From: Chlorogloeopsis fritschii PCC 6912
GTDB taxonomy: Bacteria; Cyanobacteriota; Cyanobacteriia; Cyanobacteriales; Nostocaceae
Direction: 5' to 3'
Assembly (NCBI RefSeq): GCF_000317285.1
Contig: NZ_AJLN01000085.1
Span: 1-64,000 of the forward strand
Length of the DNA stretch: 64,000 nt
Shown piece by piece: positions 1 through 64,000 of this stretch (positions are counted from its first letter, which is position 1; each line of letters opens with the position of its first letter). The notes under the pieces were generated by a model. That model saw only the letters and a list, made by a program, of their open reading frames with translations. It searched no databases and was not told where the DNA came from. Both the position numbers and the translations under genes were made by a program.

Positions 1-67
1 TTTTCTCGTTTCAAGCGAGAACTTTCCTGTTTCAAGAGAGAACTTTCCTGTTTCAAGTGAGAATTTT
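1..67. repeat. Three tandem copies of a 21-bp unit
   Basis: A 21-bp unit with core GTTTCAAGNGAGAA is repeated at 5-25, 26-46 and 47-67 with no spacer and only a few substitutions. The array may continue to the left of the window. The period is too short and lacks spacers for a CRISPR. Its function is unknown. Confidence 0.75.
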
Positions 68-71
68 GTTC

Positions 72-128
72 GTAGTAAGCGATTTATCGCTCTGCACATG
101 GGTTTTAAGCGGCTCAAGCCCCTACTAC
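72..128. repeat. Short palindromic element with GTAGTA/TACTAC arms
   Basis: Arms at 72-77 and 123-128 are inverted and enclose a smaller hairpin (CGAT/ATCG around 80-89). It resembles the small hairpin repeats scattered between genes of filamentous cyanobacteria. Only one copy is visible here, so calling it a dispersed repeat is inference. Confidence 0.35.
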
Positions 129-219
129 TTCTCTTAAGATACAAGGTTGGGTGCGTTATAGACGTTAGTCCTAACATACCGAAAATTAGGATAGTGCGGC
201 GCTTGGCAACAACACACCC

Positions 220-669
220 TTAAAATTTCAAATCGTCGCCAAGGATTTCGGCAATTGTTCTAGCAACTTGATCGGGATCGATAGGCTTCGTTAAGAAAGC
301 TTGGACACCAACCCGCATCACTTCTTCCTGCACCGAATCGCGCACATCTCCCGAACACACCACAATCGGAGTCAATTGATCGAAAGTACGAATTCTTTCG
401 ATCAACTCAAACCCTGTACCATCCCAGAAATATAAATCTATCAGGTAAAGATTGAACTCCCCACTTTGAGCAATCCGTAAGCCGTCAGTCACGCTCTGCA
501 CCGTCTCGGTCTCATATCCTGCATCGTCTAGAATGAAACTTAACAACTCACAGTTGTCCTGGGAATCATCAATGCAGAGAATTCGTTTTTTGATGGGAAA
601 AACCACAGCTACTTTTTTACCATCCTGCTTTAGATGCTCTTTTGCTCTGGGTAAGATTACCAAGCTCAA
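220..669 (-). CDS. Single-domain response regulator (receiver domain)
   Basis: This is a CheY-like receiver of 149 residues with no output domain. It would accept phosphate from an unidentified histidine kinase and act by protein contact. The receiver begins near residue 28 (KKRILCIDD): acidic pair D34/D35, phosphoacceptor D78 in LIDLY, the conserved Ser/Thr position at S106, and K128-P129. The first 25 residues are not receiver sequence. The open frame starts at TTG 669, but GTG at 606 is a credible alternative start close to the receiver. The gene is divergent from the Crp/Fnr gene at 715 with a short shared promoter region, so the two may be functionally linked. A decayed second copy of its 5' part lies at 1525-1596. 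The family is certain; the partner is unknown. Confidence 0.88.
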   Translation of the reverse strand: MSLVILPRAKEHLKQDGKKVAVVFPIKKRILCIDDSQDNCELLSFILDDAGYETETVQSVTDGLRIAQSGEFNLYLIDLYFWDGTGFELIERIRTFDQLTPIVVCSGDVRDSVQEEVMRVGVQAFLTKPIDPDQVARTIAEILGDDLKF

Positions 670-714
670 GTAATACCTGTCCGTTTTCTAGCAAACGGAC
701 GAAGGAAGAAAATT

Positions 715-1431
715 ATGCTGAATTCCAGCAAGCCTCAGCGATCAAAAAATTTCATTTTGAATTCGCTACCGCAAGATGAATACGATCGCCTACACCCTCA
801 TCTAGAACGAGTTGAGTTACACCAAAACGAAGTTCTCTCCCGGATTAGAGAACCGATCGCTCACGTATATTTTCCAATAACTGTCCTCCTTTCTTTGGTG
901 CATTCGACAATGGAAGGCGAAACTGTTGAAGTTGGAGCCACGGGATTTGAAGGAATGGAAGGAACAATGTTTCTGTTCAATCAAAATTCCGCGCCTTGGC
1001 AAGTTGAAGTGCAGCTTGCAGGCGAGGCATTCAAACTCAGTACCGAAATCTTTGTCAGCGTGTTGCAAAAGTCCGATGTTCTACGGCAAAAAGTCACTGA
1101 TTTTACATATCTAAAGCTGATACAACTAACACAATCTGCACTCTGCAACCGTTTCCATACTGTTGAGCAACGCCTTTGCCGTTGGTTACTCGCAGCCCAA
1201 GATCGCGTCCAAACCCCTGAACTGTTGCTCACACGAGACGTTCTAGCCACGATGATTGGCTCAACTCGTCCTGCCGTTAGCATTGTTACCGGAACTCTCC
1301 AAACAGCGGGATTGATTCGTGCCACTCGCGGTAAAGTCACCATTCTCAACCGTGAAGAAATGGAAGAAGCAACTTGTGAGTGCTACCAAATCATCAAACA
1401 GGAATTTGCTCGATATCTCCAGCAAAACTGA
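715..1431 (+). CDS. Crp/Fnr family transcriptional regulator, copy 1
   Basis: This 238-residue protein has a cyclic-nucleotide-binding-like sensor fold (about 25-125), a dimerisation helix and a winged-helix DNA-binding domain (about 150-215). The HTH lies around residues 173-201 (TRDVLATMIGSTRPAVS). It ends in a C221-E-C223-Y motif shared with the two other Crp/Fnr proteins of this window. Canonical cAMP-contacting residues are not evident, so the ligand is unknown; the CxC pair might sense redox state, which is inference. The ATG at 715 follows a purine-rich AAGGA site. The gene is divergent from the response regulator at 220-669. It aligns without gaps to copy 2 at 1953 at about 85% identity, with residues 180-207 unchanged, so both probably bind the same operator. 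Confidence 0.93.
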   Translation: MLNSSKPQRSKNFILNSLPQDEYDRLHPHLERVELHQNEVLSRIREPIAHVYFPITVLLSLVHSTMEGETVEVGATGFEGMEGTMFLFNQNSAPWQVEVQLAGEAFKLSTEIFVSVLQKSDVLRQKVTDFTYLKLIQLTQSALCNRFHTVEQRLCRWLLAAQDRVQTPELLLTRDVLATMIGSTRPAVSIVTGTLQTAGLIRATRGKVTILNREEMEEATCECYQIIKQEFARYLQQN

Positions 1432-1524
1432 GAGATAATTCCTCTGCTTACACACTTTCTGTGTGCATTTGAATTTATCCCAGGACACTTTTAACTAAGC
1501 ACAACTACTTCACTGCTGAAGAAT

Positions 1525-1596
1525 GTTTTCCTGTGAATCATCGATGCAGAGAATTCGTTTTTTCACAGAAAGAACTATAACCACAGCTACTCTTTT
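1525..1596 (-). pseudogene. Remnant of a second response regulator 5' end
   Basis: This stretch is strongly similar to 555-620, the beginning of the response regulator at 220-669. Read on the minus strand it encodes VKKRILCIDDSQE, the receiver N-terminus, then runs into an in-frame stop within a few codons. The rest of the receiver is missing. It lies between the two Crp copies in the orientation expected if the whole divergent regulator/Crp unit was duplicated and the second regulator then decayed. Confidence 0.75.
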
Positions 1597-1613
1597 AAGT
1601 ATTTTCTACGCTA

Positions 1614-1672
1614 TCCCCTGTCCCCTGTCCCCTATCTCCTGTCCCCTATCTCCTGTCCCCCGTTCCCTATTC
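1614..1672. repeat. Heptamer repeat tract (CCCCTGT/CCCCTAT type)
   Basis: A run of 7-bp units of the form CCCCTRT, interspersed with degenerate units. The same tract appears in either orientation near 4640, 9791, 39494 and 46803. It resembles the STRR class of short tandem repeats of heterocystous cyanobacteria. It lies inside the duplicated regulator region and probably disrupted it. Confidence 0.8.
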
Positions 1673-1952
1673 TCTACTATAAAGCAGCCCCCTCCGTTCG
1701 CTGGAGAACGGACGAAGGAGGCGCACTCATGCAATTTTGGGAAAACTGTACGTTAAGCACATATGCTCATACTGCCAAACTATTACTATGCTGGGGTTGC
1801 AGATGCACAGCTAGCTTCTCCAGTTCCACCAGCTTGCCTAAATGTCTCAGCCTAAAAGTAAAACGGTATAAGGCTTTGGGAGGTGCTCGAAATCTATCTA
1901 AATTTATTAGCGTACAAATTCCCTCCCTTTGGCACGATGATCCAAGAAAATT

Positions 1953-2669
1953 ATGCTAAATTCCAGTGAGACTCAGCGGTCGAAAAATTTCATTCTCAAT
2001 TCGCTACCGCAAGATGAATACGATCGCCTGCATCCTCATTTAGAACGAGTTGATTTGCACCAAAACGATGTTCTCACCCGGATTAGAGAACCGATCGCTT
2101 ATGTCTATTTCCCTACAACTGTCCTTGCTTCCTGGGTATATTCAACGCAAGAAGGCGAAACCGTAGAAGTTGGAATTACTGGATTTGAAGGAGTGGTGGG
2201 AACAACGTTTCTGTTCAATCCAAATTCCGCGCCTTGGCAAGTTGAGGTGCATCTTGCAGGCGAAGCATTTAAACTCAGTACCGAAATCTTTGCCAGGGTG
2301 TTAAACAAGTCTGTCGTTCTACGGCAAAAAGTGACGGCTTTTACTTATCTAAAGCTGATGCAACTGACGCAATCTGCACTCTGTAACCGTTTTCATACCG
2401 TTGAGCAGCGTCTTTGCCGATGGTTGCTTGCAGCCCACGATCGCGTCCAAACCTCCGAACTGTTGCTCACGCGAGACATCCTCGCTTCGATGATTGGCTC
2501 AACTCGTCCCGCCGTTAGCATTGTTACCGGAACCCTCCAAACCGCCGGATTGATTCGTGCCACTCGCGGTAAAATTACTATCGTCAACCGCAAAGAAATG
2601 GAAGAAGTGACTTGTGAGTGCTATCACATCATCAAACATGAATTTGATCGATACTTACAAATTAAATAA
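1953..2669 (+). CDS. Crp/Fnr family transcriptional regulator, copy 2 (tandem paralogue)
   Basis: A 238-residue paralogue of the protein at 715, same length, no gaps, about 36 substitutions by eye. It has the same sensor fold, dimer helix and winged helix, and the same C221-E-C223-Y ending. Substitutions cluster in residues 34-130 (sensor half), whereas 180-207 (recognition helix and wing) are identical. This suggests two sensors reading different cues at the same sites; that is inference. The segment just upstream of ATG (AAGAAAATTATGCT) matches copy 1, but about 240 bp of unrelated sequence separates it from the duplicated GAACGGACGAAGGA box, so its promoter differs. No partner regulator is intact beside it. 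Confidence 0.92.
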   Translation: MLNSSETQRSKNFILNSLPQDEYDRLHPHLERVDLHQNDVLTRIREPIAYVYFPTTVLASWVYSTQEGETVEVGITGFEGVVGTTFLFNPNSAPWQVEVHLAGEAFKLSTEIFARVLNKSVVLRQKVTAFTYLKLMQLTQSALCNRFHTVEQRLCRWLLAAHDRVQTSELLLTRDILASMIGSTRPAVSIVTGTLQTAGLIRATRGKITIVNRKEMEEVTCECYHIIKHEFDRYLQIK

Positions 2670-2681
2670 GAAGCGATCGCA

Positions 2682-2843
2682 ATGAGTTCCGTATACGCGA
2701 TCGCTCCGAGTCACTCCTCAGCTGGAGGAAACATCGATCCAGATTATATTGGTCACTATGGCATTAATGATTGCAGTGGCAGTCCCCTCATACCCGCAAC
2801 CCCTCAAGCCGAGCAAAAAACCACTCCACTTTCTGACGGATAG
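2682..2843 (+). CDS. Possible small protein of 53 residues
   Basis: A short ATG-to-TAG frame, 12 bp after the second Crp/Fnr gene, encoding a Gly/Ser/Pro-rich peptide containing DYIGHYGINDC. There is no clear ribosome binding site and a HIP1 site lies inside the frame. I do not recognise it. It may be a gene fragment or a chance frame. Confidence 0.2.
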   Translation: MSSVYAIAPSHSSAGGNIDPDYIGHYGINDCSGSPLIPATPQAEQKTTPLSDG

Positions 2844-3465
2844 GAACAGCGATCGCCCGTGCTGTGATTAGATAACACAAAAAATCTTTTATATTGCCTA
2901 CCCCCTATAGATAGTTGTTATTAAATTTTTTATCTGTTCAAATATTCAGAGGTCAAAAAGCTTAGGTTAATAGCTGGATGGATAATTGCAAGCGAATAAT
3001 CTACATATAAAAAATGTGCCTGTGAACTTAGATTTACTAAGCAAATCTTCGTTTGAGAGGTAGTATTTGTTGCAATTTCATACTATAACCAGGTATGATA
3101 AATATCTCTAAAGGTAGATTTACCGTTAACTAATTATTTGATGGTAAGAAAAAAGCCCTAGCTTCTACAAGGAAGTCAAGGGCACTAAGTGAATGGATAA
3201 TACATTAGTATACTAAAATATCAAGAGATATATTTAAAATTAAGTTAAGTATTTTAGTTATAAATTAAATATTTAGTTAATTTACTTAAGATTCTAATTG
3301 ACACTAAGCAATTTAGCTTATGCTTGATTGAACAAAGTTTTTTTGTGCATAAAAATTTTTATACAAGCCATACTTTACTTACATAATTTTCAGAAAAGTA
3401 TGACTTGAATATGTAAAAAATAAGTAAAAAATAAATTTTTCAATTACTTTTTAACTAAATTTGAG
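2844..3465. other. AT-rich non-coding region
   Basis: No supported protein gene. The stretch is strongly AT-rich and contains one clear minus-strand terminator (3148-3183). Between that terminator and the ferredoxin-like gene at 3466 lie about 280 bp, enough for a long 3' untranslated region or a small RNA. Confidence 0.5.
3148..3183 (-). terminator. Intrinsic terminator on the minus strand
   Basis: On the minus strand, GCCCT...AGGGC (3179-3183 with 3155-3159), with an inner CTTC/GAAG pairing, is followed directly by a T tract (3154-3148). It sits about 280 bp past the stop codon of the ferredoxin-like gene. Confidence 0.7.
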
Positions 3466-4131
3466 CTAGATAGTAGCTGTGCTTGAAATTGGCATTGCTA
3501 CTTTTCTCACATTCTCTTGCTTCTGGTTCACACTGCTATCAGCAAAATGTTTTTCCATCAATGCAGGAACTTGAGTAGCTTGAATGCGACTGTAACGAGT
3601 TTTATCTGGCATCACTAAATTAGGCCCCGCTTTACAGTTTTTCATACAACCAGTCGCTTTGATCGTCACTTGATCTGCTAAACCGCGATCGCGCAAAGCT
3701 CCTTGTAAAGCCTGACATAGACCATCAGCACCGCGTTTCACGCAATCAGACTTTTGACACACCAAAATCGTCGCTTTTGCTGGTTTTGCCTTAACGTCAG
3801 TAGAAGAGGACGCGGGGAGGCGGGGACACGAAGACGCGGGGAAATTTTCTCTGTTTGCGTCTCGCTGTGCTGCCATTACTTGTTGGGCTTTCAGCTTCAC
3901 TTCGCCTGTTTTGCGATCGTATTTTTTATCACCCATGACTTGCAACCAAGTACCAGGCGGTAAGCGCCAGTCAAACGCCACTCGTAAATGTTTAGCTAGC
4001 TTTACGTAGCATTCACCTTCAGAAGTTGCCAGTAGCAAGCCTTTGAGTTTAAAGCCATCTTTAATAACAAAATCGAGAAATCTTCCCTCAAGACAAAATT
4101 CTGATATTTCGTTGCTATGGGAATTACTCAT
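3466..4131 (-). CDS. (2Fe-2S) ferredoxin domain-containing protein
   Basis: The protein has 221 residues. The C-terminal half (about 119-195) is a thioredoxin-like 2Fe-2S ferredoxin domain: C125 and C130 in LVCQKSDC, then C162 and C166 in GCMKNCKAGP. Such proteins carry one electron in the cytoplasm; partners vary and none is evident. The N-terminal 90 residues form a separate cyanobacterial domain with a basic, OB-like look (KKYDRKTGEVKLKAQQ). Between the halves, residues about 94-112 (FPASSCPRLPASSS) are encoded by a GC-rich intergenic-type repeat (3796-3848), so the linker looks like an in-frame repeat insertion. The ATG at 4131 is clear. The small gene at 4237-4503 is upstream in the same direction, 105 bp away, and may be cotranscribed. 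Confidence 0.88.
   Translation of the reverse strand: MSNSHSNEISEFCLEGRFLDFVIKDGFKLKGLLLATSEGECYVKLAKHLRVAFDWRLPPGTWLQVMGDKKYDRKTGEVKLKAQQVMAAQRDANRENFPASSCPRLPASSSTDVKAKPAKATILVCQKSDCVKRGADGLCQALQGALRDRGLADQVTIKATGCMKNCKAGPNLVMPDKTRYSRIQATQVPALMEKHFADSSVNQKQENVRKVAMPISSTATI
3796..3848. repeat. GC-rich repeat inserted in the ferredoxin-like gene
   Basis: Units of the GACGCGGGGAGGCGGGGACAC type lie inside the coding frame. The complementary words (CGCGTCTCCGTGTC) occur in intergenic DNA near 28455 and 43408. The reading frame is kept. Confidence 0.65.
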
Positions 4132-4236
4132 GTTTATAACCTTCTTTATTAGTTTTTACGAAAACCAGCTATCTGGGAAGGCAGGTTTTTGATGCACAAC
4201 AGCTTCCCATCGGCATTCAAGGCTTTTACCGTTCAA

Positions 4237-4503
4237 CTACTGATAGCGATGCTGCCAACAAAGTTCTAAAGTGCAAATCAATTCTTGACGAGAGAGTGTG
4301 AATTGTCGCATCACACTCCAAACTTGAATAGCTGCAAGAGTATTGTCAATTTGGGCTGTTAATGGCTCGTTAGCCTCACACCAACAAGGAATATCTAGTT
4401 CCTGTAAGCGTTGATAAACTTGCCAGCGCTCTGCCCAATTCACTTCTATAACGTGTTTTTCTTCTAATTTTGAACTGAATGACTTCAAGATTCCTGCCCT
4501 CAA
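4237..4503 (-). CDS. Small protein, probably Asr1405/Asl0597 family
   Basis: A cyanobacteria-type small soluble protein of up to 88 residues. The central segment VIEVNWAERWQVYQRLQELD and the following CWCEANEPL resemble, from memory, the Asr1405/Asl0597 family of heterocystous cyanobacteria, whose biochemical role I do not know. There is no signal peptide or membrane helix. Five of its residues are Cys or His in the second half (CWCE, LCWQH), which could bind a metal; that is inference. The frame opens at TTG 4503 with no ATG before the conserved part, so the start is uncertain. It lies 105 bp upstream of the ferredoxin-like gene on the same strand, suggesting a shared redox job. Confidence 0.7.
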   Translation of the reverse strand: MRAGILKSFSSKLEEKHVIEVNWAERWQVYQRLQELDIPCWCEANEPLTAQIDNTLAAIQVWSVMRQFTLSRQELICTLELCWQHRYQ

Positions 4504-5038
4504 GGTGCTAGAAAGTCGCAGTAAATGGTGTGTTATCGCTTTTTTATGGTTTTTTATTTAGCGGAGTATAGCTCCTTAAATCAGGATAACCCAAGTGCGA
4601 ACTTTTCTCAGTAGTTTTTGAAAAAAAATCTCAAACGCGTGGCTAGGGGCTAGGGGATAGGGGATAGGGGACAGGGGACAGGGGATAGGGGATAGGGGAC
4701 AGGTGATAGGTGATAGGGGACAGGAGACAGGGGACAAGAGATAGGGGAGAGAAACTGATAACTAACACCTAATAACCGCCCATGTCGTTACTCTTATTCC
4801 TGACAAGGAAATCAAGGACTGTATATAGATAAATAGAAAAACTGTTAATGCTGTTAATGAGATATTGATGAAATATTGATGAGATTTATCGTCGTTAACT
4901 CACAAAATTAGAGGTTTTATTACTTCTAAAAAGTCAAACTTTCATCGTATTGCTTGGTCTTGATTTCATTTTTTAAAATGCTAGTATGTAGAGACCAAGC
5001 GGTTAGTAAAGAATAACTGCTTCAAAGCGAGGAGAACC
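4504..5038. other. Intergenic region with heptamer repeats upstream of dps
   Basis: No gene seen. The left half is dominated by the heptamer tract at about 4640-4750. The right half is AT-rich and should hold the divergent promoters for the minus-strand small gene and for dps (AGGAGAA ribosome binding site at about 5029-5036). Confidence 0.6.
4640..4750. repeat. Long heptamer tract (GGGGATA/GGGGACA)n
   Basis: About fifteen consecutive 7-bp units alternate between GGGGATA and GGGGACA with a few GGTGATA or GGAGACA variants. It is the longest such tract in the window and matches the STRR type. Confidence 0.9.
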
Positions 5039-5593
5039 ATGTCTGAAACACAAACTTTATTACAAAACTTTGGTCAAGTTTATGACAATCCTGTACTGTT
5101 AGATCGCAGTGTAACTACACCAGTTTGTGAAGGCTTTAATGTCGCTTTAGCTAGTTTCCAAGCACTGTACTTGCAGTACCAAAAACACCATTTTGTGGTT
5201 GAAGGTGCAGAATTTTACTCACTGCACGAGTTTTTTAACGAAAGCTACGAAGAAGTTCAAGAACACATCCATGAGATTGGAGAGCGTTTAAATGGACTAG
5301 GCGGTGTGCCGGCTGCTAGCTTCAGCAAATTAGCGGAATTATGCTGTTTTGAACCAGAAGCAGATGGTGTATTCTCTTGCCGTCAAATGGTGGAAAATGA
5401 CCTCAAAGCAGAACAAGCGATGATTAAACTGATTCGCAGCCAAGCTTCACAAGCTGAGAGTTTAGGCGATCGCGCTACTCGTTATTTATACGAAAAAATT
5501 CTGTTGAAAACAGAAGAACGCGCTTACCATCTGGCTCACTTCCTTGCTAAAGACAGCTTAACCTTAGGATTTGTCCAGCGCGCTCAAAACTAA
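5039..5593 (+). CDS. dps: Dps family ferritin-like protein, His-type ferroxidase site
   Basis: This 184-residue protein is a DNA-protection-during-starvation mini-ferritin. Dps dodecamers oxidise Fe(II), usually with hydrogen peroxide, and store the iron. The four-helix Dps core runs from about 30 to 172. The intersubunit metal site is visible as H51, H63 and E82, but two usual acids differ: the position equal to Asp67 of canonical Dps is N67 and that equal to Asp78 is H78 (HIHEIGER). His at that place is known from cyanobacterial DpsA/Dps4-type proteins, which bind and oxidise metals differently. The ATG is preceded by GAGGAGAA. It is followed by a strong terminator, so it is a single-gene unit. 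Confidence 0.93.
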
Positions 5594-5676
5594 TATCCTA
5601 CCAACTCAAGCTGTCTGTATAAGTCCAAACAAAGAAAAAGTTAGATGCTTTAGTTCTAAATAAATCATAAAGAAAA

Positions 5677-5714
5677 GGCAGAGAAGGTTATGTTTGAACA
5701 TCTCTGTCTTTTTT
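5677..5714 (+). terminator. Intrinsic terminator of dps
   Basis: GGCAGAGA (5677-5684) pairs with TCTCTGTC (5701-5708), with an inner ATGT/ACAT pairing, followed by six T residues. It lies about 85 bp after the dps stop. Confidence 0.85.
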
Positions 5715-6057
5715 AATATATATATACAAAAAAACACAAACCTTACTTTTAGGTATATCTTTAAGACAGCTATTAGCAAATATTCTTGTTTAATTGGATC
5801 GATGTATTAAATTTTTCATTAGTTACAATTACCAAAAACTAACTCAATAATTGAGAAAAATCACTAATAATATTTTTGCTATCATCAGACAATTGATAAA
5901 TTTCTTCAGAATTACTATATACAGTCTTAGACATACTAAAGCAGTAAAAATGAGAGTTAAAAATGTCAAAATTAAAAATGTAAATGTAAATAATATATTT
6001 TTTACTATGAAATTGTTCTAGTTACCGTGAGAGCTTTCATAATTCTCAATAACCGTA

Positions 6058-6255
6058 AGGTGGAGAGAAGTCACAAGACGCCGGAGGCGGTGAGGGGGTC
6101 GCAGTCTTGGCGGTTTCCGTCACGTAGACGCCGGAGGCGGCTTCCCGTAAGGGTATGCGAAGCCCTTCTCGCAGAGTACCCGGAGGGCTTCCCGTAAGGG
6201 TGCGGAGGTTTCCTCCGAAAGCGTTGCTCCTCCACAAGGAGGCTCAGAACTTCGG
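6058..6255. repeat. Mosaic of GC-rich palindromic repeat modules
   Basis: Modules include GACGCCGGAGGCGG (twice), CTTCCCGTAAGGGT (twice), GTCTTGGCGGTTTCCG, CGGAGGTTTCCTCCG and TCCTCCACAAGGAGGC. Positions 6188-6246 (59 bp) are exactly the reverse complement of 26384-26442. Related modules occur at 11405-11640, 52725-52770 and 56785-56915. Each module is itself a hairpin. Confidence 0.9.
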
Positions 6256-6294
6256 GGCACTACCTAACTTTCCTCAAACCCTTATTTTTAAGTT

Positions 6295-6324
6295 GTGGAC
6301 AGTGTCTACCCTACAAAAATTGCT
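6295..6324. repeat. Short hairpin repeat ending CCCTACAAAAATTGCT
   Basis: This 30-bp stretch matches 17646-17675 at 26 of 30 positions. Two of the differences are paired in the inner stem (GACA/TGTC here, GGCA/TGCC there), which keeps the hairpin. A fragment of the same word occurs near 43434. Confidence 0.7.
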
Positions 6325-6520
6325 CTTTGTCATGCCATCCTGACTTAGACAAGACTAAAGACTACCTGCTTAGACTCTAAACAAATCAACATCAAGTATC
6401 CTGATCCTTGTCTGTTCCCTGCAAACGGTTACAGAAAAGTTGATAATAAACAGCATTAGTGGTGGGTAAAGACCTTTAAAATAATCAGGATTTGTATTCT
6501 CTTACTCCAAAGCGACAACT

Positions 6521-9500
6521 ATGCCCCGCCGTGACGACATTAAAAAGATTCTCCTACTAGGATCTGGCCCTATAGTGATTGGACAAGCCTGTGAGTTTGA
6601 CTATTCTGGCACCCAAGCCTGCAAGGCGTTGCGAGAAGAAAACTACGAAGTGGTACTAGTCAACTCCAATCCTGCAACAATCATGACCGATCCGGAAACA
6701 GCCGATCGCACTTATATTGAACCCCTAACACCAGAATTAGTCGAAAAAGTTATCGCCAAAGAACGCCCCGACGCCCTCCTACCAACAATGGGGGGACAAA
6801 CCGCCCTCAATATTGCTGTAGCTTTATCAAAAAATGGAGTCTTAGAAAAATACGGCGTTGAGTTGATTGGCGCAAAGTTACCAGCCATTGAAAAAGCCGA
6901 AGACAGAAAACTGTTTAACGAAGCAATGGCAAAAATTGGGGTGAAGGTATGCCCTAGCGGTACGGCTTCATCACTAGAAGAAGCAAAGGCGATCGCCCGT
7001 CGCATCGGCACTTATCCTTTAATTATTCGTCCCGCCTTTACAATGGGCGGTACTGGTGGCGGTATTGCTTATAACGAAGAAGAATTTGCCGAAATGGCAC
7101 AAACAGGTATAGATGCTTCGCCTGTATCGCAAATTCTCATCGATCAATCTTTGTTGGGATGGAAAGAATACGAACTTGAAGTAATGCGCGATTTAGCAGA
7201 TAACGTAGTGATTATCTGCTCAATTGAAAATCTCGATCCGATGGGTATCCACACTGGAGACTCAATTACCGTTGCTCCCGCTCAAACCCTTACTGATAAA
7301 GAATATCAGCGCTTGCGGGACATGGCAATCAAAATTATCCGCGAGATTGGTGTAGAAACTGGTGGTTCCAATATCCAGTTTGCTGTCAATCCCGTAAATG
7401 GGGAAGTAGTTGTGATTGAGATGAATCCCCGCGTGTCTCGCAGTTCGGCTTTAGCATCGAAAGCAACTGGTTTCCCGATCGCAAAAATGGCGGCAAAGTT
7501 AGCAGTCGGCTACACCTTGGATGAAATTAACAATGACATCACCAAGAAAACACCCGCTTCCTTTGAACCGACAATTGATTATGTAGTCACCAAAGTTCCC
7601 CGCTTTGCCTTTGAAAAGTTCCCCGGTGCCGAACCTGTGCTGACAACACAAATGAAGTCCGTTGGCGAAGCAATGGCAATGGGGCGCACATTTAACGAGT
7701 CTTTCCAAAAAGCACTGCGTTCTTTAGAAACCGGGCGGGCTGGCTGGGGATGCGACAGCAAAGAAAAACTTCCCAGTGGTGAGCAAATTCGCGCCCAACT
7801 GCGCACACCCAATCCAGAACGGATTTTTGCCGTGCGTCATGCCATGCAGTTAGGGCTGAGTATTGAAGAAATCTACGAATTAACTGGTATCGATCCGTGG
7901 TTCCTCGATAAAATGCAGGAACTGCTGGAGTGGGAAAAATTTCTCAAGCGCACGCCCTTGCAGCAACTGACAAAAGAGCAAATGTATGAGGTGAAGCGGC
8001 AAGGATTTAGCGATCGCCAAATTGCCTACGCCACCAAAACCAGCGAAGATGAAGTCCGAGCTTACCGCAAACAGTTAGGTGTTATCCCCGTTTACAAAAC
8101 AGTAGATACCTGTGCAGCTGAGTTTGAGGCGTTTACCCCATATTACTATTCTACTTACGAAGAAGAAACAGAGATTATACCCACTGATAAACCCAAGGTA
8201 ATGATTTTGGGTGGTGGCCCCAACCGGATCGGGCAAGGAATAGAATTTGACTATTGTTGCTGTCATGCTGCCTTTGCTTTAAAAACAGCAGAGTATGAAA
8301 CCATCATGGTTAACTCCAACCCCGAAACTGTGTCAACAGACTATGACACTAGCGATCGCCTTTATTTTGAACCGCTGACAAAAGAAGATGTACTCAACAT
8401 CATCGAAGCGGAGAACCCGGTGGGAGTAATTGTGCAGTTTGGCGGACAAACACCGTTGAAGTTGGCAGTGCCAATCGAGCGATATTTGCACTCCCAAGCA
8501 GCAACAGAAGCAAATGTCACCACTCGCATTTGGGGAACCTCTCCTGATTCTATTGATATTGCCGAAGACAGGGAGCGGTTTGAGAAAGTTCTCAAAGAAT
8601 TAAATATTGCTCAACCTCCGAATGGAATCGCCCGTACTTACGAAGATGCGCTGATTGTCGCCAAACGTATCGGTTACCCGGTGGTAGTGCGTCCCAGTTA
8701 CGTATTGGGGGGACGGGCTATGGAAATAGTCTACTCCGATACAGAATTGGAACGCTATATGACTTTTGCGGTGCAGGTTGAACCAGAACATCCGATTTTA
8801 ATTGATAAGTTTCTAGAAAATGCCATTGAAGTAGATGTAGATGCGATCGCCGATCAAACCGGACGAGTTGTAATTGGTGGCATCATGGAACACATCGAAC
8901 AAGCAGGCATTCACTCCGGAGACTCGGCTTGTTCTTTACCCTCAATTTCTCTATCACCAGGAATTCTCAATCAAATTCGCCAGTGGACAGTGCAATTAGC
9001 ACAGGCGTTAAATGTGGTAGGGCTGATGAATATTCAGTTTGCCGTTGTCGGTACTCAAGGCTATTCTCCCCAAGTCTACATTTTAGAAGCTAACCCCCGT
9101 GCCTCTCGCACCGTGCCCTTTGTTTCTAAAGCCACTGGTGTGCCTCTAGCGAAATTGGCATCCTTAATTATGTCCGGTAAGACTTTAGAAGAACTTGGCT
9201 TTACCCAAGAAGTCATACCATCCCATATCGCTGTTAAAGAAGCAGTGTTGCCATTTAATAAATTTCCCGGTACAGATACTATCCTCGGCCCGGAAATGCG
9301 CTCTACTGGTGAAGTGATGGGTATAGACAGCGATTTTGGACGCGCCTTTGCCAAAGCAGAATTAGGCGCAGGCGAACGTTTACCTTTAAGTGGCACAGTA
9401 TTTGTGTCAATGAACGATCGCAATAAAGCAGCTGCGGTGCCTGTAGTCAAAGAATTTCTCGATTTAGGCTTTGCTGTGATGGCAACTGATGGTACGCGCC

Positions 9501-9790
9501 GCGTTCTCCAAGAACATGGACTTAAAGTCGAGTTAGTGCTCAAACTCCATGAAGGGCGTCCCCACGTCCTAGACGCAATTAAAAATCACAAAATCCAACT
9601 CATTATCAACACCCCTTCTGGAGAAGAAGCCCAAACTGACGCTAGACTCATCCGCCGTACAGCCTTAGCTTACAAAATCCCCATCATCACTACCATTGCT
9701 GGGGCAAAAGCCACCGTCGCCGCCATCCGTTCCTTGCAAAATACGACTTTGGATGTCAAAGTTATCCAAGAATACTGCATGGTTCGTTAA
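6521..9790 (+). CDS. carB: Carbamoyl-phosphate synthase large subunit
   Basis: CarB uses ammonia from the small subunit (CarA), bicarbonate and two ATP to make carbamoyl phosphate for arginine and pyrimidine synthesis. At 1089 residues the length is normal. Two homologous ATP-grasp halves are visible. The first starts with [20 protein letters not shown] and the second, near residue 565, with [19 protein letters not shown]. Both keep the metal-binding E-x-NPR signatures ([14 protein letters not shown] and [14 protein letters not shown]). The oligomerisation region lies between the halves. The C-terminal MGS-like allosteric domain (about 950-1080) contains [19 protein letters not shown]. No carA is in the window, as is usual for cyanobacteria where the two are unlinked. 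The ATG follows an AAAGCGACA leader; transcription is probably monocistronic. Confidence 0.98.
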
Positions 9791-9828
9791 ATAGGGGACA
9801 GGGAATAGGGGACAGGGAATAGAAATTA
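9791..9828. repeat. Heptamer repeat tract after carB
   Basis: Five or six units of the GGGGACA/GGGAATA kind directly follow the carB stop codon. Confidence 0.75.
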
Positions 9829-10344
9829 TATTCTAAATACTTCCCCAATCCCCAGTTCTCCGTATAAATTCCAAAAATCAGGAAAAATTTAACAAGCATT
9901 ATAAAAAGATTATTATCATTATTATTGAGTTTTATTAAGAAAGATGAGAAACTTTTCTGAGCGCTGCTAAAGTTATGGAATGAAGATGCCAGTATATTCT
10001 CGAAAACAAAGGGTTAAACTAAACCGCCAAAAATAAAAATTTCTATTTGCTTTGTAGTCAAAGATTTATCATAAATGTTACACTTGTTTACGTTGTCAAA
10101 TTAAAAGATATGTTCGACAAGCTACCTTTTATCTAACTATAGATACTTGTACAAAGAAAAAAGAAATGTAATTTTTAGCAGTTAAGAACAAATTTGGATT
10201 TTTACGAGGCGCTGAATTTATCAAGTGCGTGAGTTGCAAGTCAAACAACGGGTTCCCAGCCTGACTGGGTAGGCACCCACCGAGAGACATCCATATCAGT
10301 TAACTACCCTACTGTTAAACCCAAAATTACTAAAGAGTAGTGCC
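9829..10344. other. Leader and promoter region of the sigma factor gene
   Basis: An AT-rich stretch without genes. Near the gene, at 10255-10285, CCCAG/CTGGG (10255-10259 with 10265-10269) and an overlapping GGGT/ACCC pairing (10267-10270 with 10275-10278) could form two mutually exclusive hairpins in the mRNA leader. Their role is not known. Confidence 0.4.
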
Positions 10345-11301
10345 ATGAAGACCGCTCAGACAGCTACAGACCTTGTGCGGACTTACCTGCGTGAGATTGG
10401 CCGCGTGCCACTCCTAACCCATGAGGAAGAAATTTTCTATGGCAAACAGGTGCAACGTTCAACAGCATTGTATGAAGTAAGGGAATCTCTTGCTACCCAG
10501 TTAGGTCGTCAACCAACTTTAGAAGAGTGGGCAAAAGCGACGAAACTAGAAGCAGCAGAATTAAACGAAGCGATCGCCGAAGGTGAAATTGCCAAGCGTA
10601 AGATGGTTGAAGCCAACTTACGGCTAGTAGTGTCGGTTGCGAAAAAGTACATCAAGCGCAACGTCGATTTGCTCGACTTAATTCAAGAAGGTAGCATTGG
10701 GATGCAGCGGGGTGTAGAGAAATTTGACCCTACCAAAGGTTATAGATTTTCCACTTATGCTTACTGGTGGATACGGCAAGCCATTACCCGCGCGATCGCA
10801 GAAAAAGGACGCACGATTCGCCTACCAATTCACATTACCGAAAAACTTAACAAGATAAAAAAAGCACAACGCCAGCTATCCCAAAGATTAGGACGTGCTG
10901 CCACAGTTTCTGAATTAGCCCAAGAATTAGAATTAACTCCCAAGCAAGTGCGAGAATACTTAGAACAAGCACGTGTACCTCTATCCTTAGATATACGGTT
11001 GGGAGACAACTACGATACCGAACTGGGAGAAATGCTAGAAGACACAGCAGCATCTCCAGAAGAGTTTGTCACTCAATCTTCCCTATCTACCGACATAGAG
11101 CGTTTGATGGCAGAACTAACACCACAACAGAGGGAAGTAATATCTCTGCGGTTTGGTTTAAGTGATGGCAAAGCACTTACTCTGGCTAAAATCGGTGAAA
11201 TGCTGAATATTAGCCGGGAAAGAGTGCGGCAAATCGAGCGAGAAGCTTTAAGTAAACTCCGCAAGTCAAAATCTGACATGGGAGAGTACTTAGCAAGTTA
11301 G
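10345..11301 (+). CDS. Group 2 RNA polymerase sigma factor (RpoD/SigA family)
   Basis: This 318-residue sigma-70 protein recruits RNA polymerase to a subset of promoters. Cyanobacteria carry several non-essential group 2 factors (SigB to SigE) that respond to nitrogen, carbon, light and stress. Region 1.2 is near 8-35 ([21 protein letters not shown]). Region 2 contains [12 protein letters not shown] and the core-binding/-10 element segment [17 protein letters not shown]. Region 3 follows with [16 protein letters not shown]. Region 4 ends in the -35 reading HTH ([28 protein letters not shown]). The long acidic region 1.1 of the primary SigA is absent, which places it in group 2; I cannot assign the letter. 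It is alone on its transcript. Confidence 0.93.
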
Positions 11302-11404
11302 TTGATAGATAGTTGATAGTGGATAGTGGTTAGTGGGAAACAACGCAGTGTAGGAGTGGGAGAGGAGCCAGTACGTTGATCTTCCAGAGTTGTAGAACCT
11401 AGAA

Positions 11405-11640
11405 CCACTAACTACTGTACGGGAGGCAGCGCGTTGCGGAGCCAGTGCGGTGAAGCAGCCCCCGTCTTGGCGGTTTCCGGCGATGGGGGACTGCTGTACG
11501 CCGGAGGCGTTCCCGCAGGGTACCCGGAGGGTGGACGGGTTCCCCGGCATAAAGGAGCCAGTGCGTTGCGCGGGTTCCCCGCGTTGTAGCACCTGGCGTC
11601 AACTGGCGTCGGGTTCCCCGCGTTGTAGCGACTGCCGTGC
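11405..11640. repeat. Mosaic of GC-rich palindromic repeat modules, second site
   Basis: It shares GTCTTGGCGGTTTCCG, CGCCGGAGGCG and GTACCCGGAGGG with the mosaic at 6058. It adds GTTCCCCGCGTTGTAGC three times in related forms, plus GGAGCCAGTGCG twice. The mosaic lies at the edge of, and perhaps within, the MITE-like element at 11637. Confidence 0.85.
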
Positions 11641-11700
11641 GGGTTTATAAAGATAAATTGTCGGTTTTAACCCAAAGATCATCAACAAAACCCGCCCCTG
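11637..11700 (-). mobile_element. MITE-like repeat, copy A (reverse orientation)
   Basis: Reverse complement of a sequence very similar to 36218-36286. Both begin GGGCGGGTTTTGTTGAT, contain GGTT..AACCGA.AATTTATCTT and end AAACCCG. The ends are inverted repeats (GGGCGGGTTT / AAACCCGNCC). There is no coding capacity. The mobility is inferred from the two copies and the inverted ends. Confidence 0.65.
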
Positions 11701-11902
11701 CTAACCACTAACTAATAAGGTGATACTTTCCGGTTTATTTGGTACGGTTACAACGACTGCCAATCAGAAAATAGCCTGTTACATTAGTTTCCAGGAACAC
11801 ACAATAGTAAATCCATACATTGAATAGAACATAAGGATTTAGTAAATCATATCTATTCAAATAACTTTAAGTGTTACTGGTAATAGAACAGGAGGAAAAG
11901 AC

Positions 11903-12247
11903 GTGAGTAACCCATCCAATCGAGTTTCAGAATTTTTTAACAGTGAATCAGAGGCTGGCAGCCCATTATGGCAATATGTTAAATCTCTAAGTCCAGAGAC
12001 TATCAGTCAGCTTTCCAAACCTAGTACTTCAGAAGTCCTTCAGGTAATGGAACGTAACATCATCGGGCTATTGGGGAATCTGCCTTCTGAACACTTTGAT
12101 GTTACTATTACTACCAGTCGAGAAAACCTCGGCCGTTTGTTGGCATCAGCTATGATTAGCGGTTACTTTCTACGTAATGCCGAGCAGAGAATGAACTTTG
12201 AACTAGCATTGCAAGGAACGGAACCCCACAACACAGAACATGAGTAG
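11903..12247 (+). CDS. DUF760 domain-containing protein
   Basis: A 114-residue soluble protein of the DUF760 family, found in cyanobacteria and plastids. The characteristic stretch is LWQYVKSLSPETISQLSKPS followed by VLQVMERNIIGLLGNLPSEHFDVTI and a C-terminal helix with GRLLASAMISGYFLRNAEQR. No catalytic residues are known for the family, and its molecular role is not established to my knowledge. The start is GTG at 11903, chosen because a near-perfect AGGAGGAAAA Shine-Dalgarno lies just upstream. It is monocistronic: there is a large gap on the left, and a terminator at 12551 on the right before mutT. Confidence 0.88.
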   Translation: MSNPSNRVSEFFNSESEAGSPLWQYVKSLSPETISQLSKPSTSEVLQVMERNIIGLLGNLPSEHFDVTITTSRENLGRLLASAMISGYFLRNAEQRMNFELALQGTEPHNTEHE

Positions 12248-12638
12248 CAATTAGAAATTGGCTATCTAAATAGAAACTTTAGATTGTTTTGTTCCTGCCT
12301 TTATGCCAACCATACCTAATAAATTCAATACTCCTGTGTCTGTGCTAACAATTTCACAGTTTTACTTGATCTGCATAGGGGTAATACATATCCCCTATGT
12401 TGAATCATCTAGAATTTAAAATTCAAACTCTTGCTCAGACTTGTTTTCATCAGTTTATTTTTATTCAAAATAAAATATTCTAAAAATCTGAAAGATAATG
12501 AATAAAGTTGATAAATAATAAAATATTTTTACAAATTGTAATACAATACAAACTCGGCAAGTTCTTGTCGAGTTTTTTATTTAGCATCAAAGTCAACTAC
12601 TAACTACTACCTACTATCTACTAACCAACAGCTTTTCC
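12248..12638. other. AT-rich intergenic region
   Basis: No gene seen. It contains the terminator at 12551-12578 and, near 12595-12630, a short heptamer tract of the CTACTAA type before mutT. Confidence 0.6.
12551..12578 (+). terminator. Strong intrinsic terminator
   Basis: AACTCGGCAAG (12551-12561) pairs with CTTGTCGAGTT (12564-12574) around a two-base loop gap, and the stem is followed by a T run. It separates the DUF760 gene from mutT. Confidence 0.88.
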
Positions 12639-13070
12639 ATGAACGAAACTACTCCCCTCCCGCCCCATAAAATTATCGGTGTTGCTGTAATCTGGAACGA
12701 CAAGAGACAAATTTTGATTGATCGGCGTCCCCCAACAGGAGTAATGGGTGGTTTGTGGGAATTCCCTGGGGGTAAAATCGAACCTGGTGAAACAATCTTT
12801 GATTGTATTAAACGAGAAATTTACGAAGAATTGGGAATAGTGATAGAAGTGGGTGAACATCTCATCACTATTGACCACACCTATACACATCTAAGAGTTA
12901 CCCTTACAGTACATAATTGCTGCCATATTACGGGCATTCCGCAACCAATAGAATGCGATGAATTTCGTTGGGTAAGTTTAGATGAACTGGAGCAGTTTGC
13001 TTTTCCAAAGGCTAACGTTCAGATTATTGAAGCACTGCGGCTTCAACATAGAAAAATCAACGAAGGGTAG
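12639..13070 (+). CDS. mutT: 8-oxo-dGTP diphosphatase (Nudix hydrolase)
   Basis: MutT hydrolyses 8-oxo-dGTP to the monophosphate, removing an oxidised mutagenic nucleotide from the pool. At 143 residues it has the family's usual size. The Nudix box starts near residue 46 (GGKIEPGE) and continues with REIYEELGI, so all the conserved G, E, R and EE positions are present. The N-terminus (VAVIWNDKRQILIDRRPPTG) and the PGGKIEPGE context are typical of MutT rather than other Nudix enzymes. In some cyanobacteria the same fold is fused to MutY; here it stands alone. The ATG follows ACAGCTTTTCC, a poor ribosome binding site. Specificity is inferred from family resemblance. Confidence 0.9.
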   Translation: MNETTPLPPHKIIGVAVIWNDKRQILIDRRPPTGVMGGLWEFPGGKIEPGETIFDCIKREIYEELGIVIEVGEHLITIDHTYTHLRVTLTVHNCCHITGIPQPIECDEFRWVSLDELEQFAFPKANVQIIEALRLQHRKINEG

Positions 13071-13268
13071 CTTGAAAATGTTGAGTTCTGTACAGCTACC
13101 GTAGACGTTAAAATTCTGGTGCAATGGATATATGTTGAAAAATGAATATAAACATCTGTCGTCAAATTAAAATCATAAAATCAATTTATTAAGGGGTGAA
13201 GATATATAAAAAATAAGGAAGATGCTGTTTGTGACAATTAAAAGCACAACAGCGTAGGAGTTATCACT

Positions 13269-14249
13269 ATGAAATTTTACAAGCGTTTAGCTACTGTTGT
13301 TTTAGCAATAGTGACAGTAATAACTATTGCATTTTTTCATACATTTGTTTTAGCGTTTCCCGAACACGAAGTTGATGCGATCGCATCTCAGACAACCGTC
13401 TTAATTGCACCAGCGTTACAAGAAGGGGATGCAAAGGCACGCAGAGAGTGGGAAACAGGTTCTGGAGCGATCGTGGCTCGAAAAGGTAAAAGCTATTACG
13501 CACTCACTGCACTTAGTGTTGTACAAACTAGAGGATTTTATGGAGTACGCACAAGTGACGGCAAAGTACACTTAGTGGAACATAACGAAGATAATTCCAG
13601 CATTTATCCTTTAGGTAGAGAAGACGGTGAACTGAGAACAAGAGCAAAAGATCTTGATTTAGCGCTGGTTAAATTTGAGAGCGAACACGACTACCCTGTT
13701 GCTGCTGTGGGAGATGCAGAGAAACTTAGAAACAAAGATGTATTATATGTTTCTGGTTGGCCCGTACCCCAAAATCAAGCTCCTCGTCGAGAACGGATTA
13801 CCCAAGCCACATCATTAAATCAAATTGATTCTCAACCTCATTCTGAAAGCGGATATAGTTTAGCTTACAACATTCAAACCCGTCAGGGCATGGATGGCGG
13901 CCCGGTATTTAGTAAAGATGGACTAGTTGTTGCTATTCATGGAAGCGATCGCTCCCAGGAACACGGATATTGTCTCGAACCAAAACTGAGCGGTAACAAT
14001 AGTTGTGGTTTGCCAATCAGTCGTATTTTAAATGCGATCGAAGCAGAGGATATGCGCTTGAGTTTTGATCGCGGTTCGGTAGATCCAAAACTGATTGCAC
14101 GGGGACTAGCAAATAAATCAACAGCAGACGTAATTCCAGACGTTTACAAGTTGTTTACCTTTGATTTAGATGCAATGTTGAGAAATAAACCTTCTTTGGG
14201 ATGTGGAAGTATATTGCTAGGAGATAAATGTCCAAGAAGCTCTCTGTAG
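13269..14249 (+). CDS. Trypsin-fold exported protein, predicted catalytically dead
   Basis: This 326-residue protein has an N-terminal signal or anchor helix (residues 5-29) and then a trypsin-like two-barrel domain. Compared with the sister genes at 15067 and 15960, the catalytic Asp is kept (D130 in LDLALVKF). The His position of TNAHVV is S83 (ALTALSVV), and the nucleophile position of GMSGGP is D209 (GMDGGP). With two of three catalytic residues replaced, hydrolysis is unlikely. It may bind peptides or regulate its active neighbours, which is inference. The C-terminus carries a Cys-containing tail (GCGSILLGDKC). The ATG follows GTAGGAG. It is the first of four same-strand genes (gaps 219, 22 and about 11 bp), so an operon is possible, at least for the last three. 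Confidence 0.85.
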   Translation: MKFYKRLATVVLAIVTVITIAFFHTFVLAFPEHEVDAIASQTTVLIAPALQEGDAKARREWETGSGAIVARKGKSYYALTALSVVQTRGFYGVRTSDGKVHLVEHNEDNSSIYPLGREDGELRTRAKDLDLALVKFESEHDYPVAAVGDAEKLRNKDVLYVSGWPVPQNQAPRRERITQATSLNQIDSQPHSESGYSLAYNIQTRQGMDGGPVFSKDGLVVAIHGSDRSQEHGYCLEPKLSGNNSCGLPISRILNAIEAEDMRLSFDRGSVDPKLIARGLANKSTADVIPDVYKLFTFDLDAMLRNKPSLGCGSILLGDKCPRSSL

Positions 14250-14468
14250 ATCGTAAAGGTAGGGACGACTGTGCCGAGTGAGCGCTCTTGCAACTTAGGA
14301 ATCACAACACACATACCCTAACAAGTTTTATTAAAAAAAGTAACAATAACAAATGTTTTTCCGAAAACAAGAGTTATCCGCCTGGATTTATACTGAAATC
14401 ATAAATATGTGCATGATATTTTAAAAAAATTTATATTTTAAGACTTTTACATCAAGTGAGAAATAACC

Positions 14469-15044
14469 ATGAAATTCAGTTTATTTGCCAAATCCCTTAG
14501 TGTAGCAGCATTTACACTCAGTTCTACTGCTATTAATCTTCAGCCTAGCTATGCTCAAAGAGCTAAATTTTTCTGCGGTATGAGCAGGGGTAACCCAGCA
14601 ACAATTGTTAATACTAGTAGGGGAAATAAACCAATAATTAGCTGGGTTGATACAGCTTTTCCGCCACCTTGGACACCTGGGGAACGCTGCGAGGCAATAT
14701 CCGATCGCTTCAATAGGTTCTATCAAAACGGTACGCTCAAGTTTATCAGAGCAGGAGAATATAAGCGTCAACCTGTGTTGTGTGTCGCCAGTTATAATGG
14801 TGGCCCTTGTTTGCCGAATGGAGTATTAGTAACCCTCAAACCAGGAACAGATCCCCAGCTGATTCTAAATCGGTTGCTTTATAAACCGATAGGGGGTGGT
14901 GGCAGAATCATTGAACTGAAGGATGACAACAACAACGTTATTTCCAATGTTCGTGATGCCTCCTATCTTGATGTACAAAAACTAATCGGAGAGGAAAGTG
15001 AATCCGTAAGTTGCCCATCTGGACTACCAGTATGGGAATGTTGA
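14469..15044 (+). CDS. COP23 domain protein (exported)
   Basis: The protein has 191 residues with a clear signal peptide, cleaved near residue 29 after SYAQ. The mature part matches the COP23 family, named for a circadian-oscillating protein of cyanobacteria. Visible landmarks are FFCGMS near the N-terminus, PGERCEAISDRFNRFY in the middle, LCVASYNGGPCLPNGVLVTLKP later, and a Cys-containing end. Several Cys residues could form disulfides in the periplasm. COP23 genes often sit beside trypsin-like protease genes in filamentous cyanobacteria, as here on both sides. Its biochemical function is unknown. It ends 22 bp before the protease gene at 15067, so the two are probably cotranscribed. Confidence 0.87.
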   Translation: MKFSLFAKSLSVAAFTLSSTAINLQPSYAQRAKFFCGMSRGNPATIVNTSRGNKPIISWVDTAFPPPWTPGERCEAISDRFNRFYQNGTLKFIRAGEYKRQPVLCVASYNGGPCLPNGVLVTLKPGTDPQLILNRLLYKPIGGGGRIIELKDDNNNVISNVRDASYLDVQKLIGEESESVSCPSGLPVWEC

Positions 15045-15066
15045 AGAAATCGTAAGGTAAACCAAC

Positions 15067-15954
15067 ATGGAATGGCGCTTTTTACTCGCGGTTGCCTGTA
15101 TTGGGGGTTTATCAATTTTATTACCAGTAACAGTACCGCTAAGTACTAGGGTTGCAGTTGAACAATCCTCAAGTCTAGGTTGGGAACAGGAACTACAGCC
15201 ATTAGCTGAGTCAATCACAGTCAAGGTGCTTGCGGAGGGCTTTTTAGGCTCAGGAATTATATTTAAAGAGAAAGACTCTGTTTATACAGTAGTTACTAAT
15301 GCCCACGTCATGATTTCGGGAGATCCTCCCTATAGAATTCAAACGCCCGATCGCCGGGTGTATGAAGCTAAACTTCCCCATCAGGTAAAGAAATTAGACG
15401 CTACTTGCTTTAATGGCAAAGATTTAGCGATTTTACAGTTTTACAGTCCCACTCACAAATATGCTGTAGCATCCCTTGGCTCGACATCAAATTTGAGTGT
15501 GGGAAATCAAGTGTTTGCCGCTGGATTTCCGTTTAATGTTGAGGGAACCCAGGATGTAGGTTTTGTTTTCAAAGCAGGTAAGGTTTCCTGGGTGTTGGAC
15601 AAAGCTTTGGATGGTGGCTATAGCATTGGGTATACCAATGATATTCAAAAGGGTATGAGTGGGGGGCCTTTACTAAATCGGCAAGGAAAGGTAGTAGCTA
15701 TTAATGGAATACATGCGGAACCTCTTTGGGGCGAGCCTTATACTTATCAAGATGGGACACCGCCAGAAGCACCTCTACGGCAACGAATGAGTAAATATAG
15801 CTGGGGTATTCCGATTGAAACGATTGTGGAATTGGAGCCATCTTCTCTCAAAGATGGTAACTCCAAATTTTCATTCACTTACAAATGCGATCGCAAGCAT
15901 CTCCAAAAGCCCCAAGCAGTTCTACCTGTTAGCTCGCTCAGTATTTTTACGTAG
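15067..15954 (+). CDS. Trypsin-like serine protease, exported
   Basis: A 295-residue trypsin-fold protein with an N-terminal hydrophobic segment (about 4-26), probably a signal anchor. The catalytic triad is complete: H80 in TNAHVM, D119 in KDLAILQF and S198 in KGMSGGP. It resembles HtrA-type proteases in the catalytic domain but has no PDZ domain, so it is not a canonical Deg protease. It probably acts in the periplasm. It begins 22 bp after the COP23 stop codon and ends about 11 bp before the TPR-protease start, which supports a shared transcript. Substrates are unknown; the neighbouring COP23 protein or the pseudo-protease could be a partner, which is inference. Confidence 0.88.
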   Translation: MEWRFLLAVACIGGLSILLPVTVPLSTRVAVEQSSSLGWEQELQPLAESITVKVLAEGFLGSGIIFKEKDSVYTVVTNAHVMISGDPPYRIQTPDRRVYEAKLPHQVKKLDATCFNGKDLAILQFYSPTHKYAVASLGSTSNLSVGNQVFAAGFPFNVEGTQDVGFVFKAGKVSWVLDKALDGGYSIGYTNDIQKGMSGGPLLNRQGKVVAINGIHAEPLWGEPYTYQDGTPPEAPLRQRMSKYSWGIPIETIVELEPSSLKDGNSKFSFTYKCDRKHLQKPQAVLPVSSLSIFT

Positions 15955-15965
15955 CAGGTTTGAAA

Positions 15966-17639
15966 ATGAAGTATTATTCCTCTATTGCAGCTGTGCTATT
16001 TGGTGCAGCAGTCGTAGTCATACAGCCTCAATTTAGCGTTGCATTATCTCCCAAGCAAGTTAGCGATATTGCAAGACAATTTACCATTCGCATAGATGGA
16101 GTAGGCATTGGCTCTGGGATAATTTTTGAGCGCAAGGGAAATACTTATTTTGTGCTGACGAATCGCCATGTCATAGAAGAACCTGGGAGATACGAAATTC
16201 AGACTCCCGATGGCGATCGCTATCCCATTTACTACAGCACACAATTGCCTGGTTTGGACTTAGCTGTGTTACAGTTTACAAGTCAAAAAAATTACACCAC
16301 TGCCAATTTTGGAAACTCCGATCAATTAACAGAGGGAATGACAGTTTATGCGGTAGGGTGGGCGCAAATACCAGGTTTGGATCAGCCCAGTTACCAATTT
16401 ACTAGGGGATATATTCGCAGTCGGTTGCAACAACCAGATCAAGGTTATGCCTTAGTTTATGACAACGAGGCTATACCCGGAATGAGTGGTGGCCCTTTAC
16501 TAGACGAAAATGGTTTGGTAGTAGGTATTAATGGGCGAGCCACGGAACCTGATGTTTCCACAAAAACTGTTTTGCGATTGGGAATTCCGAGCAATACGTT
16601 TGTAGCCACTAGAGGTAATTTAAGAGCGCCAACTACTCCTCAACAACAAACTACCGCTCAAAAACCAACTACCACACAAAAACCAACCATCAGAACAACG
16701 CAATCAGGCAAACAACAACGAAGTGCTGAAAGTTTGATCAGTTCAGGTGGAGCTAAAGCTCAAAAAAGAGACTACCAAGGAGCTATTGCCGCCTATGAAC
16801 AAGCTTTGCGGATGAATCCGAACCATCCTGATGCTTACTTCCAAAGGGCTGTCGCTTACTACGATCTCAAAAATTATCAAGCGGCATATGAAGATTTAAA
16901 CCAAGTAGTTCGCCTGACTCCCAATAGTCCAATTGCTTACATGAACCGGGGTTTAACTCAAGATCTTCTGCAGAGAAATCAGGAAGCTCTTAAAGATTAC
17001 AGTAAAGCAATTAGCCTTAATCCTGACTATGCAGCAGCTTACTTAAACCGAGGGGCACTTAAGAATGAACTTCAAGATTATCAAGGAGGAATAGCTGATT
17101 TAAATAAAGCAATTAACCTTAAACCTGACTATGCTCTTGCTTACTTAAATCGAGGTGATTCCTATATTGCTCTTAAAGATTATAAAAGAGCGATCGCTGA
17201 TTTAGATGAAGCAATTAGACTGCAACCAAACAGCGCTCTTGCCCACACCAGACGGGGTTTTGCTTATAGACAACTTCAAGAGTACAACAAAGCTGCTTTG
17301 GACTATAACATCGCGATCGGCATTCAACCAGACTACGCATCTGCCTACTTTGGCAGGGCTTTTGTCCGTCGCAGGCTGCAAGACGATCAAGGTGCCCTTG
17401 CCGATTACAGCAAGATAATTAGTCTCACTCCAGACTTTGCAGAAGCTTACTACAATCGTGGTCTGATTTATCTTAATTTAGGAAATAACAAAGAAGCTCT
17501 GTTAGATTTTCAAAAAGCAGCAGATTTATATAAACAACAAGGAAAAACTCAATACTACCAAGACGCAATTCAAAAAATAAGAGAATTACAAAGTAAGGGT
17601 AAGGTGGACACTGTTCACAACGTAAAAATAAAGTTTTGA
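15966..17639 (+). CDS. Trypsin-like protease fused to TPR repeats
   Basis: A signal peptide (to about residue 28) is followed by a trypsin-like domain, a low-complexity Thr/Gln/Pro linker (about 220-250) and about eight TPR motifs to near residue 540. Counted from a TTG at 15960, the triad is H70 (LTNRHVI), D100 (LDLAVLQF) and S176 (PGMSGGP). The ATG at 15966, two codons inside, is the likelier start. TPRs such as AYLNRGALKNELQDYQGGI bind protein partners, so this looks like a tethered periplasmic protease with a docking platform. It is the last gene of the run and converges with the kinase at 17710. Loss or gain of TPR units is common in such arrays; several here are near-identical. Confidence 0.9.
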   Translation: MKYYSSIAAVLFGAAVVVIQPQFSVALSPKQVSDIARQFTIRIDGVGIGSGIIFERKGNTYFVLTNRHVIEEPGRYEIQTPDGDRYPIYYSTQLPGLDLAVLQFTSQKNYTTANFGNSDQLTEGMTVYAVGWAQIPGLDQPSYQFTRGYIRSRLQQPDQGYALVYDNEAIPGMSGGPLLDENGLVVGINGRATEPDVSTKTVLRLGIPSNTFVATRGNLRAPTTPQQQTTAQKPTTTQKPTIRTTQSGKQQRSAESLISSGGAKAQKRDYQGAIAAYEQALRMNPNHPDAYFQRAVAYYDLKNYQAAYEDLNQVVRLTPNSPIAYMNRGLTQDLLQRNQEALKDYSKAISLNPDYAAAYLNRGALKNELQDYQGGIADLNKAINLKPDYALAYLNRGDSYIALKDYKRAIADLDEAIRLQPNSALAHTRRGFAYRQLQEYNKAALDYNIAIGIQPDYASAYFGRAFVRRRLQDDQGALADYSKIISLTPDFAEAYYNRGLIYLNLGNNKEALLDFQKAADLYKQQGKTQYYQDAIQKIRELQSKGKVDTVHNVKIKF

Positions 17640-17645
17640 AGAAAA

Positions 17646-17675
17646 GTAGGCAGTGCCCACCCTACAAAAATTGCT
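17646..17675. repeat. Short hairpin repeat ending CCCTACAAAAATTGCT, second copy
   Basis: Paired copy of 6295-6324, with compensating changes in the inner stem. It lies just after the TPR-protease stop codon, between two convergent genes. A CTTCTGACTTCTGACTC tract follows it. Confidence 0.7.
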
Positions 17676-17709
17676 TCTGACTTCTGACTCCTGGCTTCTG
17701 ACTTCTTAA

Positions 17710-19122
17710 CTAATAAATTTTTAATGAATTAATCATTTTTTGTGAAATGCTCAAATATCTATCGTATTGACCTTCTTCTGCTGTATAGGTGATTATATAA
17801 GCTTTGTTATTTTTCAAAGTCCAAACTGCCATTCGCTTAACGTTATATCCTTCTTCTTTACCACTATAAATTACTTGATGAGCGGGGAGATTTGATAGTT
17901 TAGTAGAATAGGACTCATGAATTATTGCATCAGTGAAAAACTGGGTTATTTCATTCACAGATATATTTGTATATCCTTCTAATGAAATAGGTTCTTTCAA
18001 GTTTTCAACATTGATATTTACCTCTGCTGTTATTTTTTTTGTACTACTTGTTGGTGGTGACCAAAATTTAACTATATCTCCTGTAAATGGATCTCCAATG
18101 GGTAGAACTCTCCAAGATAGAGGATATTGTATCTGAATGCTATAGTTAGGATTCTCATAAACAGAGAATTCGGTATTAATTGGTGAATCTTGCCCTGGTA
18201 GGATGAACAATTGCCTGATTTGTGGAAAAGCTAATACTGTTATAGATAAGATGAAGGCAACTACCACTACTGCGATCGCAACTTTTTTGTTTAGGCTCTG
18301 CTTTTTCTCCTTCTTAATATCTGCAATTGCTTGTAACACATCAGTTACAGATTGATAGCGATCGCGGAAGTCATAGTTTACCATTTTGTCTAAAACATCT
18401 ATTAGACAAGATTTAATATCTACTAGCCCTCGCCAATGAATTTTATAAGTGTTGGGATTTCTTGGGAGTTGGTCTGGTAGCATACCTGTAAGAGCTTGGA
18501 TCGCAATCAGCCCTACAGCATAAATATCACTATTGAATTTTGGATGACCACTATTTTGTTCAGACGGCATATAGCCAGGAGTACCAATAGCGATCGTCTT
18601 TCCTTGCAAGTTAGCAGCCAAGACACTGATTTGTTTAACTGCTCCAAAATCAATTAGAACTAACTTGCCATCAATAGTACGTCGGATTAAATTTGCAGGT
18701 TTAATATCCCGATGAATAACATTTTGTTGATGGACATACTTGAGTATATTTAATATATCTTCTAAAAATTTTATTACTTCTTGTTCACTCCATTTAGTAC
18801 CTGCTTTTAGTTCTTGACTAATAACATTACCTTCTATAAATTCCTGAACTAAATAAAAGTCTTCATTTTCCTGAAAATGAGCTAAAAGCCGTGGTATTTG
18901 CTCGTGGTTGCCTAATTTATAAAGTACTTGCGCTTCCTGCTCGAATAATCGTCTCGCCGTCTGTAAAAGAAACGGTTCAGTTGACCTGGGTTTTAGCCGC
19001 TTGACAACACAATAAGGATTACCGGGTAAATCCTTATCTTTAGCCAGATAAGTCTCAGCAAACCATCCTTTTCCTAATTGCCTGATGATTTCGTAGCGCC
19101 CTCGGAGGGTTGTTCCTAACAT
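17710..19122 (-). CDS. Membrane serine/threonine protein kinase with extracytoplasmic domain
   Basis: A Hanks-type kinase of 470 residues. The cytoplasmic kinase domain (about 10-270) has a glycine loop (LGKGWFAETY), ATP-anchoring K41 in VVKRLKP, catalytic loop IHRDIKPANL (D139) and DFG at 158-160. The glycine loop is slightly unusual, with W and A in place of the usual S/F-G pair. A single transmembrane helix spans about 281-300. The outer domain (about 315-470) starts YENPNYSIQIQYPLSWRV and resembles PsbP/DUF1795-like domains found on many cyanobacterial kinases, presumably as the sensor. The gene converges on the exported-protease cluster, so envelope signalling is a reasonable guess but not shown. 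ATG at 19122. Confidence 0.93.
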   Translation of the reverse strand: MLGTTLRGRYEIIRQLGKGWFAETYLAKDKDLPGNPYCVVKRLKPRSTEPFLLQTARRLFEQEAQVLYKLGNHEQIPRLLAHFQENEDFYLVQEFIEGNVISQELKAGTKWSEQEVIKFLEDILNILKYVHQQNVIHRDIKPANLIRRTIDGKLVLIDFGAVKQISVLAANLQGKTIAIGTPGYMPSEQNSGHPKFNSDIYAVGLIAIQALTGMLPDQLPRNPNTYKIHWRGLVDIKSCLIDVLDKMVNYDFRDRYQSVTDVLQAIADIKKEKKQSLNKKVAIAVVVVAFILSITVLAFPQIRQLFILPGQDSPINTEFSVYENPNYSIQIQYPLSWRVLPIGDPFTGDIVKFWSPPTSSTKKITAEVNINVENLKEPISLEGYTNISVNEITQFFTDAIIHESYSTKLSNLPAHQVIYSGKEEGYNVKRMAVWTLKNNKAYIITYTAEEGQYDRYLSISQKMINSLKIY

Positions 19123-19664
19123 TCATTTATACAAAATGGAAGTTAAATGTAGACTAACTTATCAATTTTGGCATATTATCTAATTTAGCAAAATTTATCT
19201 AAGTTAAAAAAAATCGCGTCTCACATTTAACTCGATAAAACGCTTAGGATTCAATTCGCTAAAAGTTATATTTTTTACTGATATCTAATAAGCATATACT
19301 TAAAATTCTATAAATATATAACCTGAAAATTAGCTATGTGCAGTGGTGAATAACATAATATTGCCCATTTTTTACAAATTTAAGATTTTTTAATATCGTT
19401 TATTTAGTTTTTTATATATTAATTTTAATAAAGCAATATTGTATCCAAAGTTATTAAGGATGTATAGTCATCCATGATAATTTCAAACAACACTTAAATA
19501 ACATTTGAATATCAAGTCTAAATAATTAACCATCACTCAAAAGCTAGATATAGCTGGATTTTATCCGGCAAATAACTTATTTTTACTAGTTTATCAGCTC
19601 TTACATTTGTAACAAAGTAAGAGTTAATTTTTAATACTTTTTTGTAGTGTGAGGGTTTAAGAAA
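19123..19664. other. AT-rich divergent promoter region
   Basis: 540 bp with no gene between the divergent kinase and porin genes. Very AT-rich. It must hold both promoters. I see no strong palindrome or repeat; a Fur-box search would be informative given the porin. Confidence 0.5.
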
Positions 19665-21824
19665 ATGATAGGAATAAAATATTTTCTCCTAACTGGTGCT
19701 TCAGCAATTGTCTTTGCTTTATCAATCAGTATGGCAAAAGCCATTGAACAGCCAAAAATAGAAGAAGCACTACAATCTATTAATACAAGTGTGGCTCAAT
19801 TAAGCGAAAAGGAATCAGTTAAATTAGAGAAAAATTTACAATCAAATTTAAATATTGATATCGATGCAGAACAATCAATAGATCGCTTGACTAACGTTTC
19901 CCAACTAAAAGATGACGGAAATAGCCCAGAAGATAACATCGAGCAAGTGACATCCGTGTCGCAATTATCAGATGTGCAGCCCTCTGACTGGGCATTTGGT
20001 GCATTGCAATCTCTCATAGAACGGTATGGGGTAATTGCTGGTTATCCAAATGGCACTTTCCGAGGAAATCGTGCTATGACTCGCTACGAGTTTGCAGCAG
20101 GATTAAATGCAGCCTTAGACAAAATTAATCAAATAATTGCTGCTGGTACAGAAAATAATGTCCGTAAAGAAGATTTAGTAACACTGCAAAAACTACAAGA
20201 AGAGTTTGCTGCTGAATTAGCTACGTTGCGAGGTCGTGTTGATACTCTTGAAGCTCGCACAGCAGAAATAGAAGCGCAGCAATTTTCGACGACAACAATT
20301 ATGAACGCAGAAGTCATTTTTGCTGTGTCGTCTGCTTTTGGTGGTGACCCACCGGGAGGATGTAGAGTTTTAGATGATGATACTGGATATTTTTTCGAGA
20401 ATGTAACACAATTACCCTCAAACCCTGGTAGGTCTGGAGACCAAAATACAGATCCTGAGGTTGACTGTGGAGATAGAAGAGAACCAGCAAGGAATACTGT
20501 TTTCTCCCACCTAACACGCATCGGATTACAGTCATCTTTTACTGGTAAAGACGTTTTAAGAACTTATCTAACTACTGGTAATTTTGATGACGGTGGTTTT
20601 ACAAACCCTGAGTCACTCAATACCTACATGGCTCGACTTTCTCACCAAGCAGGATTAAATAACAAGGTTTTCTTAGACTTACTGGAATATCGATTTCCTG
20701 CTTTTGATGACAAAGTTGTATTCTCTGTGATTCCCTTTGGATTTGAGTTAAGCAGTGTTCTCAGTGCTAACTCTCCTTACTTTGATATAGGAAGAGGTTC
20801 AATTTCGCGTTTTGGACAACTTAATCCAGTTTTAAGAATAGGCGGGCCAATGGATGCTGGGGTAGGTTTTGATTGGTTAATTGCCGATCCTGTAAGGCTA
20901 CAGGTAGCTTATGGTACTAGAGATAGTGGTGACTTTGGGGAGGGAATTTTTGGCGCAGACCATAGTGCGCTTGGTGTGCAGTTAGTAGTGAGACCTACTC
21001 AAAACATTGTTACGGGAATCTCTTATGTTAATGCTTATTCCAGTGACGGCTCTTTGGGAACATATACTGGTAGCGTAAATGCAGAAACTGCTGGTTTGTG
21101 GTCTGGTTCATCGATTCCTAACGATCAGTTCAATAGTCCAGGAGTTCCTTTTGGTCAACAGGTAAATGCTCCGTCTGGCTTTGGTCCCTGTTGTGCCAAT
21201 TATATTGGAAATTTACCAGCACAAATTAATGCTGTTGGCGGTAGCTTGCAATGGCGTGTAACAGATAACTTGACTCTGGGAGCATGGGGAGGTTATATGT
21301 TCACCAATTTCTTGGAAGCACTTCCTAACGATGATGTATTAGGTGATTCTGCTGGTCAAAAGCCTTATGGTACTTCTGCTACATACCTGTTTTCTTTAGG
21401 TATCTCCGATCCATTTGGTAGAGAAGGCGATTTATTTGGCTTTCTGTTTGGTATGCCACCCAAATTGGTTGATGCTGGACCTGGAACACCAGGTACACCC
21501 GTACCATTTTTTGAACAGGTAGTCAGAGAAGAAGATCCTACTCCGGTTACAGATAATAATGATAACCTCAACACCGTTTCACAATTCACCACTGATGGAC
21601 AACCAAACTTACCACCACCAGGAAGTAACTTGCCTAGTAACTTGCCTAAGAGAGTGGGAGTAAGAGATAGAGCAACTTCACTCCACTTTGAAGTTTTCTA
21701 CCGCTTCAGAGTGAGTGATAACGTCTGGATTACACCTGGCTTTTTCGTTGTTACCAATCCAGGGCATATTGCCGATAATGACACGATTTTTGTAGGTACT
21801 CTGCGCACTACTTTCCGGTTTTAG
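19665..21824 (+). CDS. Outer-membrane iron-uptake porin with SLH domain
   Basis: The protein has 719 residues. A signal peptide (to about residue 26) is followed by a long acidic linker, an SLH domain (about 98-160: SDVQPSDWAFGALQSLIERY, then GYPNGTFRGNRAMTRYEFAAG) and a coiled coil (about 175-205) that anchor the protein to peptidoglycan. The OprB-type beta-barrel occupies about 210-719 and ends in an aromatic C-terminus (TLRTTFRF), as expected for outer-membrane barrels. Cyanobacterial proteins of this architecture are major porins, and several are implicated in inorganic iron uptake. The length is somewhat above the usual 520-600 because of Pro/Gly-rich loops near 590-660. The GTG-rich leader precedes ATG 19665. 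A perfect 28-bp palindrome follows the stop codon. Confidence 0.92.
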   Translation: MIGIKYFLLTGASAIVFALSISMAKAIEQPKIEEALQSINTSVAQLSEKESVKLEKNLQSNLNIDIDAEQSIDRLTNVSQLKDDGNSPEDNIEQVTSVSQLSDVQPSDWAFGALQSLIERYGVIAGYPNGTFRGNRAMTRYEFAAGLNAALDKINQIIAAGTENNVRKEDLVTLQKLQEEFAAELATLRGRVDTLEARTAEIEAQQFSTTTIMNAEVIFAVSSAFGGDPPGGCRVLDDDTGYFFENVTQLPSNPGRSGDQNTDPEVDCGDRREPARNTVFSHLTRIGLQSSFTGKDVLRTYLTTGNFDDGGFTNPESLNTYMARLSHQAGLNNKVFLDLLEYRFPAFDDKVVFSVIPFGFELSSVLSANSPYFDIGRGSISRFGQLNPVLRIGGPMDAGVGFDWLIADPVRLQVAYGTRDSGDFGEGIFGADHSALGVQLVVRPTQNIVTGISYVNAYSSDGSLGTYTGSVNAETAGLWSGSSIPNDQFNSPGVPFGQQVNAPSGFGPCCANYIGNLPAQINAVGGSLQWRVTDNLTLGAWGGYMFTNFLEALPNDDVLGDSAGQKPYGTSATYLFSLGISDPFGREGDLFGFLFGMPPKLVDAGPGTPGTPVPFFEQVVREEDPTPVTDNNDNLNTVSQFTTDGQPNLPPPGSNLPSNLPKRVGVRDRATSLHFEVFYRFRVSDNVWITPGFFVVTNPGHIADNDTIFVGTLRTTFRF

Positions 21825-21825
21825 A

Positions 21826-21853
21826 GTAGAGACGCGATATATCGCGTCTCTAC
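21826..21853. repeat. Perfect 28-bp palindrome GTAGAGACGC...
   Basis: The 14-bp arm GTAGAGACGCGATA is followed immediately by its exact complement, two bases after the porin stop codon. The 10-bp outer arms recur at 39458-39488 with a different centre. It may act as a bidirectional transcription stop for the convergent porin and sasA genes. Confidence 0.85.
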
Positions 21854-21945
21854 AGAGTCTGTTATTTGCATCAGATTTTTTGTGAAATAGTATCACTTAA
21901 TTTCTCATCAAGGCAACGCAAATTAAAGCAAGGTTAGACGCATAA

Positions 21946-23136
21946 CTAACTTGGATAAACTGGTAACGTAAAGTGAAACCATGCTCCACCATTAGGTGCA
22001 GTATCTACCCAAATTTGACCGTAATGGGCGCGGACAATACGCTGGCATAAACACAAGCCGATGCCGTAACCTTCTTTAGCTTCATCTCGTTCTAAACGGA
22101 AATGATTTTCAAAGATGCGATCGCGATTTTCTTCAGGAATGCCGGGGCCTGAATCGCCAATGCTGAACTGAACTTTTTGCGTCGTGCGATGCAGTCCTGC
22201 CACGCTAATAGTACCACCTTCAGGTGTATATTTAATCGCGTTATCCAGCAGATTCATTAATACTTGGCGGATACGTTCTGGATCGGCGTAAACACAAGGT
22301 AAATCTTTAGGAATATCTTTTTCTATCTTTAAAGATTTTATGGTGTAGCGATCGCGCAATTCCTCAAGCATTTCAAAACAGAGTTGACCGAGATCTATTT
22401 TTTGCGGTTGAATGGGAAATTCCCTTTCGTTGTTACGACCTACTTGTAAAAGATCGGTAATCATACGGTCAATGAGCCGAGTTTGGTTGCGTCCTTGTTT
22501 AAACAAGTGTGCAGCCATAGTCGGTGTCAGCCGTTCAAATCCACCTTTTTCTTGATTGTAGTTAGATTGCAAAGTGTCTATGGCGATAGCGATCGCAGTC
22601 AAGGGATTGCGTAAGTCGTGGGCTAACATTGCTATCACCCGGTCTTTAAACTGGAGTTGCTCCTCTAGTTGCTCTTTTTCTTGTTTTAAGCGAAAAATTT
22701 CATCTGATAGATGAATGAGTTCGGCAGAAAAAGCAACTGAACGAATAGAGGATTTAGGTGATGATGGGGTGCGCCCATTATCCTCTAAATTGTCCTGTAA
22801 TCCATTCTGTAATTTTACGTAAGCATCTACTGCGGCTTGCCAACGCGGCCACCAACTTTTTAGTTGAGCGACTATATTACTACCAGCTAGAGTGTGTCTG
22901 GGTTCTGGGTGAATTTTGATTAAAGCTGGTGTTGCTACCAGTTTAAAGTGTTCCGCCAGATAGGGTTGTTGCCCGACATCAATAATTTGAAGTTCAAACT
23001 TATAGTCAGCCTCTAATTCTTTTAAGTAAGCACGAATTCGCTGCACTTGTTGTCTGGACTTTGGTCGCCCATCGACAAACAGTAACAACTGCAGTGGAGC
23101 CTCAGAATAAATAGGCTGATCCTGTGAAGCTTGCAT
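21946..23136 (-). CDS. sasA: Circadian clock output histidine kinase SasA
   Basis: SasA reads the KaiC phosphorylation state and passes phosphate to RpaA, driving rhythmic transcription. The N-terminal thioredoxin/KaiB-like domain (about 12-95: [20 protein letters not shown]) docks on KaiC. A coiled-coil region follows, then the HisKA domain with the phosphoacceptor His in [12 protein letters not shown]. The HATPase domain has N box [12 protein letters not shown] and G box [17 protein letters not shown] longer frame opens at TTG 23163, but the ATG at 23136 (MQASQDQP) fits the family start, giving 396 residues. It converges with the porin gene and is divergent from the SLH lipoprotein. kaiABC and rpaA are not in this window. 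Confidence 0.96.
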
Positions 23137-23163
23137 GTAATCGTGTTTTAGCACTGGTAACAA

Positions 23164-23542
23164 ACCGACGACGCTTTGGGTGAAAGTAAATTTGACTGGC
23201 GTTTGTCGATAGTAATGATCTTCGTTGTTTTCAATTTAATATCTATTTTAGATTTTTCATACGCCTATCCCATACTGGTTTTTGAGCAGAGATCTAAATT
23301 TTTGAGCCTTACCTACTCTTTTGGCAGATTTCTGTTCCTGGCAAACCGTTTGCAACCAAAATCTCAGTCGCAATCTTCGCGCCGATTGTCATCCTTCGTC
23401 AAGAGCGAATGAAAGTTTTTATACTGACTATAACTCAGGTAGTACAGTAACAAATTTATTAGACCGATCGGGTATAAAGTTAATAGCCACTGCTTTTAGT
23501 TGCTTGGATGCGCTAGGGTAGGGATTGACACTCAATTTGTGA
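23164..23542. other. Intergenic region between sasA and the SLH lipoprotein
   Basis: About 400 bp with no convincing gene. It should contain the divergent promoters. Short frames here have no recognisable features. Confidence 0.5.
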
Positions 23543-24970
23543 TTGACCGTGCTGCATTCAAACCGTTCAGCTGTCTTGATCAGCTTGGCAGTTTTACTTA
23601 CCTCACTAACAGCCTGTTCCAACAGTCAAATCGCCAAAAACCTTGAACAATCTTTGGCGGCAGACTCAAGGTTGAAAGACAATCCTGTTATTTTTGGCGC
23701 TAACCAAACAGGCGATCGCCAAAATCAACAAAATAACTCAGCACCGCAGTTGCCAGCTGATTTTCCTAAAGAAATCCCCCTTTATCCCAACGCCCAGTTA
23801 CAGGAAGTTATTCCCAGTAGCGACACAGAAAGTCAAGTATCAACACGTTGGTTGAGCTCCGATCCGACTAATTTCATCGCCAGCTACTACCGCAACCAAT
23901 TTCAGACAAATAACTGGCAGATTTTGCAACAGCCAACCGACGAGCAGGGAGGCTCTTTTGAAGCACGGCACAATGACTTACAGGTTAAAGTAGCTATTGC
24001 ACCTAAATCCGTGACTAACGCGGCACCCAATCAACCACAAACAGCCACTGAATTAATCATTGAGTATCAACCAAACACTACAACCACAGCACAAGCTGGG
24101 CAAAGTACTAATAATATAGTTCCTCAGCCGAGTGACTCGCAGTTTGTAGGACCAGTGCAACCAAACAACAACTCGGTATCACAGCCAGTTAGTACACCTA
24201 ACACCACAAATAACACTATAGGCGCATCTGGAACAAGTCCCCAGGAATTTAGCGACCTGAATAAGGTGCCACAAGAATTACGGACATACATTCAAGATTT
24301 GGCAGCCTTGGGTGTTTTATCTGTAGAATCTAATGCTACCAAAAGCAACTCCAACAACACAACTAACCAGTTTGAACCCAATCGAACTATTACCCACCGC
24401 GAATACGCTCGTTGGCTAGTAGCGGCTAATAATGCCATGCATCCCAACAATCCGTCTAAGCAGATTCGCTTGGCAGCAGAAAGTGCCCAACCAGCTTTTA
24501 GTGATGTGCCAAAAACAGATCCTGATTTTTCGGTGATTCAAGGATTAGCAGAAGCTGGTTTGATTCCTAGTCCTTTATCCGGTGATTCCACCCAAGTTTT
24601 GTTTCGTCCTGATGCACCTTTGACACGAGAGCAGTTGATTCTGTGGAAAGTGCCTCTAGACACTCGTCAAGCTTTGCCTGCCGCTAACTTAGATGCGGTA
24701 AAACAAACTTGGGGCTTTCAAGATGCCGGCAAAATTGACCCTAAAGCGTTACGAGCTGTATTGGCAGATTTTCAGAATGGCGAACAATCAAATATTCGGC
24801 GGGTATTTGGCTATACGACACTTTTTCAACCAAAAAAACCAGTGACTCGTGCTGAAGCTGCTGCCGCATTGTGGTATTTCGGAACTCAAGGTGAGGGGAT
24901 GTCGGCAACTGAGGCTTTGAAATTACAGCGATCGCCACAGCAGGCTACTTCCCAACCGCAATCACAGTAA
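23543..24970 (+). CDS. SLH-domain lipoprotein
   Basis: The frame encodes 475 residues. The N-terminus is a lipoprotein signal: basic start, hydrophobic run SAVLISLAVLLTSLTAC, with lipobox L-T-A-C (Cys near residue 26). The middle is Asn/Gln/Thr-rich and contains a small domain at about 70-155 (PADFPKEIPLYPNAQLQEVI, SYYRNQFQTNNWQIL) of a type common in bacterial exported proteins. The C-terminal half (about 235-455) holds SLH-like modules (HREYARWLVAANNAM, FRPDAPLTREQLILWK, KKPVTRAEAAAALWYFG) that usually bind peptidoglycan-linked polymer. The start is TTG 23543 or GTG 23549, immediately after an in-frame stop, so no longer form is possible. Divergent from sasA. Confidence 0.87.
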   Translation: MTVLHSNRSAVLISLAVLLTSLTACSNSQIAKNLEQSLAADSRLKDNPVIFGANQTGDRQNQQNNSAPQLPADFPKEIPLYPNAQLQEVIPSSDTESQVSTRWLSSDPTNFIASYYRNQFQTNNWQILQQPTDEQGGSFEARHNDLQVKVAIAPKSVTNAAPNQPQTATELIIEYQPNTTTTAQAGQSTNNIVPQPSDSQFVGPVQPNNNSVSQPVSTPNTTNNTIGASGTSPQEFSDLNKVPQELRTYIQDLAALGVLSVESNATKSNSNNTTNQFEPNRTITHREYARWLVAANNAMHPNNPSKQIRLAAESAQPAFSDVPKTDPDFSVIQGLAEAGLIPSPLSGDSTQVLFRPDAPLTREQLILWKVPLDTRQALPAANLDAVKQTWGFQDAGKIDPKALRAVLADFQNGEQSNIRRVFGYTTLFQPKKPVTRAEAAAALWYFGTQGEGMSATEALKLQRSPQQATSQPQSQ

Positions 24971-25228
24971 AATAGGCAATTCTCAAACTACAAATTTTGA
25001 ACAGCTTTATAGTTACTTTATAAAAAACTACTTGATTATAAAAAATTAATCAAGATAAATTTTCTCTGGAACTTTACCCTCTTTTATATAAGAGAATACA
25101 GAGTTGATTTGCGTTTAATTACGCACCATAAAATAGTCAAGCTTATTTTGATATCAAAAAATACTTAAGTATAATCGCCTGCGCAGTACTTGTCTTTTGT
25201 AACAACTAAAAAGCAGGGACTAATTTGC

Positions 25229-26257
25229 ATGAAAATAAAACTGGTAGCGGCAGGGTTTTTTCTCTTATCTTTGCTGTCGCCGCTCAAACCTGCGGCTGCA
25301 AATACAAATCCTGAGAAAATCTACATATTTGGTGATAGCCTTTCTGACGCGGGTAATCTCTATAAAGCCACAAATTTCCAAGCACCTCCAAGCCCACCTT
25401 ACTTTGAAGGACGTTTTTCCAATGGAAAAGTGTGGGTAGAATATCTTGGAGATAAACTGGGGCTAGAGCCAATCTTATTCGCTGATTTGCAGAATTCTAC
25501 CCCATCTGAAGGTATTAATTATGCCTTCGGTGGTGCTGGCTCTGGTCTGTTTAATACCTTATTTGACCCTAAAGACTTATTTCCGGGGGCGCTGGGACAA
25601 GTAAAATTATTTACAAATTCTCAACAAGCTGACCCAAACGCACTTTATATTGTGTGGGCAGGTGGAAATGATTATTTATTTGGTAACGTTACCGACGTTA
25701 AACAACCGATCGCTAACTTATCAGCGGCGATCGCATTACTTGCCGTGTCGGGTGCCAAAAATATAATTGTGCCTAACTTGCCAGATTTGGGCAAAATTCC
25801 TTTTACATCAAAAACAGAAAATGCCAGCCAACTAAGTGCTTTAACTAAAAAACATAACCAAGCATTGGCAGAAGCTTTACAGAAACTTAGCTTAATTCCT
25901 GGCATTAAGCTCATTCCTATTGATATTGAGTCTTTGTTTAATCGAGTGCAGGCTGCACCCAGCGAGTTTGGCTTAAATTTAACCAATGTCACTGATGCTT
26001 GTTTAGTAGGCAGTTTGGAGGAAGTAATACAAGGTAATTTTAGTGTATGTCCCAACCCGGAGAATTATTTATTTTGGGACGGTGTACATCCTACAACACT
26101 TGTGCATAATCTCATAGCAGAAACAGCATTCTCCGCGCTTGGTGTTGAGTACGTAGCCAAACCTTGGGTGAAACTAAAAGATTTGCATTTGCAGCTTTTA
26201 AGCAGTAAAAGTGTTCCAGTGCCAACAAAAATAGTCAATATCACCCAAACTCTATAA
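25229..26257 (+). CDS. Exported SGNH/GDSL-family esterase
   Basis: Family members hydrolyse esters of lipids or sugars. The ATG at 25229 (MKIKLVAAGFFLLSLL) begins a textbook signal peptide cleaved near PAAANT; a TTG further up at 25190 would add 13 residues and lacks support. The GDSL block is IFGDSLSDAGNLY (nucleophile Ser), block III is VWAGGNDYLFG, and block V is LFWDGVHPTTLVHN with the catalytic Asp and His. The order and spacing match plant-type GDSL lipases and bacterial thermolabile hemolysin-like esterases. Mature size is about 320 residues, as expected. Single gene, followed by a weak hairpin at 26264 and a repeat mosaic. Substrate unknown. Confidence 0.92.
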   Translation: MKIKLVAAGFFLLSLLSPLKPAAANTNPEKIYIFGDSLSDAGNLYKATNFQAPPSPPYFEGRFSNGKVWVEYLGDKLGLEPILFADLQNSTPSEGINYAFGGAGSGLFNTLFDPKDLFPGALGQVKLFTNSQQADPNALYIVWAGGNDYLFGNVTDVKQPIANLSAAIALLAVSGAKNIIVPNLPDLGKIPFTSKTENASQLSALTKKHNQALAEALQKLSLIPGIKLIPIDIESLFNRVQAAPSEFGLNLTNVTDACLVGSLEEVIQGNFSVCPNPENYLFWDGVHPTTLVHNLIAETAFSALGVEYVAKPWVKLKDLHLQLLSSKSVPVPTKIVNITQTL

Positions 26258-26263
26258 GAACTA

Positions 26264-26280
26264 AGCCCGCGCAAGCAGGC
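26264..26280. terminator. Weak hairpin after the GDSL gene
   Basis: AGCCCGC GCAA GCAGGCT forms a short stem with one mismatch just after the stop codon. There is no T run, so an intrinsic terminator is uncertain. Confidence 0.35.
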
Positions 26281-26374
26281 TATATTAAGAAGCTCCTTAA
26301 TAGCAGTTGCACAGGCGGCGCACCACCCGCTACGAATGAAACAAACAGGTCAAATCCTCTTTCCTTCTGCCTCT

Positions 26375-26462
26375 CCGAAGCTTTGAGCCTCCTTGTGGAG
26401 GAGCAACGCTTTCGGAGGAAACCTCCGCACCCTTACGGGAAGACGCCTCCGGCGTCTACAAA
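26375..26462. repeat. Mosaic of GC-rich palindromic modules, third site (inverted)
   Basis: Positions 26384-26442 are the exact reverse complement of 6188-6246 (59 bp). The next module (GACGCCTCCGGCGTC) is again shared. Inner hairpin CGGAGG AAA CCTCCG lies at 26413-26427. Confidence 0.92.
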
Positions 26463-26505
26463 CTTCTCTCTGCCCTCTGACTTATTTCTTGAAAGATAAA
26501 CGATA

Positions 26506-27285
26506 TTACTCCAACAAGTCGGGTTCTTGACGCACAATCATCTCATACAGTGGTTGAAAACTAAACCAACCCATAAAGTGCGAACCAACTTGACTGTGTG
26601 CCAAATGAGCATATTCATGTTGAATGGGAACAGGTTTACCAGCACCCTCTGCCAGTAATTGAGCTTGACAACTGCGCTCCATTGTAATGAACCACCATGC
26701 TGCTTCATCAACAGAGTGGCCAACAGTGAGCAATCCATGATTTTTAAGAATAATGGCTTTATTGTCACCTAGAGTTTTGGCAATGCGCTTGCCCTCTTCT
26801 GGCTGCAAAACTACACCTGTATAATCATCAAATAAGCTGTGGTCTTCATAAAAAGAACAAGCGTCTTGGGTAAGTGGATCAAGCAGACGACCAAGGCTAG
26901 ACCAGCTTTTACCGTAAAGTGAGTGAGCATGGGCTGCTGCTACTACATCAGGGCGGGCGGTATGCACTTGAGAATGGATGGCAAAAGCTGCTTGGTTAAT
27001 TGGGCGATCGCCTTCAATCACTTCACCTTGCTGGTTAACCAAAATTAAGTCACTCACCCGAATTAAACTAAAGTGCATTCCAAAAGAGTTAACCCAGAAG
27101 CAATCAGGGTATTCTGGATCGCGAGCGGTGATATGTCCTGCCACGCCTTCGTTAAATCCAAAGCGAGAAAATAGCCGAAATGCTGCTGCCAGTCGCTGCT
27201 TGCGATGCAGACGTTCTTCTTCTGCTGAAGCAAAGGTGGGAGGCTCAGGCAGATTGGGCTTGTTAAGGGATATAGTTTGCATCAT
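26506..27285 (-). CDS. Class II aldolase/adducin family protein
   Basis: A 259-residue metal-dependent class II aldolase fold protein. Zn ligands are visible as H-A-H in VVAAAHAHSLYG and a third His in ILKNHGLLTVG; the catalytic acid is probably the Glu in RFGFNEGVAGHITAR. Family members cleave sugar phosphates such as fuculose-1-phosphate or ribulose-phosphate, or act as decarboxylases. The long C-terminal part (HEYAHLAHSQVGSHFMGWFSFQPLYEMI) resembles the subgroup often annotated only as class II aldolase/adducin, whose substrate is unknown. The ATG is at 27285, with a second Met following. It is a single gene with no sugar-pathway neighbours, so the reaction cannot be inferred from context. 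Confidence 0.9.
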   Translation of the reverse strand: MMQTISLNKPNLPEPPTFASAEEERLHRKQRLAAAFRLFSRFGFNEGVAGHITARDPEYPDCFWVNSFGMHFSLIRVSDLILVNQQGEVIEGDRPINQAAFAIHSQVHTARPDVVAAAHAHSLYGKSWSSLGRLLDPLTQDACSFYEDHSLFDDYTGVVLQPEEGKRIAKTLGDNKAIILKNHGLLTVGHSVDEAAWWFITMERSCQAQLLAEGAGKPVPIQHEYAHLAHSQVGSHFMGWFSFQPLYEMIVRQEPDLLE

Positions 27286-27454
27286 GGGAACCTAATATTA
27301 AGATGATTGAGTTAAAAATTTAAAGATATTTTGCTTAGTATAATTTTTGAGATTGCTATCACTTTTTAAAATAATTGAAGAATTGGTTATGCACCACTTC
27401 ACTAGTGAAGTAGAAACAGAAATTAACAACACTTACTGAAAAAATTTGTGTACA

Positions 27455-27649
27455 TTATAAATCCTGCCAAGCCTCATCCTCCTCTGGTTTCAACCAGTCT
27501 TTTTCTAAAGAAGATTCACTCAGTATGCTTATTTCTATTTTTTCTTCTAGATATTTAGCCTTAAGAAATTGGATAAAATCAAGCACTTCCACTAAGAGGA
27601 ATTCTAGAGCTTGTTCAATCTCTTTCAGCAGAAAATATTTTATACTCAT
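27455..27649 (-). CDS. DUF2281-like small protein, possible orphan antitoxin
   Basis: A 64-residue acidic protein whose two parts, LLVEVLDFIQFLKAKY and the C-terminal LEKDWLKPEEDEAWQDL, match the general pattern of DUF2281-type proteins. In cyanobacteria these are often the antitoxin half of a pair with a MazF- or PIN-type toxin. No toxin gene adjoins it: the stretch to 27286 is non-coding and the next gene upstream is the divergent CBS gene. So it is either an orphan antitoxin or a plain small protein. There is an ATG start, and the sequence is AT-rich compared with neighbours. Confidence 0.6.
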   Translation of the reverse strand: MSIKYFLLKEIEQALEFLLVEVLDFIQFLKAKYLEEKIEISILSESSLEKDWLKPEEDEAWQDL

Positions 27650-27864
27650 TTTTACTTTATTGTACTGATTTAAAAAATAATTATTCCTTCAATATTTTAC
27701 TAATCTAACAAAATCACGCTAGAAGAACTAACGGGCTTTTTTAAGTGCGATCATATTGCTAGTGGATTGAATTTTACTAGGTTCTACCCAAAGCTACATA
27801 AGTAACAATCTATTTCACTCCATCAAGTTAAGACCTGCAATTTTCTACAATAAACCCAGAGTCA

Positions 27865-28353
27865 TTGATAAAAGGTATCAGCAAGCCCATGCCTAGAACC
27901 GTTGCCGACGTGATGAGCCGCGATCCAATTGTTGTCCACCCAGAAACTCCTCTTCAAGAAGCCATCCATATTTTGGCAGAACGACGCATTAGTGGGCTAC
28001 CTGTTGTAGATGATGCCGGGAAGTTGGTAGGTATTATCTCGGAAACAGATTTGATGTGGCAAGAAACTGGTGTCACTCCTCCGGCTTATATTATGTTTCT
28101 TGATAGCGTCATCTATTTAAAGAATCCTGCTACTTACGAACGTGACTTACACAAAGCACTGGGGCAAACTGTAGGGGAAGTGATGAGTAAAAATCCGATT
28201 ACTATTTCTCCTGACAAACCTCTAAAAGAAGCTGCAAAAATCATTAACGATCGCAAAGTTCACCGCTTACCGGTACTTGACAGCGAGGGCCAAGTTATTG
28301 GTATTCTCACCCGTGGTGACATTATTCGGGCAATGGCAGCAAGCCAAGATTAG
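27865..28353 (+). CDS. Tandem CBS-domain protein
   Basis: A 162-residue protein made of two CBS domains. The first (about 12-65) has VADVMSRDPIVVHPETPLQEAIHIL and ends GIISETDLM. The second (about 100-158) has VGEVMSKNPITISPDKPLKEAAKII and ends GILTRGDIIRAMA. A CBS pair binds adenine nucleotides at the interface and usually regulates a partner enzyme or channel; no partner domain is attached here. The frame opens with TTG at 27865 (MIKGIS), and an ATG eight codons later (MPRTVADVM) is an equally likely start. It is followed by a short repeat tract and then nblB on the same strand, probably a separate unit. Confidence 0.9.
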   Translation: MIKGISKPMPRTVADVMSRDPIVVHPETPLQEAIHILAERRISGLPVVDDAGKLVGIISETDLMWQETGVTPPAYIMFLDSVIYLKNPATYERDLHKALGQTVGEVMSKNPITISPDKPLKEAAKIINDRKVHRLPVLDSEGQVIGILTRGDIIRAMAASQD

Positions 28354-28536
28354 TCATTGGTTATTAGTCATTGGTTAATGGTTAGTAGGGGAGCCAGTTA
28401 GTAGTTAGTAGTTATTCTCCCCTGCACCCCTGCACCTTGTCCCCACCTCCCCTTCCGCGTCTCCGTGTCTTTATCTCCCCTTGTCCTCTTTAATACACGG
28501 TTCATGACAACTATTTTAAAAAAAGAGAGATAAAAA

Positions 28537-29202
28537 ATGAGTGTTACTCCTGATTCTGTAAAGCAATTGCTAAGTTCTGAGGATTTGGGCGATCGCTTGC
28601 GAGCAGTAAATCAAATCCGCCAACTTGAACCAACAATTGGTTTTGAGTTGATACAAAATGCCATTAATGACAGCAATTCTCGCGTGCGATACTCGGCAGT
28701 GAGTCAGTTTGATACATTGGGCGGACAGAATTTAGATTTATCTTTGAATGTGTTGCGCGATCGCTTGCTCAACGATCCGGAACCCGACGTGCAAGCTGCA
28801 GCCGCAGACTGTTTGGGCGCTCTGAAGCTAGATGCAGCTTTTGAAGATTTACAAAACCTTTATCAAACCAGCAATGAATGGATCGTTAAATTCAGTATCA
28901 TTGCGGCTTTGGGAGAGTTGGGCGATCCGCGTTCTTTTGATTTACTTAGACAAGCACTTTCTTCAGATAATGAGTTAGTACAAACTGCTGCTATTAGCTC
29001 CTTTGGAGAATTGGGAAATACACAAGCAATTCCGCTCTTAACTCCCTATGCCAACAATCCAGATTGGCAAGTTCGTTATAGAGTGGTGCAAGCCCTTGCT
29101 AGTTTGGGAGGTGCAGAAGCGAATTCGGTATTGCAAACTCTGGCTAATGATGAAGTAGAAGCTGTTGCGTCTGAAGCGAAGAGAGCTTTGCAATCTAGCT
29201 AA
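28537..29202 (+). CDS. nblB: HEAT-repeat protein, NblB type (phycobilisome degradation)
   Basis: The 221 residues are almost entirely HEAT/PBS-lyase-like repeats of about 30 residues (DSNSRVRYSAVSQFD, DPEPDVQAAAADCLG, NEWIVKFSIIAALGEL, DNELVQTAAISSFGEL, NPDWQVRYRVVQALASLGG). NblB is related to phycocyanobilin lyases and is needed for dismantling phycobilisomes during nutrient stress. The length and the N-terminus (SVKQLLSSEDLGDRLRAVNQIR) fit NblB better than CpcE/CpcF, which also occur next to phycobiliprotein genes, absent here. The ATG follows an AAAGAGAGATAAAA leader. Its 3' end overlaps the end of the convergent Crp/Fnr gene by 8 bp. Confidence 0.82.
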   Translation: MSVTPDSVKQLLSSEDLGDRLRAVNQIRQLEPTIGFELIQNAINDSNSRVRYSAVSQFDTLGGQNLDLSLNVLRDRLLNDPEPDVQAAAADCLGALKLDAAFEDLQNLYQTSNEWIVKFSIIAALGELGDPRSFDLLRQALSSDNELVQTAAISSFGELGNTQAIPLLTPYANNPDWQVRYRVVQALASLGGAEANSVLQTLANDEVEAVASEAKRALQSS

Positions 29203-29926
29203 AAGCTGAATTACCACCCAGCAAGCGCTCGAACTCTCGTTTGACGATTGCATAACACTCACAGGAGGTAGACTCCAAACCTTCTGTGTCAAGAAGAGTC
29301 ATCTTGCCATACTTGTAGCTGATGAACCCTGCTCTCGCGATAGTAGCGGCAACTTCACTCACACTCGCGCGACGCACCCCTAGCATTTGTGCTAGAAACT
29401 CTTGGGTGAGAGGAAATTGATCTGCTCCCACTCGATCGCGAGTCATCAGCATCCACCGACAAAACCGCTGTTCAATCGAGTGCAGGCGGTTGCAAGCAGA
29501 AGATTGAGCGATTAGATTAAATAGCGCTTGCGTGTAGAGTTGCAGCAGTCTGTAAAGCGGGCTACCTGGAGTCACTTCACGTTGAAATACATCCGCCCCC
29601 ATTCTCATCCCTTCACCAGGAATTTGTTGAATAGCCTCACCGGGAATTGAGTTGGCTCCTAAAAATACAGGCAAACCCACCATCCCTTCATTGCCCACCG
29701 TACCCACTTCCACCGCATCCCCACTTTCTACTAAAGAGAGCAGAGAACCGACGCCACTGTTGGGGAAATAGACATATTGGATCGGTTCGTTAGGTGCATA
29801 AAGGATTTGTTTGAAATCTAGAGAGACTAACTCCATGTAAGGCAGGAGGCGTTCGTATTCCTCTGGGGGCAGGGCAGCCAACAGCCGATTTTTAATTGAA
29901 TTACGGGGGTTTTGGGACGCGCACAT
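29195..29926 (-). CDS. Crp/Fnr family transcriptional regulator, third copy
   Basis: This 243-residue regulator has a cNMP-like sensor domain (about 25-130), dimer helix and winged HTH (LTQEFLAQMLGVRRASVSEVAATIARAG). It shares the overall plan with the tandem pair at 715 and 1953, including the FCRWML dimer-helix motif and a CECYAIVKREFERLL ending, but is much more divergent, so it belongs to a broad family rather than the recent duplication. No cAMP-binding signature is evident. It overlaps the end of nblB tail to tail by 8 bp and is divergent from cheB, with a large palindrome in the shared upstream region (30128-30166). Confidence 0.92.
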   Translation of the reverse strand: MCASQNPRNSIKNRLLAALPPEEYERLLPYMELVSLDFKQILYAPNEPIQYVYFPNSGVGSLLSLVESGDAVEVGTVGNEGMVGLPVFLGANSIPGEAIQQIPGEGMRMGADVFQREVTPGSPLYRLLQLYTQALFNLIAQSSACNRLHSIEQRFCRWMLMTRDRVGADQFPLTQEFLAQMLGVRRASVSEVAATIARAGFISYKYGKMTLLDTEGLESTSCECYAIVKREFERLLGGNSAFS

Positions 29927-30127
29927 AAAGAGCCTCTTTGAGCCAGTCTTATCTCTATCAGATAGCTCAAATCATTGGTCGAAACCCTCTGGCGAAAGAT
30001 GAACTCTTTTGTAAATAAACTTTGTACGCTCAGACACATTTCATAAATTTCTCCATACAATGGGGATTGTACTGGAACGTACAATTTCTATTCACTCTCT
30101 ATATCCAGGCACTGTAGTAGCGATGAG

Positions 30128-30166
30128 GCGGCGGGGCAGAAAATCTCCGATTTTCTGCCCCGCCGC
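30128..30166. repeat. Perfect 18-bp inverted repeat between divergent genes
   Basis: GCGGCGGGGCAGAAAATC (30128-30145) and its exact complement (30149-30166) are separated by three bases. It lies between the divergent Crp/Fnr and cheB genes. Flanking ACCT/AGGT forms a further small hairpin to the right. It could be a transcription stop, an operator-like site or a mobile hairpin. Confidence 0.9.
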
Positions 30167-30228
30167 ACCTGCCTGAGGTGATCGCTTACAAAAACATCAG
30201 CAAGCAGAAAAAAAATAAGTAATATTAC

Positions 30229-30873
30229 ATGAGACACAAGGTTATTTCTCACTTTCCTAATGTTGCTTACAACGTAGTAGCGATCGCCGCTTCTAAAGGT
30301 GGGCTAAAAGCCATTAGCAAAATTTTGTCTGCATTGCCAGATGACTTTCCGGCAGCGATCGTGATTGTACAGCATTCATCTCCTCATTACCCCAGCTATC
30401 TAGCAGAAATCTTCAGCCGTCGCACAGCTTTACGGGTAAAGCAGGCAGAGCAAGGAGAGCTTTTACGACCAGGAACAGTCTACACCCCTGTTCCAAACAA
30501 GCACCTGCTGGTTAACCTAGATGGCACTGTATCTCTCTCAGACACACCAAAAGTGAACTTCGTCCGTCCGGCAGCTGATAAACTGTTCGCGTCAGTGGCA
30601 GCTACTTTTCAAAGTCGAGCGATCGCCGTTGTTCTGACTGGTAAAGATAGTGATGGCGCTTTGGGGATACTAGCCATTAAAAAGTATGGCGGTACGGTGA
30701 TCGCTCAAGATGAGGCTAGTTGTGAGTGTTTCAGTATGCCCAAATCTGCGATTGACACAGGGAAAGTCGATTTTGTTTTTCCTCTAGATGCGATCGCCTC
30801 TACCTTGGTAAACCTAGTTATGACAGAAAAAATCGAGCAATTCATCGGAGCGTTAGCTCCGATGAATTGCTAA
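30229..30873 (+). CDS. Stand-alone CheB-type methylesterase domain
   Basis: A 214-residue CheB catalytic domain that would hydrolyse glutamyl methyl esters on chemoreceptors. The active site is visible: Ser in IAASKGGLKAI, His in IVIVQHSSPHY and Asp in VVLTGKDSDGALG. Canonical CheB carries an N-terminal receiver domain that gates the enzyme; here it is absent, and no CheR, CheY or methyl-accepting protein is nearby. It may be a free partner of a phototaxis or chemosensory system elsewhere, or a protein with another role. The motif LTGKDSDG departs from the usual LTGMGxDG. ATG at 30229. The last 35 bp form half of a perfect palindrome shared with the convergent gene. Confidence 0.88.
   Translation: MRHKVISHFPNVAYNVVAIAASKGGLKAISKILSALPDDFPAAIVIVQHSSPHYPSYLAEIFSRRTALRVKQAEQGELLRPGTVYTPVPNKHLLVNLDGTVSLSDTPKVNFVRPAADKLFASVAATFQSRAIAVVLTGKDSDGALGILAIKKYGGTVIAQDEASCECFSMPKSAIDTGKVDFVFPLDAIASTLVNLVMTEKIEQFIGALAPMNC
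30837..30870. terminator. Palindrome at two convergent gene ends, probable bidirectional terminator
   Basis: Two exact 15-bp arms (GCAATTCATCGGAGC at 30837-30851 and its complement at 30856-30870) flank a GTTA loop. The stop codon of cheB is at 30871-30873 and that of the minus-strand coiled-coil gene at 30842-30844, so both reading frames end in or at the hairpin. Confidence 0.8.
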
Positions 30874-31510
30874 AGGGTTGACTCTGGCTAAAGTTAGTTT
30901 GACGAGATAGGTAAGAAGCCCGCAAGCCAATCAAGTGAACTCCAAGTTCATTAAACTGAGCTTGGAGTTTTCTAAATCTAGCCTGAATTTGACAAGCTTG
31001 CTTTCTCAGCATCCCAGATCTTGCCCTAATTTCAGCAACTTGCTCTCTCAGTACTGTATTCTTAGTCTTAAACGCCTCAAGCTCAGTCACCAAGGGATTG
31101 TCTAGAGGGATTGTCGAAGGTGTAACAGAATCCGATTTGTCTATCTGCTCCAACTCTGAAGCCTGGACAGTTGAATTATAGATAAGGCTGAGGAGTTCAG
31201 CTAAAGACTCACTAATAGGCTTTTTACTTACCAAAATGTTTTTAAATAATTGTTTAGCCTCATCAAGTGGTGGCCATTCCGATCTAAGTGCAGCACGCAA
31301 CTCCTTATTTATATAACTCAACTGTTGCTCCATGTCTTGCAGATCCAACTCCTTGTAGTGCAACTCTTGCTTGAGAGTTTCTAGTTGTTCCCACAAAAGC
31401 TCTACTGCATCCTCAAGTTCAGATTTTCCAGCAGAATCAAGGTCTTGTGATTCTGCAAAAGGACTATACTCGCTTGGGTTTAGCATTTTGCATCGATTGC
31501 TTGATTGCAA
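30842..31510 (-). CDS. Coiled-coil protein of unknown function
   Basis: I do not recognise this 222-residue protein. It is acidic in the first half (SAGKSELEDAVELLWEQLETL), with heptad-like segments at about 28-75 and 143-200 (LVTELEAFKTKNTVLREQVAEI), so it is probably a dimeric coiled coil. There is no signal peptide or membrane helix. The ATG is at 31510 or at residue 9 (MLNPSEYSPF). Its tail overlaps cheB by 32 bp tail to tail within a palindrome, an arrangement unlikely to be accidental unless the palindrome was inserted. Being convergent with cheB does not imply shared function. Confidence 0.75.
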   Translation of the reverse strand: MQSSNRCKMLNPSEYSPFAESQDLDSAGKSELEDAVELLWEQLETLKQELHYKELDLQDMEQQLSYINKELRAALRSEWPPLDEAKQLFKNILVSKKPISESLAELLSLIYNSTVQASELEQIDKSDSVTPSTIPLDNPLVTELEAFKTKNTVLREQVAEIRARSGMLRKQACQIQARFRKLQAQFNELGVHLIGLRASYLSRQTNFSQSQPFSNSSELTLR

Positions 31511-31697
31511 TTTTTGTATAGTATCAGATTTCAGTAAAAACCTTGCTGGGCAAATATTTTAGTCTCAGTATGCTTTCAAAATTCAAGCCGGATTTCTATG
31601 CTTGATTGCTTTTGCACAAAACTTCTATGATGATTGAACTATTTAAAATAATAAAGCGTAATTGTTGATATGGCAGTCTAATTACTAATACTTAGTT

Positions 31698-34616
31698 TTA
31701 ATTTTCCTGTAGGGGGCGAATGATGGCTGGAGAAGTAGGTTGCTGTGGCTGAAATATTGCAGCTAATGCTTGCTCTAAAGTTTCTGCCATCACTATTCGG
31801 TTTTCGTAAGCAACAATCACTCTCACAAAAGTTGGCAAGCTATTTTGTTCTGCTTCCAGATATAAAGGTTCGACGTAAAGCAGCGATTGTTCAATCGGTA
31901 TCACCAAAAGATTACCTTGAATTGCTCGCGAACCCTCGCGATTCCACAGAGAAATTTGCTGAGAAATCACCGGATCTTGGTTAATTAAAGCTTCGATTTG
32001 CTGAGTACCATAGACTAATTGCTGTTTCGGGAATTCATATAGCAACAACCTGCCATAATTTTCTCCATCGGAACGTGCTGCCAGCCAAGCAATCAAATTT
32101 GCACGTTGTACAGGCTTAAAAGGCATCAAGAGAATAAACTCTTCTGTTTGCGCTTTTGGCAACTTCATGATCAGGTAGTAGGGTTGTATTTGACGCTGTT
32201 CCCTGCCATAAATTTCTGTAGGTATCTGCCACAAGTCTTCTCGATTGTAAAATACCTGTGGATCGGTCATGTGATACGCCAGCAGTCGTTCTGATTGAAT
32301 ACTGAAGAAATCCAATGGATAGCGAATGTGGCTGCGTAGAGGAAGTGGCATTGCCGAGAGTGGTTTTAGCATTTGGGGAAAAACTTTCCCTAAAGTCGCG
32401 ATAATTGGATCGCTTGGATCGGCAACGTAAAAATTGACTGTGCCATTGTAGGCATCGACAACAACTTTGACAGAGTTACGGATGTAATTAAATCGATTGT
32501 TACCTGGATCGGAATAAGGATAGTGATCGCTTGTGGTGTAAGCGTCAATAATCCAGTAAAGATAAGTTGGTTCGCTTTCTTGTGTTTCGCCTCCCCCATC
32601 AGCAGCAACTAAGTATGCATCGCCGTCGAAACGTAAAAAAGGAGCGATCGCCTGAATTCTTTGGCGGATATTGCGACGAAATAGCAACTTGGTTTGGGGA
32701 GTAAAATTGCGTGTCAGCAGCATTTGCCAATCTTTGAGATACTGAGCAAACAACAAACGCCGCCACATTGCACTTATAGAAATTCCACCCTGTCCGTCAT
32801 AGACGTTATAGACATTCTCATTACCGCTGGGATAATCTAACTCTTGCGTTCTTGTCCCAGTCATGACATAAGTATCACTAATTTCCCCATAATAAATTCG
32901 CGGTTGACCAATGGGAATGCTGGCACGAATTTCCGCTCTTGTAATCTGCAACGAACCTTCTTTATCTCCGTCATTTACCCCAATATCTTTAACGTAATAA
33001 TAAGGTAACCCACCAGGGGCAACTAAATTGACAGGACTAAGTGTAAACCCGTAACCATGAGTATAAACTAGATGCTGGTTAATCCATGTCTGCGCCTGTT
33101 CGGGAACATCGCCGTAGTCTAATTCCCGTGCTGCAATAATAGTTTGCTGATATTCTGTTGTTTGAGTTGTCAAGTCCCGCAAAAGTGTGTAGCGGTCAAT
33201 GTCAGCATCAGGGAACTTGTAGTAAGGTCGAATTTGTTGGAGTTGGCGGTTAGTTTCTAAAAGAGGACGAGTATCCCACAAGCGAATATTGCGAATTGTC
33301 TGGTCATTTTCTTTTAAATCGGCTGCTGTCAATCTACCTCGCGGATCGAAGGTTTCTGCATCAATGGCGTTTAAATTAAATGCCTGACGGGTAAGAGCAA
33401 TGGTACGGGCAATATACGGTCTTTCTCTTGCTAGTTCATTAGGTTGGACAATCAAACGTTGTACTATTGTAGGCAAAATTTCGCCAGAAACTCCTGCTAA
33501 TAACAGATACAGCACCAGCAAGTAAACCAATTGGCGTGGAAAGGGAATAGGTTTTAATCTGATTTGTCTGGAACGAGACAAAACAAATACTCGCCATAGC
33601 AGATAAATAGCGATCGCCACTGCCAAAAAACTCAGGGCAGTATAAATTGGCAACTGTGCGTGCACCTCTGTATAGCTAGCACCGTAGTTGACACCATCGG
33701 TGGAATACAAAAGTTGATAGCGCTGTAGCCAATAATGCAGGGCTAGCGCTAGCATTAGCAAACTCGTTAAACCGTTTAAGTGGAGTCGCTGCTGTACGGA
33801 AAATCCTGGAAACCTTCCCTCACTTAAACTATTGGCAGAGCGTAAATAAATTAATCCTACGGAGATAAGTCCGTATAAAAACAATCCTAATAACCAAAAA
33901 TTTAACAGTTCCCAAATCGGTAGAGAAAATATATAAAAGCTGATATCACGATGGAAAAGTGGATCTTTGTCTTGAAAACTAGTGGCACGGAAATATTGTA
34001 AAATGATAGCCCAGCGTCCTGATAGCAAAAAACCCATCAGCAAACTGATCAGCAGCCCGATCGCCCCTAATAAAAATTGATAATAAATTAAAATTGCGAT
34101 TGTCAAAACTACTAGTAAACCCAGCTGTACAAGGGGAATCGGTATATCCTGCAATTGCAACAGTTGGGCAAATAGCTGGAACTGGGGTGGCAACTGCCAA
34201 GAGGTAGCGGGAAGCTTGATATTTGGATACCAAAAGTTTAAGGCTTTTTGGGCGTAGTAAATCAGAATTAACCCTGCTCCTGCGCTCAATCCCAGTACTA
34301 CTGGCATGAGAAAGCGCAGTTTTAAGGGAAAATTTGTAATATTACTTGTGATGTCTACCCTATACCCTGTACCCGATACCTTATAACCTTGTGGATGTTT
34401 CAGCCGATGTGCGATCGCTAAATTGCCCAATAAAAAAATCACTGAAAAGACAAAAGCGATCGCCCACGTCCCAAATTGCGTTATTAAGCGCAATAAAAAT
34501 TCTTGTAAATATCCAACTTCATCAAACCAGAAAATTTCTGCTGTCAGACGTGAGGCTAATTCAAACATTAACCACAAACCCAACAGCAGCCAAATTAATC
34601 GAGAAATTTGTTTCAT
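31698..34616 (-). CDS. UPF0182 family large membrane protein
   Basis: A large integral membrane protein of 972 residues (ATG 34616; a TTG two codons upstream is also open). The N-terminal third has about seven hydrophobic helices, beginning [16 protein letters not shown], and the rest is a large soluble domain containing [14 protein letters not shown] and [17 protein letters not shown], which are typical of UPF0182. The family occurs in cyanobacteria and actinobacteria and has no established biochemical role. The C-terminal quarter ([45 protein letters not shown]) is also conserved. It is a single gene running away from hemA with a short intergenic repeat tract between. Confidence 0.93.
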
Positions 34617-34820
34617 ATACAAGGAACTGGGAAGTAGGGATTAGGAACTAAAGACAGTGAACAGTAAACAGTAATCAGTGAACAAAAAAGAAGTCAGAAG
34701 TGGAGATGGAGTTGCTTTGCCAAGGAGTCAAAATGCAATTGGTGAATTCTGGCTCCTGGCTCCTGGATTCTGTTGAGATAACTGATAACTGATAACTGAT
34801 AATTAGCCTCTAGACCCTAC

Positions 34821-36107
34821 TCAACTAAACTGCTCACCTGCATCTAGGTTAAACAACATTTGCAGAGCTTGCATACAACGACGTCTTGCCTCAACATCTT
34901 GCTGCGCTCGCAATTGCACCATCGGATCATGTAAAATTTTGTTAACTATTCCTCGTGTTAAGGCTTCAATCACTTCTTGATGTTTGTCACCGAATTCTGA
35001 ACCCAATCGGGACAAAGCTTTTTCTAATTCTTGTTCCCGAATGGTTTCAATTTTATTTCGCAGACAACTGATAGTGGAGACAGTTTCTAGCGATCGCCAC
35101 CACACATCAAAAGCTTCTACTTCCTGTTCTAAAATCCCTTCAGCTTCTTGTGCCATCTTGCGGCGGCTTTCGTGGTTTTGTGCCACGACTGCCTTCAAAT
35201 CATCCACATTGAACGCTTGCACGTTTGCTAATTCGTTGACATCAGCATGGACGTTACGGGGTACAGAAATATCGATTAACATCAAACCGCGATTCGGTTC
35301 TAAAACCAGTTCTAACTTAGCGCGATCGAGAATCGGATCTGTTGCAGAGGTGCTTGTAAATACTAAGTCACACTCGGAAATTACTGTCATCATTTCCGAG
35401 AGCAGACAAATTTGGATATTGTGTTCGGGGAACTGTTGAGCTAACTCCTGTGCCCGTCCCACAGAGCGATTTAAAATACAAATTTTGGCAGCACCTTTAG
35501 AGACGAGGTGTTGTACCAACAGCCGCGACATCTTGCCAGCGCCCAGAATTGCCACTCGGCAAGCCGCTAAGTTTTCTACCTTCATATGTGCCAATTCCAC
35601 AGCCGCAGAACTGATGGAGACTGCGCCAGTACCAATACTAGTTTCGGTACGTACCCGCTTGCCGGCTGTGATGGCTTGTTTGAATAATCGATTCAAAATT
35701 GTTTTTATACCGTTATATTGTTGCCCCAGTTTATGGGTATTTTTTACCTGGGCAAGAATTTGGCCTTCTCCGAGTACCAAGCTATCTAAACCAGCAGCTA
35801 CCCGCATTAAATGCATAACAGCATCTTGGTGTAACAACACAAATAGATGTTGTCGTAAAAGCGGCGTGGGTATTTTACTGTGTTCTGAGAGAAACTGGCT
35901 GACCTCTCGGACACCTTGCTCAGACTCCTCAGTCACAATGTAAATTTCAAGACGATTACAAGTACTGAGGATGGCAACTTCTTGTATGTGGGGATAACTA
36001 AGCAGGTGTGCGATCGCGCTTTCGGTTTGTGGTTCTGGAATGCTCAGTTTTTCCCGGACTTCTACTGGGGCTGTTCTATGGCTTAACCCCACCACTGCTA
36101 TATTCAT
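34821..36107 (-). CDS. hemA: Glutamyl-tRNA reductase
   Basis: HemA reduces glutamyl-tRNA(Glu) to glutamate-1-semialdehyde with NADPH, the first committed step of haem, chlorophyll and bilin synthesis. The protein has 428 residues, a normal length. The catalytic domain includes [19 protein letters not shown], the active-site Cys in [11 protein letters not shown], and [16 protein letters not shown]. The NADPH domain starts [17 protein letters not shown], and a C-terminal dimerisation helix domain follows. The ATG at 36107 fits the family N-terminus ([14 protein letters not shown]). It lies downstream of glpX on the same strand, an order I recall from other cyanobacteria, with a MITE-like repeat in the 244-bp gap. 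Confidence 0.97.
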
Positions 36108-36217
36108 CTGCTAAATCTTAGTTACGAATCGGTGATTGTAATTGGAAATTAAGGAATAGGGAATAAATGGCTGATAGTAGTTAGTGGGTAGTGGATAGTG
36201 GTTAACAACCAAATACT

Positions 36218-36286
36218 GTACGGGCGGGTTTTGTTGATTATATGAACGGTTCAAACCGATAATTTATCTTCTAAACCCGTCCCTAC
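36218..36286 (+). mobile_element. MITE-like repeat, copy B
   Basis: It begins GTACGGGCGGGTTTTGTTG and ends AAACCCGTCCCTAC, so the ends are near-inverted repeats. It closely matches the reverse complement of 11637-11700. It sits in the glpX-hemA gap, flanked by GTTAGTGG-type tracts on the left and CTACTAAC-type tracts on the right. Its own small central palindrome is CGGTT/AACCG. There is no coding capacity. Confidence 0.7.
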
Positions 36287-36351
36287 TAACGACAAACTAC
36301 CAACTACTAACTACTATCTAATAACCATTATCCATCCCCATTCTTCATTAA

Positions 36352-37389
36352 TTAATGCAGTTGCAGTGATTTTGGTTCGTCGAACATATGGATTGTATCG
36401 ACAAACCGAGCAGTTTTTGACTGGTTAGAAATTACCAGACTTTGAGTCCGTGCCCCTCCATTGAAGAAGCGTACACCTTGCATGAGGTTACCAGAGGTAA
36501 TGCCGCAAGCAGCAAACAAAACAGTTTCACCAGATGCCAATTCATCAGCATCGTAGACCTTATCAGGATCGTTGATACCCATAGACTTTAGCCGCTCAAT
36601 GTTAGCTTCCTTGCTTTCGCCAATCAAACCAGTCTTCACGATTTCCGGATCGTAAATTAACTGCCCTTGGAAGTGCCCACCTAAAGCACGCATCGCCGCA
36701 GCAGAGATTACACCTTCTGGAGCCGCACCAATCCCCATTAAGGCATGAATGTTAGTACCAGCAAAACCACAGGATAAAGCTGCACCGACATCACCATCAG
36801 AAATTAGTTGAACTCTAGCGCCAGCTTCCCGGATTTCTTTAATTAAATCATTGTGGCGCTCACGCTTCATTACCACTACAACAAGTTCTTCGATCGAGCG
36901 ATCTAAACACTCCGCAAGAATCTTCAGGTTTTCAGTTGCAGATTTGTTGATATCCACTTTACCCTTGGCAGCAGGAGGAGCTGCTAACTTCTTCATGTAG
37001 AAGTCGGGAGCGGCAAACAAACCACCTTTTTCGGAAATTGCCAAAACAGCCATCGAGCCTGGTTGACCATATGCTACTAGGTTAGTACCTTCACAGGGGT
37101 CAACAGCAATGTCAATTTCAATTAGTTCATCTGGGTTGCAAAAGTTTTTAGCATCTGGACGGCTACAAATACCGACTTCTTCCCCGATATAGAGCATAGG
37201 GGCATCATCGCGTTCACCTTCCCCAATCACAATACGACCGCGCATATAGATTCTATTCATCCGCTCCCGCATAGCTTCTACAGCCACTTGGTCAGCAGTG
37301 TTTTTTTCGCCCTTGCCCATCCAGCGAGCAGAAGCGATCGCGGCTTGTTCAACTACCTCAATAATCTCTAACCCAAGAGTATTTTCCAC
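36352..37389 (-). CDS. glpX: Class II fructose-1,6/sedoheptulose-1,7-bisphosphatase
   Basis: In cyanobacteria this bifunctional phosphatase is the main enzyme releasing phosphate from FBP and SBP in the Calvin cycle. The 345-residue length is typical. Visible landmarks are [22 protein letters not shown] near the N-terminus, the metal-site segments [15 protein letters not shown] and [20 protein letters not shown], and [20 protein letters not shown], which are characteristic of GlpX. Redox regulation via thioredoxin is known for the cyanobacterial enzyme; which of the Cys residues here take part cannot be said. ATG at 37389. It precedes hemA on the same strand and is divergent from grxC. Confidence 0.97.
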
Positions 37390-37636
37390 AGAGTCTGCCC
37401 TCTCGATAGCTTGATTTTGCGACTTTTCATTTGGCGATTTCAGTTTTACAGTCTACCAAAGGGCGGATACCACTGGGAACGTGGAAAATAGTCTTAACTG
37501 TCGGTTTTATTTACTTAGGGGTATCAAAAGTGTTCACTGGACAGATGAATATCCTTAATGTTGAGACAAATAAATTTATTAGAATCCATACAGACGTTTA
37601 TAGAACGTCACACTTTTAGCTTGCGATTTTTCTATT

Positions 37637-37951
37637 ATGCTGGACTTTCTCAATCCTCTTCTCAATCGTCATCCCGAACGCATGAAAGCCAACGTTGAGA
37701 TTTACACTTGGCAAACCTGCCCTTACTGCATCCGCGCCAAGATGCTGCTGTGGTGGAAGGGTGTCAAGTTCACCGAATACAAGATTGACGGTAACGAAGC
37801 AGCGAGAGCAAAAATGGCAGAACGCGCCAACGGACGCCGTACTGTACCGCAGATTTTCATTAATAATCAACACGTTGGTGGTTGTGATGATCTGTATGAG
37901 TTAGACACAAAAGGTCAACTCGACACTCTTTTAGCCCAACCAGCACTTTAA
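37637..37951 (+). CDS. grxC: Glutaredoxin 3 (dithiol)
   Basis: A 104-residue dithiol glutaredoxin that reduces disulfides and glutathione mixed disulfides using GSH. The active site is CPYC in YTWQTCPYCIRAKML. The GSH-contacting TVPQIFINNQHVGGCDDL (cis-Pro and GG-D) is complete. The ATG at 37637 gives a short N-terminal extension (LDFLNPLLNRHPER) before the core; an internal ATG at 37682 would give a minimal protein. Both are possible. It is followed by a compact terminator, so it is probably transcribed alone, divergently from glpX. Confidence 0.94.
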   Translation: MLDFLNPLLNRHPERMKANVEIYTWQTCPYCIRAKMLLWWKGVKFTEYKIDGNEAARAKMAERANGRRTVPQIFINNQHVGGCDDLYELDTKGQLDTLLAQPAL

Positions 37952-37970
37952 ACATTGTCTGAAAGTCATT

Positions 37971-37992
37971 AGCCCGTGCAGACGGGCTTTGT
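37971..37992 (+). terminator. Terminator of grxC
   Basis: AGCCCGT (37971-37977) pairs exactly with ACGGGCT (37982-37988) around a four-base loop, followed by a T-rich run. Confidence 0.78.
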
Positions 37993-38040
37993 TTGTGTAG
38001 CCGTAGACTTCTAGTCTAAGGGCATTCTTTGCCTCAAAAT

Positions 38041-38526
38041 ATGTCACTCAAATACACAGAATATCTTATACATTGCCAGTGGATGGATCGCGCCATACAA
38101 TTAGCAGAACAAGCAGGTAATGCAGGTGAAGTTCCTGTCGGTGCTGTAATTCTTGATTCTTTTGGGGAAGCGATCGCAGAAGGCGAAAATAGAAAAGAAC
38201 GCGACCAAGATCCAACAGCTCATGCGGAGATAATTGCCATCAGAGCAGCCACTAGTAAGTTAAAAACTTGGCGTCTAAATCAATGTACTCTCTACGTTAC
38301 TCTCGAACCTTGTCCGATGTGCGCAGGTGCAATCATCCAAGCCCGGATCAAACTTTTAGTATATGGGTTAGATGACCCCAAAACTGGTGCAATTCGTACT
38401 GTTGCCAATATCCCCGACAGTGCAGTGTCTAATCACCGTTTGCGTGTAATTGGAGGCATTCAAGAATCTGCCTGTCGTCAGCAGTTGCAAAGCTGGTTTG
38501 CTAATCTGCGACATCCAAAAGACTAA
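38041..38526 (+). CDS. tadA: tRNA-adenosine(34) deaminase
   Basis: TadA converts the wobble adenosine of tRNA-Arg(ACG) to inosine. It has the zinc cytidine/deoxycytidylate deaminase signature: HAEIIAI (Zn ligand His and proton-shuttle Glu) and PCPMCAGAI with two Zn-ligand Cys. The dimer region is DDPKTGAIRT. I prefer the ATG at 38041 (MSLKYTEYL), giving 161 residues. The longer frame from TTG 38029 adds four residues only. No ribosome binding site stands out for either. It is followed after about 120 bp by the acyltransferase gene on the same strand. Confidence 0.93.
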   Translation: MSLKYTEYLIHCQWMDRAIQLAEQAGNAGEVPVGAVILDSFGEAIAEGENRKERDQDPTAHAEIIAIRAATSKLKTWRLNQCTLYVTLEPCPMCAGAIIQARIKLLVYGLDDPKTGAIRTVANIPDSAVSNHRLRVIGGIQESACRQQLQSWFANLRHPKD

Positions 38527-38646
38527 CGGACAGAGGTAAAACTGTCCAGCTGGTGTGACACAAGTCTGGAAAGAAAATCTACGGTGTATTTAGTCCATAC
38601 TTTTATCACATTGCAAAAGTTTACCCAACAGTCAGCAGCCACCGTC

Positions 38647-39414
38647 ATGATGGAAATTCACTCCTCCGACTATACCTGTCAGAACAAATTAGCCAGCACC
38701 CAAGTAAATGCGAAGGTGGCTTCTACTACTTCATGGATTTCTCCTTGGTTAACTCCTTTAGCTTATTTTTTAGGGTATAACTTTCTACCATTATTTTTTG
38801 GGCAGATTCAAATCACCGGAAAAGAAAATATTCCCCTAACTGGCCCTGTAATTTTTGCTCCTACCCATCGCTCGCGTTGGGATGCAATACTTGTACCCTA
38901 CGTAGCAGGACGCTGGATTACAGGACGAGACTTACGCTACATGGTAACTATTACAGAGTGCCAAGGTTTACAAGGCTGGTTTGTTCGCCGGATGGGGGGG
39001 TTTCCTGTAGATATTAAACACCCGTCAGTTACGACTTTACGTCACGGAGTCCAAATACTTCAGCAAAAAGAACCCCTAGTTATTTTCCCAGAAGGTGGTA
39101 TTTTCCGTGATGGTAAAGTGCATCCTTTGAAACCTGGAATTGCTCGTCTGGCTTTAACTGCTGAATCTGGCTACCCAGAACTAGGAGTGAAAATAGTACC
39201 CATCGGTATCAACTACAGCGATCCTTACCCTCATTGGGGTACTAATGTCAGCATTCACATCGGTTCACCTATTCAGGTAGCAGATTACGTAAGTGGTAAT
39301 AGCAAACAAGATGCCAAACGCCTGACAACTGATTTAGCAAAGGCACTTAAACTATTGAGCCATGATGAATCAGCGATCGCTACTCATACATTTGTCGAAA
39401 TGCCGAATTCTTGA
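38647..39414 (+). CDS. 1-acyl-sn-glycerol-3-phosphate acyltransferase (PlsC-like)
   Basis: It would acylate lysophosphatidic acid at the sn-2 position in membrane lipid synthesis. Catalytic motif I is HRSRWD (the H-x4-D box), and motif III is IFPEGGIFRDG. Motif II corresponds to the ITECQGLQGWFVRRMGGF segment. Hydrophobic segments near the N-terminus (SPWLTPLAYFLGYNFLPLF) suggest membrane association. The frame opens upstream with GTG at 38584, but ATG at 38647 begins closer to the conserved region. Cyanobacteria usually carry several such acyltransferases; which lyso-substrate is used here cannot be told. It converges with the subtilase gene at 39542, separated by a palindrome and a heptamer tract. 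Confidence 0.88.
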   Translation: MMEIHSSDYTCQNKLASTQVNAKVASTTSWISPWLTPLAYFLGYNFLPLFFGQIQITGKENIPLTGPVIFAPTHRSRWDAILVPYVAGRWITGRDLRYMVTITECQGLQGWFVRRMGGFPVDIKHPSVTTLRHGVQILQQKEPLVIFPEGGIFRDGKVHPLKPGIARLALTAESGYPELGVKIVPIGINYSDPYPHWGTNVSIHIGSPIQVADYVSGNSKQDAKRLTTDLAKALKLLSHDESAIATHTFVEMPNS

Positions 39415-39457
39415 TTTGTTAGTTATTAGTCATTTGTCATTAGTCATTGGTCATTGG

Positions 39458-39488
39458 GTAGAGACGCGAGGAACCGAAGCGTCTCTAC
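39458..39488. repeat. Palindrome with GTAGAGACGC arms
   Basis: GTAGAGACGC (39458-39467) and its exact complement (39479-39488) enclose 11 bases. The arms are identical to the outer arms of the 28-bp palindrome at 21826. It lies between two convergent genes, as the other does. Confidence 0.85.
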
Positions 39489-39493
39489 AATTA

Positions 39494-39542
39494 CTCCCCC
39501 TATCACCTGTCCCCTATCCCCTGTCCCCTGTCCCCTATTCCC
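39494..39542. repeat. Heptamer repeat tract (CCCCTRT)
   Basis: Six to seven units such as CCCCTAT and CCCCTGT run up to the stop codon of the subtilase gene. Confidence 0.85.
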
Positions 39543-41644
39543 TAAATCCCCAAAGTTAACTCCCAGTTATTCAATTTGCCCACATCTTGCAATACCCGAT
39601 CAATTACCCACAATTGCCAACGTCCATTGGCTGGTAAAGATAGTAACTGCTGGAGGATTGGGTGAGATTCCACTGTATAAGTAGCTTGTAATTCGCTACG
39701 GCGTCCTAAGGTGCGATTTTGCAGTAGTACAAGATGATTGTTAGGAGCAATCAAATAAATCTCCACATCGCCTAAAAAATCGTGGCTAATATTGACGCTT
39801 ACCTGAATATCTTTAATTAGACTGGAGTCAGAGATTGCGATCGCGCTTTTAATTCCTTGTAAATCATTATCTGGGATTGCAACCTGATTCTGATTCTGTC
39901 CTCCGATTTGCCGGGTAGCGCTCACCATAACTGTTCGTAGCTGTTGTGCTGCTTGCACTGCCCGCAAAGCATTCACCTTCCCATAACCAAACCATTGCGA
40001 ATGGCCGTTCTCATCGTAACTGCCATAACGCAAACCTAACTGGGCATCAGCATCAAGGTCAACAATTTTATCAGCGGTTTCTTCCAGAATGCGTTTTACT
40101 TGTTTAGCGCTCAAGTCTGGATTCACCGATAAAATCAGTGCTGCTACACCTGCAACTACGGGAGTAGCACTGGAAGTTCCGCCAAAGTTATCGGTAAAGT
40201 TGCTCGGATCGTAGCCAGCAGCCCCTACCTGATCGGTAGTAAACATACCTCGCCCAGAAATTGCTGTGGCGATCGCAGGCTGAGTGTAGATATAACCTGT
40301 CTGTTGAAACCACATCCCTGGTGAAGCGTTGTTGCTAGGCGCACATACTGAAATATTAGTGCCCCAATTACTGTAAGCAGCTTTTTTATTTAAACTAGTG
40401 GAAGCAGCCACCGCAATTACATCTGGATGCACCGCAAATCCACTTAGCCATTTTGTATTACCTTTAATAATATTTTTCTCCCAACCCTGTTCGTACACAC
40501 TACCGTTAATTGGGCGATTGGCATTACCAGCAGCAAATAAAATCACACAACCCTTGCCATTACGTCCTCTAGTGGCAGCACGAGTAATAGCAGCGCGTTG
40601 GCGCAAGGACAATGGGAAGTAAATCGCTGATGCTCCCCAGCTGCAAGAAATTATACTAGCTCCTTTTTCGCTTGCCCAATCGAAAATCGCTTCGATAGAT
40701 TCATCATCTAAAAAGCCAGTAGTACGAATGGGCATCAAAGCACAACCAGGAGCAACCCCAGCAATTCCCGTACCATTTTCTTCTGCCAGTGCTATTCCGG
40801 CGCAAGCTGTACCGTGGCTAGTTTCTTGCTCGTCAGGTAAGGGCAAAAAGTCATTTTCTTTGAAATCCCTGGGAGCAACAATTTTGCCACTACCTTGAAA
40901 ATCTGGGTGATTTAAATCAAAGGAATCGTCTACCACTGCCACCACCACGGAACGAACACCGCGAGTGATATCCCAAGCATTTTCTACAAAAATATGAGAA
41001 CCATTAGCCAATTGATTGCCGCCTTTGTGGTTGAGATACCATTGCTGCGGATAGAGAGGATCGCGCGGTTGGTAATGATGTTGCTGATGAACAATGATAT
41101 TTGGTTCAGCAACTAAAACCTCTGGCAATGAAATTAAATGATTGGTAATTTTAATGGGATTTTCTGTAGCTTGTTCGCTGACTAAAAAAACAAAAGTATT
41201 GGCAAGAGTAGGAACAGATTTAGCTTGGATTAAGCCAAATTTTGTGGTAATGGCATTAATGGTGGCAGCATCTACCCAGGAGGCAAATTGAATGGTAATT
41301 TGGTTAGTCAAATAAATGTTCGCAGCAGGATTATCTTTGATTTGATAAACATGACTGGCAAATGCCACATTGTGGGAAGCACGCGCCACGGACATTGCTT
41401 TATCTAGCTGTGGGGGTGCAACTGTAAATAATGCCAGTTCTGCTTTGGGAATACTACGACACCAACTGCCCCAATTTGCTTGAGATAGTTGTTTGGGTGA
41501 AATGTCATCAATGGGACGAATGGTGAAGCGATCGCTCACCTTTTCTAATATCAATTCTTCGCCACCACGTTGTAAAATCAACCCCAGACTAGTTGTGGGT
41601 ACTCCAACAGAAGAAACATCAGAAGAATTTAGGCGATCGTTCAT
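39542..41644 (-). CDS. S8 family serine protease with P-domain
   Basis: A 700-residue subtilisin-like protease. The first 190 residues are a pro-region or cyanobacterial N-terminal domain with no recognisable signal peptide, so its location is unclear. The catalytic triad is visible: Asp in VVAVVDDSFDLNHPDF, His in TSHGTACAGIALA and Ser in GGTSSATPVVAGVAALIL; the oxyanion Asn is in ILFAAGNANRPI. The C-terminal P/homoB domain (about 590-700: SVNISHDFLGDVEIYLIAPN, GRWQLWVIDRVLQDVGKLNNWEL) resembles the proprotein convertase domain. The family includes calcium-stimulated proteases (PrcA-type) of filamentous cyanobacteria; I cannot confirm orthology. ATG at 41644. It is divergent from the hypothetical gene at 41816. 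Confidence 0.93.
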   Translation of the reverse strand: MNDRLNSSDVSSVGVPTTSLGLILQRGGEELILEKVSDRFTIRPIDDISPKQLSQANWGSWCRSIPKAELALFTVAPPQLDKAMSVARASHNVAFASHVYQIKDNPAANIYLTNQITIQFASWVDAATINAITTKFGLIQAKSVPTLANTFVFLVSEQATENPIKITNHLISLPEVLVAEPNIIVHQQHHYQPRDPLYPQQWYLNHKGGNQLANGSHIFVENAWDITRGVRSVVVAVVDDSFDLNHPDFQGSGKIVAPRDFKENDFLPLPDEQETSHGTACAGIALAEENGTGIAGVAPGCALMPIRTTGFLDDESIEAIFDWASEKGASIISCSWGASAIYFPLSLRQRAAITRAATRGRNGKGCVILFAAGNANRPINGSVYEQGWEKNIIKGNTKWLSGFAVHPDVIAVAASTSLNKKAAYSNWGTNISVCAPSNNASPGMWFQQTGYIYTQPAIATAISGRGMFTTDQVGAAGYDPSNFTDNFGGTSSATPVVAGVAALILSVNPDLSAKQVKRILEETADKIVDLDADAQLGLRYGSYDENGHSQWFGYGKVNALRAVQAAQQLRTVMVSATRQIGGQNQNQVAIPDNDLQGIKSAIAISDSSLIKDIQVSVNISHDFLGDVEIYLIAPNNHLVLLQNRTLGRRSELQATYTVESHPILQQLLSLPANGRWQLWVIDRVLQDVGKLNNWELTLGI

Positions 41645-41815
41645 GGCTACTCATTTAAAATACGCTAAAGAGGCAATGGGAACATGATTTGATTCATTTG
41701 CAGTCTAGATCGGAGAAACTTCAATATGTGACTTTGTTTGGTCAAAGTCCAAAACAGAGTTAAGATACGCGAAGTTCCTATAAATTTTTGTTTAGTTGTT
41801 GCACAAATTTATCCC

Positions 41816-42421
41816 ATGAAGTCGGCAGTAACTGTCCCCTTAATTCGCTGCAGTTTTTTATCAGTCATAGCAGCCCTTAGCCTGCTATTACCCGTTCATG
41901 CTCAAAAACCAACGCTAACAAATACTCCCAACCAACCACAACCTATTGATCCCAATAACCCTAATACTCTCCGTCCAGCAGTGCAAAATAACAGTATATT
42001 GAGCCTTGACGGAGGTAAGCGTTTGATGTCAGAGGCAAGCCAAGCTGTCAATTCCCAAAACTATGATGCTGCTGCGAAAAAACTTCAAGAAGCACGATTA
42101 GTTTTTAATCAGCTATCAAATTTCTACCAAGATCTCAACTCTAGTTTTTCTGGTATTGATAACAGAGTTGCCGACGCCCAGCGGAAAAAGGCACTAGAAA
42201 CTGCTCAAATGCGAGACGAAGCTACCTATCAATTAGCCCTTGTACACAGAGCGCAAAATAAACCAGAATTAGCAGTGCCATTGCTCATTCAAATTGTTAA
42301 AAGTCAAAATCCCACACGGGATTTAGGTAAGAAAGCTTACCAGCAATTGTTGGAGTTAGGATTTGTTGATGCTCCTTTCCCTAGAGGAGCAAACAGCACC
42401 TCTTCCTCATCCCAGAAATAA
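41816..42421 (+). CDS. Exported protein of unknown function
   Basis: A protein of about 201 residues from ATG 41816, chosen because it starts a clear signal peptide (MKSAVTVPLIRCSFLSVIAA, cleaved near PVHAQ); a GTG-type frame reaching 41738 would put 26 residues in front of it. The mature part has a Pro/Asn-rich linker, then helices with SEASQAVNSQNYDAAAKKLQEARLVF and YQLALVHRAQNKPELAVPLLIQI that look TPR-like. It probably acts in the periplasm as a scaffold. I do not recognise a named family. It is divergent from the subtilase and lies 230 bp before bolA. Confidence 0.75.
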   Translation: MKSAVTVPLIRCSFLSVIAALSLLLPVHAQKPTLTNTPNQPQPIDPNNPNTLRPAVQNNSILSLDGGKRLMSEASQAVNSQNYDAAAKKLQEARLVFNQLSNFYQDLNSSFSGIDNRVADAQRKKALETAQMRDEATYQLALVHRAQNKPELAVPLLIQIVKSQNPTRDLGKKAYQQLLELGFVDAPFPRGANSTSSSSQK

Positions 42422-42649
42422 TTACAAGCACTATAGCTGGCATCAATTTCTTTTATAGACCGCCGCCAGTAGGTAGGCGGACTTTTGCGTATCTGATGGT
42501 AGGATGGGTTTGTGAATCTCAAAGAGTACGCACTTTCTAAAAATACTGCTAGAAAGCGCGTTTCTGCTTAACCTTGCCAAATCCTCACATTGGCACGTAA
42601 TAACGTCAATTATTGCTAATAATAGAAAAGAAGTTTTGTAGGAATTGCG

Positions 42650-42901
42650 ATGATTAGTCCGCAGCAGATTGAGACAATGATCAAGGCGGAACTGCCAGAT
42701 GCCCAAATTCAGGTGCAAGACTTGACTGGTGGCGGCGATCACTACCAAGTCACAGTAGTTTCATCGCAGTTTGCAGGTAAGGGACTAGTGCAACAACACC
42801 AGTTGGTTTATGGTGCGCTGCAACAAGCTATGTCTACTGAAGCGATTCATGCCTTGGCGCTAAAAACCTATACTCCTGAAGGTTGGCAAAGCAGCCAATA
42901 G
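42650..42901 (+). CDS. BolA family protein
   Basis: A short BolA protein of 83 residues. The fold is indicated by [45 protein letters not shown], where the invariant His is in QQHQLVY. BolA proteins pair with monothiol glutaredoxins to bind a shared 2Fe-2S cluster and take part in iron-sulfur trafficking or sensing. The ATG is at 42650. The monothiol glutaredoxin gene follows 73 bp downstream on the same strand, so physical and functional partnership is strongly suggested by established BolA-Grx biology. Confidence 0.92.
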
Positions 42902-42974
42902 TCAAAAATTTTTGCACTAGGTACTATGGATTAATGACTAACGACTTATAAGTAACAGAAAATCGGAAAAGACT

Positions 42975-43298
42975 ATGACACCAGAACTCAAAGAGCGAAT
43001 TGACAACTTAGTAAAAGAAAACAAGATTCTGGTTTTCATGAAGGGAACTAAGTTGATGCCTATGTGCGGCTTCTCCAACAACGTTGTTCAGATTTTAAAC
43101 ACATTAGGAGTTCCCTTTGAAACCGTTAATATTCTAGATGACTACGAAATCCGTCAGGGAATCAAAGAATACTCTAACTGGCCGACAATTCCCCAAGTTT
43201 ATATCAACGGTCAATTCATTGGTGGTTCAGATATCATGATTGAGCTTTACCAAAAAGGCGAGTTGCAGCAAATGGTAGAAGTGGCTTTAGCTTCATAA
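42975..43298 (+). CDS. grxD: Monothiol glutaredoxin (Grx4/GrxD type)
   Basis: A 107-residue monothiol glutaredoxin. The active site is CGFS in [15 protein letters not shown], with the preceding Lys in VFMKGTK that is conserved in cluster-binding members. The downstream [20 protein letters not shown] provides cis-Pro and the GG-D glutathione contacts. Such proteins bind a glutathione-coordinated 2Fe-2S cluster as homodimers or with BolA and pass clusters to acceptors. It lies 73 bp after bolA, most likely in one transcript. ATG at 42975 is typical ([13 protein letters not shown]). Confidence 0.95.
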
Positions 43299-43445
43299 AT
43301 CGTAAAGAAATATCAAATTTATTGGGTGGGTGATGCGATCGCGTTACGCACCTTTTTCATGGATGCCTAAATTACAAAAGCGTGAGCTACCTCTTTCCCC
43401 ATGTTTGCGCGTCTCCGTGTCCTAATTTTTGTACTACCCTACAAA

Positions 43446-43488
43446 AAATCCCCTCAGCCGTAAGTCTTAAACGCCAACAAGGGGATTT
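43446..43488. terminator. Hairpin between convergent grxD and DUF6761 genes
   Basis: AAATCCCCT (43446-43454) pairs exactly with AGGGGATTT (43480-43488) across a 25-base loop. An A run before and T-rich bases after allow a stop in either direction. Confidence 0.55.
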
Positions 43489-43600
43489 ATTCCTCAAAAA
43501 TCTCCAAATTTCATACCATTGCCATAGTTGACTCAGACAAAAATTATGTTACAATAGCCTGCGTCAATCAGTATTAACTATGAATGATTAATATAAAATG

Positions 43601-43852
43601 TCACTTATAGTAATCTGGTTCTGGCTCAGGTTGTGTCATCGTAAAATTTGATACATCATATAAGTAGCGAGTTGCTTCCTCCTCTAGGCGATGGATCAAA
43701 TAAGGTTCAATAGCATTACTGTGTCGTAGCGCGGCTAGATAACCATCCAAATACATCCGCATATCATCAGGACGATAACCGCGATTCCACAACTCGACGA
43801 AGGCGTCGGTTAATCTTTGGTAATAGCGGATGGTTTGTGTGTCTTGGAGCAT
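43601..43852 (-). CDS. DUF6761 family small protein
   Basis: An 83-residue cyanobacterial protein of the DUF6761 type. It is mostly helical (IRYYQRLTDAFVELWNRGYR, RMYLDGYLAALRHSNAIEPY), has a Tyr/Glu/Pro-rich tail (TQPEPEPDYYK), and lacks a signal or membrane segment. The function is unknown. ATG at 43852. It converges with grxD. About 550 bp without genes lie upstream of it. Confidence 0.85.
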   Translation of the reverse strand: MLQDTQTIRYYQRLTDAFVELWNRGYRPDDMRMYLDGYLAALRHSNAIEPYLIHRLEEEATRYLYDVSNFTMTQPEPEPDYYK

Positions 43853-44409
43853 ATACTGCTATAAAAATCTCTTTGGAATGAGAATTGTAAATTATTCACG
43901 CTTAAAAGTGAAGTATCACTTTCAGTTTGATATAAATTTCAAACCTCTATCATCTGCTTTGGGAGATACACCTTATAAGTTGCTGTCTAAATCAATCCTA
44001 AGTTAGAAAACAGGAAAATAGGTGGCTTGGTAAGGTATTGTTATATTCAAAATCTACGAGTAGAGCTTTAAAATTTATCGATTTGCTTAAGGATTGGTAT
44101 TTAATAGCTCTTAATTTCTCCTCAACGGATAGACGATATAAATTCCTATTTGTGGAAAATAAGCGCACTCGCTTTTCGTTGGTAAATGGTTTGCCAACAG
44201 CATACTTAACCAAAAAACTTTTAACAATAATAACAAAAATTTAATAAAATGACTAACTTGGCTTAGGGCAAGGCTTTTGAGTGAATATTTGGTCAGATGT
44301 AGTATGAGTAAATTAAAAGTCAATAGCTGTTGAAGTAACAAGGGTTACAAAACCTAAGACAGAGGCTTTGTTACTTTGAAAGTCATGCACGCTAAGGGGT
44401 CTTGCCACC
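43853..44409. other. Non-coding region upstream of the OmpR-type regulator
   Basis: No supported gene. Frames at 44038-44244 and on the opposite strand have no family features and mirror each other. The region is AT-rich and must contain two divergent promoters. Confidence 0.5.
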
Positions 44410-45183
44410 GTGGGTTCGGTTTGTATTGAAATCGTTGAGGGAAATCCCCATCTGAGGTCGTTGCTTGGCTGGCACTTGCAACAACTGGACTATCGGGTGC
44501 ATCAAGCTGCAAGTATTTATCAGGCAAGGGAAGTTTTTTTAAGCCATCAACCAACACTAGTCATCTTGGATGCTGACTTGCCCGATGGAGATGGCATTGA
44601 GTTTTGCCGTTGGTTACATCGTCAGCAGCAGCCATTAATCTTAATGTTATCTGCCCGAAGTACTGAAGCTGACATTGTTGCTGGCTTGAAGGCGGGGGCA
44701 GATGACTACCTCTGTAAACCTTTTGGGATGCAGGAGTTTCTGGCACGAGTGGAGGCGCTGATTCGTCGCAAGCGCACACCTGTTGCACCAGCTTACTTGG
44801 ATTATGGGACGTTGCAAATCGATCTAGTGCAGCGTCGCGTCCGTTTTCAAGGGGAGTTTATTGATTTAACGCCCCAAGAATTCAGCTTGCTGTATGTTTT
44901 GGCACAAGCCGGAGGAGTGCCTTTGAGTAGATCGGAGTTGCTGCGCCGTGCTTGGCCTGATGCTATCGACAATCCCCGCACTATAGATACTCACGTTTTA
45001 TCGTTGCGGAAAAAAGTTGAATTAGATCCGCGACAACCAAGTTTAATTCAAACTATTCGTAACGTGGGATATCGCTTCAACATGGAAATTTTAAATAATA
45101 ACACTAATATGGTACACTCACAAGCAAAGTTAACAACAGAGAGATTCACTAATCATCAATCAACAGTTAGTACTCAAAGATAA
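44410..45183 (+). CDS. OmpR/PhoB-family response regulator
   Basis: A DNA-binding response regulator of 257 residues from GTG 44410. The receiver (about 3-115) starts unusually with CIEIVEGNPHLRSLL, so the first acidic residue of the usual DD pair is replaced by a V-E pair. The phosphoacceptor Asp is in LVILDADLPDGDGIEFC, Thr/Ser in MLSARS and Lys in DDYLCKPFG. The winged-helix domain (about 130-225) contains FQGEFIDLTPQEFSLLYVLA and TIDTHVLSLRKKVE, then VGYRFNM. A Thr/Asn-rich tail of about 30 residues follows. There is no adjacent kinase. It is an orphan regulator I cannot name; NblR and RpaA/B differ at the N-terminus as I remember them. Confidence 0.9.
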   Translation: MGSVCIEIVEGNPHLRSLLGWHLQQLDYRVHQAASIYQAREVFLSHQPTLVILDADLPDGDGIEFCRWLHRQQQPLILMLSARSTEADIVAGLKAGADDYLCKPFGMQEFLARVEALIRRKRTPVAPAYLDYGTLQIDLVQRRVRFQGEFIDLTPQEFSLLYVLAQAGGVPLSRSELLRRAWPDAIDNPRTIDTHVLSLRKKVELDPRQPSLIQTIRNVGYRFNMEILNNNTNMVHSQAKLTTERFTNHQSTVSTQR

Positions 45184-45250
45184 GGGTTAGTAGTTAGTAG
45201 TTAGTAGTTAATTGCCAATTTTCCACTATCTACTAACCACTATCCACTAT

Positions 45251-46018
45251 CTATCCCCATTCTTCATTAACTTCTGCTTCTGCTTGTATTAAACTTTCTC
45301 GTAATTTATTCCAATCCACACTCGAAGCGCTCTGATTTGATAATAAACGTCCTTGTGCTAGGTGTAACAACCGCGTGCAAAACATCTGAGCTATATCTAG
45401 TTGATGATTTACCATCAAAATAGTAGTTTTATGACTTTGAGCCAACTGGGTGAGGATGTGCATCACGCGGTAAGCGGTACCTGCATCTAAAGCAGAAGTA
45501 GGCTCATCTAATAATAAAATTTGCGGTTGGATGATTAAAGCACGAGCGATCGCTACTAGCTGGCGTTGCCCAGCACTAAGTTGCACTTCTGTTCTTCCTA
45601 GCCAATCATCAGGAATGTGCAGTTGTTCTATCCAGTCACTTACTCTTTGCTGAATTGTCTGTTTGGGCAAACCGCGCAAAACAAGGGGATAAGCCAAAGC
45701 TTCTTTCACCGTCATTCCCAACAGCTTTGATTCTTGGGGTACAAGTGTAACTTGAGCGCGCAGCTGCAAAACAGGAATTTGATGATACTCTTGATTGTCT
45801 AGATATATTTTGCCGCTAGTTGGTTCACTCAGACGGTTAAGCAGGCGCAATAAGTGAGTTTTTCCAGCCCCTGAAGGCCCAACAATAGCAATGCGATCGC
45901 CCTCAGACACCTCAAAAGAAATATCTTGTAATATCGGATATCCTTGGGCATTACCCGATAATTTTGTATATAAATTAACTTGTTCTAACCGCAGTTTTGC
46001 TTTGAGGAGAGTTTCCAA
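45251..46018 (-). CDS. ABC transporter ATP-binding protein
   Basis: An ATPase subunit of 255 residues. Walker A is GPSGAGKTHL, Q-loop VTLVPQESKLLG, signature LSAGQRQL, Walker B ILLLDEPTSALD and H-loop MVNHQLD. All are intact except the signature variant SAGQ for SGGQ. No permease or binding protein adjoins it; the upstream membrane gene (46157-46717) does not look like an ABC permease. Sequence style resembles the YbbL/FetA and Pst-type ATPases, but the substrate cannot be inferred. The frame opens with TTG 46018, and the first conserved residues (LRLEQVNLYTKL) start at about residue 9, so the exact start is uncertain. Confidence 0.92.
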   Translation of the reverse strand: METLLKAKLRLEQVNLYTKLSGNAQGYPILQDISFEVSEGDRIAIVGPSGAGKTHLLRLLNRLSEPTSGKIYLDNQEYHQIPVLQLRAQVTLVPQESKLLGMTVKEALAYPLVLRGLPKQTIQQRVSDWIEQLHIPDDWLGRTEVQLSAGQRQLVAIARALIIQPQILLLDEPTSALDAGTAYRVMHILTQLAQSHKTTILMVNHQLDIAQMFCTRLLHLAQGRLLSNQSASSVDWNKLRESLIQAEAEVNEEWG

Positions 46019-46156
46019 ATTCAGCCTTTACTAAGTGATTACTAATTTTAGATCTCTATAATCAGAACTAGTGAATACAGAAAATAGAAAAAATTATTCT
46101 GAGTTCTGAGTTCTTCTTAAAAAATCCGTTGCTTCATCTATTGCTAGACTTGAGCT

Positions 46157-46717
46157 TTAATGAATTTGCGTTAAGGCAGTGGAAATTGTCCAACCATCTA
46201 CCAGCAACAAAAAGAGCGTAAATATTAATAAAATTAAATACATCCACGGTTGGGCTAAAGGGTAGACATCAGTTGTATCAATGCCTGTTTTTTCTTGCAC
46301 CAGCTTTACCAACCGAGAAAAACCTGCCACGCGCATCGGCAGTAAATAAGCTTTCCCATCTTGAGCAAGGAAATAGTAAACTAGTCCCCCCTGCCCGGTA
46401 GTGCGGGGTTTTAACTGTTTTACCTCTGCCCAAGTTAACAACCAACCTTTACGAAAAAAACGTGGTACCCAGTTAGGATACGCTACTTGAATTCCTTGAT
46501 CGTCTACAATCACACGTTCTGTTAATGCCGCATATAGCACAACTAAGCCAATACTGATTCCTAACCACAATAGTATTGGTGGTACAGGTGCATTTGTTAC
46601 CTGAGCTAAAAAAGGTAAAGGTACTGTTAGTGCTACATATAAACTTAAAAGTGTTATCCGAATTAAAGGAGATAGGCGAAAAATTGCAGGTGAGGAATTA
46701 ACTGAGTTAGCTGTCAC
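46157..46717 (-). CDS. Small membrane protein of unknown function
   Basis: A 186-residue protein with a membrane pair near the N-terminus (about 18-60: IRITLLSLYVALTVPLPFLA, PPILLWLGISIGLVVLYAAL), a soluble stretch that looks PH-like (ERVIVDDQGIQVAYPNWVPR, GWLLTWAEVKQLKPRTTGQG) and a C-terminal helix (MYLILLIFTLFLLLVDGW). GTG start at 46717. Cyanobacterial proteins of this plan are uncharacterised as far as I know. It lies 139 bp upstream of the ABC ATPase on the same strand, so cotranscription is possible; whether it partners the ATPase is not shown. Confidence 0.75.
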   Translation of the reverse strand: MTANSVNSSPAIFRLSPLIRITLLSLYVALTVPLPFLAQVTNAPVPPILLWLGISIGLVVLYAALTERVIVDDQGIQVAYPNWVPRFFRKGWLLTWAEVKQLKPRTTGQGGLVYYFLAQDGKAYLLPMRVAGFSRLVKLVQEKTGIDTTDVYPLAQPWMYLILLIFTLFLLLVDGWTISTALTQIH

Positions 46718-46802
46718 GGCTCCATCACAATTCTTAACTTTAACTATATACTAGCTAGACGGTCATGTGATACATCACACGACGAGGAAATCAAAACTAT
46801 CT

Positions 46803-46838
46803 TTCCTAGCCCCTAGTCCCTAGTCCCTAGCCCCTATT
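46803..46838. repeat. Short heptamer tract (CCCTAGT)n
   Basis: Five units of CCCTAGT or CCCTAGC in a row between the membrane protein gene and the repeat-flanked toxin-antitoxin region. Confidence 0.7.
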
Positions 46839-46905
46839 TTCAAGACAGGATTAAGCAAAGAGCGCTTCATAACCGGGGGACTTCCGGCAAGGATAGTTAA
46901 AATTT

Positions 46906-46973
46906 TAGGCGATCGCACTTTGTAAACCTCGTCATTTCATAACCAAGAATCGAGGTTGTAAATGCGATCGCTC
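46906..46973 (+). repeat. 68-bp repeat, left copy flanking the toxin-antitoxin pair
   Basis: It starts TAGGCGATCGCACTTTGTAA and ends AATGCGATCGCTC. Its two halves are partly inverted (GCGATCGC, ACCTCG / CGAGGT, GCGATCGC), so it can fold. It differs from 47743-47810 at one base only by eye, in the same orientation. Confidence 0.93.
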
Positions 46974-47014
46974 CTTACATTTTTTGTTTAACAGAGCGAT
47001 CGAGAATAGCTTGT

Positions 47015-47365
47015 TCAAGTTTGACCTGGTAAATCCAACGCAATCAACAAAGCTTGATTTAATAAAATCATTGCTTCATCACTAAGTATTCCACGTATAT
47101 GCAAAAAGCGAGATTTGGATAATACTCGTACCTGATCTGCCATAGCGATAGAGTCGTTGGTTAATCCACCGTATGGGGCTTGAATTAACACCTGAGTGGG
47201 ATAAACTCGCTTACCAGTTTGATAAGTAGTACAGGGAACAGCCAAAACTACGGGGCTATAAGCATTGATTGCATCTCGACTAACTATAATGACAGGACGA
47301 GTTCCCCCTTGTTCAGAACCTTCAATCGGTTCAAGTCGAGCATCATAGACTTCTCCCCGCTTCAT
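47015..47365 (-). CDS. MazF/PemK-type toxin
   Basis: An mRNA endoribonuclease toxin of about 116 residues from ATG 47365, which overlaps the antitoxin TGA (47362-47364) by ATGA, a sign of translational coupling. The longer frame to 47398 adds 11 unlikely residues. MazF landmarks are MKRGEVYDARLEP, EQGGTRPVIIVSRDAIN and VVLAVPCTTY, followed by IAMADQVRVLSKSRF. The catalytic Arg (in TRPVIIVS) and Ser/Thr (in PCTT) are present. It would cleave single-stranded mRNA and be neutralised by the upstream CopG-like protein. The pair is enclosed by 68-bp direct repeats. Confidence 0.93.
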   Translation of the reverse strand: MKRGEVYDARLEPIEGSEQGGTRPVIIVSRDAINAYSPVVLAVPCTTYQTGKRVYPTQVLIQAPYGGLTNDSIAMADQVRVLSKSRFLHIRGILSDEAMILLNQALLIALDLPGQT

Positions 47366-47637
47366 GCTGGAGATTCTTCCAATTGTAAGGCTTCCCAACT
47401 CGCTACGGCGAACTCAGCCTCCATCTGTAGCACTTGGGCTTGATATTCTGGATCTTGTGCCATTTCAGCCAGTGCTGCATCAATTTCTGCTCGTCTGAGT
47501 GCTTCAAGCTCGTGTATAAGTGCCTGTGCTACAAATTCATTGCGATTCTTAGCTTTTCCTTGACTGACTGCCTTGTCAGCAGCAGCTAAAAGTTCCGCAG
47601 GTAGAGTTATCGTCGTGCGGACAGTCTGATTTTTCAT
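47362..47637 (-). CDS. Ribbon-helix-helix antitoxin (CopG-like)
   Basis: A 91-residue protein. The N-terminal ribbon-helix-helix (residues 5-48: VRTTITLPAELLAAADKAVSQ) binds DNA and presumably represses this operon. The acidic C-terminal half (EIDAALAEMAQDPEYQAQVL) should wrap the toxin active site. Its stop codon overlaps the toxin start in ATGA. ATG at 47637, just inside an AT-rich promoter stretch, followed upstream by the right-hand 68-bp repeat at 47743. Confidence 0.92.
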   Translation of the reverse strand: MKNQTVRTTITLPAELLAAADKAVSQGKAKNRNEFVAQALIHELEALRRAEIDAALAEMAQDPEYQAQVLQMEAEFAVASWEALQLEESPA

Positions 47638-47742
47638 AATTATTTTGATGCTTAAACTGATGTAAATAAAAGCATCAATTTAAGCATAACTTAAAATGCT
47701 CGGTAGTGTGAGCATTTACTAGGCAGGACAAAAGCTAAAAGT

Positions 47743-47810
47743 TAGGCGATCGCACTTTGTAAACCTCGTCATTTCATAACCAAAAATCGAGGTTGTAAAT
47801 GCGATCGCTC
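47743..47810 (+). repeat. 68-bp repeat, right copy flanking the toxin-antitoxin pair
   Basis: Same orientation and nearly identical to 46906-46973 (AACCAAAAATCG here, AACCAAGAATCG there). The spacing of the two copies, 837 bp, encloses exactly the antitoxin-toxin operon. Confidence 0.93.
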
Positions 47811-47847
47811 TTTTTCTCATTTACCAATAACTAATTGCTCTTGACTA

Positions 47848-48285
47848 TTAAGGCAAATACTTTTGTACCACAATCCAACCAGTGAGTGAAACCCAAGCAA
47901 AGGCAAAGAATAGGGCAATATTAGCACCGATATGAATGCGCCTTGCCCAAGGTTTTCTCACACGAATTTGCATCGCACTGCCAGCAGACAGCAAAACTAA
48001 CACCACACTGATTAACCCAGCCCAAAGGTGTGGCGAGTGTCCCAAAGAACCAAAGTGACCATAAGTGCCGATAATACCAATAAGTAGCAAAAGCAGCACT
48101 AAACTAACCATGCAAAAGCCGATAATGTAGTGGAGAGAGCGTAACCAGTCAGGTTCACCTTGTTGTAAAGTTCTAGCACGAAACATCCAAATACCCATAC
48201 TCGCTAGTAGCACATAGGCTAGTAGCGATAAACCCATCGACCACGCTGCGATTCTCCACAACCACAAAAAAGAGGGTAGATTCAA
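47848..48285 (-). CDS. DUF4079 family membrane protein
   Basis: A 145-residue integral membrane protein with four hydrophobic helices (about 13-33, 50-72, 83-103, 119-140). Visible features are LHYIIGFCMVSLVLLLLLIG and a central HSPHLWAGLISVVLVLLSAG, with several His residues near the membrane ends (SLHY, SLGHSPHLW, RRIHIGANI). The pattern resembles DUF4079 and cytochrome-b561-like families, so haem binding is conceivable but only inferred. The frame opens with TTG (LNLPSFLWLW), and an ATG lies at residue 17. It is divergent from nothing: the DUF1830 gene upstream reads in the same direction. Confidence 0.82.
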   Translation of the reverse strand: MNLPSFLWLWRIAAWSMGLSLLAYVLLASMGIWMFRARTLQQGEPDWLRSLHYIIGFCMVSLVLLLLLIGIIGTYGHFGSLGHSPHLWAGLISVVLVLLSAGSAMQIRVRKPWARRIHIGANIALFFAFAWVSLTGWIVVQKYLP

Positions 48286-48406
48286 GATAATTAATCCAAA
48301 TATATGCTTAGTATATTAGGCTTAGTTTATTTCCTTGTAGGGAAATAATACCTCTGACTGTGTGGGTATTTTTCAGTTTCGTACTAAATTTTGTACTAAA
48401 TAAAAA

Positions 48407-48430
48407 AGGGTTGCATAAGTTAGCAACCCT
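48407..48430 (-). terminator. Terminator of the DUF1830 gene
   Basis: AGGGTTGC (48407-48414) pairs exactly with GCAACCCT (48423-48430). On the minus strand the stem is followed by a T run (48406-48402), 20 bp after the stop codon of the DUF1830 gene. Confidence 0.87.
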
Positions 48431-48450
48431 AAAATTCAGTTATTTTTTTT

Positions 48451-48846
48451 CTAATCAATGGATGCAAAACCAGCAATAGTTAAGGGTTTTGTTGTATCTC
48501 CAGTTTTTGTCTTAATTGAGTGTACAATTGGTTTTTTATTGATAGGGTCTTCTAGTTTTTCAGAGTTTGTTTCTAATTCATAACTGCTAATTTCATTGAT
48601 AGCAAGGCGATCGCACGGAATTTTATCCGACAAAATTGCACTAGCCATCATGCCTGTATGAATCTCAAGTTGAGCTTCGCTTGGTGCTTCAAACACTAGT
48701 CTTTGTCCGGGGAAAACAACCCTTTCAAAGTACCAGTTAGGAATATTTGAGATGCGAGCCACCTGGATTTTACTCGTGGCATTAACGTAGCAGCAGAGAA
48801 TATTTCTCGATTGCTCCGGTGGTAAGGGATCTAATATTTGAGCCAT
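48451..48846 (-). CDS. DUF1830 family protein
   Basis: A 131-residue soluble protein. The conserved DUF1830 portion is residues 10-85 (NILCCYVNATSKIQVARIS, YFERVVFPGQRLVFEAPSEAQLEIHTG, and PCDRLAI). The family is small, restricted to cyanobacteria, and has no established biochemical activity. The Lys/Thr-rich C-terminal 45 residues are outside the domain. ATG at 48846. Terminated by a clean hairpin, so a single gene. Confidence 0.85.
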   Translation of the reverse strand: MAQILDPLPPEQSRNILCCYVNATSKIQVARISNIPNWYFERVVFPGQRLVFEAPSEAQLEIHTGMMASAILSDKIPCDRLAINEISSYELETNSEKLEDPINKKPIVHSIKTKTGDTTKPLTIAGFASID

Positions 48847-49414
48847 AACTGCTGAGGAGCTTTACGCCACAATTTTATCTTACATAAGCCAAGCTAGCAC
48901 CGGCTGATCCCCACCTGCTGTAACCCCGACTACCAACTGCAATTTTCTATATTATTTCTATCTACAGATAGGGTCGGGTTATGAAATTTTTGTAAAAATT
49001 TATGCCTTTTACGCAATTATACATTATAGATGCAAAATTTTTTATAGTTGCAGGTAAACCCCTAAGCTGACAATACCTTGCAATTAACTAGAAACTCAGA
49101 GAATCCAGTCATTTTAATTACTCTTGTTGAATCCTGAGGATTTATTTTTGTGTCTTCTTCCTCACGACCTAATTGGTAGTAACGATCCCTGTAAGAATAA
49201 GGTCGATGTTATGGTAAAAGTATAAGCTTGCTAATTTCATAAAATCTTATTGATGCTTTGCATTGTAAATGCATAGCAAATTTGTCCATTTTCACCGTTA
49301 TCTACAGCGAAAATAATTAGCTCCATACTCGTCTTGAATGTCAAGTACGATTGTGATAGGGCAATAAAAACCAAAACTAATTTTCAAACCAGATTTTCCC
49401 TAAGTAAAGGCAAG
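48847..49414. other. AT-rich leader region before the radical SAM gene
   Basis: About 570 bp with no gene on either strand. It contains the divergent promoters; a long leader for the radical SAM gene is possible. No repeat family of the window is present. Confidence 0.5.
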
Positions 49415-51007
49415 ATGGAAGTTAAAGCATCCTTAATGGAAAACCGAATTCTCTACGTTCGCCTTCCGTGTAACCCCATCTTTCCTATTGGGGTTGTCTA
49501 TCTTAGCGATCACGTTCACAAACTGTTTCCCAATATTGAACAGCGTATCTTTGATTTAGGAACAGTCCCACCTTTAGATTATGCTCAAGCCTTAGATCGC
49601 TGTATTGATGAATTTAAGCCGACACTATTAGTGTTTTCTTGGCGGGATATCCAGATATATGCCCCCGTGGGCGGGCGTGGTGGTAACCCATTGCAGTATA
49701 CTTTTGAATTTTTCTATTCCCGCAACCCATTTCTCAAGCTACGGGGAGCTATTGGTTTGCTGCGGATTGCATCAGTATATTACGGCGAACTGTGGCGGAA
49801 TCTGGGCTTAGTGAAGCGGGGTATCAAACGCGCGAAACGTTATAACTCCAATGCTCGCATTATTGTTGGTGGAGGTGCTGTCAGCGTCTTTTATGAACAG
49901 TTAGGTAAAAGCTTGCCTAAGGGAACAATTGTTTCCGTTGGCGAAGGGGAAACCCTGCTAACAAAACTATTGAGCGGGCAAGAATTTCGGGATGAAAGGT
50001 GTTATGTCGTTGGGGAAGACAAACCACGCGATCGCCTAATTCACGAACAACCTACACCGTTAGAGAAAACTGCTTGTAACTACGACTATATCGAAACCAT
50101 CTGGCCAGAGTTCAAATATTATCTACAAGATGGAGACTTCTATATTGGCGTACAAACTAAACGTGGTTGTCCCCATAATTGCTGTTATTGCGTCTACACA
50201 GTTGTAGAAGGTAAGCAGGTACGCATCAACCCCGCCGATGAAGTCGTCGCCGAAATGCAACAATTATACGATCGCGGTGTTCGCAATTTCTGGTTTACCG
50301 ATGCGCAATTCATCCCTGCTCGAAGATTTATCGACGACACCATAGAACTCTTACAAAAAATCGTCGATTCTGGGATGAAAGATATTCACTGGGCAGCATA
50401 CATCAGGGCAGATAACCTTACGCCTCAATTGTGTGACTTGATGGTGAAAACCGGCATGAACTATTTTGAAATCGGTATCACTAGCGGCTCGCAAGAACTG
50501 GTACGAAAAATGCGGATGGGATACAATCTCCGCACTGTCTTGCAAAACTGTCGGGATTTAAAAGCAGCTGGTTTTAACGACTTAGTTTCTGTCAACTACT
50601 CCTTTAACGTCATTGACGAGCGCCCAGAAACTATTCGCCAAACAATTGCCTACCACCGTGAACTCGAACGTATTTTTGGTGCCGATAAAGTTGAACCTGC
50701 CATCTTCTTTATCGGGCTGCAACCCCACACCCATTTAGAAGAATACGCCCTCAAAGAAGGTATTCTCAAACCAGGGTACGATCCAATGAATATTACACCC
50801 TGGACTGTCCAAAAAATGTTGTGGAACCCCGAACCACTTGGTTCCTTCTTTGGAGAGGTATGCTTGCAAGCTTGGCGGCAAAATCCCAATGACTTCGGAC
50901 GGGAAGTCATGAACATCCTAGAAGAAAGACTGGGTTGTGCCAACTTAGAAGCGGCGCTATCTGCGCCGATTGAGGTTCAACAGAAGCAGTTAGCAACTAT
51001 TTCTTGA
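49415..51007 (+). CDS. B12-binding-type radical SAM protein
   Basis: A protein of 530 residues from ATG 49415 (a TTG frame to 49334 adds 27 doubtful residues; ATG 49436, MENRILYV, is also possible). The N-terminal half (to about 200) is a cobalamin-binding-like Rossmann domain (ILYVRLPCNPIFPIGVVYLS, LLVFSWRDIQI, ARIIVGGGAV), without the usual DxHxxG B12 ligand motif as far as I can see. The radical SAM core follows with the cluster motif C-x3-C-x2-C in KRGCPHNCCYCVYT. Long SAM-barrel strands contain VRNFWFTDAQFIP. Such proteins modify cofactors, lipids or RNA. From memory it resembles the cyanobacterial group annotated as photosystem II high-light acclimation radical SAM proteins, but this is uncertain. 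Confidence 0.85.
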   Translation: MEVKASLMENRILYVRLPCNPIFPIGVVYLSDHVHKLFPNIEQRIFDLGTVPPLDYAQALDRCIDEFKPTLLVFSWRDIQIYAPVGGRGGNPLQYTFEFFYSRNPFLKLRGAIGLLRIASVYYGELWRNLGLVKRGIKRAKRYNSNARIIVGGGAVSVFYEQLGKSLPKGTIVSVGEGETLLTKLLSGQEFRDERCYVVGEDKPRDRLIHEQPTPLEKTACNYDYIETIWPEFKYYLQDGDFYIGVQTKRGCPHNCCYCVYTVVEGKQVRINPADEVVAEMQQLYDRGVRNFWFTDAQFIPARRFIDDTIELLQKIVDSGMKDIHWAAYIRADNLTPQLCDLMVKTGMNYFEIGITSGSQELVRKMRMGYNLRTVLQNCRDLKAAGFNDLVSVNYSFNVIDERPETIRQTIAYHRELERIFGADKVEPAIFFIGLQPHTHLEEYALKEGILKPGYDPMNITPWTVQKMLWNPEPLGSFFGEVCLQAWRQNPNDFGREVMNILEERLGCANLEAALSAPIEVQQKQLATIS

Positions 51008-51260
51008 TGGATGGACACAGAGCGATCGCGCCATTGGGATAATTTCTTTTATGAATTATCCGTGCGATCGCCCATCCTTTGCTATGTGAATTATGACTAC
51101 AAACTTTAGCACTCACTTCTCACTGATTAGCTGAAGGCGTATTGATTAAATAGCGTAATTAATCACTCAAACAGTAAACTAAAGAGTCATAAGCAAAAAT
51201 TTAAAATTCTTTCTTCTCTTTGCGTACTTTGCGTCCTTTGTGGTTCGTTTAACCAAACCC

Positions 51261-52664
51261 ATGTTACAAGGCTCTCTACTCCAACAGATGGAACTTGCCC
51301 ATCGCAATACCAAAAGACCAATTCGATTCGGTGTATACTACAAAAATACTCTGGTCGCTCTGTGTCATGCTCTAGAAGACCAAATATTGCAAGATGTCAC
51401 ATCTCCCTTAATGATAACTGCCTTTCAACAAGGGAAATGGTACCTGCAAGAAGCAGAAAGATATGCAGATATTGCTAAAAAATCCCGCCAAATAGCTATC
51501 ATGGCATCACCTGATAGTGTTTGGGCAGAGCACTCTACCAGCCAGCTACCCAATGTCAACTTAATTGCACTAGATCCTGCCGATCCAGTTGCACAGGAAT
51601 GGCACTTAATTATTCTGTCACCTCAATACACAGCTATGGTAATTTGTCAAGAATTATCAGAAGCTGATTATGGGGCTTCTGGAATACCTGCATCGGATTT
51701 AGAACGAAAATTTTATGGCTTGTGGACATTTGAGCCAGAGCTAGTTCAAGAGACAGCCCAATTGGCGATCGCTCACATCCAGCGCTACAATCCCCAGGTG
51801 GCAGCACAGCTTACTACCGCTCAAAAAGCCATTCAGCCAAATCTTGCCACACCAGAATTTTTAGGTACGGTAGTTTCCCGTGTAGTAGATTACCTCCAAT
51901 CTGGGCAATTGAATATATCTGTCTCCACAACAGCACGACATCAAGCCTTAGACAATAACCTAGTTTCTAACGAAATCCAAGCATTTTTACGGATGGCACA
52001 AATAATTGATGCTGCTGATATAGCAAATCCAATGGCAGCAGCAGAAGTTGTGGTGCTCTCAGAAACGATGGGGCAGCTTTTAGATCTTCCTGCATGGCAA
52101 ATTAAAAGATTGCGCCTTGCTGGCTTGTTACATCGGATCGATCCATTACAAAGGGCAGAAAGCATACTAACTCCTACAGCATCTACTCAATACCGTGAAG
52201 ATGCACCCAGTTGTCCCTTGACTTGCCCTTTAATACCAGGAGCGCAAGTACTGCGAACCATGCCAAGATTGCGGGCGATCGCACAAATTATCACTCACCA
52301 AAGCGAGTGGTGGGATGGTACAGGAGAACCAGCAGGATTAGCTGGTGATGAAATTCCTCTCGAATCAAGAATTTTATCGCTAGCCGCCGATTTTCAGTGG
52401 CGAGTCAATCAGAAAAAAAACTCCCAATTAAGTCGAGAAGAGATATTTTCTCAAGCTTTGGAAGAATGCAGACAACAACATTCGCATCGCTTCGATCCTA
52501 AGTTGGTAGATACCCTAGCACTTTTGGTTATGGGTTTACAGCAGGGGCTAGAATTACCTCAAATTACACCAAAGGTTAGCAGTGGTATGTGGCTGCTTGA
52601 TCGCAGACTAGATAGCGAAAGCAAGACTAATATAGATATAAATCAAAACTTGCCTGCAAGATAA
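51261..52664 (+). CDS. DICT sensory domain protein with degenerate HD-GYP-like domain
   Basis: A 467-residue protein from ATG 51261 (GTG 51240 is an alternative). The N-terminal DICT domain (about 5-150: RPIRFGVYYKNTLVALCHALEDQIL, RYADIAKKSRQIAIMASPD) is a sensory module often attached to diguanylate cyclases and two-component proteins. The C-terminal part (about 240-440) resembles an HD-GYP phosphodiesterase, but the metal motif reads LLHRIDP where HD-GYP has LLHDIGK, and GYP reads GEP (EWWDGTGEPAGLAGDEIPL). So cyclic di-GMP hydrolysis is unlikely, and it may only bind ligand or protein. No cyclase adjoins it. Confidence 0.85.
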   Translation: MLQGSLLQQMELAHRNTKRPIRFGVYYKNTLVALCHALEDQILQDVTSPLMITAFQQGKWYLQEAERYADIAKKSRQIAIMASPDSVWAEHSTSQLPNVNLIALDPADPVAQEWHLIILSPQYTAMVICQELSEADYGASGIPASDLERKFYGLWTFEPELVQETAQLAIAHIQRYNPQVAAQLTTAQKAIQPNLATPEFLGTVVSRVVDYLQSGQLNISVSTTARHQALDNNLVSNEIQAFLRMAQIIDAADIANPMAAAEVVVLSETMGQLLDLPAWQIKRLRLAGLLHRIDPLQRAESILTPTASTQYREDAPSCPLTCPLIPGAQVLRTMPRLRAIAQIITHQSEWWDGTGEPAGLAGDEIPLESRILSLAADFQWRVNQKKNSQLSREEIFSQALEECRQQHSHRFDPKLVDTLALLVMGLQQGLELPQITPKVSSGMWLLDRRLDSESKTNIDINQNLPAR

Positions 52665-52724
52665 TAAGTAGTCGTGCAAAATAAATTATCTAGTCAGGCA
52701 AGGGAACAGAGAGAACTCTGTAGA

Positions 52725-52770
52725 CGCTTCTGCAGCTTTCCATAGGGTGCGGAGGAAACCTTAACGGGGA
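52725..52770. repeat. Fragment of the palindromic repeat mosaic
   Basis: Words GTAGACGCTTCTGCAG and GTGCGGAGGAAACC are shared with the mosaics at 56785 and 26375. Only a truncated set of modules remains. Confidence 0.65.
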
Positions 52771-52975
52771 ACAGGGAAAGAATATAGCGATTTTAGTCGT
52801 GTTGAAAAATGGCTAAATATTTATGTGTAGGTTCTTAATTCTTGTATTTTTATCTTCATCGTGTTCTTTGTGCTTATTGTAAAGGAAACTGTTCTGTAGA
52901 TGTCTACGTGGTTAAATAAATTTTTAAAGAACCCAAGATACACAAAGAATGCAAAAAGGATTCATTATAAATTTT

Positions 52976-53608
52976 ATGAATATAGAAGCGATCAAATCAG
53001 GGAAACTCAAACACTTACCAGGGACAGATTTAGAAGACGAAGATTTATCAAATCTTGATTTAAAACACATTAATTTTGCAGGTGCTACCCTTGTAGGCAC
53101 TAACTTTGCTGGTTCCAAACTCGAAGGAGGACATTTAGAAGGTGCTAATTTGATGGGAGCGAACCTGCAAACAACCGATTTACGGGCAAATTTGATGGGA
53201 GCAAATTTGATGCAAGCAGATTTAACAGGTGCTGACTTGCGGGGTAGTAATTTGCGGGGTGCTAATTTAATGGGAGCAAAACTAAGTGAAGTATCGCTTG
53301 CTGGAGCTTTCTTGAGTGGTGCCAACTTGATGAATGTCAATTTGCAGGGTGTTGACTTTCGGGCTGCTGATTTACGTGGTGCAAACTTGGCTGGAGCAAA
53401 TCTCAAAGGCGCAGACTTGAGTGGCGCAGATTTACAAGGAGCTTTATTGAGCGAAGCTAACTTAGAAGAAGCTGATTTGCGGGGAGCGAATCTGGGGGGC
53501 GCGAATTTGACAGGTGCAAATTTACTCTGTGCAGAGTTAGAAAATGTAAATTTAAATGGAGTAAATTTGGAGAAAGCGTGTCTAATTGGCACGCTAGCTG
53601 AGAAATAA
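52976..53608 (+). CDS. Pentapeptide repeat protein
   Basis: A right-handed quadrilateral beta-helix protein of about 210 residues (ATG 52976, MNIEAIKSG; an earlier ATG at 52949 adds nine residues). From about residue 15 to the end nearly every fifth residue is L or F at the centre of A(D/N)LXX repeats, for example GANLMGANLQTTDLRANLMG and GADLRGSNLRGANLMGAKLS. No signal peptide or membrane segment is present. Some pentapeptide proteins mimic DNA and protect gyrase, but most cyanobacterial ones have unknown roles. The complementary strand also stays open for 690 bp as a mirror of the repeats; it is not counted as a gene. Confidence 0.92.
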   Translation: MNIEAIKSGKLKHLPGTDLEDEDLSNLDLKHINFAGATLVGTNFAGSKLEGGHLEGANLMGANLQTTDLRANLMGANLMQADLTGADLRGSNLRGANLMGAKLSEVSLAGAFLSGANLMNVNLQGVDFRAADLRGANLAGANLKGADLSGADLQGALLSEANLEEADLRGANLGGANLTGANLLCAELENVNLNGVNLEKACLIGTLAEK

Positions 53609-53824
53609 ACCAAGTATCGGAGTTTAGGAAGTAACTGAGATTGACACTCTTACCACCAAAGCAAAGGTATAACTATTTCAACGACTCTTTTCAACTGCAC
53701 AGATGAGTGCGGTTCTTCCGTGCAGTCAGTAAACGCCGAACAATCTCAAGGCGATCGCCCCCAACAGTACGCTTGAGACTAATATGATGATTTTACCCAT
53801 TGGTATAGTTACTTCCCACTCATC

Positions 53825-54688
53825 ATGAGCATTAACAATAACGTTAACTTTGTCATTCCACCACAGTTTGATTCAGTTTTAGGCTTTTGTGAAGGGCTGG
53901 CATTGGTAAAGGTAGTTGATAAGTGGGGTTACATAAACAAAAGTAGTCAATTTGTGATTGAACCACAATTTGATTATTTGGCGCTTGCTCCGACTTATTC
54001 TGAAGGGCGAGCATGGGTGGTTGTTGAAAGCAAGGTTGGCTATTTCGATACAAGTGGTCAAGTTATTATTGAACCTAAGTTTGATGATGCTGGCGACTTT
54101 TCTGAAGGATTGGCTCCTGTCATAATTGACAATAGAAGTGGTTATATTGACAAGACTGCTCAGGTAGTTATTGAACTTGAAGTTGATTGGGCAGGAGAAT
54201 TTCACGAAGGATTAGCATTGATAGATATTGGTAAAGAAAATGCCTTATCAGGCTATATTGATAAGACTGGTCAGGTAGTTATTCAACCACAATTTTATAG
54301 ACCTCGGAACTTTAAGGAAGGTCTAGCATTGGTAAAAATTGATGATAAGTATGGCTATATAGATAAAAGTGGTCAGTTAATAATTCAACCACAATTTGAC
54401 GATGCTGGGGACTTTACTGAAGGATTGGCATATGTCAAAATTGACGACTACTACGGCTATATAAATAAGAGCGGTCAGTTGACAATTCAGCCACAATTTG
54501 ACGATGCTGGTGACTTTTCTCAAGGATTGGCAGTATTCTGGAGTCACCGGAGTGACAACAAGTACGGCTATATTAGCAAGAGCGGCGAGGTAGTAATTCA
54601 GCCACAATTTGATTACGCCGATCAATTTCAAGAAGGTTTAGCAGCAGTAGCAATTGGCGATAAGTGCGGTTATATTTGCCATCCTTAG
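53825..54688 (+). CDS. WG-repeat protein
   Basis: A 287-residue protein built from about seven WG repeats of 35-40 residues plus an incomplete first one. Each repeat carries the pattern YI(D/N)KSGQ, then VIQPQFD and EGLA. The fifth and sixth repeats are nearly identical at DNA level (PQFDDAGDF), suggesting recent duplication or conversion. There is no signal peptide or anchor. WG-repeat (KWG Leptospira) proteins are beta-propeller-like in outline and bind proteins; their roles in cyanobacteria are not established. The ATG is at 53825. The next gene converges with it only 12 bp away. Confidence 0.92.
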   Translation: MSINNNVNFVIPPQFDSVLGFCEGLALVKVVDKWGYINKSSQFVIEPQFDYLALAPTYSEGRAWVVVESKVGYFDTSGQVIIEPKFDDAGDFSEGLAPVIIDNRSGYIDKTAQVVIELEVDWAGEFHEGLALIDIGKENALSGYIDKTGQVVIQPQFYRPRNFKEGLALVKIDDKYGYIDKSGQLIIQPQFDDAGDFTEGLAYVKIDDYYGYINKSGQLTIQPQFDDAGDFSQGLAVFWSHRSDNKYGYISKSGEVVIQPQFDYADQFQEGLAAVAIGDKCGYICHP

Positions 54689-54699
54689 AATCTATCAAA

Positions 54700-55530
54700 T
54701 CAAAGACGCGATCGCTCACCTCTCCCCCGCATCCACAATACCAAAACTCCCATAAACACCAACCCCATCACCCCAGCTAAGGGATTATTATTCACACCCG
54801 TCACCCAATCGGGAACTCGCCCAGAATATTTCACCAACTGTCCGACGTTGATAATATACCAACCCCAAACCAACCCTGCATGTATACCAATTGGGAAGCC
54901 CAATCTTCCCTGACAACGGCGCTTTGCCCATACCAGTGCTAACCCTAAAAGTAATAACCCAAAAAATTGGGGCGATGTGCGAATTACTTCTGACAGGGGT
55001 TTAATAAAGTGAGCGACAGCAAAAATCGTCGCAGTTGCCCACAGTACTACTGAAGGGTTGTAATCGCGTTGCAGTTCATCATACATCCACCCCCGAAAAA
55101 ATAATTCTTCGGCAAACGCTGTACCCAAAGCAGTAACTATCCCTTCTAAAACAAATCTCAATTGAAAAGAACTAGTTTGTTGCCACACTAACCAACCCAG
55201 CAATCCTTCTAAACTAAACAAAATCAAAATACTGACGAATCCAATTGCTAAACCTCTGAGCAGTTCTACTTTATTCTTACGCGTTAGTTCTAAGCCATAA
55301 TGTTGGAATATCTTGGGTTGCTGATGGACATATTTGCCCCAAAACGGAAGCAAAATCAAAAACTCAATGGCTAGTGGCACCATTGTGAAGATAGTAACTA
55401 AATTAGGATTTTTTACCAGTAGATATATAGGTGCTGCGATGGGCAACCACAACAGCAACAAAGTCAAAATAAAGATACCCAGCCGAATTGGGAAAGGGCG
55501 CTGGGCTAGAGGAGTCAGGTTTATGTTCAT
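54700..55530 (-). CDS. CPBP family intramembrane metalloprotease
   Basis: A 276-residue membrane protein with about six to eight helices. The CPBP (ABI/CAAX-protease) motifs are present: motif 1 E-E-x3-R in TAFAEELFFRGWMYDEL, motif 2 FAVAHF, and motif 3 HAGLVWGWY, which together supply the Glu/His active-site metal ligands. The family includes Rce1-like CAAX proteases, bacteriocin self-immunity proteins and others; the cyanobacterial members' substrates are unknown. The N-terminal helix starts about residue 14 (PFPIRLGIFILTLLLLWLP). ATG at 55530. Its end converges with the WG-repeat gene only 12 bp away. Confidence 0.9.
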   Translation of the reverse strand: MNINLTPLAQRPFPIRLGIFILTLLLLWLPIAAPIYLLVKNPNLVTIFTMVPLAIEFLILLPFWGKYVHQQPKIFQHYGLELTRKNKVELLRGLAIGFVSILILFSLEGLLGWLVWQQTSSFQLRFVLEGIVTALGTAFAEELFFRGWMYDELQRDYNPSVVLWATATIFAVAHFIKPLSEVIRTSPQFFGLLLLGLALVWAKRRCQGRLGFPIGIHAGLVWGWYIINVGQLVKYSGRVPDWVTGVNNNPLAGVMGLVFMGVLVLWMRGRGERSRL

Positions 55531-55602
55531 GCAGTAATCAGCTACTCGCTAATCGTAAGTCATACCATTAGCAAATAGCAATTTACAATTATCAAGCAAT
55601 AT

Positions 55603-55884
55603 TTATTCTTCTGGTTCGATAGTGCTAGTCAAACCATGATTTTTCAAAGTTTCACAATAAAATTCCGCGTGTTCTTGAGCACAGGTAATGACTAAAGCGA
55701 TGCCATTGGTATGAGCTTCCATCATAATACTGACAGCCTGGGGTTGAGTAAGGCTTGGCACTGTAGTCAATAAAACCTGCACCACATACTCCATAGAGTT
55801 GTAGTCATCGTTATGGAGCAAAACACGATACTGAGGCGCTAATTTACTGGATGTTGAACGCTTCTCTAGGGTTTCGAGTGACAC
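55603..55884 (-). CDS. clpS: ATP-dependent Clp protease adaptor ClpS
   Basis: ClpS binds ClpA/ClpC and delivers N-end rule substrates to the Clp protease. The 93 residues match the family: YRVLLHNDDYNSMEYVVQVL, with the Asp/Asn pair that recognises the substrate amino group (HNDDYN), and MMEAHTNGIALVITCAQEHAEFY. The N-terminal extension to residue 16 carries the ClpC-activating segment. The start is GTG at 55884. Cyanobacteria usually have two ClpS paralogues; which one this is cannot be decided here. Single gene, reading the same way as the CPBP gene, which lies 72 bp beyond its stop. Confidence 0.93.
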   Translation of the reverse strand: MSLETLEKRSTSSKLAPQYRVLLHNDDYNSMEYVVQVLLTTVPSLTQPQAVSIMMEAHTNGIALVITCAQEHAEFYCETLKNHGLTSTIEPEE

Positions 55885-56178
55885 GGCTCTTTGCTCTCTT
55901 GTGTTATTTACTACAACAAAAGTTTTTGTTCAGAGGTTGTTTGATATTTTCTTAACTATTGTATAGCACTGAGATTGAATATTCGAGTAGGACAATGACT
56001 GCAATTACTAGTTGAATCGCCACAACTCCACGATCACTTGGCTATGGTATGCTTATGTTTTGATTTTACTGCCTTTGCTCGTCAAGTATTGTCACTACAA
56101 GTGAGTTATGTTTAGCTTTTAAAATAAGAAAGTAGCAACTAACAGTGGTTGCCACCAAAGACAGCCCTGTGATTGATT

Positions 56179-56526
56179 ATGGAGATTGTCTCAGACTTTC
56201 AACCAGGACAAATAGTTTATCTAGAGCATGGCGATCGCAGGCTCTATGCAGAAGTGATTCAAGTTGTGCTTTCCCGTCAGTTATGTTGGGTACGTCCTTT
56301 GCTACTAGTCGCCTGCTCTTCGGAACCCCACATAACAAACGATTTGCGAGAGGCATCAGATCTACTTTGGCCTTTAAATTTATTCCATCCTGCCTTGGAC
56401 ACGGAAGTAATTTCTATATTAAGTGAAGTATTAGCCAAAGAAGCCAAACCCGGAATAGACACAATTGCTAAACAGCAACTCAACCAATTTATTTATCAAG
56501 TTTGGTATGCCTATAAAAAGGATTAA
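56179..56526 (+). CDS. Small cyanobacterial protein of unknown function
   Basis: A protein of about 115 residues from ATG 56179 (TTG 56173 precedes it). It starts with a beta-rich segment (PGQIVYLEHGDRRLYAEVIQ, CWVRPLLLV) and has a helical C-terminal half (DLREASDLLWPLNLFHPAL, QLNQFIYQVWYAYKK). The style is that of a conserved small cyanobacterial protein; no catalytic motif is seen. The overlapping frame at 56145-56426 is less plausible because it has no conserved-looking composition. Standing alone, with no operon context. Confidence 0.7.
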   Translation: MEIVSDFQPGQIVYLEHGDRRLYAEVIQVVLSRQLCWVRPLLLVACSSEPHITNDLREASDLLWPLNLFHPALDTEVISILSEVLAKEAKPGIDTIAKQQLNQFIYQVWYAYKKD

Positions 56527-56669
56527 GAAATTAAATAGCTAATTTTTCAAAAAAATACTAGCAGTCGTATCAATTTAGACGCCCACACTACCGTTAGTAT
56601 GAGTTGTATTGCCTATATTGCCAATTTTTTTAGTTCAATGTAAGTAGCACTTGCTGAACTACGTACACT

Positions 56670-56750
56670 AAAAGGGTACTGGGTACTAGAGATTGGGTAC
56701 TGGGATTTCTTAATTCCTAATACCTAGTCACCAGTCCCTAGTCCCTGTCT
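56670..56750. repeat. Heptamer-type tract (GGGTACT and CAGTCCC units)
   Basis: Repeats of GGGTACTGGGTACT type, then CCAGTCCCTAGTCCCTG. Same class as the other heptamer tracts, here just before a palindromic mosaic. Confidence 0.6.
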
Positions 56751-56784
56751 ATTCCTGATGCCATCTACCACGCCACTTGCTACA

Positions 56785-56915
56785 ACGGAGGGAACCTCCC
56801 GAAGTTCTGAGCCTCCTTGTGGAGGAGCTTCGCAAACGGCGGAAACCGCCGCACCCTGCACCGAAGCCGCAGAAGCGTCTACAGACTTCTCTCCGCAACG
56901 CAGTCGCTCCTCTGC
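56785..56915. repeat. Mosaic of GC-rich palindromic modules, fourth site
   Basis: Shares TGAGCCTCCTTGTGGAGGAGC with 26384-26404 and the reverse complement at 6188-6246. The next hairpin reads GGCGG AAA CCGCC (56838-56850) where the copies at 26413 have GGAGG AAA CCTCC, a paired change that keeps the stem. ACGCAGTCGCTCCTCTGCC follows. Confidence 0.85.
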
Positions 56916-56980
56916 CTTTTTAAGTCAGGTATTGTTGCCATTCCTTCAATTTCAGTAAACATCTTAGTTTCAAACTACGA

Positions 56981-57175
56981 TCAGATACTAGGAACCAACT
57001 GAATTCGACCGGCATCCATTTCTGCCATTAATAATTCTAGAGCTTCGTAATCAACATCAGAAATGTAACCCATTGCCGTTAGTTCTGAGTTAATTTCACT
57101 TTCTATTTCAGGAGTTAATTTCTTAATAAAAAGGGCTTTTTCTACTAACTGACGAATAACGTACTTTGTTTTCAT
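56981..57175 (-). CDS. Small protein of unknown function (64 residues)
   Basis: From ATG 57175 (MKTKYVIRQLVEKALF), chosen over an earlier TTG at 57184. It is charged and helical (TPEIESEINSELTAMGYISD, VDYEALELLMAEMDAG). No signal or membrane segment. It resembles small cyanobacterial proteins sometimes found near mobile DNA, but I cannot name a family. Its end lies close to the palindromic mosaic at 56785. There is no toxin-like partner adjacent. Confidence 0.6.
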   Translation of the reverse strand: MKTKYVIRQLVEKALFIKKLTPEIESEINSELTAMGYISDVDYEALELLMAEMDAGRIQLVPSI

Positions 57176-57184
57176 AAGTAACAA

Positions 57185-57609
57185 TCCAAATAGTTTGTAT
57201 AGTTATTATCCCAGCCAGACCTAAGTATAAATTGTGATTATACACTTAAATTCTGAGTGATCTAAATCACAGTTAGCCAGTGATTTTAGTCATAATTGCT
57301 TAAGACATTCACCAATACTAAAGTTTCAAGTCTAGAGATTTAATCTCGGTTTCCTGTTTTTATAGACAAGTTTGAGTAATAACCTATGCTAGGAATCATA
57401 GGCATAGCAAACTATTATTGAGCCAAATTTTTAATAAAAAGTATATTTAACTACAGTTTTTTGGGTAATTGTGACAATCTTTAAACAGAGACGTCAAAGC
57501 AATAAAGATTCGACTAAGAGACTTAATACGAATGGTCGATGTGGGAATAAAGAGTTTATGTTCAAATACATCTATCTTCACAATTTAGAAATTTTCATAG
57601 GATGTAACG
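57185..57609. other. AT-rich intergenic region before the STAS gene
   Basis: About 425 bp with no supported gene. It holds the promoter of the STAS gene. No clear repeat. Confidence 0.5.
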
Positions 57610-57930
57610 ATGCAAGCAGTACTTAAAAATCCACAAATAACAGTTATTCGCCCCCAAGGAAGTTTAAACGCTGCTAATGCTTTGGAATTTGAGCGAAACC
57701 TAACAACAGCATTGACCAAAAATAGCAATAGTTTCCTGCTAGTGGATTTAGAGCAAGTAGAGTCATTAGATAGTGCAGGCTTGATGGCATTGGTGTCAGC
57801 GCTCAAGCTAGCTCAAAGTTTAGGGCAACGCTTCAGTCTTTGCTCCCTTTCCCCATCCATTAGAATTATCTTTGAACTGACTCAACTGGATAGAGTATTT
57901 GAAATCTTGGAAAGTCAAGCGGTGTTGTAA
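57610..57930 (+). CDS. STAS-domain anti-sigma factor antagonist
   Basis: A 106-residue SpoIIAA-like STAS domain protein. The predicted phosphorylation site is the Ser in LEQVESLDSAGLMALVSALK. Antagonists of this kind are phosphorylated by a serine kinase of the RsbW/SpoIIAB type and, when dephosphorylated, titrate it; they belong to partner-switching networks. No kinase or PP2C phosphatase adjoins it. The C-terminal half (FSLCSLSPSIRIIFELTQLDRVFEIL) is typical. ATG at 57610 after GGATGTAACG. Isolated gene. Confidence 0.93.
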   Translation: MQAVLKNPQITVIRPQGSLNAANALEFERNLTTALTKNSNSFLLVDLEQVESLDSAGLMALVSALKLAQSLGQRFSLCSLSPSIRIIFELTQLDRVFEILESQAVL

Positions 57931-58094
57931 GCCGCTTGTTTTATTAGAGCAGCACAGATTGCTTGTAGGCTAAATGTTAAGTTTGTTCGCCTCGAAGACT
58001 TTAGCACAAAGCAATCAGCGCTCTCGTCAGTCATAATAAATGCTAAGGTTGGAGGTGAATAGCAGTAATTTAAAATCGCTAGAAGAATAGCACA

Positions 58095-60773
58095 GTGGCT
58101 GTTGCAGTAGAAAAATTAATCACATCGGATGTACTCAAGCCAGCTCGTTACCTGGGTAACGAGCTTTTGGCAGTACACAAGCCGTGGCACATAGCAGTAA
58201 TCCGTTGGGTGTTAACTTACCCAGAAGTATACGAAGTAGGGGCCTCTAATTTAGGGCATATCATTCTCTATAACATTTTGAATGCCCAACCACGCCAGTT
58301 ATGCGATCGCGCTTATCTACCAGGACAAGATCTAGCAGCAAAACTACGGGCAACCGAGACGCTCTTATTCACTGTAGAATCAAAGCGATCGCTCACAGAG
58401 TTTGATATTTTAGGCTTTAGCCTCAGCTATGAGCTTGGTGCCACCAACATCCTAGAAATGTTGGATTTAGCTGGTATTCCCCTGACGTGGCGCGAACGAT
58501 TAGCGGGAAATTATCCTCTAATTTTTGCAGGAGGACAAACGGCGACATCCAACCCTGAACCATACGCCGATTTCTTCGACTTTTTTGCCTTGGGTGATGG
58601 TGAAGAACTCCTACCGGAAATCGGTTTAGTTTTAGAAGAGGGCAAACAAGCCAGATTAAGTCGCCAAGAACTATTGCTCGACTTAGCCCAAATACCAGGT
58701 GTATACGTTCCTCAGTTTTACAACATGGCGGCAGACGGTTCGGTACATCCCATCCACCCAAATGTACCCAAACGTATTCTCCGCCGGGTTGCTACCCCAA
58801 TGCCAGCTTACTCGATTGGGCTGGTTCCCCACGTTCAAACAGTACACGATCGCCTAACGATTGAAATTCGACGTGGTTGCACTCGCGGTTGCCGCTTCTG
58901 CCAACCAGGAATGTTAACACGTCCGGCGCGTGATGTAGAACCAGAACAAGTGGTGGCAGCAATTGAAAAGGGAATGCGGGAAACTGGATATAATGAGTTT
59001 TCTTTGTTGTCCCTGAGTTGTTCCGACTATTTATCTCTGCCAGCAGTGGGGGTAGAAATTAAAAATCGCCTGAAAAATGAAAATATTACTCTATCTCTAC
59101 CCAGTCAACGGGTAGACAGATTTGATGAGAATATCGCCAATATCCTTGGTGGTATGCGCCAAGGTGGTTTAACTTTCGCCCCCGAAGCTGGCACCCAGCG
59201 AATGCGAGATATCGTTAATAAGGGTTTAACAAACGAAGAATTGCTGCGGGGCGTCAAAACAGCTTGGGAACAAGGTTGGGATAAGATAAAGTTATATTTT
59301 ATGATCGGCTTGCCAGGTGAAACTGATGCCGATGTGCTGGGAATTGTAGAAACAGTGAGTTGGCTACAGCGTGAGTGCCGCTCCAAAGGTAGAAAAACCC
59401 TCGCTTTTAACTTGACAATTTCTAACTTTACACCCAAGCCTCATACACCCTTTCAATGGCACTCGGTTTCCACCACCGAGTTTAAGCGCAAGCAGCAACT
59501 GCTCAGGCAAGAATTTCGTCGCCTCAAGGGAGTGAAAGTAAATTTCACCGATGTCCGCATCTCAGCAATGGAAGATTTTATCGGTAGAGGCGATCGCACT
59601 CTCGCTCCAGTTTTGCGTCGTGCCTGGGAGTTGGGCGCAGGCATGGATTCTTGGTATGACAGCGTCGAACGAGCATACAATGCTTGGGGACAAGCTATTG
59701 CGGAAGCGGGATTAACTTGGAAATATCGCCAAGTTGAAAATGGTGAGTGGAATTTGTTTGGAGTAGAAGAAATTAGCGGAACAGATATAGATAAAGGAAT
59801 AAGCAAAGTAGGAGAAGTTGAAGAAGACAAGTCTTCCCTATCTTCCCCCACTCCTTTACTCCCCCACTCCCTCGACAAACCCCTACCTTGGGATCACCTA
59901 GACACGGGAATCGATAAAAAATGGCTCAAAGAAGACTTAAAACGTGCCCTTGAAGCTGCTACTGTCCCAGATTGCTCTTTTGATGGTTGTTCTCACTGTG
60001 GCGTCTGCAGTACTGACTTTGGTCACAATATTGTAATACCGCCTCCCAAGATACCAGAATTTACTGGACATTTTGTACCAAATACTACAAAAGCCCAGAG
60101 ACTGCGAGTATGGTTTGGCAAGCAGGGTGATATGGCTTTACTTAGCCACCTTGATTTAATACGCCTATTTGACCGCGCTATCCGACGTGTGGGATTGCCT
60201 ATTGCTTTTACCGGCGGATATCATCCCACACCCCGCATTTCTGTGGCTTGGGCTTTACCTGTGGGAGCTACCAGTAGCGGTGAAATTGTCGATTTTGAGC
60301 TAACTCAATCTCTTGAGGTTGAGACTTTCCGAGAAAAATTGGCGCAGGCACTGCCAACCAATATCCCGATCTATCAGGTAGTACAGTTGGATTTAAAAGC
60401 TCCCGCCGCCACCCAAGTCTTAGATGCTGCCGAGTATTTGCTGACTGTAGACACCCAACCACCAGCAACACCCTCACAATGGCAAGACTGGATTGATACA
60501 ATTGGGCAAAAAAACGAGATTTGGTCAGAACAAACAACAAAGTCAGGCAAAACTCAACTCATAAATCTGCGCGATCGCCTGTATGAACTCGAATTGATGC
60601 AATCAACTTCCAATTCCCCAGAGTCGGCAGCGATATTGCGTTATCTAGGGAGTTGTCGTCATGACGGCATACTGTTGCGTCCTGAACAAATTCTGCTTAT
60701 GCTAGAGCAGGTAGCAGGTATAGAATTCCAACTGCTACACATTCACCGCAATCGTCTGGTTTTGCGGGATTAA
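58095..60773 (+). CDS. TIGR03960-type B12-binding radical SAM protein, fused to DUF2344
   Basis: A protein of 892 residues. The first 230 residues form an atypical N-terminal domain (YPEVYEVGASNLGHIILYNIL, LIFAGGQTATSNPEP). The radical SAM core has C-x3-C-x2-C in RRGCTRGCRFCQPG and LSLPSQRVDRFDENIA. The C-terminal third (about 665-892: KAQRLRVWFGKQGDMALLSHLDLIRLFDRAIRRV) is the TIGR03936/DUF2344 domain. Fused forms are common in cyanobacteria and Firmicutes; the reaction is unknown. Start is GTG 58095. Residues about 575-600 are an Asp/Ser/Pro-rich low-complexity stretch encoded by CTCCCCCA-like repeats, which is likely a strain-variable insertion. Confidence 0.93.
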   Translation: MAVAVEKLITSDVLKPARYLGNELLAVHKPWHIAVIRWVLTYPEVYEVGASNLGHIILYNILNAQPRQLCDRAYLPGQDLAAKLRATETLLFTVESKRSLTEFDILGFSLSYELGATNILEMLDLAGIPLTWRERLAGNYPLIFAGGQTATSNPEPYADFFDFFALGDGEELLPEIGLVLEEGKQARLSRQELLLDLAQIPGVYVPQFYNMAADGSVHPIHPNVPKRILRRVATPMPAYSIGLVPHVQTVHDRLTIEIRRGCTRGCRFCQPGMLTRPARDVEPEQVVAAIEKGMRETGYNEFSLLSLSCSDYLSLPAVGVEIKNRLKNENITLSLPSQRVDRFDENIANILGGMRQGGLTFAPEAGTQRMRDIVNKGLTNEELLRGVKTAWEQGWDKIKLYFMIGLPGETDADVLGIVETVSWLQRECRSKGRKTLAFNLTISNFTPKPHTPFQWHSVSTTEFKRKQQLLRQEFRRLKGVKVNFTDVRISAMEDFIGRGDRTLAPVLRRAWELGAGMDSWYDSVERAYNAWGQAIAEAGLTWKYRQVENGEWNLFGVEEISGTDIDKGISKVGEVEEDKSSLSSPTPLLPHSLDKPLPWDHLDTGIDKKWLKEDLKRALEAATVPDCSFDGCSHCGVCSTDFGHNIVIPPPKIPEFTGHFVPNTTKAQRLRVWFGKQGDMALLSHLDLIRLFDRAIRRVGLPIAFTGGYHPTPRISVAWALPVGATSSGEIVDFELTQSLEVETFREKLAQALPTNIPIYQVVQLDLKAPAATQVLDAAEYLLTVDTQPPATPSQWQDWIDTIGQKNEIWSEQTTKSGKTQLINLRDRLYELELMQSTSNSPESAAILRYLGSCRHDGILLRPEQILLMLEQVAGIEFQLLHIHRNRLVLRD
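59826..59880. repeat. CT-rich repeat inside the radical SAM gene
   Basis: Units TCTTCCCTA and ACTCCTTTACTCCCCCACTC, similar to intergenic CT-rich tracts, lie in frame in the linker between the SAM core and DUF2344. Confidence 0.6.
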
Positions 60774-61335
60774 TCCTCTGAGGGTAATTTGCTAGGTTAA
60801 TTACCCTTAGGTCATACATAATAGGAATTGATTTTTGACAAGGTTGCGTTAGAATGAGATGAAGAGAATTTTTCTGGCGCTGCATTGAGTTATCTGATTC
60901 ACAACCCTGGTACTCAGGGTTTGAAAGCAAAGATTTCAGAGAGTAACATCTAGGATTTCATCCCAGACCAGCAGAGGCAAATTCAAGAACACTCTCTCTT
61001 GATAGAAGCTACCTTGTGAATCAGTAATTAATAACAAGCTACGTCGGCTTCTCTAAACTTTATGATTTTTAAAACAATGCTAAATGCCCAATTCCTAGAG
61101 GATGAAGGCGTTGGATCAGAAATTCACCACGGACGGGTGATTAAATTGCTTAAATAATATGCAGCCGTTGTGGAATAATCGGGCGTGTAAACGCAATTAC
61201 GGTCTTAATAGCTCTTTAAGTTTGGGCTTACGTTCGCAATTTTTATTACCAGCAGCGCCTTTTTGGGCTTGCAGGGGTAACAGGAACAATCAATCCCCCA
61301 AGTCATTTTGTGCTGCCGATTTTTGAGGAAATTGA
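60774..61335. promoter_or_regulatory. Long leader region of the RNase E gene
   Basis: 560 bp without genes precede rne. Cyanobacterial and enterobacterial rne genes typically have long 5' leaders through which RNase E controls its own mRNA; a leader here is inferred from that and from gene spacing. U-rich stretches and a possible stem near 61160-61210 (CCGTTG...CGGTC region) are present but I cannot assign a defined fold. Ribosome binding site GAGGAAA lies at 61326-61332. Confidence 0.4.
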
Positions 61336-63393
61336 ATGCCAAAACAAATTATTATCGCGGAGCAGCATCAAATAGCTGCAGTCTTTTCTGAAGATCAAAT
61401 ACAAGAACTTGTTGTAGCTACGGGACATCACCAAATTGGTGATATCTACTTAGGAGTAGTGGAAAATGTATTACCTGGTATAGACGCAGCTTTTGTAAAT
61501 ATTGGCGATCCAGAGCGCAACGGTTTTATTCATGTGACTGACTTAGGGCCTTTGCGACTAAGGCGCACAGCAGCAGCAATTACAGAATTGCTAGCACCAC
61601 AGCAAAAAGTGTTAGTGCAAGTAATGAAAGAGCCAACAGGTACAAAAGGGCCGAGGCTCACAGGTAATATTACTTTACCCGGACGCTATGTAGTATTGAT
61701 GCCTTATGGGCGGGGTGTAAATTTATCCCGTCGAATCAAAAATGAAAATGAACGCAATCGCCTGCGAGCATTGGCAATTTTGATCAAGCCAGCAGGAATG
61801 GGTTTGCTGGTGCGCACTGAAGCTGAAGGTAAGCCAGAAGAAGCAATTATTGAAGATTTAGAATCCCTACAGAAACAATGGGAACTGATTCAGCAGGAGG
61901 CACAATCAACTCGTGCCCCAGCACTGCTAAATCGAGACGATGATTTTATCCAGCGTGTACTGCGGGATATGTACGGCGCGGATGTGAACCGAATTGTTGT
62001 AGACTCCAGTACCGGCTTAAAGCGGGTGAAATTGTATTTGCAAAACTGGAGCGGCGGACAGGTACCACAAGGGTTGTTGATCGATCATCACCGCGATCGC
62101 ACAGCAATTCTAGAATACTTCCGGATCAATGCCGCGATTAAAGAAGCGCTTAAACCCAGAGTCGATTTGCCTTCCGGTGGTTACATTATCATTCAGCCTA
62201 CCGAAGCATTAACAGTCATAGATGTCAACTCCGGTTCGTTTACGCGATCGGCAACAGCCAGAGAAACAGTGTTGTGGACGAACTGCGAAGCAGCAACAGA
62301 AATTGCCCGCCAATTACGTTTGCGAAATATTGCTGGGGTAATTGTTGTTGATTTCATCGATATGGAATCGCGGCGCGATCAATTGCACGTTCTTGAACAT
62401 TTCAATAAAGCTTTAAAAGCAGACAAAGCTCGTCCTCAGATTGCCCAGTTAACTGAATTGGGTTTGGTGGAGCTGACTCGTAAACGCCAAGGTCAAAATA
62501 TTTACGAATTATTTAGCGAAACCTGTCCTACCTGTGGTGGCTTAGGGCATATCGTCCATCTGCCTGGAGAAACTGAAGGGCGATCGCTGATGCCAACACC
62601 ACCAGTAGAACTACCAGAACGCTTTTCACCTACACCTGTCCCTACCAAAGAACCTCGTTTGCCATCTACCCGTCAGATTGAACCACGGGAAACCTACGAT
62701 GGATTCTCAACAGAGGGATACGAGCAGGATAGCGACTTGACTGCCATCAATTTAGTTAATCATCCCAGCTATCAAGAAATTGGCGATAGCAAAAGGCGTC
62801 GCCGCCGTCGCTTGGGATTGAATGGAGGAAACGGCAAAGACGAACCGCGTATCCATAGCAACCCACTGGCATTAGTCAACGACTCAGACATGGATATTGA
62901 TACCGAAGGTGAACTGGCAGAGGTTTCAGATATATCTCCAGCTAACCTTGGTAAATCAACTTGGGGTGAGAGAAGCGAGCGTACTAAAGTTTCTAGAGTC
63001 GAACTAGTTAAGCCAGTAGTAGAACCACCAGAGATTGTGTCTGTAGAAATGACACCAACAGAGCAAGATGTTTACGCTCTCATGGGAGTGTCTCCCTTAG
63101 TGAAGTTGAACAGAGAGGTGAAAAATCCCAAATCTGTAATTATTAACGTCACATTGCCCGGACAGGCTGCTACTTCCACCGAACCAACTCCAGAAGTAAC
63201 TACTGCAACAACAAGCAGTACGGTAGTGACTTCAGATACTTCAGAAGAAGCAGAAGCATTACCTCAAACTCCAATAGAGGCATCTGCAGTTGCTGTAATG
63301 GCAGATGAAACTGAAGCAAACAGCGCAGATAATCGTCGTCGTCGCCGTCGTTCCCGTGCTGCTGAGGTAGATACGCCCACCTCAGAAACTTAA
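61336..63393 (+). CDS. rne: Ribonuclease E/G
   Basis: The central endoribonuclease of RNA decay and processing, of 685 residues. An S1 domain is at about 35-120 (DIYLGVVENVLPGIDAAFVNIGDPERNGF). The catalytic DNase-I-like subdomain includes TVIDVNSGSF and VIVVDFIDME, with the metal-binding Asp residues. The Zn-link for dimerisation is CPTCGGLGH (near 403). The C-terminal third is disordered. It ends in an arginine-rich stretch (NRRRRRRSRAAE), similar to the nonapeptide that recruits polynucleotide phosphorylase in cyanobacterial RNase E. ATG 61336 after GAGGAAA. The RNase HII gene follows with a 4-bp gap, so the two form an operon. Confidence 0.96.
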   Translation: MPKQIIIAEQHQIAAVFSEDQIQELVVATGHHQIGDIYLGVVENVLPGIDAAFVNIGDPERNGFIHVTDLGPLRLRRTAAAITELLAPQQKVLVQVMKEPTGTKGPRLTGNITLPGRYVVLMPYGRGVNLSRRIKNENERNRLRALAILIKPAGMGLLVRTEAEGKPEEAIIEDLESLQKQWELIQQEAQSTRAPALLNRDDDFIQRVLRDMYGADVNRIVVDSSTGLKRVKLYLQNWSGGQVPQGLLIDHHRDRTAILEYFRINAAIKEALKPRVDLPSGGYIIIQPTEALTVIDVNSGSFTRSATARETVLWTNCEAATEIARQLRLRNIAGVIVVDFIDMESRRDQLHVLEHFNKALKADKARPQIAQLTELGLVELTRKRQGQNIYELFSETCPTCGGLGHIVHLPGETEGRSLMPTPPVELPERFSPTPVPTKEPRLPSTRQIEPRETYDGFSTEGYEQDSDLTAINLVNHPSYQEIGDSKRRRRRRLGLNGGNGKDEPRIHSNPLALVNDSDMDIDTEGELAEVSDISPANLGKSTWGERSERTKVSRVELVKPVVEPPEIVSVEMTPTEQDVYALMGVSPLVKLNREVKNPKSVIINVTLPGQAATSTEPTPEVTTATTSSTVVTSDTSEEAEALPQTPIEASAVAVMADETEANSADNRRRRRRSRAAEVDTPTSET

Positions 63394-63397
63394 ATTT

Positions 63398-64000
63398 ATG
63401 GTTCCAATAGAGCCATCTGTTGCTTTTGGGGATTTACCTAAAACCCTAAAAGAAGAAATTTGGCTAGAGTTTTCCAGCTTTTCTGACATTCCTGGACACA
63501 TAGCAGGCGTGGATGAAGTTGGAAGAGGGTGTTTGTTTGGGCCTGTAGTGGCAGCAGCCGTGATTTTGCCAAAGAGCGCTTTATCGGTACTAGTGGCAGC
63601 GGAAATTAAAGACAGTAAAAAGCTGTCTAGCTCACGCAGGCACAAGCTAGCTCAACAAATCCGTGATTTGGCAATAGATTGGAGAATTGGCTTTGCTTCT
63701 GTTGCTGAAATTGACCGGATAAATATTTTACAGGCAACACTTTTAGCGATGAAACGAGCTGTTTTGAAGCTGAAGGTGCAACCTACACTTTGCTTGATTG
63801 ATGGCAATCAATTTATTCAAGATTTGGCACTACCGCAGCAAACAATAGTGAAGGGAGATGAGCGATCGCTCTGTATTGCTGCTGCGAGTATTTTGGCTAA
63901 AGTCTGGCGAGATGAACTAGTAATGCGCTTTGCTTCTAAGTATCCTATGTACGATTTGGAACGTAATAAGGGTTATGGAAGTAAAAAACATTTACTAGCA
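63398..64000 (+). CDS. rnhB: Ribonuclease HII, 3' end beyond window
   Basis: RNase HII cuts ribonucleotides embedded in DNA and RNA-DNA hybrids. The 201 residues seen run from ATG 63398 to the window edge without a stop. The family signature is IAGVDEVGRGCLFGPVVAAAVIL with the D-E metal ligands, IKDSKKLSSSRRHKLA and LIDGN with the next catalytic Asp. The downstream part DERSLCIAAASILAKVWRDELV ends the active site, and YPMYDLERNKGYGSKKH is typical. It starts 4 bp after the RNase E stop codon, so both are in one transcript; the pairing rne-rnhB is common in cyanobacteria. Only the end is missing. Confidence 0.96.
   Translation, partial: MVPIEPSVAFGDLPKTLKEEIWLEFSSFSDIPGHIAGVDEVGRGCLFGPVVAAAVILPKSALSVLVAAEIKDSKKLSSSRRHKLAQQIRDLAIDWRIGFASVAEIDRINILQATLLAMKRAVLKLKVQPTLCLIDGNQFIQDLALPQQTIVKGDERSLCIAAASILAKVWRDELVMRFASKYPMYDLERNKGYGSKKHLLA

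Follow-up and report, generated by a model that had tools for sequence, protein, structure and literature searches.

A tandemly duplicated response regulator–Crp locus in Chlorogloeopsis fritschii PCC 6912 and a conserved inverted repeat as its candidate operator

Introduction

How does a regulatory locus come to hold two nearly identical Crp/Fnr-family genes beside a single intact response regulator (RR), and what might the two regulators bind? The question is raised by the start of contig C84 in the 7.75 Mb genome of Chlorogloeopsis fritschii PCC 6912, of which we analysed a stretch of 64,000 nucleotides (hereafter the window). A first-pass annotation had proposed that a divergent RR–crp unit was duplicated, that one RR was lost afterwards, and that the two Crp proteins bring different inputs to one operator. 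Our best explanation of the whole, which we consider reasonably probable, is a duplicated RR–crp module in which Crp, bound to a 22-bp inverted repeat, would activate the RR gene and control its own. A literature search found no earlier account of the module, its operator or its duplication, and it is on that search that we call the operator new.

Results and discussion

Layout of the locus

From the left, the locus consists of the RR gene on the minus strand, crp1, a gap of 521 bp, and crp2. The RR (220 to about 606) is a single-domain protein, receiver only, divergent from crp1, with a clear receiver match (PF00072, Response_reg, 75.8 bits, E 3.7e-21); its open reading frame spans 220–669 and a GTG at 606, chosen by eye, is the likely start. 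Both crp1 (715–1431) and crp2 (1953–2669) lie on the plus strand and encode proteins of 238 residues. The tandem arrangement at about 85% identity noted in the first pass is borne out, with 202 of 238 residues identical (84.9%) and 85.2% identity in DNA. Read from left to right, the gap contains the broken start of an RR gene, a heptamer array, a second inverted repeat and a stretch whose terminal inverted repeats are degenerate.

Each Crp protein carries a winged helix-turn-helix (HTH) of Crp type (PF13545, HTH_Crp_2, 53.6 bits in Crp1 and 52.7 in Crp2, cut-off 27). The cyclic-nucleotide domain (PF00027, cNMP_binding) scores 25.0 and 19.6 bits, under the Pfam cut-off of 27.5. An AlphaFold model built with 11 sequences, used for overall fold alone at a mean pLDDT of only 61, displays beta-barrel strands in the N-terminal half. 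Neither protein is identified as NtcA, the scores against TIGR03697 being 18.6 and 19.8 bits for a cut-off of 244.95. About 27 kb from the pair, the window encodes a third Crp (29195–29926) that belongs to the same broad family and is 39–40% identical to Crp1. The congeneric genome G001 also has a third Crp, about 18 kb away on the corresponding side of its pair.

An old tandem duplication

The search covered three partly overlapping sets of genomes, one for the order (388), one for the family (217) and one for the class (388). We took as an orthologue any crp match with an E value of 1e-75 or lower, by which 16 whole genomes qualify. Thirteen of these have one crp copy, which is the single-copy form that the first pass had asked to be looked for in relatives. 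Two copies occur in the window's genome, in G001 and in Chroococcus FPU101. Two other genomes of the genus were compared: the orthologous crp is present in G001 and absent from G002. In G001 the order RR, crp, crp is identical, and the same sequence lies past the second crp (synteny judged by eye). This shared tandem pair, set against single copies in 13 of 16 genomes, upholds the proposal that a divergent RR–crp unit was duplicated.

The leaders of crp2 and of the downstream G001 copy align over 287 nt at 78%, the inserted segment described below included, so that duplication and insertion are both most likely older than the split from G001. The two downstream copies are sisters in the protein tree (83/91) and in the DNA tree (96). 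In free trees the upstream G001 copy groups beside single-copy sequences and not with crp1; the AU test does not reject a tree in which the four window and G001 copies are constrained to group (p-AU 0.12). The two window genes have a synonymous divergence (dS) of 0.49, and crp2 and the downstream G001 copy one of 0.44. Segment trees of crp disagree with weak support, and site patterns examined for gene conversion divide into 24 for orthology with G001, 18 for within-genome similarity and 6 for the third pattern.

The two FPU101 units (L053 and L054), each with its own RR, are sisters in the tree (99/97), and this pair is, on the sequences compared, the product of a separate duplication event. 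More distant Crp paralogues likewise stand in tandem pairs at L042, L043, L044 and L045; those at L042, L044 and L045 appear, by eye, near kinase or receiver genes. Tandem duplication seems to be recurrent in this Crp family. The duplication in the window is itself an ordinary, old tandem event with an insertion relic.

That relic is a MITE-like segment (1716–1945, outer limits approximate) with arms at 1740–1756 and 1907–1923, lying in the window and in G001 between the candidate operator and crp2. Its terminal inverted repeats are degenerate in the window (17 nt, 76%) and longer in G001 (23 nt, 87%), while a copy in G009 (L133:1492–1874) has better preserved inverted ends (42 nt, 86%). Partial matches or fragments of the element occur elsewhere in the genomes. 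An open reading frame at 1729–1959, with an 81-codon counterpart at the same place in G001, was considered as a small gene and rejected, as its ends are the inverted repeats and pieces of it recur elsewhere. Neither frame matches a Pfam family, and outside the locus nothing beyond weak matches containing stops turned up, in 2 of 40 genomes.

The response regulator remnant in the second copy

The first pass had reported a broken piece of the RR N-terminus in the gap, and it is there: a stretch of 73 nt (1525–1597) is 79% identical to the start of the RR gene and its leader, with E 2e-14 and 1e-15 in two separate comparisons. Its minus-strand reading, VKKRILCIDDSQENILQQ*, is terminated by a stop and spans 1510–1566 by hand count, so that the remnant as a whole covers 1510–1597. 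The heptamer tract placed in the decayed part is likewise present as an array of TCCCCTG units (1614–1668, 7.9 copies) that occupies what would be the RR promoter region of copy 2. In positions 1–5000 of the window, which were examined for such arrays, two were found, the other having 15 copies (4644–4748). We take these arrays to be akin to the STRR heptamers of heterocystous cyanobacteria, which are head-to-tail 7-bp units; STRR fingerprinting has reportedly been applied to Nostoc. A 21-bp tandem repeat of 2.9 copies also stands at the contig start (8–67).

The history proposed in the first pass was a unit duplication followed by loss of the RR. The duplication and an RR-less second copy stand, but a second RR that was ever whole is not borne out, since the 5' end alone survives. 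No RR codons past about the twentieth were found in the gap of the window or of G001, and no RR 5' end was found in the G001 gap, where the region adjoining the repeat is present. A breakpoint inside the RR gene explains these data equally well, because only the 5' end is left and none of it in G001, and a tandem duplication with such a breakpoint is the simpler reading. Duplication of a complete unit, with later decay of the second RR by deletion at a site marked by the heptamer array, is in our estimate an appreciable but lesser possibility. The remnant does keep a start region and 18 codons ahead of its stop, and FPU101, with two full units, illustrates that whole-unit copies arise. The window and G001 have also kept different upstream parts, the RR 5' end in one and the repeat-adjoining region in the other, so a deletion did occur in the gap. 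Against a complete second RR, the gap of neither genome contains the later codons, and the crp1 stop and the remnant stop are separated by 78 bp. With the breakpoint inside the RR gene, the conserved module, a divergent single-domain RR and a Crp with a sub-threshold cyclic-nucleotide domain, would have been duplicated in tandem before the split from G001. The duplicated unit would have begun within the RR gene and ended with crp, leaving copy 2 as a regulator and candidate operator with no working RR.

A conserved inverted repeat

Between the RR gene and crp1 lies an inverted repeat, GTCCGTTT-TCTAGC-AAACGGAC (679–700), first spotted as one block common to the intergenic regions of relatives and proposed here as a candidate Crp operator. 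A second copy, CTCCGTTC-GCTGGA-GAACGGAC (1692–1713), precedes crp2. The conserved form, GTCnGTTC-N6-GAACnGAC, stands upstream of crp at 16 loci in 15 genomes; with the second copies of the window and G001 (W2 and G001d), which lie outside the 16 loci, there are 18 copies. These counts leave out L049 (contig end 108 bp before crp), L056 (partial crp), L057 and L058 (distant), and L124 and L129 (the same loci as L052 and L055). Allowing 3 mismatches, the repeat was not found at L056, nor at LEGE 11386 in the 108 bp before crp, where the contig ends.

Nine of the 22 positions are invariant in 18 of 18 copies, and mean pairwise identity over the 16 loci is 0.74 in the repeat versus 0.34 and 0.31 in its ungapped flanks. 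Five loci fetched after the pattern had been fixed (L125–L128 and L130) have 0, 2, 2, 1 and 2 mismatches at its 14 fixed positions. Matches with no more than 2 mismatches would be expected at a rate of about 5 in 10,000 in a 178-bp sequence with equal base frequencies, and of about 25 in 10,000 in the 808 bp of L125. In the window, none of 300 shuffles of the intergenic region reaches the eight of eight pairs of the repeat at 679–700. The palindrome score is equalled in 0–2 of 300 shuffles at W1, G001u and L047, in 14–25 at L052, L054, L055 and L128, and in 29, 43 and 77 at W2, G001d and L125, respectively. There is no excess over shuffles at L048, L050, L051, L053, L126, L127 or L130, and at L046 another palindrome scores above the repeat. 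The evidence for an operator is its conservation, not symmetry alone.

The copy-2 repeats of the window and G001 are identical at 21 of 22 positions in a leader that is otherwise 77–78% identical. The binomial probability of this, assuming a background of 77–80%, is 0.02–0.05, a weak sign that the copy-2 repeat may be under selection. Compared with the three nearest outgroups, the copy-1 repeats of both genomes fit better inverted and the copy-2 repeats fit directly, an inversion that should be irrelevant to a DNA operator.

Promoter geometry and the proposed circuit

On the RR strand a TAnnnT box lies 19 nt past the repeat at 12 of the 16 loci, 18 nt at two and 20 nt at one (15 of 16 in total), and L130 has none at 18–20 nt. 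In 2000 trials with the bases of the flanks shuffled, no single distance was shared by more than 5 of 16 loci, although the loci are related, so that the counts are not independent and base shuffles ignore this relatedness. In the window the candidate −10 box of the RR gene is TAATCT (654–659, minus strand), 19 nt from the repeat. Setting the box at −12 to −7 puts the repeat centre at about −42, which by sequence layout is a class II arrangement, with an activator site at the expected distance from the −10 box. Of the 15 loci that have an RR, 13 place its first aligned codon 73–94 nt from the repeat; over the 16 loci the distance from repeat to crp ranges from 8 to 710 nt. Because its distance is constant to the RR gene and not to crp, the repeat belongs primarily to the RR promoter; because the crp leader contains or adjoins it at most loci, crp is probably controlled too. 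On this layout the likeliest role of Crp is to activate the RR gene; it probably also controls crp, the direction of the self-control being a guess.

The −10 region of the RR gene (652–659) reads TAAGATTA, which gives a TAnnnT on the crp strand as well. Over the 16 loci, a crp-strand TAnnnT starting 26 or 27 nt before the repeat occurs 10 times. The promoter is possibly a shared bidirectional one.

The same repeat might instead act as an RNA hairpin in the crp leader, governing translation of crp, a reading to which we give little credence. At 14 of 16 loci the distance from the repeat to the first aligned crp codon is indeed 8–74 nt, the repeat folds in 18 of 18 copies, and W1 has a matching change on both arms. 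However, it is the sequence of the arms that is conserved (the nine invariant positions), pairing is broken at positions 4 and 19 by A/A or T/T in 8 of 18 copies, and the repeat is inverted in copy 1. The spacing also argues against a hairpin, being constant to the RR gene and variable to crp, with the −10 box at a fixed distance on the RR side.

The sequence itself shows the homology of the two copies, their shared position, an inverted repeat retained in each, and the absence of an RR −10 box in copy 2, where neither the window nor G001 has a TAnnnT at 18–20 nt from the repeat. That Crp, rather than another factor, binds the repeat we infer from their linkage. A Crp dimer would bind the 22-bp GTCnGTTC-N6-GAACnGAC and would act as a class II activator of the RR gene from a site centred at about −42; the same site would let Crp control its own gene.

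We then considered how far such a circuit might reach. In the window's own genome, 9 sites match with at most 2 mismatches, of which 2 are at the locus, and a control pattern gives 24, so there is no excess of other sites over the control. Six of the seven off-locus sites lie inside frames of at least 90 codons, and the L082 site has a TAnnnT at 18 nt, yet lies inside a 918-codon frame. The exact motif occurs once each in 5 of the 388 genomes of the order, in two of them at the crp locus, and the control pattern in 17 by the analysis's own count. One exact copy in G062 (L144:1501–1522) has a TAnnnT at 19 nt and lies between frames of 362 and 298 codons on one strand, neither of which resembles an RR or crp. 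This site, which weighs against our reading, is due to chance or to another regulator, because G062 has no crp match in the genome search. The circuit looks local from these counts, but weaker sites may make up a regulon.

In 14 of the 16 genomes crp has an RR homologue as its divergent neighbour. At L051 (Prado102) the repeat and box are present and no RR homologue was found beside crp at the threshold used. At LEGE 11386, where the contig ends, crp has a convergent gene downstream for a hybrid kinase that includes a receiver domain. The phospho-acceptor Asp is retained in the RR of the window and of G001 and is replaced, by eye, in 3 of 12 receiver sequences (L053 and L054 of FPU101, and L125 of G704), which are possible pseudo-receivers. 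Ordinary Asp phosphorylation is therefore probably dispensable at some loci.

Two copies and a possibly shared operator

The same inverted repeat precedes both crp genes, so an operator shared by both Crp proteins is plausible, and both may bind the repeat. The recognition helix of the orthologues has the form xRPxVS and is identical in the two window copies, and both would most likely bind both repeats. The second copy would add regulator dose and possibly heterodimers, with no new specificity.

The first-pass annotation had gone further, reading identity from residue 180 to 207 and divergence in the sensor half as two inputs on one operator. The identity is exact, but the contrast is weaker than claimed: an identical run of at least 28 residues is reached in 26% of shuffles of the 36 Crp1/Crp2 differences (P 0.26), which makes the run unremarkable and rules it out as a signature of selection. 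Two further identical runs are almost as long (residues 8–33 and 137–161). The suggested comparison of the sensor and HTH halves gives a dN/dS for crp1 versus crp2 of 0.22 over residues 1–119 and 0.11 over residues 120–236, and the former value is similar to the 0.25 of crp2 versus its downstream G001 orthologue. Competition of two differently signalled Crp proteins for one operator is unlikely, for although a repeat precedes both genes and the recognition helices agree, the differences spread across both halves (20 in residues 1–119 and 16 in residues 120–238), the sensor half is under purifying selection like the orthologue pair, and nothing but ordinary sequence differences speaks for differing inputs.

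If any copy is abandoning the operator, it would be copy 1 of G001, a candidate because conserved recognition-helix residues are lost. Its helix reads SNLSAVN, without the Arg-Pro kept in 18 of 18 other aligned orthologous sequences. It has 65 private changes in 702 sites compared, versus 29, 22 and 25 in the other three copies. Over residues 180–207 its dN/dS against the other G001 copy is 0.63 (7 non-synonymous and 4 synonymous changes), and crp1 and crp2 each give 0.04 against the downstream G001 copy. A bolder and in our judgement improbable extension of the module is a closed feedback switch, in which a Crp without a recognisable cyclic-nucleotide site, and with essentially one target, would be signalled by contact with the neighbouring receiver, and copy 1 of G001 would tune the other copy as its dimer partner.

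For an uncharacterised subfamily of Crp, these results provide a candidate operator in a class II layout, and they name the neighbouring receiver protein as its candidate target, so that an orphan RR and an orphan Crp become testable as one circuit. Natural variants are at hand: the recognition helix is changed in G001, the Asp is replaced in FPU101 and G704, and the module was duplicated on two separate occasions, once in the window/G001 pair and once in FPU101.

Comparison with known systems

The window proteins resemble CRP in their HTH_Crp_2 domain, in a site with a 6-bp spacer and in the fold of the low-confidence model (Foldseek E down to 6e-10, TM about 0.4–0.5). The recognition helix of CRP is SRETVGR. 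The window subfamily differs from CRP in its xRPxVS helix and in a cNMP_binding match that stays under the Pfam cut-off. Passages of one source place NtcA-activated sites at about −41.5, 22 nt from a TAN3T box (PMC3898017), and passages of another describe CRP-activated promoters of two cyanobacteria with TGTGAN6TCACA about 22 bp from a TAN3T box (PMC2633013); the latter passages contain neither 'response regulator' nor 'GTTC'. The window repeat differs from these sites in sequence, being GTTC-N6-GAAC where theirs are TGTGA-N6-TCACA or GTA-N8-TAC, and in its near confinement to one locus, unlike the large regulons of CRP and NtcA. In geometry it is like the cyanobacterial CRP and NtcA class II promoters, the repeat standing 22 nt from the box when taken as a 5-6-5 core and 23 nt when taken as GTTC-N6-GAAC.
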